Positions 1 to 39,747 of a DNA stretch of 39,747 bases are shown here, one piece after another. The first letter of the stretch is position 1; the number at the start of each line of letters is the position of its first letter. Both the position numbers and the translations under genes were made by a program. The stretch covers positions 1 through 39,747 of the forward strand of contig CAIKNO010000188.1 of assembly GCA_903828805.1 (NCBI GenBank). The letters are read 5' to 3'. Source of the stretch: an uncultured Sandaracinus sp. (GTDB taxonomy: Bacteria > Myxococcota_A > Polyangia > Polyangiales > Sandaracinaceae). The notes beneath the pieces were generated by a model. The model did not search any database. It was not told the DNA's origin and was given only the letters and a program-made list of their open reading frames with translations.

Positions 1-2
1 GC

Positions 3-275
3 ACCACGAGCCCCCCCTCCATCGACTGCGCCGACTTCTTCGACGCGAACGGGTACAGCTCGGGGTCGCACTTCGTGACCATCTACACCCCTGTGCAGCG
101 CGTCTGCTTCGAGCCGGACGACGATCTCTGGCTGGACACGGGCACGGGCACGTTCGTCCGCTCGGATGCGGGCGTGCGCCTCGCGCTCGATCGTTATTCC
201 CCATCGGGCAGCACGGCGCTCGAGCAGCGGGCCGTGCTGATCCCGCCGGGCGCCGCGCCGAGGGTGGAGCGATGA
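3..275 (+). CDS. Pilin-like protein (GspH/FimT-like), C-terminal fragment, truncated by window start
   Basis: Frame open from window start to stop at 275; ATGA overlap with the downstream PilV-like ORF; position in the minor pilin operon. Confidence 0.6.
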   Translation, partial: TTSPPSIDCADFFDANGYSSGSHFVTIYTPVQRVCFEPDDDLWLDTGTGTFVRSDAGVRLALDRYSPSGSTALEQRAVLIPPGAAPRVER

Positions 276-937
276 GCCGCCGGGCGCCCGAACGTCGGAG
301 CGGCCACGCGTCGCGGTCTGCGCGGCGCGCGGGCTACACGCTGATCGAGGTCATGATGGCGGTCGCCATCATGACCGGAGGTGCGGTCGGCCTGATGTCG
401 CTCCAGCGCGCGAGCATCGCAGGCAACGCCGAGGCGCGGCAGATGACGACGGCCACCGAGGTGGTCTCGACGTGGCTCGAGCGGCTGCAGCGCGACTCGA
501 TCCGCTGGACGGCGGGCGGGCCGGGGGTGACCTTCGCGCCGGCGTTGCTCCTGAACACCGAGTACCTGCGGCTCGTGCCCGACCGCGCGACGCTCCCGAC
601 GTGGATTCGACCCACCCCGGCGGACGCCAACGAGTCCTGGGGTTTCGATCACTGGGGTCGGGACACGCGGGTGGTCACGGAGATGGAGTACTGCGCGAAC
701 GTGCGCCTGCAATGGGTGTACATGTCGCAGGCGATGCGGGCGGACGTGCGCGTGTGGTACGCGCGTCGCGGGCCGACGGCGAACCGGGTGGGGCTCGATG
801 GCTGCGCGCCCGCGGCCGATCCGAACACCCTGACGAACCGACTTCGCGACTTGCACATGGTCTACGGCTCGACCGTCGTGCGTTGGAATCCGCTCTCGAC
901 CACGGCCGGGACCGGCTTCGGGGGAGGCGCACCATGA
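272..937 (+). CDS. pilV: Type IV pilus modification/minor pilin PilV-like prepilin
   Basis: Type III signal RRAG^YTLIEVMMAVAIMTGGAVGLMSLQ; followed by PilW/PilX/PilY1-like ORFs. Confidence 0.8.
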   Translation: MSRRAPERRSGHASRSARRAGYTLIEVMMAVAIMTGGAVGLMSLQRASIAGNAEARQMTTATEVVSTWLERLQRDSIRWTAGGPGVTFAPALLLNTEYLRLVPDRATLPTWIRPTPADANESWGFDHWGRDTRVVTEMEYCANVRLQWVYMSQAMRADVRVWYARRGPTANRVGLDGCAPAADPNTLTNRLRDLHMVYGSTVVRWNPLSTTAGTGFGGGAP

Positions 938-2148
938 GCGCCCGCCCGGTCCTCGCGGGACGAACGCGGAGCGAGCGTCGTCGGGCGCGTCGCGCGGCCT
1001 TCAGCCTCATCGAGGTGATGGTCGCGCTGACCATCGCGGCCTTCGTCATCTCCACCGTCTACACGCTGGGCGGCGCCTCGGCGCGGCACTTCCAGCAGCA
1101 GCAGCGGGTCGGTCAGCTGCAGCTCGGCACGCGCCTGGCGCTGGATCGGTTGCGCCGCGACATCGAGCGTGCCGGGCTCCACGCGTCGCCGGACTCGAAC
1201 CTGGAGCGGCTCTGCGGGGCCGGCGCGGCGCGGCGCGTCCAGGCGGTCCAGCTCTTCGACAACGACGCGGGTTCACGCGCGGCGCTGAACGGGTATGGCG
1301 GGGCCGCCAGCAACACGACCACCGAGGCGGACCGGCTGCGGCTCTTCGGGAACTTCTACACGTCCGACACCTACCTGGTGCGCTCTCTGAATGCGACCGG
1401 CACCGCGGCGTTCCTGCAGACGAACTGGCAAGGCTTCCGCCGCAGCTTCACGGACCAGGCAGCGACCACCGAGGCCACGTTCGTGCTGGACACCCAGGCG
1501 GTGCAGGACGTGTTCCGGATCGGGCGGATGATCCACATCTCGACCCTCACCGGGAACCACTTCTTCGTCACGATCAACAACGTGACGATCAGCTCGGGGA
1601 CCGACGTCAGCATCGGCTTCACGCCCGGCCTCGGCATCGGCGGCGCCTGCGTCGGCGGGCTGGGGGAGGGTGCGCTGATCGCTCCGATCGGGGAGATCGA
1701 GTACGCGATCGCGGCGGCGGCTCCCGAGGCCATGCTGGCGCCCCGCGACGTCGCGGTCACGGGTCCGAACACCGCGCTCGTGCGGCGAGAACTGGACGGG
1801 GCGGGGCTCGTCCTCGCGCAGCGCACCGTGCTGGAATATGCGGTGCATTTCGATGTCGATGCCGTCGTGGACACGTCGGCCGGCATCGGGCTGCCGCCGG
1901 TCCTCGCGGTGGTCCGCGACAACGCCGCGCAGGTGTCGGTCACGGCCCGGCCGAGCCGGGTGCGCGCGCTGCAGGTCGAGATCGGGGCCAGGACGCCGGA
2001 CCAGGAGCCGACCTTTCCGTGGGTGGCGCCGATCGCGGGGGCTCCGCTCTCGCGCTTCCGGGTGTTCTCGGACCGGCGCGGCGCGGCGCGGGTGCGCACG
2101 GGTCGGCTCGAAGTGAGCGTGCCCAACCTCGTCTCGAGGGGGATCTGA
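934..2148 (+). CDS. pilW: PilW-like minor pilin
   Basis: Prepilin motif AAFSLIEVMVALTIAAFVISTVYTLGG and LALDRLRRDIERAG; ATG at 934 overlaps upstream stop (ATGA). Confidence 0.8.
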   Translation: MSARPVLAGRTRSERRRARRAAFSLIEVMVALTIAAFVISTVYTLGGASARHFQQQQRVGQLQLGTRLALDRLRRDIERAGLHASPDSNLERLCGAGAARRVQAVQLFDNDAGSRAALNGYGGAASNTTTEADRLRLFGNFYTSDTYLVRSLNATGTAAFLQTNWQGFRRSFTDQAATTEATFVLDTQAVQDVFRIGRMIHISTLTGNHFFVTINNVTISSGTDVSIGFTPGLGIGGACVGGLGEGALIAPIGEIEYAIAAAAPEAMLAPRDVAVTGPNTALVRRELDGAGLVLAQRTVLEYAVHFDVDAVVDTSAGIGLPPVLAVVRDNAAQVSVTARPSRVRALQVEIGARTPDQEPTFPWVAPIAGAPLSRFRVFSDRRGAARVRTGRLEVSVPNLVSRGI

Positions 2149-2837
2149 TGCTGCCCACCGTCATGCATGCGTCCCGACCGTCGACCCGTCGTCTCCGCCG
2201 TCGCGGTGCGGCGATGCTGGTCGTGATGATGCTGCTGCTGATCGTCACGGCGACCGCGAGCTTCGCCATCCACGCGACCAGCGTCGAGCTGCGCTCCACC
2301 GGTCATGCCCGGCAGCGGATGCAGACGCGCTATCTCGCGGAGGCCGCGCTCGTCAGCACGATGACGATGCTCGAGCAGTCCGGCCCCGAGCCGCTGGGCA
2401 TCGCCCTCGAGCGGTCGACCTCGGGGGCGGTGGTGCGGCGGCTCGCCCCCGAGGAGCCCCCGATGGCGGCGAGCACGGGCAACCACCGCGTGGAGATCAC
2501 GAACTTCTCGGGCTCGGCTGGGGTCGTCGGGGCACCGATCGACACGACGGTGGGCCGTGAGTCTCTGGGCGTCGGCATGGGCTACACGCCCACGTTCGTG
2601 GTCGACGTCAACGATGGGTATTCCTTCACGGGCGCGATCGCCGGGCAGCGCGCCGATGGACTCGGAACGCTGCAGTACCTGGTGGCGACCTACACCGCGA
2701 GGGGCCGCACGCTGCCCCCGAGCGACACGTATTCACCGACGACGGCCTCGCTGGCCGCGACCCTGCGTCGCGGCACCCACGAATCCGCGATGAACGCGCG
2801 GGGCATCGGGATCAGCGGGCCGACGAGGCGACGATGA
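2148..2837 (+). CDS. pilX: PilX-like pilus assembly protein
   Basis: N-terminal RRRGAAMLVVMMLLLIVTATASFAIHATSVELRSTGHARQRMQTRYLAEAAL typical of PilX; TGATG overlap with PilW-like ORF. Confidence 0.7.
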   Translation: MLPTVMHASRPSTRRLRRRGAAMLVVMMLLLIVTATASFAIHATSVELRSTGHARQRMQTRYLAEAALVSTMTMLEQSGPEPLGIALERSTSGAVVRRLAPEEPPMAASTGNHRVEITNFSGSAGVVGAPIDTTVGRESLGVGMGYTPTFVVDVNDGYSFTGAIAGQRADGLGTLQYLVATYTARGRTLPPSDTYSPTTASLAATLRRGTHESAMNARGIGISGPTRRR

Positions 2838-5800
2838 GGAAGGCGGACACGCGTATGCGAATCTCTGCAACGAAGCTGGTGGCGTTCTCCCTCACGTGGG
2901 CGGCGTGGATGTCCGTCGTGACACCGCCATCGGCGCACGCGCAGTCGGCGCCCGACATCCGGAGCATTCGCCCGTCCGTCATGCTGCTGGTCGACACCTC
3001 CGGGTCGATGCAGTACCGGGCCGGCTCGTCGAGCGGCGTGCTGCCGACGTGCACCGGCAGCGGCACGGGCTTGAACGAGCGAAGCCGCTGGGCGACCGTG
3101 CTCGAGGCGCTGACGGGCAGCTGGCCGACGTACACGTGCTCGTCCGACAGCCGGCGCACGTATACCGGCGCGGCCGACCAGTTCTACCCGCTGCCGCACT
3201 TCGTGGTGCCGGCCACGGGCCAGCAGACCGACGGCATCCTCGACACGTACCTCAGCCGCGTGAAGTTCGCGCTGATGACGTACGACAACCTCTTCGGCGT
3301 CCGGCGGACCGGTGACCCCGACACCTACCAGTACATGGTGCCCCGCACCGTGTTCGAGGCGGCCGGGTTCGCGGGTTCGTTCAGTCAGCTCGCGCCGGGC
3401 GACTTCTCGTACGGCACCCCGCGCGTGCTGGGCTTCCCGGGCTGCGCCGGCCAGTACATCGTCGACGCCGGCGCGCGCAACAACAGCGCGGGCGCGGGCG
3501 CCCTCATCCCGTTCGCGAGCGACGTGGCCGTGGTCGGGCAGACCGCGGAGGACCTCAACGCGCAGATCCAGACGCAGCTGATCTCTTCGCGGCCCTACGG
3601 CGCGACGCCGACCGCCGCGATGCTCGATGATTTCCGCTATTTCTTGCAGAACGACGCCTCGGTGCGCGCGGGCGCCGGCGGTGACCCGCTCGCGGCCTGC
3701 CGGTCGCGCTTCGCGGTGCTGCTCACCGACGGACAGCCGAGCGATCCCTACCGCGACAGCATGAACTGTGCGGCCTCGGGTCCGACCTGCCCGGCTGGTG
3801 GGTGCTCCTGCCCGTACGAGACCTCGAGCACGATCGCGGCCGACCTGTGCCGCTTCAACCCCGCGACGGGCAAGTGCGCGGGCACGCTCGCCGGCCTCTT
3901 CGTGGTCGGGTTCGACGTCGGCGATCCGGCGGCGCAGGCGGCCCTGAACGACCTCGCGAGCCAGGGCGGCACGACGCGCGCGCTGATGGCGACCGACCGG
4001 CTCACCCTGCTCGCGGCGCTCTCGTCGGCCCTCGATCAGGCCGCCCCCGGCACGACCACCCGGACGAGCCCCGCCTACGCGACCGGCTCGCAGTCGACCG
4101 GCTCGGGCAGCCAGCACGTGTTCAACTCGGGCTTCCAGGTGCCCGCGTCGAACGCGCCCACCGGCACTCCGTGGAGCGGCGTCCTCGACCGTACGCGCTA
4201 CGTCTGCGACGCCTCGCTCGTGCCGCAGCGCCAGCCGCTCGATCCCGCGCAGGACAGCTTCCACACGATCCTGAACGCCCGCAATCTCACGTCCTCGCCG
4301 CGCGTCCTCTACACGGTGGCGACCAGCACGCCCGCGCAGATGACGGGCGTCGTCACCAGCACGACCGAAGACCTCGCCCCGATCTCCGCGCTGCCGAACG
4401 TCGGCGTGGGCACCGGCACGGGCTGCACCTCGGGTGCCGGCGCGGCCCCCGCGACCGCGACGCGGCTCGCCCTGAGCCGCTTCGAAGCGAGCAACACCGC
4501 CTTGACCCCGGACCACTTCGGCGTGCCGACCGGTGGCACCACGGCCGACCGCACGGCGGCCCGCAATGCGATCATCGACTGGGTGCACGGGCGTCCGGGC
4601 ACCACGCGCGCGACGAATCGCTTCGGCGACATCTACCACTCGACCCCGGTGGTCGTCGGTCCCCCTCGGGCTGACCTCGCCGACGAGGGGTTCAATCTGT
4701 TCCGCCGTCGGGCGGACGTCTCGACGCGCCCCACGGTGGTGTACGTCGGGACCAACGACGGCGTTCTTCATGCGTTCGCGGCCGAGGCGATCACGACGCC
4801 GGCCGGTCGGGCCATCACGGCGGGCGAGGAGCTCTGGGGCTTCGTGCCGCCGAGCGTGGTCCCGCGACTGCGTGCCTCGATGGCAGGCCGCCAGGAGCTG
4901 CTCGACGGAACGCCCGTCGTGCGCGACGTCTTCTTCCGGCGCGTCCCGGGTGATGCGGTCACGGCCAATGCCGCGAACGCGGGCTCGTACCGGACGGTGC
5001 TGGTGATGGGCCAGCGCGGGGGCGGCAGCGCGTACTTCGCGCTGGATGTGACCGACCCGCTCAACCCCACGTTCCTCTGGCAGTTCACGAGCCAGAACAT
5101 GGGTCAGACGTACGCGAGGCCGGCCGTCGGTCAGTTCCTGGTCGAGGTCGACGGCGTGGTGCAGGAGCGCGCGCTGGCGTTGCTGCCGGGCGGGCGCGGC
5201 GCGGCCGACGCGGCGCTCACGGCCTCCACGGGCGCGCTCGGCTGCGTGCCTCAGGGTGCCGGAGTGGCACCGGTGTCGGGCAACACCACCACCAGCCGCG
5301 CGCGCCAGCGCTGCTGGAACTGCCAGGGTCGCGTGCTGCACTGGGTCGACATCGCGACGGGCAAGGCGATCCAGACCCTCGACAGCCGCACCTTCAACGC
5401 GCCCCTCACGGGCGGCATCTCGCTGTATCCCGGCGACACCGGTACGGTGGCGACCCGCGCGTTCGTGACCGATGAGGACGGTGTGGTCTGGCGCGTGGAC
5501 GCCAGCAATCCTCGCTATTCCGCCGTGACGAACGGTTGGTCGGCGCGCCCGTTCCACGACATCTTCTGGGACGGCTCGGCCGCCAGCGGCGTCGTCGGCA
5601 TGGAGCCGCCGGTGATCTCGACCGATTCGAACGGTCAGGTCGTGGTCCTTCAAGCGACCGGCAACGCCGACGTGCTCGACAACGGCGGGGTGCTCAATCG
5701 GGTGGTCTCGCTGACCGAGAGTCTCGCTTACTCGACGGTCGCCGGGGCGACGGTCGGAGTGCCCACGACCGCGATGAACTGGGAGATCCGGCTGCGTCCG

Positions 5801-6307
5801 GGCGAGCTCGTGACCGGTCCGATGGACCTCTATGGGGGTTCGGCCTACTTCGGGTCGTTCGAGGCCACCTCGGGCACCGACGCCTGTCAGTACGGACAGA
5901 GTCGCGTCTGGGGCGTGAACTACAACACGCCGGGCGGCACGGCGCCGACGGGCTACAGCTCGGTGGTCGCCGGGCGCTTCCCGCGCCCCTCGATGGAGTC
6001 GACCGCGGGCACGGGCGTCTACGACGCGCACTTCATCGGGCCCTATCTGAACCAAATGGTGATGGGTGTGTCGGTGACCCAGCAGGTCACCTGTGTGAGC
6101 GGGACCGATGTGTTCGATCCGTACGTCGGGCGTCGATACGACGTGACGGGGACCGGCGGCGGAGCGTTCCAGCTCACGGCCCAGATCAGCGGCGGCACCG
6201 GCACCGGGATTCCCGGGGCGACCACGGTCCAGACGATGACGCGCACGCTCCCGGCCCCGACCGCCTATACTCGCGTGTACTCGTGGGTTCCCCAGGCCGA
6301 CCTCTGA
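2834..6307 (+). CDS. pilY1: PilY1-like type IV pilus tip protein (N-terminal VWA-like, C-terminal PilY beta-propeller)
   Basis: 1157 aa; signal peptide; MIDAS-like VMLLVDTSGSM; propeller segments such as GDIYHSTPVVVGPP, VVYVGTNDGVLHAFAAE, YFALDVTDPLNPTFLWQF. Confidence 0.92.
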   Translation: MRKADTRMRISATKLVAFSLTWAAWMSVVTPPSAHAQSAPDIRSIRPSVMLLVDTSGSMQYRAGSSSGVLPTCTGSGTGLNERSRWATVLEALTGSWPTYTCSSDSRRTYTGAADQFYPLPHFVVPATGQQTDGILDTYLSRVKFALMTYDNLFGVRRTGDPDTYQYMVPRTVFEAAGFAGSFSQLAPGDFSYGTPRVLGFPGCAGQYIVDAGARNNSAGAGALIPFASDVAVVGQTAEDLNAQIQTQLISSRPYGATPTAAMLDDFRYFLQNDASVRAGAGGDPLAACRSRFAVLLTDGQPSDPYRDSMNCAASGPTCPAGGCSCPYETSSTIAADLCRFNPATGKCAGTLAGLFVVGFDVGDPAAQAALNDLASQGGTTRALMATDRLTLLAALSSALDQAAPGTTTRTSPAYATGSQSTGSGSQHVFNSGFQVPASNAPTGTPWSGVLDRTRYVCDASLVPQRQPLDPAQDSFHTILNARNLTSSPRVLYTVATSTPAQMTGVVTSTTEDLAPISALPNVGVGTGTGCTSGAGAAPATATRLALSRFEASNTALTPDHFGVPTGGTTADRTAARNAIIDWVHGRPGTTRATNRFGDIYHSTPVVVGPPRADLADEGFNLFRRRADVSTRPTVVYVGTNDGVLHAFAAEAITTPAGRAITAGEELWGFVPPSVVPRLRASMAGRQELLDGTPVVRDVFFRRVPGDAVTANAANAGSYRTVLVMGQRGGGSAYFALDVTDPLNPTFLWQFTSQNMGQTYARPAVGQFLVEVDGVVQERALALLPGGRGAADAALTASTGALGCVPQGAGVAPVSGNTTTSRARQRCWNCQGRVLHWVDIATGKAIQTLDSRTFNAPLTGGISLYPGDTGTVATRAFVTDEDGVVWRVDASNPRYSAVTNGWSARPFHDIFWDGSAASGVVGMEPPVISTDSNGQVVVLQATGNADVLDNGGVLNRVVSLTESLAYSTVAGATVGVPTTAMNWEIRLRPGELVTGPMDLYGGSAYFGSFEATSGTDACQYGQSRVWGVNYNTPGGTAPTGYSSVVAGRFPRPSMESTAGTGVYDAHFIGPYLNQMVMGVSVTQQVTCVSGTDVFDPYVGRRYDVTGTGGGAFQLTAQISGGTGTGIPGATTVQTMTRTLPAPTAYTRVYSWVPQADL

Positions 6308-6339
6308 GCACGCCGCCGCGATGGCGAACCCCGCCCTCC

Positions 6340-6861
6340 GTGACACGGGGGGCGGCGGTGTCGATCTGCGTGCTCGCGCTGGGAGGCTGCGGGGAGCCCG
6401 AGGCGGCGCCGATGGCGGAGCGGGTGGCCGTGCTGCCTCCGACCGAGGCCGCCGTGCCCCCCGCGACCGAGGTTGCGCTCTACGACGACGAGGGCAACTT
6501 GCTCGGCTCGGGAGAGCGCCTCGCGGGGCTGGAGCTTCCGCGGGGGCTGACGCCGGCGTTGCAGGACGGCCGTCGCCACGTCTACCGCAGTGATGTGCCG
6601 ATGGTCCGAGTGCAGCGATATTTCGGCGTGCGGCTCGTCACCGGCGCCGTGGACGCGCTGCCGACGGGCGGCGCGGTGTATCGGGACGCGGTGCCGCGCG
6701 ACGTGCAGGGCGTGCCCGTGCGACTCGATGTGAGGGTCGAGCCGAGCTCGAGCGCGCCGACGCGGGTGGAGATCGTGGAGCTCGAGCCGCCGCCGGTCGG
6801 TGCGCCGACCGAGGCGGAGTCTCTGCGCCGCCTCCAGCAGGTGCTCGAACACGCGGAGTGA
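6340..6861 (+). CDS. Putative lipoprotein at the end of the pilus operon
   Basis: GTG start; lipobox VTRGAAVSICVLALGGC; open frame to 6861. Confidence 0.6.
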   Translation: MTRGAAVSICVLALGGCGEPEAAPMAERVAVLPPTEAAVPPATEVALYDDEGNLLGSGERLAGLELPRGLTPALQDGRRHVYRSDVPMVRVQRYFGVRLVTGAVDALPTGGAVYRDAVPRDVQGVPVRLDVRVEPSSSAPTRVEIVELEPPPVGAPTEAESLRRLQQVLEHAE

Positions 6862-6980
6862 ACGCGGTCGCGCGGACCACGCTCTGTGGATCCCGTCCGC
6901 GCGAGCCCATGCTTCCCATGGGTCATCGCTCCTCTGCTACTCTCCCGCCGCGCCGGATCCGTGCGCACGAGGAGAGATCG

Positions 6981-7454
6981 ATGGCAGCGATCGATGCGAT
7001 CGGAGTCGGGGCGCGGCAGGTGCTGCTCGACGTGATGATGGCGGTCGCATGGGCCGACCGGGAGGTGGCACCCGACGAGCGCAAGGCGGCGGAAGCCGCG
7101 GCCATGTCGCTCGGGCTCGTGCTGCCGGCGGACCACGACCACGGCACCTTCGGTGCGCGGCCTCTGCGGCTCGAGGACCTGAGCTTCGAGGCGTTGAGCA
7201 CTCGCGAGCGCGAGCTCGTGTACGTCTGCGCGTCCTGGATGGCGCTCGCCGATGCCGTGGAACAGGACGCCGAGGTTCACCTGCTGCGGGCCCTCGGAGC
7301 GCGGCTGGGCCTGGAGGGTGAGCGCGCCGATTGGTTGCACGCGAGGGCGGCCGAGCTGCGGCAGGCCCAGGCCGCGGCGCCTTCGACCTGGTGGCGGGCG
7401 TTCGACCGGCTCGTCGTCGAGGCTGCGCGGGCCTTGCACACGGACGCTCGCTGA
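6981..7454 (+). CDS. TerB-like domain protein
   Basis: LLDVMMAVAWADREVAPDERKAAEAAAMSLGLV resembles the TerB helix-acidic motif; RBS-like GAGGAGAG before ATG 6981. Confidence 0.55.
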   Translation: MAAIDAIGVGARQVLLDVMMAVAWADREVAPDERKAAEAAAMSLGLVLPADHDHGTFGARPLRLEDLSFEALSTRERELVYVCASWMALADAVEQDAEVHLLRALGARLGLEGERADWLHARAAELRQAQAAAPSTWWRAFDRLVVEAARALHTDAR

Positions 7455-7483
7455 GCGTGGTGCCCGGGGTGCACCGCCGGACG

Positions 7484-7993
7484 ATGGGCTGGGTCCGCGT
7501 CGCGGGGCTGCTCCTCGTGGGCTGGGGCGGCGCGTCCTGGGCCGGCGGCGTGCATGCGGAGGCGGCCGCCCTGCGTGCCAGGATCGCGCGGGTCGCCGAG
7601 GCGGCGGAGCGTGCGGGCGTGAGCGCCGTGCTCGACCAGGCGGTTCGGGCGCTCGTCGAGGCGGACCGCTGTCGCGTGCACGCCGACCCGGGCGGTGCAG
7701 AGCGGGCCGAGGCCATCGCCGAGGCTGCGGTCCTCGCGACCGAGCGGCGGGTGGCGGCGACACTGGCAGTGACCGCGCGTGACGCCGCGCGCGCGCGATG
7801 GGTCCGGCAGCAGGAGATGGCGGCGGAGGCGCGTGCTGCGCTCGTGCGCGCCCGGGCGGAGCGTGCGCGCCTCGAGGCGGAGGCGACGTCGTCTCGCGAA
7901 GGGCCGCGACAGGACACGGTGTCGCCAGCGGGCACGTCATCGCCGGCGTCCGCGGTGCCGGCAGGCGCGCCCGTGCCCGAGGGTGAGTCGTGA
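7484..7993 (+). CDS. Secreted Ala-rich coiled-coil protein
   Basis: Signal peptide MGWVRVAGLLLVGWGGASWAGGVHA followed by Ala/Arg/Glu-rich helical sequence; overlaps next gene by GTGA. Confidence 0.6.
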   Translation: MGWVRVAGLLLVGWGGASWAGGVHAEAAALRARIARVAEAAERAGVSAVLDQAVRALVEADRCRVHADPGGAERAEAIAEAAVLATERRVAATLAVTARDAARARWVRQQEMAAEARAALVRARAERARLEAEATSSREGPRQDTVSPAGTSSPASAVPAGAPVPEGES

Positions 7994-9099
7994 ATCGGTG
8001 GGGTCTCTCGCTCGTGCTCCTCGCGCTCGCGGGGTGCGGGGGCGCGTCCGTCTCGGTGGGCGCCCGCGGGGCGACGACGGTCGAGACGTCGTCGATCGAG
8101 ACGTCTTCGATCGAGGCCCTGCGCGGAGACGCGCCGGAGCTGGTCGCGTCGGCCGAACGGGCACGGGATGCGGCGGAGGCCCTCGAGGCCCGAGGCGAGG
8201 CGGCAGCCGCGTCGGACCGTCGTACCGAAGCGCGGCTGCTCGAGGACGCGGCCCTCGCCGAGCACGAGCGCGCCGACGCCGTGCGGGCCCAGGCCGAGCT
8301 CGAGCAGCAGACGATCGCCTCGGAGGAGCAGACCCTGCGGGACAGGGCGGAGCTCGACGCCCTCGAGGTCACCGTCCGGCGCGCGGCCGCGGCCCGCGTG
8401 GCCCGCGAGGAGTTGCAACGCGCGCTGGTGCGTGCGGAGCAAGACGAGGCGGCGCGTGCGTCCCGCCGCATGCGACATTCGGCGGGCGATGCGGGGGAGC
8501 TTCGCCGCGCCGCTGCGCTGATCGCCGACCACGCCCGGTGGCTATTGCACGCGGCCAGCGCGATGGGTGCGCCGGCGGACGAGGTCGCCCGGGTCGCTGT
8601 CCGGCTGGAACCGTCGGCCTCGGCCTCGGGGGCCTCGGCGCTGAGCTCCGCCGAGGAAGCGCGCCGCGACGCGCAGGCACTGCTCGGCGCCCGTCGTCGA
8701 CTGCAGCCGGTGCTGACGGTCGAGGACGTGTCGTCGCTGTGCGAGGCGGCCGAGCTCGAGGGCTTCACGGTCGCTCGCCTCGAGCGTGGGCTCTCGGTCG
8801 AAGCGCTCGACGTCTTTCGTGCCGGGTCGGAGGTCTCGAGCCCGCTCGGAAGGGTCCGGCTCCGCAGGCTCGCAGCGCTCCTCGTCTCGTACCCGGTGGG
8901 GTCGATCGTCCTCGAACTCGACACGACGAGCGCCCGCGAAGAGGCCCTGTCCGCGCGCAGGGCCGACGTGGTGCGCGCCACCCTGGAGGCTGGGGGTGTG
9001 GCCCCCGACCGCACGACCGTTCGGGTCATGGCCGCCGCGACGGATGCGCCTGACGGGCGTGTCCGGGTCGTGTGGACGGCGTACGTGCCGACCTCCTGA
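7990..9099 (+). CDS. Lipoprotein with helical region and degenerate OmpA-like C-terminus
   Basis: Lipobox LLALAGC; C-terminus RRLAALLVSYPVGSIVLELD...ALSARRADVVRATLEAGGV resembles OmpA LSxRRAxxVxxxLxxxGV. Confidence 0.65.
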   Translation: MNRWGLSLVLLALAGCGGASVSVGARGATTVETSSIETSSIEALRGDAPELVASAERARDAAEALEARGEAAAASDRRTEARLLEDAALAEHERADAVRAQAELEQQTIASEEQTLRDRAELDALEVTVRRAAAARVAREELQRALVRAEQDEAARASRRMRHSAGDAGELRRAAALIADHARWLLHAASAMGAPADEVARVAVRLEPSASASGASALSSAEEARRDAQALLGARRRLQPVLTVEDVSSLCEAAELEGFTVARLERGLSVEALDVFRAGSEVSSPLGRVRLRRLAALLVSYPVGSIVLELDTTSAREEALSARRADVVRATLEAGGVAPDRTTVRVMAAATDAPDGRVRVVWTAYVPTS

Positions 9100-9172
9100 G
9101 CCGGGAGGGCCTGCTCGACCACGCGCCGTGGGCTCCGCCGTCGTCCGCGCGTGGGTCTCGTCGCGCCCGACC

Positions 9173-10228
9173 TCAGCGAAGAATGGCGCGGACGTTCCGG
9201 GGAAGGAGTGGAGCCGACGCGAGCAGCGGGGCCATCGGCGCGCTGCTGAGCGTGTGAACGAAGAGCAAACGTTTGCCGCGTCGGGTCGTGCGTGCCTGGG
9301 CAAGGAGCGCGGCCATGGCCTTGGCGGTGTAGGACGAGTCGAGCGCCAGCCCCTCCGTTTCGAGGGCGATGCGTGCGGCTTCACGGCTGGCGCCCGACGC
9401 GACGCCGTAGCCTTCGCCGAGAAATCCCTCCTCGATCGTGAGGTTGTTCGCAGCGGTCTCGCCGACCGAGGGAAAGCGGTCGTCGATCTCGCGAAGCCGC
9501 TGGATCACGCCCCTCGAAAGGGCTGTCAGCATGGCCTTCGGGACGAGGTGCCGAGGGGTGACCCGGACCGCCACGACCTCCGTCATGACGCCCGCGGCGG
9601 CGAGGCCTACCGCCAGGCCCGCAGCCGTCCCTCCACTGCCGAGCGCGACGACGACCGCATCGGGCTCCGGAACGACGCCCGAGTCGAACTGACGACCGAG
9701 CTCGAGGCCGCCCTCGATCCACCCGAGGACCCCCGAGGCGTCGCTTCCGCCCGGGCCGATGACGAACACCTTCCGGCCCGAGAGACGCAGCTTCGCCACC
9801 ACCCCGGCCAGGGCGACGGGCAGGAGCGAGTAGCTCCGGATCGGGTGAAGCACCGCCCCCGCGGCGAGGTCCGCGCGGAGGTTGTCCTCGACGTGGGCGC
9901 TCTGCTCCTGCGGCATGACGATGGCGTGCACCTCGAACCCGTGGGCCCGCCCGTACAGCGCGGTCGCCAGGACGTGGTGCGAGCCCGCCGCGCCGGTCGT
10001 CACGAGGGTGTCGGCGCCCTCGGCACGCGCCTGCCCGAGCAGGAACTCGAGCTTGCGCACCTTGTTGCCGCCGTACAGCGAAGCGGACAGGTCGTCACGC
10101 TTGCACCACACCTCGGCACCCGCGATGGCGGAAAGCCGGGGCATCGACGATGTCGCGGTGGGAAACGTGCCGAGCGGGATGTGCGGAATGGACGAGAGGT
10201 TCGGCCAGCGTTCGACCAGGAGCGTCAT
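9173..10228 (-). CDS. D-cysteine desulfhydrase / ACC deaminase-family PLP enzyme
   Basis: WCKRDDLSASLYGGNKVRKLEFLLGQA (PLP lysine motif), TTGAAGSHHVLATA, GSGGTAAGLAVGL. Confidence 0.85.
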   Translation of the reverse strand: MTLLVERWPNLSSIPHIPLGTFPTATSSMPRLSAIAGAEVWCKRDDLSASLYGGNKVRKLEFLLGQARAEGADTLVTTGAAGSHHVLATALYGRAHGFEVHAIVMPQEQSAHVEDNLRADLAAGAVLHPIRSYSLLPVALAGVVAKLRLSGRKVFVIGPGGSDASGVLGWIEGGLELGRQFDSGVVPEPDAVVVALGSGGTAAGLAVGLAAAGVMTEVVAVRVTPRHLVPKAMLTALSRGVIQRLREIDDRFPSVGETAANNLTIEEGFLGEGYGVASGASREAARIALETEGLALDSSYTAKAMAALLAQARTTRRGKRLLFVHTLSSAPMAPLLASAPLLPRNVRAILR

Positions 10229-10272
10229 CGGGTGGCTGCAATGTACTCCCCGCGCGGCTCCGCCCGGGTCCC

Positions 10273-10317
10273 AAAAAAGCGCCGAGGCCGGCCTTCCATC
10301 GCGGAAGCCGGCCTCGA
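10273..10317 (-). terminator. Rho-independent terminator for the downstream end of the OmpA gene
   Basis: Minus-strand reading GAGGCCGGCTTCCgcgatGGAAGGCCGGCCTCggcgcTTTTTT: long GC stem then six U. Confidence 0.85.
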
Positions 10318-10369
10318 GGCGGGATCGGAGATGCGTGCACCCCCTGGGCTGGCCCAGGGAGGGCGCCGG

Positions 10370-12757
10370 TCACTCCTCGGTGCGCTGCTCGATGATGAAC
10401 TGCACGCGGCGGTTGCGCGCGCGGTTGCCGGCCGTGAGGTTCGGCACGAGCGGTCGGGCCTCGCCGTAGCCCTGGGCGGTCAGGCGACCGGCATCGACGC
10501 CGGCGGTGATCAGCCACTGGCGGACGGCGTCGGCGCGCCGCTGCGAGAGCTGGAGGTTCGCGTCGTCGTCGCCGTTCGAGTCGGTGTGGCCCTGGATCTC
10601 CACCCGCAGAAGCTCGGGATGCCGGAGCAGGGTGTCGGCGAGCTCGCTCAGCAGGGCGGTGCTCTCCCCGAGGATGTCGGCGCTGTCCGTGCCGAAGTTC
10701 ACCTGGCGACGGATGGTGATCTCACGGGCGCGAAGGGTGACGAGCGAGCGGCTCGGGCGCGCCACGATGATGAGCTCGGGGGTCGTCGTCTCGCGGACGT
10801 GGACGAGGAAGCTCTCCTGCGCGAGGAGGTATCCGGGCACGTCGATGCGGGCCATGTAGGTCCCGGGGGGCAGGCCTTCACGGGTGAAGTGGCCGCTCGA
10901 GTCGGTCGTGGCGGCGAACGCCTGCGGTCCGGTGATCTGGATCTGAGCGCCGGAGATCGGGCTGCCACCGTCGCTGTGAAGCGAGCCGCGGATCGCGCCG
11001 ACGCGCGGCCGTGCAACCATCTCGCAGCGGAGCTGAACGTCGCCGCCCTCGGCGGGGATCGTCGCGTTGCAGCTGCCGTCGTTGTAATCGGGGTGCGAGA
11101 GCTGCACGGCCACGTTGCCCGGATCGAGCTCGTAGGTCGTGAAGCCACCGGTCGCGCCGGTCTGCTGGGCCGTGAGGTCACGGCCGACGTAGGCCACCGC
11201 GGCGCCGGAGACCGGCGTGCCCGAGCCCTGCTCGACGACGGTGCCGAGGACGCGGCCGCGGACCGGCGGCGGGATGCGGACCTCGACGCGGCGCTCCACT
11301 TCGCGCTCGATGCGCTCGACGCGCGGCACGGTGTCGAAGGCGTAGCCGAGACCGAGGATGACATCGTAGGGCGCATTGCCCGCGAGCTCGCGGACGAACG
11401 TGCTCATGCCGGACGTGCCGATGTCGGCGGCGAGCGTGATGGAGAGGCCGCGGACCGGCGGCAGCACGCGCGCGCCGAGGGTCAACGTGCTCGGGAACGA
11501 GTTGAAGCCCTGCCGCGCGAGGCAGCCGTCGTCGCCGGCGACCGGGCGGCTGCCGTCGGTCGGATCGGGGAGGTAGAGGCAGTTGTAGCCCTGGCGGTTC
11601 ACCGGCGTGGAGAGGGTCCACTCGAGGATCGGACTGATCGTGAAGTCGGTCATGACCTCGAGCGGTGCTTCGAGGCCGATGCCGATGTGGAAGAAGTCCG
11701 TGCGGTTGATGCCGAGCGAGTAGCGCTCGAAGCGGGTCAGCAGCTGGCGGGTCTCGTCCGCGAAGGGGCGCGCGGCGTCGGCGCCGGTCGTCGGCAGTCC
11801 GGCGTAGCGGGCCTGCTCGACGTCGTTGGTGAGGTTGGAGCTGTTGTCGACGTAGTACTGGAGGTTCAGGCGCGCGATGAGGGGGATCGCGCTGTCGAGG
11901 TTGCGCAGGTCGGCGGTGAGGTTTCCGCGGATGCCGACCGAGGTGCTCCCGAGCACGAGGCCGATGTCGCCGACCGTGTTGAGGAGCGACAGGGACAAGT
12001 CACCGCCGACCGTGAGGAAGGGCAGGATGTGGTAGTAGCCCTTCACGCCGAGCCGCGAATCCCCGAGCACCTGGAAGAGCTGGGGCTGGGCCGCGGGGTC
12101 GCTCGTGGAGTTCGCGTAGCTCGCGATGGCGCCGTACAGCTCGAGGAAGTCCCACGGGCTCCAGCTGACCGAGAGCGAGCCGCCGATGTGCGAGTGGTCG
12201 GCGCCCGGCGTCAGGAAGCTGTTCGCGGAGAAGAAGTCCGTGAGCAGCTGGACCCGGAAGCTCTCCGACGGGCCCGAGCCTGCATCGACCACGTGGATGC
12301 CGCCGACCGAGCCGAACCAGGAATTGTGAAGGGGGAATCGTCGGGTTCGCCAGGCTTCGCTCGCACGATCGCGGAGCAGGTCGCCCGTCCGAACGCGGGC
12401 ATCGCCCTCGGCCGGAACCGGCGTGCCGCGGCCCGGCGACGGGGCGGCCTCGGGCGTCTCCTCGGACGTCTCCTCGGCGTCGCCGCCGAACTCGTCCGCG
12501 TCGTCGTCCGCCTCGACCTGCTGGGCCGCGCGGGGTGCGGTGGTCGTCGCGCGGGGCGCGGCGGTCGTCGCGCGGGGCGCGGCGGTCGTCGCGCGGGGCG
12601 GCGCGGTTTCGACCGCTTCTTCGAAGGCGTCGTCGCCGAACTCGTCGTCCGACTGGGCGCGCGCGACGGTCGAACCAAGGGCCAAGGGGCTGGCGACGAA
12701 AGCCAGCGCCACGAGGCAGCGGACGAATGAGATCGTGATCGAGCAGGGCAGACGCAT
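10370..12757 (-). CDS. OmpA-family outer membrane protein with carboxypeptidase-regulatory-like repeats
   Basis: C-terminus VEIQGHTDSNGDDDANLQLSQRRADAVRQWLITAGVDAGRLTAQGYGEARPL; GTVVEQGSGTPVSGAAV and GSLHSDGGSPISGAQI; signal peptide. Confidence 0.9.
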   Translation of the reverse strand: MRLPCSITISFVRCLVALAFVASPLALGSTVARAQSDDEFGDDAFEEAVETAPPRATTAAPRATTAAPRATTTAPRAAQQVEADDDADEFGGDAEETSEETPEAAPSPGRGTPVPAEGDARVRTGDLLRDRASEAWRTRRFPLHNSWFGSVGGIHVVDAGSGPSESFRVQLLTDFFSANSFLTPGADHSHIGGSLSVSWSPWDFLELYGAIASYANSTSDPAAQPQLFQVLGDSRLGVKGYYHILPFLTVGGDLSLSLLNTVGDIGLVLGSTSVGIRGNLTADLRNLDSAIPLIARLNLQYYVDNSSNLTNDVEQARYAGLPTTGADAARPFADETRQLLTRFERYSLGINRTDFFHIGIGLEAPLEVMTDFTISPILEWTLSTPVNRQGYNCLYLPDPTDGSRPVAGDDGCLARQGFNSFPSTLTLGARVLPPVRGLSITLAADIGTSGMSTFVRELAGNAPYDVILGLGYAFDTVPRVERIEREVERRVEVRIPPPVRGRVLGTVVEQGSGTPVSGAAVAYVGRDLTAQQTGATGGFTTYELDPGNVAVQLSHPDYNDGSCNATIPAEGGDVQLRCEMVARPRVGAIRGSLHSDGGSPISGAQIQITGPQAFAATTDSSGHFTREGLPPGTYMARIDVPGYLLAQESFLVHVRETTTPELIIVARPSRSLVTLRAREITIRRQVNFGTDSADILGESTALLSELADTLLRHPELLRVEIQGHTDSNGDDDANLQLSQRRADAVRQWLITAGVDAGRLTAQGYGEARPLVPNLTAGNRARNRRVQFIIEQRTEE
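12537..12599. repeat. 21-bp tandem repeat, 3 copies, in the OmpA gene
   Basis: gcggYggtcgtcgcgcggggc x3; encodes (APRATTx) linker repeats. Confidence 0.85.
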
Positions 12758-12893
12758 CCGAGGCTCCTTCTGAGGGGCGCGGTGGTTCTACCACACGTGG
12801 CAAGGCCTGATCACGCAACTGGCCGATTCTCGCGGCTCCGGCGAGAGGAATGAGGGCAGAGGAAGCCTCGACCGACCGCCGTCCGGGGCGGAC

Positions 12894-13256
12894 TCACGGG
12901 GTCGGGACGAAGAGGGAGACCTTGCCATCCGGGGGGATCACCACCGAATGCGGAGGGCTCTCTCGCCCGTCGTCGGTCCGGGCTACGACGGTGCGGCGAC
13001 CCGGCGAAACCCCTCGAATCTCGCAGGTTCCGTCGACCGTTCGACAGGAACCGAGGATCGCGCTGCCGTCGCGGACCTCGACCGTCGCCTCGGTCGTGGT
13101 CCGGTCGGCGCGGCGCAGATGAACCACCACCTCCGGCTCGGCCCGGACCATTGACGGCAAGCCGGCGACCACGAGCAGGGTGAGGACGGTTGCGAACGCC
13201 TTCGCCGGGGGCCCCTTCGCGCCCCGATCCCGGTCGCCGGATCCGGTGGTCACCAC
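12894..13256 (-). CDS. Hypothetical secreted small beta-rich protein
   Basis: TM/signal AFATVLTLLVVAGLPSMVRA; CEIRGVSPGRRTVVARTDDGRESPPHSV resembles PEGA/carboxypeptidase-regulatory modules; overlaps upstream gene stop. Confidence 0.55.
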   Translation of the reverse strand: MVTTGSGDRDRGAKGPPAKAFATVLTLLVVAGLPSMVRAEPEVVVHLRRADRTTTEATVEVRDGSAILGSCRTVDGTCEIRGVSPGRRTVVARTDDGRESPPHSVVIPPDGKVSLFVPTP

Positions 13257-14794
13257 TCCTGCTCGTCGGCCACGTCGGACTCAGGCAGGGCGATCAGCGC
13301 GGTCGCCTCCATCGGCGGCACCGCGTCGTCCGTCGACACCGCGTCGTCCGCCGGCACCGCGTCGTCCGCCAACACCGCGTCGTCCGCCAACACCGCGTCG
13401 CTCGATGCGGACGCATCCTCGGAAGGGACCGAATCGTCCACCGGGATCTCTTCCGGCGGCGCTTCGAGCCCCTCGATCCCGGCGAGCTCGACGAGGCTCG
13501 AGATCTCCTCGACGGAGCTGACCTCGTCGACCGCGCTGACCTCGTCGGCGGAACGGACGTCCTCGGTGGCGTGGACGGCGTCCACGAAGGCCACCTCGGC
13601 GGCGACCGGCACGGAGATCGCGACGGCGGCGGCCATGGCCACCGATGCGGTCCGCGGCGGAGGGGCCGGCCGCTTCGGTGCGGGCGTCGACCAGGGCGCC
13701 GAGGGGGTCGGTGCGCGCCGAACCCACGCCTCGCGCTCGAGCGCGGGGGCGGGCGGCGCGGTCGGCGCCGGGACGCCGCGGAGGTCGTCGAACAACCCAC
13801 TGGACTGCGCCGCGAGCGGCCGGGCTCGGACCGCGGGGGCCCACGAGGCGGGGTGCGACGTGCGGGTCAGCACCTGTCCGTGGAACTCGTGGGGCGAGGG
13901 AAGCTGGCCCGGCGTGCTCGTCGCATGGCGTTCCGCCGTGGACCGCGGCCGCGATGCGAAGGGCCTGGCCACTTCGAACGATGCGGACGAGACTTCCTCC
14001 ACGGCGTCGAACGCGTCCAGGTCCATCGCCCCCGATCCCTCGATCGGCTCCGCCTCGCCGCCGTCCGCCGCGCGCTCCACCGCTGCGTGCTCCGCCGCGG
14101 GGAGCCCGTCGCCGAGGTCGTCGTCCGCGGCCGCGATCTCGAAGGGAGCGCTCGATTCCTCCGCGAGCGCGTCCATGGTCTCGAGCGGACCATCCTCGAC
14201 CGCAGGAGCCGCCGCTGCAGCGTCCGCGGCCATCGCGGCGTCCAGCATCGCCTGCGGATCGGCGAAGGCCCGGGTCTGCTCGTCCTGACGATCGTCCCAG
14301 AGCGGCCCGTCGTCGGCGGGGGCGTCGAACGGCGCCCCGAGGCCGTCGTCGGCCGGCTCGGCCGCATCGAGCGCGCGCTGCTCCACCGCGCCCCCGGCGT
14401 GATGTTCTACCGCGCCCCCGGCGCGCTGCTCGACCGCGTCGAGCGAGACCTCGCCCGTGCCGGGACCCGCTGCGTCGTCCCCGGCGCGCGCCATCAGGAG
14501 CCGCTCGAAGAGGACGAGCGAGAGCGCGTCGAGCTGCAAGGCCTCGAGCACCAGATCGAACCGGTACTCGGGAGGGTAATCGTCGCCGTTGTCGAAGGCG
14601 GTCTGAACCGTCGCTCCGCCCTGCATCGCCGCGGAACCGTCGGCGAGCAGCACCGTGAACGCCACCGGGCTGCCGTCGGGCATGGGCTCCGAGGTGGGCA
14701 ACATGAGGCGTTCCTCGTCGACTCGGGACGCGAAGTTCTCGATGAGCTCGGCGAGGTCGGCGAACGGCGTGTGGATCGTCAGCTGCGTCGTCAT
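13250..14794 (-). CDS. PilZ-like domain protein with long repetitive acidic/Ala-rich tail
   Basis: N-terminal ~110 aa (PDGSPVAFTVLLADGSAAMQGGATVQTAF...YRFDLVLEALQLDALSLVLFERLL) resembles myxobacterial PilZ-type modules; ATGA overlap with xseB. Confidence 0.55.
   Translation of the reverse strand: MTTQLTIHTPFADLAELIENFASRVDEERLMLPTSEPMPDGSPVAFTVLLADGSAAMQGGATVQTAFDNGDDYPPEYRFDLVLEALQLDALSLVLFERLLMARAGDDAAGPGTGEVSLDAVEQRAGGAVEHHAGGAVEQRALDAAEPADDGLGAPFDAPADDGPLWDDRQDEQTRAFADPQAMLDAAMAADAAAAAPAVEDGPLETMDALAEESSAPFEIAAADDDLGDGLPAAEHAAVERAADGGEAEPIEGSGAMDLDAFDAVEEVSSASFEVARPFASRPRSTAERHATSTPGQLPSPHEFHGQVLTRTSHPASWAPAVRARPLAAQSSGLFDDLRGVPAPTAPPAPALEREAWVRRAPTPSAPWSTPAPKRPAPPPRTASVAMAAAVAISVPVAAEVAFVDAVHATEDVRSADEVSAVDEVSSVEEISSLVELAGIEGLEAPPEEIPVDDSVPSEDASASSDAVLADDAVLADDAVPADDAVSTDDAVPPMEATALIALPESDVADEQEW
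13320..13409. repeat. 18-bp tandem repeat, ~4-5 copies, in the PilZ-like gene
   Basis: accgcgtcgtccgYcRRc units; encodes (DDAVLA)n. Confidence 0.85.
14373..14444. repeat. 24-bp imperfect tandem repeat, 3 copies, in the PilZ-like gene
   Basis: gcgcgctgctccaccgcgcccccg / gcgtgatgttctaccgcgcccccg / gcgcgctgctcgaccgcgtcgagc; encodes VEQRAGGA-VEHHAGGA-VEQRALDA. Confidence 0.8.
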
Positions 14795-15096
14795 CGGCTC
14801 TCTCTCTGGGACGTGCGGGACGGAGTGGAGGAGGGCGCGCCCTCCTGCTTGCGGGGTTCGGAAAGGTCGAGCGGGCGGGTGCGGATTCCGGCTTCGTTGG
14901 CGGCCAGAAGCTCCTCGACGCGGGCCTCGGCGCGATCGAGGCGGGTCCCGCCCTCTCGGACGAGTCGGACGCCTTCCTCGAAGAGCGTGAGCGAGCGCTC
15001 GAGCGGCAGATCACCGCGCTCCAGCTCGCCCACCACATCCTGCAGGCGGGTCAGGATCGCCTCGAAGGCAGGCTCGGCTTCGACCGGATCGCTCAT
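14791..15096 (-). CDS. xseB: Exodeoxyribonuclease VII small subunit
   Basis: FEAILTRLQDVVGELERGDLPLERSLTLFEEGVRLVREGGTRLDRAEARVEELL, classic XseB. Confidence 0.9.
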   Translation of the reverse strand: MSDPVEAEPAFEAILTRLQDVVGELERGDLPLERSLTLFEEGVRLVREGGTRLDRAEARVEELLAANEAGIRTRPLDLSEPRKQEGAPSSTPSRTSQRESR

Positions 15097-15169
15097 GACA
15101 ACGAGTCGGGACGATGCCGCAGCGCGGCGGCCCGGGTCAAGCGAAGCCCGCGGGGTATACTGCGCGCCG

Positions 15170-16000
15170 ATGTCCCTGCCCGACGACGACGCATCGGCCT
15201 CGCCCCTCGAACTGGCGTTCGATCCTCGACGGAACCGGTCGGCCCAGCCGGCGGGCCATCGGACCGGGCCGCCACCGGACCACGAAGACGGGCAGTCGGG
15301 GATCGGCGTGCCCGGCGACCCGCGCACGATGAGCGGGGCCCTGCGACGGGCGCTGCGCCCCCTGCTCGAGGGGACGTACCTCGAGATCAAGCAACGAAAA
15401 GAGTGGGGCGAGGTCCTGACCGGGTGGGAGGCGCGCAACCGCTACCACGTCCGGGGCGGCGAGGGTCACACGCTCGTGGAAGCCGAGGAGGAGGGGCACG
15501 GGTGGCTCGACGCGGTGATGCGGAACCTGAACCCGTTCCGGAAGATCTCCCTCGAGTGCGTGACGGACAACGGAATCGTCGCGCTCCGGCTCGAGCGCCC
15601 GTGGACGTTCTGGCTCACGCGCGCGGACGTGTACGCATGGGATCAGCGCGTGATGGGCGTGCTCGTCCAGCGCTTCACGTGGCTTCGCCGGGTGCTCGAG
15701 ATCCAGAGCACGGACGGACAGGTGCTCGCCCGCATCGAGGGGCCGTTCTTTCGTCCCTGGACGTTCCTCGTGCAGAAGGACGGCCTCGAGGTCGGCGCCA
15801 TCCGCAAGCGTTGGGGTGGCGTCGGTCGCGAGCTCTGGACCGATGCCGACACGTTCACGCTGGAGCTGCGGCCCGCGCTCACATGTCCTCGGGTTCGGCA
15901 GATGCTGCTCGCGGCGACCCTGCTGATCGATCTGACCTGGTTCGAGAACGGACGCCGCGGCCAGCGCCACGGCGTGATGGGGCTCTTCGGATCGCGCTAG
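15170..16000 (+). CDS. Phospholipid scramblase-family protein
   Basis: YLEIKQRKEW..., NPFRKISLECVTDNGIVALRLERPWTFW, GVLVQRFTWLRRVLEIQSTDGQVLARIEGPFFRPWTFLV. Confidence 0.8.
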   Translation: MSLPDDDASASPLELAFDPRRNRSAQPAGHRTGPPPDHEDGQSGIGVPGDPRTMSGALRRALRPLLEGTYLEIKQRKEWGEVLTGWEARNRYHVRGGEGHTLVEAEEEGHGWLDAVMRNLNPFRKISLECVTDNGIVALRLERPWTFWLTRADVYAWDQRVMGVLVQRFTWLRRVLEIQSTDGQVLARIEGPFFRPWTFLVQKDGLEVGAIRKRWGGVGRELWTDADTFTLELRPALTCPRVRQMLLAATLLIDLTWFENGRRGQRHGVMGLFGSR

Positions 16001-16078
16001 CGCGAGGCGCGCACGACCCCGCGATGCGCGACCCCGCGCCTCGGGACCTCGGATGGCGCGAGACGTGCGCCGCGAGCC

Positions 16079-16765
16079 TCAGCCGTTGCTCTTCTGCACC
16101 GGGCGGAACGGATGGAGGAAGTTCGTCAGGCTCGACGAGTTGCGCGTCGACATCCACAACCGCCCTTGGCCCTGGAAGTTGCACACGAGCCCCTCCCCGG
16201 AGAGGAAGAGTCCCCGCAACCCGCCGACCTTCTGGACGGTGTACGAGAGACCGCCGGTGAACGCGACCACGTGGCCGGTGTCGCAGATGTACCCGCCGGG
16301 GCCGACGTCCACGGGGTGGATGCCTCCATACGAGGCGAAGAAGAGCGGGCCGGTGCCCGTGCACTTCAGCAGGAACAGGCCCTGCCCCGAGAAGAACCCG
16401 CGGGTGCCGCCCCACGCGGTGTCGAGCGTCACGCCCGGGGCGGCCCCGAGGTAGGCGCCCGAGTTCATGAAGACCGGCGTGCGCCCGTCCATGGACACGA
16501 CCTCCACGTCGCCCTCGGGGGCCGGCGCGAAGAACAGGCGCTGCCCGGCCGCGCTCGCGGTGAACGTGTTCTGGAACACGCTCTCGCCGCCGAGGGCTTT
16601 CCGCTTCACGGCGGCGAGCAAGCCGCCTTGCATCGAGGTCTTCATCTCGATGCCGCCGTCGCGTGCGACCATCGCCGCGGACTCGCAGACCATCTGCTCG
16701 CCGGGGGCGTCGAAGGTCACCTGGACCATGGTGAAATCAGGCTTCTCGAGGAGGTCGTAGCGCAT
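16079..16765 (-). CDS. AIM24 family protein (paralog 1)
   Basis: GGESVFQNTFTASAAGQRLFFAPAPEGDV, GFFSGQGLFLLKCTGTGPLFFASYGGIHPVDV, DTGHVVAFTGGLSYTV, LSGEGLVCNFQGQGRLWMSTRN. Confidence 0.88.
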   Translation of the reverse strand: MRYDLLEKPDFTMVQVTFDAPGEQMVCESAAMVARDGGIEMKTSMQGGLLAAVKRKALGGESVFQNTFTASAAGQRLFFAPAPEGDVEVVSMDGRTPVFMNSGAYLGAAPGVTLDTAWGGTRGFFSGQGLFLLKCTGTGPLFFASYGGIHPVDVGPGGYICDTGHVVAFTGGLSYTVQKVGGLRGLFLSGEGLVCNFQGQGRLWMSTRNSSSLTNFLHPFRPVQKSNG

Positions 16766-16817
16766 CGTCGGGTCTCTCCGCCGCGGGGAAGTCGAAGGGG
16801 CTGTTCGTGGAAGGCGC

Positions 16818-17519
16818 TCAGCCCCGGCGGGGCGGGAGCCGGCTGCCGACGGTGCGGCCATACTCCACGGGGTTTCGGGACTGGATCCAGATGCGGCCCT
16901 GTCCCTTGAAATGACAGACCAGACCCTCGCCCGACAGGAACGACGCGATCCAGCCGCCTCCGCTCTTGCCGACCGTGTACGTCAGGCCCGAATCCCACGC
17001 GACGAGATGCCCGGTGTCGATGACCAGGCTTCCGTCGCAGTCGAGCTGCGTGATGCCGCCGAACGCGCCGAAGAGGAGCTGTCCGGGGCTCTGGGCGGTG
17101 GCGCGCATGACGAACGCGCCCTCGCCGGAGAAGAACCCACGAAAGCCCTGGAGCTTGGTGTCCACCTGCACGTTCGGCGTCGCCGCGATGAACGAGCTCG
17201 ACGTGAGGTGATAGCCCTGCGGCGTCATCTCCACGACCTGCATGTCCCCGCAGAGCGCGTGCGCGAGGAGCACCTCGCCCGGGGTGTTCGTCGCGGTGAA
17301 GGTGTTCCGGAACCAGCTCTCGCCTCCGAGCACGCGCTTCAGGCCGCCGAGGATGCCGCCGAGCATTCCTCCGCCGGGCGCCTGGGGCATGCCCGACTGC
17401 ATCTGGATGTTCGGGGACATGCCGACCATGGCGCCCGACTCCGCGGTGATCTGCTCGCCGGGGTTCAGCAGGACGCGGGCGAGCGAGTGGGCAGGCCGGT
17501 AGCCGATCTCGATGTGCAT
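16818..17519 (-). CDS. AIM24 family protein (paralog 2)
   Basis: GEQITAESGAMVGMSPNIQMQ, LGGESWFRNTFTAT, DTGHLVAWDSGLTYTVGK, LSGEGLVCHFKGQGRIWIQSRN. Confidence 0.9.
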   Translation of the reverse strand: MHIEIGYRPAHSLARVLLNPGEQITAESGAMVGMSPNIQMQSGMPQAPGGGMLGGILGGLKRVLGGESWFRNTFTATNTPGEVLLAHALCGDMQVVEMTPQGYHLTSSSFIAATPNVQVDTKLQGFRGFFSGEGAFVMRATAQSPGQLLFGAFGGITQLDCDGSLVIDTGHLVAWDSGLTYTVGKSGGGWIASFLSGEGLVCHFKGQGRIWIQSRNPVEYGRTVGSRLPPRRG

Positions 17520-17565
17520 CTGGGGGTCCTCGTCGTGGCGGTCGGGAAACAGTTCGCGCGCGTGT

Positions 17566-18306
17566 TCACTGCGGCAGGAGCGGCGTGAGCCAGCCCACCA
17601 GCGAGTTCAGGTTCCTGGACTGCACGTAGATCTTCCCGGTGCCCTGGAACTCGCACACGAGGCCCTCGCCGCCCGCGACGAAGCCGAGCAGACCGCCACC
17701 CGCGGAGCGGATGTTCATCTGGAGGTCGCCCTCGTATCCGACGAGGTGTCCGTTGTCGACCATGAAGGGGCCTCGGACCTCGACGACCTGCGAGCCGCCG
17801 TAACTGTTGAACCACACGTCGCCGGTGCCCGTCACCTCGAGCATGAAGGCGCCCTCCCGCGCGAGGATCGTCTTCCATCCCCCGAACTTCAGGCCGACCG
17901 AGACGTCACCGACCGACGCGAGGTAGGCGCCGCTCGAGAGCACGAGGCGCTCTCCGGGCGCGAGCCTGCGGTGCGTGACCTCGCCGGCCATGCCCGGCGC
18001 GACCCACACGCTCCCGGGTGCGGTGCCGTGGAAGTGGTTGGTGAAGAAGCTCTCGCCTCCGGCGAGCTTTCGGATGAAGGCGAGACAGACCGCCACGAGG
18101 AACCCGAAGAATCCGGGATCGCGGCCGGCGCTCATCTTGACGTCCATGGTCAGATGAGACGATCGGGCGACCATCGCGCCGGCCTCGGCGCACAGCACCT
18201 GACCGGGCAGGAGGTCGACCCGCAGGAGTGCGAACGAAGGGCCGTGGGTGATCTGGTGGGCCACGCTGGCGCTACCGCCCTGGGGGACCATCGGGTGCTG
18301 GTTCAT
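17566..18306 (-). CDS. AIM24 family protein (paralog 3)
   Basis: GQVLCAEAGAMVARSSHLTMDVKM, LAGGESFFTNHFHG, VDNGHLVGYEGDLQMNIRSAGGG, AGGEGLVCEFQGTGKIYVQSRN. Confidence 0.9.
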   Translation of the reverse strand: MNQHPMVPQGGSASVAHQITHGPSFALLRVDLLPGQVLCAEAGAMVARSSHLTMDVKMSAGRDPGFFGFLVAVCLAFIRKLAGGESFFTNHFHGTAPGSVWVAPGMAGEVTHRRLAPGERLVLSSGAYLASVGDVSVGLKFGGWKTILAREGAFMLEVTGTGDVWFNSYGGSQVVEVRGPFMVDNGHLVGYEGDLQMNIRSAGGGLLGFVAGGEGLVCEFQGTGKIYVQSRNLNSLVGWLTPLLPQ

Positions 18307-18442
18307 GTCGCTCGTTCCTCGCTCGTCGACGTCGTCGCGCGCGACCGTATCCCAGCCGGGGGCGGTTGGGAATCGGGCCCATGAATCCAGCCGATCCTCC
18401 CGACGGTGCGCAGACCGTCCCGGGGTGGTGTACCGTCGCCCG

Positions 18443-19300
18443 ATGCGCAGGGCTCTTCTCGTCGGATGGGTGTTGTGGATGGGTCTCGGCGCCGGTTGCA
18501 CCGGGCGGACGGTGGTCGGCGGATCCGACGCAGGCCGTCGCGATGGGGGCGCGCCGCAGGATGCGGAGCCTCTCGATGCCGACCTCGGCGACGCGGGTCC
18601 GTCGGATGCCGCGGCGCCGCTCGCCGATGCGGGCAGCGCCCTCGACGCGGGCCGCCCGGACGCGGGCGCGGTGCTCGACGCGGGCCGCGCAGATGGTGGC
18701 CGCGCGGACGCGGGCGTCGGGACCGATGCAGGTCGGACGGACGCGGGCGTGCGGGACGCCGGCCCGCCGGATGCCGGCCCGCCGGATGCCGGCCCGCCGG
18801 ATGCTGGCCGTCCCGACGCCGGGGCCGTGGATGCCGGACCCACGATGCCCGGCGGTGACGTGGCGTTCCCGACCGACGTCTCGACGTCTTGCTACGCGAT
18901 GGGCGGGTGCATGCCGCTCGGCACGGGCGGGGGTGGGGTGCATTACGTCTCCGGCGACTCCCTCGAGGAGACGGTGACGTTCGCGGCCCCGTCGATCTCC
19001 GGCCTGTCTCTCTCCTTCGACATGGACGACCTGACGACGGGTTGCGCGGTCGGCGCCGTGAACACCTTCGCGGTGCTGGTGAACGGCACGCGGGTCGGGA
19101 CCTACTCCTTCACGTCCGCCCCCTCGGGCACCGCCGTGGGACGCACCTCCTTCAACGAGCGCTACACGTTCGCGTCGATCGCCGGCACCGGCGCGGGCGA
19201 CCGCTACACGGTGCGGTTCGAGGCGACCAGCACTGTGTGTCCTGGCGGTTCGTCGTGGAACTGGTTTGCGGGCGGCGTGGCCCGCGCCACCACGCCGTGA
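18443..19300 (+). CDS. Lipoprotein with Asp-Ala-Gly-Pro linker and C-terminal beta-rich domain
   Basis: MRRALLVGWVLWMGLGAGC lipobox; (DAGPP)n repeats; C-terminal domain with four Cys after the linker. Confidence 0.75.
   Translation: MRRALLVGWVLWMGLGAGCTGRTVVGGSDAGRRDGGAPQDAEPLDADLGDAGPSDAAAPLADAGSALDAGRPDAGAVLDAGRADGGRADAGVGTDAGRTDAGVRDAGPPDAGPPDAGPPDAGRPDAGAVDAGPTMPGGDVAFPTDVSTSCYAMGGCMPLGTGGGGVHYVSGDSLEETVTFAAPSISGLSLSFDMDDLTTGCAVGAVNTFAVLVNGTRVGTYSFTSAPSGTAVGRTSFNERYTFASIAGTGAGDRYTVRFEATSTVCPGGSSWNWFAGGVARATTP
18755..18814. repeat. 15-bp tandem repeat, ~4 copies
   Basis: gaYgccggcccgccg units, coding DAGPP. Confidence 0.85.
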
Positions 19301-19411
19301 GGGCGGGCTTGCGGGTCCCTCGTTCCGTGCCGGATCCGACGTGATGCAGCAATCACTTGCATGGCACGGATCCTCGTGCGATGGTGCCGGCCCTTTCAGA
19401 AGGAGTCTTTC

Positions 19412-19660
19412 GTGAGCTCGGAGAATCCTGCGCAGCAACTCGGTGATGCGATCCAGTGCAAGCCCGTCGAAGTCGCCGTCGGCGAGAAGGGCGTCGAGCG
19501 CGCGATCAAGCATCTCAAGCGCAAGATGGCCGCGGAAGGCATCCTTCGCGAACTCAAGCGCCGTCGCCACTACATGAAGCCGTCGGTCAAGCGACGGAAG
19601 AAGGAGTCGGAGGCCGCGCGCCGCCGGCGCAAGCGCGAGAAGCAGGTCCCGGTTCGCTGA
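19412..19660 (+). CDS. rpsU: 30S ribosomal protein S21
   Basis: VGEKGVERAIKHLKRKMAAEGILRELKRRRHYMKPSVKRRKKESEAARRRRKREK; RBS AAGGAG before GTG 19412. Confidence 0.93.
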   Translation: MSSENPAQQLGDAIQCKPVEVAVGEKGVERAIKHLKRKMAAEGILRELKRRRHYMKPSVKRRKKESEAARRRRKREKQVPVR

Positions 19661-19735
19661 ACCGTCCTGCCCGGGCTCGAGGCGCATGTCGGGGTCATCC
19701 CCGGAGCCCCTCATAGCCTCCGTCACGAAACGACT

Positions 19736-19766
19736 CACCCCGGGGACCCTACGGTCCACCGGGGTG
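19736..19766. terminator. Hairpin between convergent rpsU and clpB
   Basis: CACCCCGGGGACC-ctac-GGTCC(a)CCGGGGTG; extendable by outer cgaaac/gtttcg arms (19726-19777). Confidence 0.65.
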
Positions 19767-19822
19767 TTCGTGTTTCGGGGTTCGTCGCGGTCCCAGCGTC
19801 TGCCGGGACCCGACGATGGTCG

Positions 19823-22456
19823 TCACGCCTCCACGGAGTTCCGGGGGCCGGCCGGCCGCGGCCGCTCTTCACCCGTGCGGACGAACTCGAACGCGAGGCC
19901 GCCCTCGGCGTTCCGGGTGACGCGCGCGGTCTGCCCCGCGACGAATCGACCTGCGAGGATGTCCTCGGCGAGGGGGTTCTCGAGGTGCCGCTGGATGGCG
20001 CGCTTCAAGGGGCGGGCGCCGAACACCGGGTCGTATCCGACCTCGGCGAGAAAGTCCTTGGCGGCGTCCACCAGCTCGATCCCGAGATCCCGCGTCTCGA
20101 GTCGGCCTTGGAAGCGTCGGAGCTGGATGTCGACGATGTCGCGCAGGTGGGCCGCATCGAGCCGCTCGAAGACGACCGTCTCGTCGAGGCGGTTGAGAAA
20201 CTCGGGCCGGAACTGCGCCCGCAGATCCTCCAGGACGGCGCGGCGGATCTCCGCGGCGTCGTGCAGATGGAGCGTGTGCTGCGAGCCGACGTTGCTCGTC
20301 AGCACGATGACCGTGTTGCGGAAGTCGACCGTGCGGCCCTGACCGTCCGTCAGGCGGCCGTCGTCGAGCACCTGCAGCAGCACGTTCCACACGTCGGGGT
20401 GCGCCTTCTCGATCTCGTCGAAGAGCAGGACCGAGTAGGGCCGACGCCTCACGGGCTCGGTGAGCTGGCCGCCCTCCTCGTAGCCGACGTAGCCGGGCGG
20501 GGCGCCGATCAGCCGGGCGACCGTGTGCTTCTCCATGTACTCGGACATGTCGATGCGGATCATGGCGCGCTCGTCGTCGAACAGGATCTCCGCGAGGGCG
20601 CGGGCGAGCTCCGTCTTGCCGACGCCGGTCGGCCCGAGGAACAGGAAGCTCCCCACCGGTCGGTTCGGGTCGCCCAGCCCCGCGCGCGATCGACGCACGG
20701 CGTTCGACACCGCCACCAGCGCCTCACGCTGACCGACCACCCGCAACCGCAGCGCGTCCTCCATGCGAAGGAGCTTCTCGCGCTCGCTCTCCAGCATCTT
20801 GGTGACGGGCACGCCGGTCCACTTGGACACCACCGCCGCGATGTCCTCGTCGGTGACCTCTTCCTTCAGGAAGCTCATTCCCTGCTGAACTTCGGCGAGC
20901 TTGGCCCGCGCCTCCTGCACCTCTCGCTCGGCGGCGGGCACGTCGCCGTGCTGCAGTCTCGCGGCGGCCTCGTAGTCGCGGGTGCGCTGGGCCCGGTCGA
21001 GGTCGACCTTCAGGTCTTCGACGTGTTGCTTCGCATCGCGGATGGTCTCGATGAGCTCCTTCTCGCGGAGCCATTGCGCGCGCATGCCGTCGCGCTTCTC
21101 GCGGAGCTCCGAGAGCTCGCCCTCGAGCTCGCCGAGCCGCTTCTTGCTGGCGGGATCGCTCTCCTTCTTGAGGGCTTGCTTCTCGACCTCGAGCTGCACG
21201 AGCTTCCGCTCGACGAGGTCGATCTCGCCGGGGAGCGACTCGATCTCCATCTTCAGGCGCGCCGCGGCCTCGTCCACGAGATCGATGGCCTTGTCCGGCA
21301 GGAACCGGTCGGTGATGTAGCGGTCGGAGAGGGTCGCGGCCGCGATGATGGCCGCGTCCTGGATGCGGATGCCGTGGTGCGCCTCGTACTTCTCCTTGAG
21401 ACCGCGCAGGATGCCGATCGTGTCCTGCACGCTGGGCTGACCGACGAAGACCGGCTGGAAACGCCGAGCGAAGGCGGCGTCCTTCTCGATGTGCTTGCGG
21501 TACTCGTCGAGGGTCGTGGCACCGATGCAACGGAGCTCGCCCCGGGCGAGCGCCGGCTTGAGCATGTTGCTCGCATCCATCGCGCCTTCGCCCGCGCCCG
21601 CGCCGACGATGGTGTGCAGCTCGTCGATGAAGAGGATCACCGCGCCCGCGGCCGCCTCGACCTCCTTGAGCAGCGCCTTCAGGCGATCCTCGAATTCGCC
21701 GCGGTACTTGGCCCCGGCCACCATCGCGCCGAGGTCGAGCGAGAGCAGGCGCTTGTCCTGCAGGGACTCCGGTACATCCCCCTGCGCGATGCGCTGGGCG
21801 ATGCCCTCGACGATCGCGGTCTTGCCGACGCCCGGTTCGCCGATGAGGACCGGGTTGTTCTTGGTGCGTCGGGACAGGACCTGGATGACCCGCCGGATCT
21901 CCTCGTCGCGGCCGATGACGGGATCGATCTTTCCGTGGCGCGCTGCCTGCGTGAGATCGCGGGCGTACTTCTCGAGCGCCTGGAACTTCCCCTCCGGTTC
22001 CGGATCGGTGACCCGCTGCGCGCCCCGCACCTCCCGCAGCGCGCCGAGCAGCGCATCGCGCGTCAGGCCCTTGGCGAGGAAGAGCTTCTGGAGCTCGTCG
22101 TCGCGCTGCCGCGTCACCGCGAGCAGGACGTGCTCGGCGCTCGTGTATTCGTCCTTGAGCTGCTCGGTCTCGGTCCACGCCTCCGTGAGCAGCATCCGCG
22201 TGCGGCGGGCCAGCGAGGGCTCCGAGCCCCCGCTCACCTTGGGCATCTTGGCGAGCCGCTGACGCAGCGCCTCCACGAGGGGACGCACGTCCGCCCCGGC
22301 CTTCTGCACGATCGGCACCGCGACGCCGCCCTCCTGGGACAGCAACGCGAGCACCACGTGCTCGGGATAGAGCTCGGGGTTGCCCATCTCGTTCGCGACC
22401 TGCTGCGCGGCCGCGAGGCCCTCTCGGGTCTTGGTGGTCAGTCGATCCAGGCGCAT
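19823..22456 (-). CDS. clpB: ATP-dependent disaggregase chaperone ClpB
   Basis: [19 protein letters not shown]-terminus; Walker [14 protein letters not shown] and [44 protein letters not shown]. Confidence 0.97.
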
Positions 22457-22647
22457 CGCACTCCCCGTTCTTTCGACCGCGCGTGGGAGCAGACCCGGCG
22501 GGACGTCGACGACCGCGTCCGCTCCGCTGACCACCGCTTCGGCCCACGGAAACTAAACACGGGATCGAGGCGGTCAACGGGCCATCTTCGACGGGCGGGC
22601 GTGGCGGCGCTTGCCAGTCCCTCGGCCCACGCGCTAGGTCCCCGTCC

Positions 22648-23160
22648 ATGTCGTCGTCCCCCGCTGCCGTCCTGCTTCGCGCCGCCTCGCTCATCGCCGC
22701 GCTGAGCGTGGCCGCGGCGGGTTGCGAGGGGGCCACCACGCGCGTCGATCGCAGGTTCGCGACGCCCGAGCGCACGGTGCACACGCTGCTCGAGGCGTAC
22801 GACCTCGACGGCCTCTCGCAGGATGCGATCCGGGGGCGCCTCGCCGCGCGGGAGCGCTTCGTGCTGCGCGACCGCGAGGCCTACGAGGGATGCTTCGCCG
22901 ACTTGAACGGCGCGGCGGCCGAGGGCATGGCGGGGTGGGTGCTCGGCGCGCTCGCCGCGGGACGTGACGAACTGCGGACGGAGATGACCCCCGTGCGTGC
23001 GACCGTGTCCCCGCGCGAGGGCGTCCGGATCGTGATGCGGTCCGACGCCGGCGCGTGGCGCATCGTGTTGAGGGAGAGCGTGCCCGCGGAGGTGCAGCGT
23101 GGCCTCGCGACCCTGGCCGCCCGCGCCGAAGAGCAGGCGCGCCGCCGCGGACAGGAGTGA
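22648..23160 (+). CDS. Putative lipoprotein
   Basis: Signal/lipobox LIAALSVAAAGC; TPERTVHTLLEAYDLDGLS. Confidence 0.65.
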   Translation: MSSSPAAVLLRAASLIAALSVAAAGCEGATTRVDRRFATPERTVHTLLEAYDLDGLSQDAIRGRLAARERFVLRDREAYEGCFADLNGAAAEGMAGWVLGALAAGRDELRTEMTPVRATVSPREGVRIVMRSDAGAWRIVLRESVPAEVQRGLATLAARAEEQARRRGQE

Positions 23161-23183
23161 ACCCGGCGCGGCGGTGCCTTCGT

Positions 23184-23948
23184 TCAGAGCGTCCAGCCTC
23201 CGTCGACGACCATCGTCGCGCCCGTGGTGTACGCCCCGGCGTCGCTCGCGAGCAGCAGCGCCATCCCCGCGATGTCGATCGGCTGCGCGACCTTCTTGAG
23301 CGCGGTCCGGTCCATCACGAACTGCAAGATCTCGGGGTTCGCGGTCAGCGCCCCCGCGAACTTCGTATCGACCAGCCCCGGGGCGATGGCGTTCACCCGG
23401 ATGCCCGCGGTCCCGAGCTCCATCGCGAGCGTCTTGGTCATCGAGATGACCGCGGCCTTGGTCATGGCGTACACGCCCTGCAACGGCATCGCGAGCAGCC
23501 CCGCCACGCTCGCGACGTTCACGATCGAACCCGGCGCGCCCCGGGCCATCAGGTGCTGCGCGACGGCCCGCGTCGCGAAGAAGTAGCCCTTCGTGTTGAC
23601 CTCGAAGGTCTTGTCCCACGCGGCCTCGTCGATGCTCATCATCGGGCCGAAGTACGGGTTCGTGGCGGCGTTGTTCACCAGCACGTCGACCTTGCCGAAG
23701 CGGGCCACGGCGGCCTCGACGAGGGCCTCGACCTGATCCCGCGATCCGGTGTGGCACGCCTTCGCGAACGCGTCTCCGCCGTCCTTCCGGATCGAGGCGG
23801 CGACCGCCTCGAGGCCCTCGATCTTGCGCGATGCGAGCACGACCTTGGCCCCATGGGAGGCGAAGGTTCGGGCGATCGACTCTCCGATGCCCCGGCTCGC
23901 GCCGGTGACGATGGCGACCTTGTCGCGAAGGTGAATCAGCGGCTCCAC
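23184..23948 (-). CDS. SDR family oxidoreductase (FabG-like)
   Basis: VTGASRGIGESIA, NNAATNP, catalytic YAMTK, NAIAPGLVDTKF. Confidence 0.93.
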   Translation of the reverse strand: MEPLIHLRDKVAIVTGASRGIGESIARTFASHGAKVVLASRKIEGLEAVAASIRKDGGDAFAKACHTGSRDQVEALVEAAVARFGKVDVLVNNAATNPYFGPMMSIDEAAWDKTFEVNTKGYFFATRAVAQHLMARGAPGSIVNVASVAGLLAMPLQGVYAMTKAAVISMTKTLAMELGTAGIRVNAIAPGLVDTKFAGALTANPEILQFVMDRTALKKVAQPIDIAGMALLLASDAGAYTTGATMVVDGGWTL

Positions 23949-24027
23949 GTGTCCTCCTCGGCCCGAAGGCGCGCGCCATCATAGCGGCGGACGCGTCCCG
24001 CTGCTGCGTGGGCTATCGTTCGGCTCG

Positions 24028-24078
24028 ATGCCCGCCCGCGCCCCTGCCGCAGCCGATGGCTCCGGAGCCTTCTCGTGA
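24028..24078 (+). CDS. Candidate 16-codon leader ORF (MPARAPAAADGSGAFS) overlapping the moaD start
   Basis: ATG 24028 to TGA 24076-24078, GTGA overlap with moaD GTG 24075; -10-like TATCGT 8 nt before the ATG. Confidence 0.35.
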   Translation: MPARAPAAADGSGAFS

Positions 24079-24326
24079 TCGCCGTCCGGGTGCTCTTCTT
24101 CGCCGCGCTGAGGGAGCTCGCGGGGGCCTCCGAGCAGCGGGTCGTCGTTCCTGCGGGCACGTCGATCGGCGGTTTGCGAGTCCATCTCGAGTCCGAGGTG
24201 CCGACGCTCCGGGGCCGGCTCGGGACCGTGCGGTTCGCCTGCAACGAGCAGTTCGTCGAGGACGCGATCCGTCTCGAAGAGGATGACGTGGTCGCGCTGA
24301 TCCCCCCCGTCGGTGGGGGCGCGTGA
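24075..24326 (+). CDS. moaD: Molybdopterin synthase small subunit MoaD
   Basis: VRVLFFAALRELAGASEQRVVVP...ACNEQFVEDAIRLEEDDVVALIPPVGGGA; coupled to moaE. Confidence 0.88.
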   Translation: MIAVRVLFFAALRELAGASEQRVVVPAGTSIGGLRVHLESEVPTLRGRLGTVRFACNEQFVEDAIRLEEDDVVALIPPVGGGA

Positions 24327-24757
24327 CCTTCGTCTTGCTCACCCGTGCGGCGCTGCGTCCACACGAGATCGTGGACACCGTGCGCCATCCGAGCGCGGGC
24401 GCGGTCGTCACCTTCGAAGGGGTCGTGCGGGACCACCACGAGGGCCGCGCGGTCACGAGGCTGGAGTACGAGGCCTACGACTCGATGGCCCGCGCGGAGA
24501 TGGCCCGCATCGCCGACGAGGTGGAGACCTCGATGGTCGGCGTTCGCGTCGCGTGCGGTCATCGCATCGGGACGCTCGAGGTCGGCGAGGTCGCGGTCGT
24601 CTGTGCGGCCAGCGCGCCCCATCGAGAGGAAGCGTTCTCCGCGTGCCGGCGGCTGATCGACGAGCTCAAGCACCGGGTGCCGATCTGGAAGCGCGAGCAC
24701 GGGCCGGACGGTGCCTCGTGGGTGGGGTGGGTGGACGCGCGCTGCGGGCATCGCTGA
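24323..24757 (+). CDS. moaE: Molybdopterin synthase catalytic subunit MoaE
   Basis: GAVVTFEGVVRDHHEGRAVTRLEYEAY, HRIGTLEVGEVAVVCAASAPHREEAF, LKHRVPIWKRE; GTGA overlap with moaD. Confidence 0.95.
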   Translation: MTFVLLTRAALRPHEIVDTVRHPSAGAVVTFEGVVRDHHEGRAVTRLEYEAYDSMARAEMARIADEVETSMVGVRVACGHRIGTLEVGEVAVVCAASAPHREEAFSACRRLIDELKHRVPIWKREHGPDGASWVGWVDARCGHR

Positions 24758-24805
24758 GCCCTCGCGTCGCCACCTCGCCGCATCGCTGTGTCGCCGCCTC
24801 GCCGC

Positions 24806-24850
24806 GTCGCCTCGTCGCCTCGTCGCCTCGTCGCCTCGTCGCCTCGTCGC
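24806..24850. repeat. 8-bp tandem repeat (gtcgcctc)~5.6, with degenerate flanking copies from ~24767
   Basis: gtcgcctc gtcgcctc gtcgcctc gtcgcctc gtcgcctc gtcgc read directly. Confidence 0.9.
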
Positions 24851-24884
24851 CGCCCGGTCGCGGGCCCGTGTTAGATTCGTCGCC

Positions 24885-26132
24885 ATGCCTTCCTCGTTTC
24901 GCTCGGTCTTGCTGGTCGCGTGGGCCCTCGCGGCGTGCGCGCCGGCCCGAACCCTCGACCCCGACGAGACCGAACCGGTCCGCATCGGCGTCGTGCTGGC
25001 GCTCTCGGGAGACCTCGGTGGACCCGGCTCCCACCGCCGCGACGCGGTGGCCCTCGCGGCGCGTGAGATTCAGTCCGCGGGCGGTGTGCTTCCCGGTCGC
25101 GGCGTCGAGCTGGTGATCGGGGACAGCGAGAGCGATCCCGACATCGCCGTCGGGGTCGCCCGCGACGTCGTCGCGCGTCGCGTCGCAGGGCTTATCGGCG
25201 ACTCAGGAAGCAGCAACAGCCTCGCCATCTATCAGGGGGTCACGCAGCCGGCGGGCGTGATCCAGGCGAGCGGCAGCTCGAGCTCTTCGCGCTTGACCGA
25301 GGTGCAGCGCGCGCTCGATCCGAACGATCGATGGTTCTACCGCACGGTCCCCTCCGACAGCGCGCAGGCCCCGATCCTCGCGGACGCCATGAACGAGCGC
25401 GGCTGCGCGCGGCCGGCGCTGGCCTACGTCGACAACGACTACGGGGTGCCGTTCCAGCAAGCGCTCCGCGCGGCGCTCACCGGCACGGTGGCCGCGTCCG
25501 TCGCGATGACCGATGGGCGCGCCGACTACTCCGCGGAGGCCCGGATGCTCGCCGCCGCCAACCCCGACTGCATCGCCGTCGTGGCCTATCCCGGCTCGGG
25601 GGGGCGCCTCCTGCGCGCTTGGTCGCTGCTCTCGATGCGCCCGACCGTCCGATTCTTCGGCACCGACGCCCTGCGGCAAGAAGCGTTCGTGACCGAGGCG
25701 GGGGACCCCGCGATCCTCGACGGATTCCTCGGCACGGCGTCGATCACGGATCCGAGCAGCCCGTCCTACAACCAGTTCGCGCGGGCCTACGAGGCCACGT
25801 TCTCGAGGTCGCCGTCCACGTACGACGCGAACTTCTACGACGCGGCCGCCGTGCTCATGCTCGCGATCGCCATGGCCGGCTCCACCGACTCCACGCTCGT
25901 GCGGGAAGCGCTCCCGCGCGTCAGCGACTCGACCGGCACGGTCGTGTACGCGGGCGATCTCGCCGGGGGCCTGCGACTCATCCGGGGGGGGCGCCCCATC
26001 AACTACGAGGGCGCGAGTGGGCCTATCACGTTCGACGAGTTCGGCGATGTGCAGGGCGTCTTCGAGGTGTGGGAGTTCGAGGCGAGCACCCGCATGTTCA
26101 ACCGCATCGACACGATCTTGCCGCCCAGCTGA
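24885..26132 (+). CDS. ABC transporter substrate-binding lipoprotein (branched-chain amino acid type)
   Basis: Lipobox VAWALAAC; IGVVLALSGDLGGPGSHRRDAVALAAREIQSAGG; VARRVAGLIGDSGSSNSLAIYQG. Confidence 0.88.
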   Translation: MPSSFRSVLLVAWALAACAPARTLDPDETEPVRIGVVLALSGDLGGPGSHRRDAVALAAREIQSAGGVLPGRGVELVIGDSESDPDIAVGVARDVVARRVAGLIGDSGSSNSLAIYQGVTQPAGVIQASGSSSSSRLTEVQRALDPNDRWFYRTVPSDSAQAPILADAMNERGCARPALAYVDNDYGVPFQQALRAALTGTVAASVAMTDGRADYSAEARMLAAANPDCIAVVAYPGSGGRLLRAWSLLSMRPTVRFFGTDALRQEAFVTEAGDPAILDGFLGTASITDPSSPSYNQFARAYEATFSRSPSTYDANFYDAAAVLMLAIAMAGSTDSTLVREALPRVSDSTGTVVYAGDLAGGLRLIRGGRPINYEGASGPITFDEFGDVQGVFEVWEFEASTRMFNRIDTILPPS

Positions 26133-26165
26133 GCCGCGTCCCGGCCCCTCGGGACGGGCGGCTCA
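26130..26165. terminator. Hairpin spanning the convergent intergenic gap including both stop codons
   Basis: TGAGCCGC GTCCCG gcccct CGGGAC gg GCGGCTCA: 14 bp stem, 2-nt bulge; no U tract. Confidence 0.6.
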
Positions 26166-28031
26166 CGGGAGCAAGAACGGCGTGATGTCGATCGCGCCCG
26201 CCGCACCTGGCGCGGCGAGTCGAGCCTGGAGCGCCCGGAGTTCCCGCGCCTCGGGCTCGAGCGTCAGACCGCGCTCGACCGCCTCCCGCGCTGGTTCGAC
26301 TGCGCCCGCCCGCGCGAAGTAGAGCCCGTCCATGTACGCCGCCCACAGCCGCTGATGGCGCGTCTCCGGATCGTCGAGGTCGTCCTCGATCGCGAGGTCG
26401 AGTCCGGCGAGGGCCGCGCGTCGCCGGGCCACCGCCTGGGTCACCTCGGCGCGCGTCGTCCCGGCATCGGACACTTCGTAGTAGAACGTGCCCGGCGTGA
26501 GGGTCTCGAAGAGGGCAGGCTGCACCCGTGCGTCGAGCTCCACCAGCACCGGCCGCTGCGCGGCCAGCGATTGGAGGTCGGCCTGACGCAGCTGACCTTC
26601 CAGCAGGTAGCCCGCCAGCAGCTGCGTGAGCCCGGGGTCTCGGGCGAGGAGCTGCTCGACCATGCCCGGGTACCCGAGGAACGGGATGGGCACGAGCGTC
26701 ACGTCGGGGCGCGGCTGTTCGGTGGCCTCGAGCTCCCAGTGCCGGAACACCGTTTGCGGAAGGTGCGCCAGAACGACCGCGCGGGGCGGAAGCGACCGGA
26801 CGCGGAGGTCATCGAAGTCGTCGGTGGCGTGGAAGTGTGCGAGCGAGCTTCGCTCTCGGGCCTCTGCGAGCGGTGAGAGGCCGAGCGCGGCCACCGCCCA
26901 CACGACGGCGGTCAGCGCGATGCCGGGGCGTCTCGCGTCGACCAGCTGTCCGAGCACCGCCGCGAGCAACGACGCCCCGAGGGCCGTGATGCCCATGAAT
27001 GCCGGCAGCAGGTAGCCGAGCGCGTCCGGGTTGCCATGCGAATGGCCCATCCACGTCCGGCCGAGGCACGCGAATCCCGCGAGGGCGACCCAGATCCAGC
27101 CGATCCGGCGCGCTCCCGGCGTCCTCAAGATCGCCCATACACCGGCGAGCGCCATCACGAGGGCAGCCCACGGAACGTTCTCGATCACCGAGAGCACGAC
27201 CTCGAAGAGCCGGTCGGCCGGGCCTGCGGTCGAGGCGAGGTCGGCGTGCTGGTAGGCCCGCGCGCTCACCACCCACAGGAAGGCGTCGAGCGTGGTCGGG
27301 TGTCCGAGGTCCACCGGTGGCGACGTGCCCGAGCGCACCGGCAAGTACGCATACGCGCAGAGTCCGGCACCGACCGACAGCGCTGCGACCGCGAGGGAGC
27401 GGGCTCCCCGCGCGCGGTAGATCCGCGCGGCGGTCGGGGCGAACGCCGGGAGCGCGAGCACCATCATGAAGTGGTGGTTCGCGAGCCCCAGGCCCACGGC
27501 GAGCGCGGCCGTGCCCAGACCGCGCACGTCCCGGGTCGGCCATGCGGCCTCGAGCTTGACCATGCGCTCCACGGCGATGGCGATCAGCATCGCCTGCAGG
27601 CCGTAGACCTCGGGCCGCACGGCCTGGAACCACCACGCATGCGAGCAGGTGGCCAGCCAGGTCGCGCCCAGCGCGAGGGGGATGGACAGCCGGTCGTGAC
27701 GCACGCCGAGGGCCCGCACGGTGGCGTCGATGGCCGAGAACAGGAAGCCCCCGGCGACCGCGGCGCAGAGCGCCTGGGCGAGGGCGACCCTCAGCGCGAG
27801 CGGGCCGAGCGGCACGAACGTCAGCGCGTGGCCGAGCAGGGCGGCGAGGGGATGCCCGGGGGGGTGCGCGATGTCGAGTTCCACCGCGCTCTCGACGAAT
27901 TCACCCGCATCGAGCCAGTACGCGTGAGGCGAGGCCGTCGCGAGGTACGCCGCGAAAGGCATGCCCGCCGAGAGCGCCGTCGCGACGAGCGTCGTCGCGG
28001 GATCGCGTTCGGTCTTGGGCAGCAGTCCCAT
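26163..28031 (-). CDS. DUF2723-family polytopic membrane protein (GT-C-like)
   Basis: YWLDAGEFVESAVELDIAHPPGHPLAALLGHAL motif; many TM segments. Confidence 0.85.
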   Translation of the reverse strand: MGLLPKTERDPATTLVATALSAGMPFAAYLATASPHAYWLDAGEFVESAVELDIAHPPGHPLAALLGHALTFVPLGPLALRVALAQALCAAVAGGFLFSAIDATVRALGVRHDRLSIPLALGATWLATCSHAWWFQAVRPEVYGLQAMLIAIAVERMVKLEAAWPTRDVRGLGTAALAVGLGLANHHFMMVLALPAFAPTAARIYRARGARSLAVAALSVGAGLCAYAYLPVRSGTSPPVDLGHPTTLDAFLWVVSARAYQHADLASTAGPADRLFEVVLSVIENVPWAALVMALAGVWAILRTPGARRIGWIWVALAGFACLGRTWMGHSHGNPDALGYLLPAFMGITALGASLLAAVLGQLVDARRPGIALTAVVWAVAALGLSPLAEARERSSLAHFHATDDFDDLRVRSLPPRAVVLAHLPQTVFRHWELEATEQPRPDVTLVPIPFLGYPGMVEQLLARDPGLTQLLAGYLLEGQLRQADLQSLAAQRPVLVELDARVQPALFETLTPGTFYYEVSDAGTTRAEVTQAVARRRAALAGLDLAIEDDLDDPETRHQRLWAAYMDGLYFARAGAVEPAREAVERGLTLEPEARELRALQARLAAPGAAGAIDITPFLLP

Positions 28032-28104
28032 CGGGGCGAGGATGATCCCAGACGCGGAGCGGGAACGCGAGGCCGAAGCGTTCTGGCCCGATCCCCGCGC
28101 GTCG

Positions 28105-29532
28105 TCAGGGCGCCGGGGGCGAGAGGGACACGCGGTCGCGCCCGAGGCGCTTCGCGTCGTAGAGCGCGCGGTCGGCCGCCCCCACGAGACGGGCGACGTC
28201 GTCGTCGTCTCCGAGCGTCGAGACGCCCGTGCTGATCGAGAGCCGCCCGAGCGGCTGACCCTGGACCGCCGGCATGGCGATGGCCGCGACCCCGTGACGC
28301 AGCTTCTCGGCGACGAGAGCGGCCTCGGCCGCGTCCGTGTGGCTGAGCAGGACGACGAATTCCTCGCCGCCGGTCCGGGCGACGGTGTCGGTCGCGCGGA
28401 CGTGGGACGTCAGCACGCGCCCCACCTCGACGAGCACCGCATCGCCCGCGGGATGTCCGCAGCGATCGTTGAGCATCTTGAAGTGGTCGATGTCGATGGC
28501 GAGCAGCGAGAGCGGGTGATGGTACCGGTGGGCCTCGGCGATGGCCTGTTCGGCCCGCTGCGCGAAGTGCCGACGGTTCGACAAGCCGGTCAACGGGTCG
28601 TGCGTCGAGAGCGCCTCGAGCTCCGCGAAGAGCTCCGCGTTGCGGATGGCCAGGGCCACCTGGTTCGCGAGCGCCTCCACGTAGCGGATCTCCACATCCG
28701 TCAGCGGATCGGAGGCCGGACGCGTCAGCGCGAGCATGCCGATGGGCGCGCCCTGGAACAGGATCGGGGCGGTCAGGAAGCTCCCCTCACGCTCGACCTC
28801 TCCCCAGAACGCCAGGTAGTCGGGGTTCTGGGCCACGTCGTGCACGACCGTCGTCTGCGCGGTGGCCGCGGCCGAGCCGGTCAACCCCTCGCCGAGCCGG
28901 AGCGAGCGCCCGACCACCGCGGCGGGGTTGGCGAACCCGTGGCCCGCGCGCACCGTGAGCGTCCCGTCGTCCTGTCGGAGCAGCACCGCGACCTCGCGGC
29001 ATCGAAGCGTCTCGGCGAGCCGCCGGGCCAGGGTCCCGAGCACCGACCCGAGGTCGTGGCTCATCACGGTCTCCCGCAGCACGTCGAAGAGGACCGCCCG
29101 CTCCCGCAACCGCTGCTCGAGCAGCCGACCCTGCTCCGCGAGGGCCTCGGCGAGGCGGCGCTCGCGCTCGCTCGACTCCGCTTCGCGGCGCGCGACGCCG
29201 CTGGTGGCGACCATCCGCTGGGCCAGGAAGCGCGACGACGCTTCGAGCTTGGCGGTCCCTCGATGGACGCTCAGGAACGCGGCGCAGGCGCCGCCGAGCG
29301 CCGAGAACGCGAGCGCCGTCGCCGTCGCCGATGCAGACGGCACCCCGAGGGCGTGGAGCCCCAGCGCGGTCAACGTGCCAGAGGTCCCAGCGGACGCGAG
29401 CGCCCACGCCGCCGCGGACCTCGCGATGGCGCCCGACCTGGCCGGTCGCGCACTGCCCGCGCTGCCACGCAGTCCCCTCACGGCGCGTAGGCCCTGTGCA
29501 TCCCCACCCGACACCGATGCCACCACGAACAT
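28105..29532 (-). CDS. Diguanylate cyclase: N-terminal TM, GAF, GGDEF
   Basis: GAF region LRETVMSHDLGSVLGTLARRLAETL...; DPLTGLSNRRHF; RATDTVARTGGEEF (RxxD I-site 5 aa before GGEEF). Confidence 0.95.
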   Translation of the reverse strand: MFVVASVSGGDAQGLRAVRGLRGSAGSARPARSGAIARSAAAWALASAGTSGTLTALGLHALGVPSASATATALAFSALGGACAAFLSVHRGTAKLEASSRFLAQRMVATSGVARREAESSERERRLAEALAEQGRLLEQRLRERAVLFDVLRETVMSHDLGSVLGTLARRLAETLRCREVAVLLRQDDGTLTVRAGHGFANPAAVVGRSLRLGEGLTGSAAATAQTTVVHDVAQNPDYLAFWGEVEREGSFLTAPILFQGAPIGMLALTRPASDPLTDVEIRYVEALANQVALAIRNAELFAELEALSTHDPLTGLSNRRHFAQRAEQAIAEAHRYHHPLSLLAIDIDHFKMLNDRCGHPAGDAVLVEVGRVLTSHVRATDTVARTGGEEFVVLLSHTDAAEAALVAEKLRHGVAAIAMPAVQGQPLGRLSISTGVSTLGDDDDVARLVGAADRALYDAKRLGRDRVSLSPPAP

Positions 29533-29550
29533 TCCCCCCGGAGCGACGAA

Positions 29551-29578
29551 GCCCCGGTCGCATGCCTGCGGCCGGGGC
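29551..29578 (-). terminator. Hairpin between tRNA-Met and the diguanylate cyclase gene
   Basis: gccccggtcgca-tgcc-tgcggccggggc: 12-bp stem (one G-U), 4-nt loop; no strong U tract. Confidence 0.55.
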
Positions 29579-29588
29579 CACGTCCTGA

Positions 29589-29662
29589 TGGCGACGAGTG
29601 GAATCGAACCACTGACCTAGCGCGTATGAAACGCCCGCTCTAGCCGACTGAGCTACGTCGCC
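29589..29662 (-). tRNA. tRNA-Met (CAT), elongator type
   Basis: Cloverleaf on minus strand: GGCGACG TA GCTC AGTCGGCTA GAGC G GGCGT TTCATAC GCGCT AGGTC AGTGG TTCGATT CCACT CGTCGCC A; no encoded CCA. Confidence 0.95.
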
Positions 29663-29862
29663 ATGCGCCTGCGGGATGACCGTGAAACGAGCACCTCGAA
29701 AGCGCGCGGGAGTATTGAGGAGACGTGGGTGGTGCGCAAGGACGAATCCCTCGTCCCCTCTCGAAGTCCCTCGACGGCATTTCGGAGTGGTCTCCCCGGA
29801 CGACGTCGCGGGGCGCCGAGAGATGGACTAGAACCTCAGCCGTCTCTCGCGGAGGAAGCTCG

Positions 29863-30495
29863 ATGAAGCACGCTCGTCTCGCCCGGACTCTCTGGCTCTC
29901 GCTCGTCGGAGCGCTCGCGCTCCCGGCCCTCGTGTCGCTCTCGGCCGCGCCGGTCCACGGCCAGGATGACGACGCCGCCGGGCCGAGCGACGAGGCGATG
30001 CCCGAGCCGCCACCGCCGGTCACCTCGGGCCGCGGTGCGCTCGAGGCCGTGGTCGGCCAGCGCGGCATGACCTTCGAGATCGTGGGCAAGGCGCGCCTCG
30101 TCGTGCCGCCCGGTCTGCCGATCGGGAACGCGCGCCGGATGCACGTGGCCGAGTCGCGCGCGCCGTTCCGACCCACCGACGTGGCCCCGGGTTTCCGGCG
30201 CCTCGGCCCGATCGTCGCGTTCGACGGCGCGGTGAACGCCACGTCGAGCCCGATCACGTTCGCGGTCCGGCTGCCACGCGACCCGTCGCGCGAAGGTCTC
30301 CGCATCGTGCTCGCGATGGAGCAGGCGGCGATCTGCCACGACGGGGCGACCCCGCTCGCGGGCGCGGGCGGCCTCTGCTCGGGCTGGGAGCTCGTCGCGG
30401 CCCGTTGGGAGGCCGGCGAGCTTCGCGCCGAGCTGCCCTCACCGGGCGGCTACCGCCTCTCGTTCGGGACGGTCCCGGCGGACGCGCCGCGCTGA
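29863..30495 (+). CDS. Hypothetical secreted protein
   Basis: Signal peptide MKHARLARTLWLSLVGALALPALVSLSAAPVHG; RBS GGAGGAAG before ATG. Confidence 0.65.
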   Translation: MKHARLARTLWLSLVGALALPALVSLSAAPVHGQDDDAAGPSDEAMPEPPPPVTSGRGALEAVVGQRGMTFEIVGKARLVVPPGLPIGNARRMHVAESRAPFRPTDVAPGFRRLGPIVAFDGAVNATSSPITFAVRLPRDPSREGLRIVLAMEQAAICHDGATPLAGAGGLCSGWELVAARWEAGELRAELPSPGGYRLSFGTVPADAPR

Positions 30496-31196
30496 CGGAT
30501 CGCGCGACCCCGGCGCGCCGAGGGGCGGTCGCTCCGCGGTCGTCAGTCGGGCTTCCGGTTCGTCGTCCATCTCCACGTGGCCCAAGGAGATTTCTCGTCC
30601 GCTGAGGCGCGCTCGCGCCGGGTCTCCGAATCACCGGGGATCACGTCTGCCGCCACCTGCAGGCCGTCCCGCCGAGGGCGCAGCGGAGGGGCCGCGACGG
30701 TGCGCGACGTCCCGAATCGAATCGACTTTCGACGGGTCGGCGCCTCCGATCCGGGACGGGCGTCGGGCGTTTCGAGCGCGTCGGGCCGTCGGGGCAACGT
30801 CGTTCTCGATACGCCCTCGTCGGCCGGCGGGAGTCGCGCGTGATGCGCGCGCAAATGACGGAAATTGATGGAGAAAGTGGAGTTCCGAAAATGCCGGCGC
30901 GAGCCCTCTTGACCGGCACCCCAGGACCCGCGTATCCCCGGGACTCGCCACCAGCGGTCGTGGAGTCGGTTGGAGGCCGTCCCCACCCGTTGTGTGCCTA
31001 TGAGGGTGGCCGTAGGTGTTTGACTGCGGCGCGAGGGGTTCGTTCGTCTTCGCGGCCGGGGTTCAGGAAACGGATCGACGCGCGCTTCGCTGGATGAGGT
31101 GGCGTCGGTGACGACGGGGCGACCGCGTGGTCGTCGCGCCGGACGGGGGTCTCGTGGTGTTGGAAGCACACGCCCTTGCAGGGCGGGAGGGTGGCT

Positions 31197-34100
31197 GTGT
31201 CCGCAGATATTCGCGTGGTGGGTGGCGTGACCGGTTTCTCTGACGAGAAGTCTTCGGCGGCGGCGCAGAGCGAGGAGCGGAGCCTCGGCGCGGACGAGCG
31301 CGGTCTGCGGCTCTCCCGGACGTGGACGCGTGCGGGCGTCGACCCTCTCGACGAGGTCGTCTACGAGCACCGCGACAGCGTCATCACCAACCCGGACGGC
31401 TCGATCGTCTTCGAGACCCGCGGCGCCGAGATCCCGGAGTCCTGGTCCCAGCTCGCCACCGACATCGCGGTCTCCAAGTACTTCCGGAAGGCGGGGCTGA
31501 AGGGCGACCCCAAGACGAGCGAGACCAGCGTTCGCCAGCTCGTCACGCGCGTCGCCAAGACGCTCCGCGAAGCCGGGGAGGCGCAGGGCCAGTACTTCGC
31601 CACCAAGGACGACGCCGACGCCTTCGAGGCGGAGCTGACCTACCTGCTCGTGACGCAGCGGGCGGCGTTCAACTCGCCCGTGTGGTTCAACCTCGGCCTC
31701 TACCAGCGCTACGGCATCGAGGGCCAGGGCGGAAACTGGGCGTACGACACGCGCCGGGAGGACGTCTTCGAGACCACCAACGCGTACGAGCGTCCGCAGT
31801 GCTCGGCGTGCTTCATCCAGTCGGTCGGCGACGACCTGATGGGCATCTACGACCTCGTGAAGAACGAGGCCCGGCTGTTCAAGTACGGCTCGGGCACGGG
31901 CACGAACTTCAGCCACATCCGCGGTCGGCAGGAGAAGTTGAGCGGGGGCGGCACGAGCTCCGGGCTGATGAGCTTTCTCGAGGTGCTCGACCGCGCCGCG
32001 GGCGCGACGAAGTCGGGCGGCACCACGCGGCGGGCCGCGAAGATGGTCTGCCTCGACATGGACCATCCGGAGATCGTCGACTTCATCGAGTGGAAGGTCC
32101 GCGAGGAGCGCAAGGCCAAGGCGCTGATCGCGGCGGGCTATGCGAGCGACTTCAACGGCGAGGCCTACCACACCGTCAGCGGGCAGAACTCGAACAACTC
32201 GGTGCGCGTCTCCGACGAGTTCATGCGCGCGGTCGAGCAGGACGGCGAGTGGCAGACCACGATGCGCACGACCGGGGAGGTCGTCGATACCTATCGGGCG
32301 CGCGACCTGTGGCGGAAGATCGCCGACAGCGCCTGGCAGTGCGCCGATCCGGGCATGCAGTACGACACCACGATCAACGCGTGGCACACGTGCGCGAACA
32401 CGGACCGGATCAACGCGAGCAACCCGTGCAGCGAGTACATGTTCCTCGATGACACGGCCTGCAATCTGTCGTCGATCAACCTCGTGAAGTTCATCGACGC
32501 CGCGGGCCGATTCGACGTCGACGGCTACCGTCAGGCGATCCGCGTGTTGCTGATCTCCCAGGAGATCCTGGTCGATCACTCGAGCTACCCGACCAAGCGG
32601 GTCGCGAAGAACAGCCACGACTACCGGCCCCTGGGCCTCGGCTACGCGAACCTCGGGACCCTGCTGATGCGGCTCGGCATCCCGTACGACAGCGACGCGG
32701 GCCGCGCGTGGTGCGGGGCGCTGACGTCGATCCTCACGGGCCACGCCTACTGCACCAGCGCGGAGATGGCGGCGACGAAGGGCCCGTTCCCCGGCTTCAT
32801 GCGCAACCGCATGCCGATGCTCCGGGTGATGGGAAAGCACCGCGATGCGTCGTACGCGATCGACACCGCGGGCTTCCCCGGGACCGTCGGCCGGGGCCAC
32901 TCGGGGATCCCTGCCGAGCTGCTGGCCGCGGCACGGCAGGACTGGGACAGGGCGATCGCCCTCGGTGAGAAGTACGGCTACCGCAACGCCCAGGCGACGG
33001 TGCTCGCCCCGACCGGCACCATCGGCCTGCTGATGGACTGCGACACCACCGGCATCGAGCCGGACTTCGCGCTCGTGAAGTTCAAGAAGCTCGCCGGTGG
33101 CGGGTACTTCAAGATCGTCAACCAGAGCGTCCCCGACGCGCTGCGGAACCTGGGCTACGCGCCCGCCCAGATCGCCGACATCGTCGCGTACATCAGCGGC
33201 ACGAACACGTTCACGGGGGCGCCCTACCTGACCCGCGCGATGCTGCTGGAGAAGGGTCTCACCGAGTCCGAGCTCGCGAAGGCCGAGAAGGCGCTCCCGG
33301 GGGTGTTCGACGCGGGGCAGGCCCTGGGTCCGTGGATCATCGGCACCGGCGCCTACGAGCGGCTGGGGATTCGCGCCGAGGTCTACAACAAGCCCGGCTT
33401 CTCGCTGATCGAGCACTTCGGTCTGACCCGCAAGCAGATCGAGGAGCTGAACGACGTCGTCATCGGTCGAATGGCGATCGAGGGCGCGCCGAACCTCCGG
33501 CGCGAGCATCTGCCGGTGTTCGACTGCGCGAATCGCAATGGCAAGCATGGCAAGCGCTTCATCGAGCCGATGGCCCACGTGCGGATGATGGCGGCCGCCC
33601 AGCCTTTCCTGAGCGGCGCGATCTCCAAGACCGTGAACCTCCCGCACGACGCGACCATCGAGGACGTCGAGCAGGTCTACTTCGAGGGTTGGAGGCTCGG
33701 GCTGAAGGCGGTCGCGCTCTACCGCGACGGCTGCAAGGCCAGTCAACCGCTGAGCTCCGCCGGCGACTCCGACGAGAAGAAGGAGACGCGCGCCGAGAAA
33801 GCGGCGGCGAAGTCGAGCCCCGCGCTGGTCATCCCGGAGGTGCTCGCAGAGCAGCCTCGCGCGCGCATCATCGAAGGCGCGAAGTCTCCTCCGGTGAGCA
33901 TCCGCCATCGGCTGAGCAAGCGCCGGCGCGGGTTCACGCAGGAGGCGAAGGTCGCCGGGCACAAGGTCTTCCTCCGGACCGGCGAGTACGAGGACGGCTC
34001 GCTCGGGGAGATCTTCATCGACATGCACAAGGAGGGCGCGGCCTTCCGCTCGCTGATGAACTGCTTCGCCATCAGCGTGTCGATGGGCCTGCAGCACGGC

Positions 34101-34562
34101 GTTCCCCTCGGCGCGTACGTGGATCAGTTCACGTTCACCCGGTTCGAGCCGGGCGGCATCGTGGAGGGACACCCCAACATCAAGTTCTCCACCAGCATCA
34201 TCGACTACGTGTTCCGCGTGCTCGGGGTGGAGTACCTGCAGCGGTACGACTTCGCGCAGGTGCCGCCGGCCGAGACGCAGCTCGAACTGCAGAACCCCAC
34301 CGACGCGGACGCGGTGAACAAGCTCCCCCGTCCCTCACCCTCGACGGGCCCGGCGCTCGCCCGGGCACCGCAGATCGAGCTCGCGTTCGCCGGCGGCGGC
34401 GGTTCCCTCGATGGGACGTCGGCCAAGGGGAGCGTGCTCGATCAGCAGCTGAGCGAGATGATGGGCGACGCCCCGATGTGTGACCAGTGCGGGCACATCA
34501 CGGTGCGCAACGGGGCCTGCTACAAGTGCCTCAACTGCGGCAACAGCATGGGCTGCTCCTGA
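31197..34562 (+). CDS. nrdJ: Vitamin B12-dependent (class II) ribonucleotide reductase with TSCPD domain and C-terminal Zn-finger
   Basis: NSPVWFNLGLY, QCSACFIQSVGDDLMGIYDLVKNEARLFKYGSGTGTNFSHIRG, NPCSEYMFLDDTACNLSSINL, LAPTGTIGLLMDCDTTGIEPDFAL, CDQCGHITVRNGACYKCLNCG. Confidence 0.97.
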   Translation: MSADIRVVGGVTGFSDEKSSAAAQSEERSLGADERGLRLSRTWTRAGVDPLDEVVYEHRDSVITNPDGSIVFETRGAEIPESWSQLATDIAVSKYFRKAGLKGDPKTSETSVRQLVTRVAKTLREAGEAQGQYFATKDDADAFEAELTYLLVTQRAAFNSPVWFNLGLYQRYGIEGQGGNWAYDTRREDVFETTNAYERPQCSACFIQSVGDDLMGIYDLVKNEARLFKYGSGTGTNFSHIRGRQEKLSGGGTSSGLMSFLEVLDRAAGATKSGGTTRRAAKMVCLDMDHPEIVDFIEWKVREERKAKALIAAGYASDFNGEAYHTVSGQNSNNSVRVSDEFMRAVEQDGEWQTTMRTTGEVVDTYRARDLWRKIADSAWQCADPGMQYDTTINAWHTCANTDRINASNPCSEYMFLDDTACNLSSINLVKFIDAAGRFDVDGYRQAIRVLLISQEILVDHSSYPTKRVAKNSHDYRPLGLGYANLGTLLMRLGIPYDSDAGRAWCGALTSILTGHAYCTSAEMAATKGPFPGFMRNRMPMLRVMGKHRDASYAIDTAGFPGTVGRGHSGIPAELLAAARQDWDRAIALGEKYGYRNAQATVLAPTGTIGLLMDCDTTGIEPDFALVKFKKLAGGGYFKIVNQSVPDALRNLGYAPAQIADIVAYISGTNTFTGAPYLTRAMLLEKGLTESELAKAEKALPGVFDAGQALGPWIIGTGAYERLGIRAEVYNKPGFSLIEHFGLTRKQIEELNDVVIGRMAIEGAPNLRREHLPVFDCANRNGKHGKRFIEPMAHVRMMAAAQPFLSGAISKTVNLPHDATIEDVEQVYFEGWRLGLKAVALYRDGCKASQPLSSAGDSDEKKETRAEKAAAKSSPALVIPEVLAEQPRARIIEGAKSPPVSIRHRLSKRRRGFTQEAKVAGHKVFLRTGEYEDGSLGEIFIDMHKEGAAFRSLMNCFAISVSMGLQHGVPLGAYVDQFTFTRFEPGGIVEGHPNIKFSTSIIDYVFRVLGVEYLQRYDFAQVPPAETQLELQNPTDADAVNKLPRPSPSTGPALARAPQIELAFAGGGGSLDGTSAKGSVLDQQLSEMMGDAPMCDQCGHITVRNGACYKCLNCGNSMGCS

Positions 34563-34634
34563 GGTCGGGCGGCCTCCTTCGGTGAGGCCGTCGAGGGCGC
34601 ATCGCGGGGAGGCTCTTTCTGCGGTGCGCGTCCT

Positions 34635-34668
34635 CTCTTCCGACCCTGACTCTCTTCCGACCCTGACT
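34635..34668. repeat. Perfect 17-bp tandem duplication
   Basis: ctcttccgaccctgact x2. Confidence 0.9.
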
Positions 34669-34675
34669 CCAAGAG

Positions 34676-34706
34676 AAAGGCCGACCGCGTGCGCGGCCGG
34701 CCTTTT
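34676..34706 (+). terminator. Rho-independent terminator of nrdJ
   Basis: AAAGGCCGaCCGC-gtgc-GCGGcCGGCCTTTT. Confidence 0.85.
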
Positions 34707-34785
34707 CGCGTGGAGCCAGGTCCGACCGCATGCGCGGCCGGCCTTGTCTCGTGGAGCCAGGTCCGACCGCATGCGCGGCCGGCTG
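34681..34785. repeat. 41-bp tandem repeat (~2.6 copies), each containing a terminator-like hairpin
   Basis: ccgaccgcRtgcgcggccggcctt...cgtggagccaggt at 34681, 34722, 34763. Confidence 0.88.
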
Positions 34786-34789
34786 GCGC

Positions 34790-35773
34790 TCACTGCCCCG
34801 CGGCCTGCATCTGCTGGCGGAGGCGGTCCTGCTCGGTCGCGAGCGTCTCGATCTGGGCGAGCTCGGCGCGCCAGTCGTCGTGGTCGGCCTGCAGCTCGAG
34901 CGCGCGCTGAAGGTCCTGCATGCCGAGCTCGTAGCTGCCGGTGTACGAACGGACGATCCCGCGGTTGAAGAGGGTCTCGGCCACGATCTCCACGTCGTCG
35001 GGATCGACCTGCGCGGTGTTCTCCGCGTAGGGCCCGAGGATCTGGGTGTAGAGACGCTCCGCGCCGAAGAGATCGTTGGCACGCACGGCCTGGAACGCAT
35101 CGCCGCAGTGATCGGCGCCGCCGCAGTCGCTGAAGGTCACGACGACGCTGTCCGGCCACGGAAGGATGACCCGCGCGAAGCCCTGCACCGAGCCGAGCAC
35201 GATCGAGTCGAGCAAGCCCGCGCCATCGATGTACGCCGGCTGGCCGTTCGTCGCGGTCGTCGAGCGCTCCTGCGTGTCCTCGAACATGCGGTCGTAGACG
35301 ATCTGGCCGGTCGAGGCGACGGCGACCGTGAACCGAACGGCGCTGTGGGCGCGCCCGATGCGGGTGTACTGCATGCACGAGTAGGGCACGCTGCGGGTCG
35401 CGACCTGTCCGTTCGGTGCGCGGTAGGTCTCGGTCCGGTAGCAAGTGCTGGGGTTGCTCGTCATCCCCTCCTGATAGGAGTGATCGAGCACGCCGCCGCC
35501 GATGATGATCCCGCCCCCGCCCGCGAGGAGCTGGATGGCCGGGTTCAGGCTGCGGGCGATGCGCTGCTCGAGCTCCGTCTGGATGCGGTACGCCGCGCGG
35601 GTGTCGCCGCCGAACGGTTGCACCGAGAACGTGTTGCCGAAGGGAGAGGCATCGAGCATCGCGGGTCGGACGATCTCGAAGCGCGCGCGGGAGGCGCAGG
35701 CCGAGAGCGCCAGCAGCGCGGTGAGGCCGAGGAGTCCTCGGAGGGCGTTGGAACGGAAAGGCGTGGGAGTCAT
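34790..35773 (-). CDS. Putative lipoprotein with C-terminal TPR-like region
   Basis: Lipobox LTALLALSAC; NRGIVRSYTGSYELGMQDLQRALEL. Confidence 0.7.
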   Translation of the reverse strand: MTPTPFRSNALRGLLGLTALLALSACASRARFEIVRPAMLDASPFGNTFSVQPFGGDTRAAYRIQTELEQRIARSLNPAIQLLAGGGGIIIGGGVLDHSYQEGMTSNPSTCYRTETYRAPNGQVATRSVPYSCMQYTRIGRAHSAVRFTVAVASTGQIVYDRMFEDTQERSTTATNGQPAYIDGAGLLDSIVLGSVQGFARVILPWPDSVVVTFSDCGGADHCGDAFQAVRANDLFGAERLYTQILGPYAENTAQVDPDDVEIVAETLFNRGIVRSYTGSYELGMQDLQRALELQADHDDWRAELAQIETLATEQDRLRQQMQAAGQ

Positions 35774-35964
35774 GGGGCCTCGGGACGCGCCGGCGAAGGA
35801 GGAGATTCAACCCGCGGGGCGCAGCCGAAGGTCGAACCGAGGAGCCTCATCAAACGATCTCCAGCCGGGTCGGTTCACGCAGAACGCAGGCCCGCCCGCG
35901 GACGCGAGGGTAACGCAAGCGCGGCGGGCCCGCCCGTCGTGGCGGGATGTGATATGCCGCGGCC

Positions 35965-36750
35965 ATGTCGGAACCCCGGGTGCTGCTCGAGCGTGATGGT
36001 GCGGTCGCCACGCTCGTCCTCGACGACGCGCGCCGCAAGAACGTGATGACCCCGGAGCTCGGCGCGAGCCTCCGTGCCCGCGTCGAGGAACTGCGCGCGG
36101 ACCCCTCGGTGCGGGCCGTCGTGCTCGTCGGCGCCGAAGGGACGTTCTCGGGGGGCGGGGATCTCTCGATGCTGGAGCGGTTGAGGACCCTCGGTGCGGC
36201 GGAGACCGAGGCGTTCATGCTCGATTTCTACGCCCGCTATCTCTCCATCACGACCCTCGAGGTCCCGACGGTGGCGGCGGTGCAGGGCGCGGCCATCGGA
36301 GCCGGGCTCTGTGTGGCGCTCGCCTGCGACCTCTGTGTCGTCGACGAAGATGCGCGCCTCGCGCTGAATTTCGCGAAGCTCGGATTGCACCCCGGGATGG
36401 GCGCGACCCACCTCGCTCCGTGGCGCGCGGGTGCGATGCGCGGCGCGGAGCTGCTCTACACCGGCCGGCGTTTCGACGGCCGAGAGGCGGTGCGGCTCGG
36501 GCTCGCGCTCGAGGCGCTCCCGGCGTCGGACGTGCGGGCGCGGGCCGAAGCGCTGGCGAGGGACATCGCCGGGAGCGCTCCGCTCGCGATCCGAGGGCTG
36601 AAGCGCTCGCTCCGGGTCGACCCGGACGCGCTCGGGCGCGCCCTCGCGCACGAGGCTCGCGAGCAGGCCGTCAGCTATGCGAGCGCCGACCTCGGCGAGG
36701 GATTGAGGGCCGCGGTCGAGCGGCGGTCCCCTTCGTTCGAAGGCGCTTGA
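35965..36750 (+). CDS. Enoyl-CoA hydratase/isomerase family protein
   Basis: VATLVLDDARRKNVMTPEL, VLVGAEGTFSGGGDLSML, VPTVAAVQGAAIGAGLCVALACDLCV. Confidence 0.93.
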   Translation: MSEPRVLLERDGAVATLVLDDARRKNVMTPELGASLRARVEELRADPSVRAVVLVGAEGTFSGGGDLSMLERLRTLGAAETEAFMLDFYARYLSITTLEVPTVAAVQGAAIGAGLCVALACDLCVVDEDARLALNFAKLGLHPGMGATHLAPWRAGAMRGAELLYTGRRFDGREAVRLGLALEALPASDVRARAEALARDIAGSAPLAIRGLKRSLRVDPDALGRALAHEAREQAVSYASADLGEGLRAAVERRSPSFEGA

Positions 36751-36841
36751 ACCCGGTCCGACCGCGGAGCGCGCGAGGCGTTCGGCCGCGCCGGAACCTT
36801 CCCCGACGGGCGGAGTTCGAACGGGCTACACTCGGGACGCC

Positions 36842-38668
36842 ATGCCCTCCCTGAAGTGGATCCGCCCCGAGGGTCGCCCGAGGGTGTTCTCGATCTTCAA
36901 GAAGCTCACGTCGATCGGCCGCGCTGGCGCGAACGACGTGCAGATCGACCATCGCTCGCTGGCCGATCACCACGCGCAGATCGTCTTCGACGGCCGGGAG
37001 TTCAACCTCAACGAGGTCGATCCCGACGGCGAACTGCTCATCAACGGCAAGAAGAAGCGTCGATGCCGGATCCAGCACGCGGACCGCCTGACGGTCGGTG
37101 AGGTCGAGCTCGTGTTCTCCGCGTTCGACGAGGGCGATGGGCGCGCGTCGTCGGCCGACGACGACGGCGACGAGACGGCGGCCGACGTGACGGGCCTGCG
37201 CAAGCTGCACGAGCTCAGCCTTCGCTTGATGCAAGGCCGCACGATGGGCGAGCAGCTCGAGCTGCTGATGGACGCGGTCATCGATGCGACCAGCGCGGCC
37301 AAGGGCTTCCTCGTGCTCCTCGAGAACGGCGAGACGAAGATCACCGTCGCCCGGCACCTCTCGGGGCGCCCGCTGCCCGAGGCCGATCAGCTGCTGAGCG
37401 ACTCGATCGTCAAGCGCGTGCTGGAGACGAGGCAGCCGCTCATCGTCAGCGACGCGTCGAACGACACGCTCTTCCGCGGCAGCGCCAGCGTCATGAACCT
37501 GCAGGTCGCGTCCGTGATGTGCGCGCCCCTCTTGGTGCAAGGGCAACTGCTCGGGCTCATCTACGTCGGCAACGACACGGTCCGCGGGCTCTTCGAGGAG
37601 CGCACCCTGGACGTGATGACCATCTTCGCCTCCCAGGCGTCGCTGCTGCTCCAGAACGCGATGCTCCTCGATCAGTTGCGGACCGATCGAGATCAGCTCT
37701 CCCGCCAGCTCGACGAGAAGAGCTTCGGCGACATCGTCGGCACGAGCCCGTCTCTCGTCGAGGTGTTCCGCAAGGTGGAGCGGGTCGCCGGGACCGACAT
37801 CTCGGTCCTGATCACCGGCGAGACCGGCACCGGCAAGGAATTGATCGCGCGCGAGCTGCACCGCCGCTCCGCGCGCAGGCAGGGCCCGTTCGTGGTGGTC
37901 AACTGCGGCGCGATTCCCGAGAATCTCATGGAGAGCGAGCTCTTCGGGCACGCGCGCGGCGCTTTCACCGGCGCGGTCGCCACCCGGCAGGGGAAGTTCC
38001 AGGCGGCGAGCGGCGGCACGCTCTTCCTCGACGAGATCGGGGAGATGCAGATGTCTCTCCAGGTGAAGCTCCTGCGCGCGCTGCAGGAGAAGATCGTGAT
38101 GAAGGTCGGCGAGAACCGCGCGGAGCGGGTCGACATCCGCGTCGTGGCTGCGACGCACCGACACCTCGAGGAGGAGATCCGCAAGGGCGGATTCCGCGAG
38201 GATCTCTACTACCGACTCAACGTCGTGAACCTGCATCTGCCGGCGCTGCGCGAGCGTGGTGACGATGTCGTCCTGCTCTCCAAGTTCCTTCTTCAGAAGC
38301 ACGCGGAGGAGTTGAACCCCCGGGTCAAGGGCTTCACCCCGAACGCGCTCATCGCGGTGCGCAAGTACGACTGGCCCGGCAACGTTCGGCAGCTTGAGAA
38401 CCGGATCAAGAAGGCGGTCGTCCTGTGCGACAAGACCCTGATCGGCCCCGAAGATCTCGATCTCTTCCCCGAGGCCCTCGCTCCGATCATGTCGCTCACG
38501 CAGGCGCGCGAGGACTTCCAGAGGCGCTACATCCTCGAGGTTCTCGACCGCAACAACGGGAACCGCACGAAGACCGCGCGTGATCTCGGGGTCGATCCGC
38601 GGACGATCTTTCGCTATCTCGAGGGCATGCCGGATGCGCCGGAGCCGGGGACGACAGGATCCGAGTGA
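36842..38668 (+). CDS. FHA-GAF-AAA+ sigma-54-dependent transcriptional regulator, Fis-type HTH
   Basis: FHA SIGRAGANDVQIDHRSLADHHAQI; GAF; Walker A GETGTGKELIARELH; GAFTGA; C-terminal NRTKTARDLGVDPRTIFRYL. Confidence 0.96.
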   Translation: MPSLKWIRPEGRPRVFSIFKKLTSIGRAGANDVQIDHRSLADHHAQIVFDGREFNLNEVDPDGELLINGKKKRRCRIQHADRLTVGEVELVFSAFDEGDGRASSADDDGDETAADVTGLRKLHELSLRLMQGRTMGEQLELLMDAVIDATSAAKGFLVLLENGETKITVARHLSGRPLPEADQLLSDSIVKRVLETRQPLIVSDASNDTLFRGSASVMNLQVASVMCAPLLVQGQLLGLIYVGNDTVRGLFEERTLDVMTIFASQASLLLQNAMLLDQLRTDRDQLSRQLDEKSFGDIVGTSPSLVEVFRKVERVAGTDISVLITGETGTGKELIARELHRRSARRQGPFVVVNCGAIPENLMESELFGHARGAFTGAVATRQGKFQAASGGTLFLDEIGEMQMSLQVKLLRALQEKIVMKVGENRAERVDIRVVAATHRHLEEEIRKGGFREDLYYRLNVVNLHLPALRERGDDVVLLSKFLLQKHAEELNPRVKGFTPNALIAVRKYDWPGNVRQLENRIKKAVVLCDKTLIGPEDLDLFPEALAPIMSLTQAREDFQRRYILEVLDRNNGNRTKTARDLGVDPRTIFRYLEGMPDAPEPGTTGSE

Positions 38669-38831
38669 GCGCGAACGATCCCCTGCGGCGACCGGGCGTG
38701 GGCGGGGGCTGACACCGATGTCGCGGCGCCGCGGATCGACCGTGATCCTGACCGGGCGAAACGGCTTCGTTTCGAGGGATTCGAGGCCTTCGTCGGGCCG
38801 TGGCACCGGGGGTGCATCCGTGTGGGGCAGG

Positions 38832-39353
38832 ATGTCGATCCGCGTCGCGGTGCTGGGGACCCTCTCGATGGGCTGCGTCACGCAGAACATCCAGTTCGAC
38901 CTTCCGGAGGATTTTCCGCCTTCGGTCGAGTCGTCTCCGCGGGCGTTGCATCCCATCCACGAGGTCGTCCGCGTCGAGGACGTCGAGCCGACGGGGGACG
39001 GCGGAGGGTCGTCCCAGGAGATCCGGCTGGAGGTCGAGGTGCGCGACCCGAACCTCGATCAGCGCCTGCAATTCAAGGTGTTCCTGGACTTCAACGCCGC
39101 CGATCCGCTCGGCGCGCGGGTCATCTACGAGGGGAGCATCCCGCCGTCCGGCGCGCTCGTGCGTCCGGTGTCGGTCACGCTGCCCCGGGTGGTGGTCGCC
39201 TCCCCGGGGTGTCACCGGCTCGAGATGTTCGTGTCGGGCGGCTTCCAGCCCGCCCCGCGCAACCGGGAACCCGCGTTCGAAGGGGACCTCGGCTCGGCGA
39301 CGTGGTGGGTCGCGAGCGGGCCTTCGCCGGTGGACATGACGAGGTGTCCGTGA
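38832..39353 (+). CDS. Putative lipoprotein
   Basis: MSIRVAVLGTLSMGC lipobox; GTGA overlap with the next ORF. Confidence 0.65.
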   Translation: MSIRVAVLGTLSMGCVTQNIQFDLPEDFPPSVESSPRALHPIHEVVRVEDVEPTGDGGGSSQEIRLEVEVRDPNLDQRLQFKVFLDFNAADPLGARVIYEGSIPPSGALVRPVSVTLPRVVVASPGCHRLEMFVSGGFQPAPRNREPAFEGDLGSATWWVASGPSPVDMTRCP

Positions 39354-39747
39354 TCCCGTCTCACGACCGGTACGGTGTCCACGATGCTCCCGCCATCCCG
39401 GCCGCGCGCCATGCGGGGTTCTGGGGGGGATCGCGGTCGCTCCTGGCCCGTGCGCTCGCGGTGAGCGTGTCGGCGTGGGTGGCGGTTGGCTGCGCGCTGG
39501 TGATCGACGTCGATGACGTCCGGCCGGAGAACCGATGCGACGTCTCGGCGTCGTGCCGGGCGGGCCGCTGTGATCCCGACCTCTCGATGTGCGTCGATGA
39601 TCCCGACGCGCCCTACGAGTTCGTTCTTTCGCTGGTGCTGCCGGAGAGCGACGCCGACGGTCGTCCGGTGTTGACGACGGGCGTCGGTCCCTTCGTGGCG
39701 ACGGCGGGCGATGCCTCGGCGGACGTGCTGGTGAAGCGGCCCGTGCC
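39350..39747 (+). CDS. Putative lipoprotein, N-terminal part, truncated by window end
   Basis: GTG start; signal LLARALAVSVSAWVAVGC; Cys-rich CDVSASCRAGRCDPDLSMC; frame open to window end (absent from ORF track because it has no stop). Confidence 0.6.
   Translation, partial: MIPSHDRYGVHDAPAIPAARHAGFWGGSRSLLARALAVSVSAWVAVGCALVIDVDDVRPENRCDVSASCRAGRCDPDLSMCVDDPDAPYEFVLSLVLPESDADGRPVLTTGVGPFVATAGDASADVLVKRPV

Follow-up and report, generated by a model that had tools for sequence, protein, structure and literature searches.

AIM24 proteins are, to our knowledge, present in all domains of life, and we know of no agreed molecular function for them. The family (PF01987; TIGR00266), to which the structures 1PG6 and 1YOX belong, is carried by NCBI as one "hypothetical equivalog," whereas the locus described here holds three deep paralogs in a conserved operon. 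Yeast Aim24 is reported to form an assembly of ~400 kDa that is firmly bound to the inner membrane without a classical transmembrane segment and is required for MICOS stability (PMC3975624), and the Neurospora protein EOP-1 self-associates (PMC13075794). The yeast protein is a member of the same family but is encoded by one gene rather than three; the comparison spans domains of life, and functional equivalence would be by analogy. The three-gene form is also distinct from the singleton form common in Bacteroidota and from PA3696. According to a passage of PMC5822837 citing Anantharaman et al. (2012), AIM24 genes adjoin TerD in group I ter clusters.

The four-gene locus and its proteins

The window, i.e., the whole analyzed stretch of 39,747 nucleotides from an uncultured Sandaracinus sp., belongs to a draft genome of 6.03 Mb (815 contigs, 96% complete). 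The genes considered here are as follows:

15170-16000, plus strand: Scramblase/Tubby-like family protein, 276 aa (Pfam Scramblase PF03803, 1.5e-32)
16079-16765, minus strand: AIM24 position 3, last gene of the operon, 228 aa (AIM24 PF01987, 2e-58; position-3 tree group); paralog 1 of the sequence-only reading
16818-17519, minus strand: AIM24 position 2, middle gene, 233 aa (AIM24 PF01987, 2.5e-59; position-2 clade, support 99/93)
17566-18306, minus strand: AIM24 position 1, first gene of the operon, 246 aa (AIM24 PF01987, 7e-52; position-1 tree group); paralog 3 of the sequence-only reading

The three AIM24/TIGR00266 genes are convergent with the Scramblase-family gene and are separated by gaps of 46 and 52 bp, values that the sequence-only reading had given correctly. 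Its assignment of the four genes to two families also holds, as all Pfam matches lie far above their cut-offs. Specifically, the three AIM24 proteins match Pfam AIM24 over their full length with 177 to 201 bits (cut-off, 25.7) and pass TIGR00266 with 180 to 208 bits (cut-off, 96.6), and the Scramblase PF03803 match reaches 113 bits (curated cut-off, 25.4). In the whole draft genome, no AIM24 gene was found beyond these three, and no second Scramblase gene. The shared motifs reported earlier are present, namely, GGES-F (as GGESVF, GGESWF, and GGESFF), the core motif (GHVV in one protein and GHLV in two), and the terminal GEGLVC motif; for the latter, the first position had been given as [LG] and should read [SG], the full pattern being [SG]GEGLVC-x-F-[QK]-G-x-G-[RK]-[LI]. 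Promoter and terminator scans yielded nothing useful.

Elsewhere in the window, a gene divergent from the AIM24 operon (18443-19300) encodes a lipoprotein-like product that has a long Asp-Ala-Gly repeat and no Pfam match, and the segment 934-9099, which features a pilin-type N-methylation motif and weak PilY1-like and CpaD-like matches, is probably a cluster of type IV pilus genes.

The AlphaFold2 model of the position-1 protein was confident (mean pLDDT 88, pTM 0.83), and its fold matched 1PG6 and 1YOX with E values between 1e-16 and 1e-11; the best Foldseek result (E 1.3e-16, TMt 0.79) identified the AIM24 TRAP-like β fold. The position-2 protein was matched to AIM24 structures by sequence (2.4e-23), and the fold of position 3 is assigned by family match only. 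A hydrophobic segment in the position-1 protein had been read as a possible membrane anchor. The segment exists, with a best 19-residue Kyte-Doolittle mean of 1.78, and sits in a helix of 17 residues (65 to 81) whose region forms, in the alignment, an 11-residue insertion relative to position-1 proteins of other phyla and is common to most position-1 proteins of Myxococcota. The helices of the orthologs read like GFFAKLKAFFIALIRKI, are punctuated by Lys and Arg, and have a hydrophobic moment of about 0.5 to 0.6. Because charged residues lie within these ortholog helices, a transmembrane anchor is disfavored, although the copy in the window is more hydrophobic than its orthologs; the segment more likely forms a mostly amphipathic helix lying in-plane on the membrane. 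For the window's helix, given the value of 1.78, a membrane-inserted role may nevertheless apply.

Distribution and ancestry of the AIM24 triplet

The three AIM24 genes of the window lie on the same strand, in the order 1-2-3, and group position by position, the features that define a triplet here. Such triplets were found in ~20 relatives spread over many of the order's families. Gene order and strand are identical in relatives, and the proteins of each position group together. At least three AIM24 genes were present in 73 of 110 AIM24-positive Myxococcota genomes, and in those whose AIM24 coordinates were all listed the copies were consecutive, with the exception of G056, in which they were scattered. 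GTDB genomes were also searched with a family alignment, and the best 80 loci, ranked by likeness to position 2, were taken. At 78 of these 80 loci, the gene resembling the query was the central member of a same-strand triplet, a proportion that is neither a natural frequency nor a census because the loci were ranked by that likeness; the other two were single AIM24 genes, and in 2 of the 78 triplets position 1 was split into two frames. At least nine named phyla were represented (Myxococcota, Pseudomonadota, Bacteroidota, Spirochaetota, Planctomycetota, Verrucomicrobiota, Cyanobacteriota, Lentisphaerota, and Thermodesulfobacteriota), and the median domain-to-domain gaps were ~17 and ~24 nt. 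The AIM24 trio is an ancient bacterial operon, widely distributed and with a constant gene order in many phyla, which bears out the earlier view of three divergent paralogs in one probable operon. In Bacteroidota, 49 of 198 genomes carried AIM24, nearly always as a single gene, and AIM24 function is therefore not always dependent on a triplet.

In a tree of 60 proteins from 20 triplets, the genes clustered by position rather than by genome, requiring two label changes for the three positions, the minimum possible, versus 29 in shuffles. The position-2 clade was recovered across phyla with support of 99/93, and position 3 was weakly supported (68/53). Position 1 was not recovered as one clade; a single clade was not rejected (p-AU 0.20). 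When singletons and PDB sequences were added, position 1 fell into two groups, and two triplet subtypes may therefore exist.

Several individual loci deviate from the common pattern. Locus L027 of genome G004 (7961-10858) carries four AIM24 genes in tandem, with the third position duplicated, and genome G008 has four consecutive copies by count. Locus L041 of genome G030 (1891-4065) holds a degenerate triplet with three long branches and eroded GGES and GEGLVC motifs. Some taxon labels are doubtful; for instance, the lake MAG contig L116 carries a myxobacterium-like triplet, and its label, Klebsiella pneumoniae, is probably wrong.

Genes neighboring the triplet

An M48 peptidase was the commonest neighbor of the triplet across phyla (~34 triplets). 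In 23 cases it immediately precedes the triplet in the same orientation, often overlapping it or lying within 30 bp, and in 11 it is encoded upstream in divergent orientation. The former arrangement is found in other phyla and the latter in some Myxococcota; altogether, at least six named phyla outside Myxococcota show the linkage. The linked proteases carry the motifs HExxH and NAFALPGG. Their N-terminal part forms a seven-strand domain with weak PH-domain matches; a long helix then spans a hydrophobic stretch and leads to a catalytic domain resembling that of BepA. The PH-like domain is predicted to be cytoplasmic and to be followed by a single transmembrane helix, with the catalytic domain probably in the periplasm. 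It shares the catalytic domain with M48 proteases of the BepA, LoiP, and HtpX type (3C37, 6AIT) but differs from them by the additional PH-like domain and transmembrane helix. No NCBIfam equivalog accommodates it, and its scores fall far short of the BepA and LoiP cut-offs. Loci with this uncharacterized M48 subfamily directly upstream of the triplet include L108, L124, L126, L130, L148, L149, and other non-myxococcal ones. In the open-license literature, the AIM24 family and its TerD association were known before, and no description of AIM24 triplets or of their M48 linkage was found; within that literature both appear to be new, and the Ter paper of Anantharaman et al. (2012) may already mention triplets.

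No M48 match was found in the draft genome of the window or in the flanks of its triplet, and the congener G001 has one match, remote from the triplet and without the N-terminal part. Likewise, no Sandaracinus-like or cyanobacterial triplet is adjoined by an M48 gene, and AIM24 triplets therefore function without the protease.

Two further neighbors were considered as partners. In the family to which the window belongs, the triplet is followed by a gene whose product looks secreted and carries a 5'-nucleotidase C-terminal domain (e.g., L024, 10184-12511); this gene was rejected as a fixed fourth gene, being conserved only in this family and some genomes of the same order, and in the window's genome it is located on another contig (C568). 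A class II ribonucleotide reductase (RNR) gene is divergent from the triplet in close relatives; because it lies ~13 kb away in the window, this arrangement probably represents plain synteny.

The Scramblase-family protein of the window is assigned by its Pfam match. With regard to the lipid-scrambling activity, Ca2+ site, and C-terminal membrane helix of PLSCR proteins, its hydrophobicity was computed and peaks at 1.08 (residues 237 to 255). We know of no lipid scrambling by bacterial Scramblase/Tubby-like members. A sequence search found no related solved structure, and the closest scramblases are ~43% identical. The GC3 of the gene (0.88) is similar to that of neighboring genes, and recent transfer is therefore not claimed.

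Alternative explanations and a proposed complex

The sequence-only reading had joined the scramblase and the AIM24 proteins in a single lipid-remodeling module. The genes are adjacent in the window, and eukaryotic members of both families are membrane associated; genes in convergent orientation, however, have no promoter in common. Among 284 Myxococcota genomes searched, Scramblase occurred in 36 and AIM24 in 110, and both were present in ~10, versus ~14 expected if independent. A further 33 scramblase loci were inspected, and no AIM24 gene lay within ~1.5 kb of any of them; in genomes with both families the two lay on different contigs wherever both coordinates were listed (for G194, which has both, the check covered AIM24 near the scramblase locus). 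When an identical set of 57 relatives was searched with both families, the other members of the window's family lacked Scramblase, though nearly all carry AIM24 triplets. No second genome with the adjacency was found where this was checkable. A joint module is thus rejected as highly improbable, and the scramblase gene is best taken as an unrelated, chance neighbor of the AIM24 operon. The neighborhood comparison proposed with that reading gave a divided result: co-occurrence with scramblase is not conserved, and the grouping of several AIM24 genes is, across phyla. Still less credible is the notion that the trio consists of recent tandem duplicates of redundant function. The genes are in tandem and belong to a single Pfam family, but the window's paralogs are only ~33 to 43% identical to the middle one, compared with 72 to 79% between orthologs in close relatives, and local duplication was seen only as the fourth copy in G004 and, by count, G008. 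The clustering of the trees by position rules out recent duplication for this triplet.

Two further explanations were considered. The adjacency of AIM24 and TerD reported in the cited passage of PMC5822837 would fit a Ter/TerD-type stress-response accessory in which AIM24 takes part in membrane-linked metal or envelope-stress sensing. The neighbors identified at triplets, however, were M48 peptidases, kinases, FHA proteins, RNR, and a 5'-nucleotidase-like protein; they included no TerD, in flanks that were not systematically scanned for it, and none of the window genes examined was ter-like, which leaves this explanation improbable. The M48 linkage, in turn, could indicate a proteolytic quality-control unit in which the AIM24 complex serves an Oma1/BepA-like membrane protease as adaptor or regulator, the window's lineage having lost the protease and kept the adaptor. 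The recurrent upstream position and the motifs and predicted domain architecture of the protease speak for it. Against it stand the window's genome, which yielded no protease match, and the Sandaracinus-like and cyanobacterial triplets without an adjoining M48 gene, and we regard it as possible but rather unlikely.

Our preferred reading, to which we give an even chance as a whole, is that the locus is a member of the ancient triplet operon, encoding a cytoplasmic hetero-oligomer that acts as a scaffold or stabilizer on the inner membrane, and that the scramblase is unrelated. The three genes keep their order, lie close together, have diverged deeply, and are retained jointly, all of which speaks for joint action of their products, with a hetero-oligomer as the simplest form; a cytoplasmic scaffold at the inner membrane is proposed because of the reported yeast Aim24 complex and EOP-1 self-association. 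By analogy with yeast Aim24, the three AIM24 proteins would assemble into one cytoplasmic hetero-oligomer, which the position-1 helix would hold against the inner membrane at its inner leaflet, and this assembly would scaffold or stabilize lipid domains or complexes in the membrane. An M48 protease, encoded in the same operon or divergently in many other bacteria, may control the AIM24 complex there, and the window's lineage would operate without it. Of the hetero-oligomeric membrane complex suggested earlier, an AIM24-only version is plausible, given the conservation of the triplet, and scramblase membership is dropped for lack of any conserved linkage.

More speculatively, triplets and the linked protease with its PH-like domain and transmembrane helix might constitute a bacterial system for inner-membrane organization and quality control, a prokaryotic counterpart of the mitochondrial Aim24-MICOS/Oma1 pair; we consider this quite improbable, and we know of no MICOS in these bacteria. 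In any case, one database label conceals three distinct AIM24 proteins. The triplet operon is carried by culturable bacteria (Sorangium, Enhygromyxa, Shewanella, Mucilaginibacter, and Flavobacterium), many of them with the linked membrane protease, and thereby offers a genetic handle on the AIM24 family.
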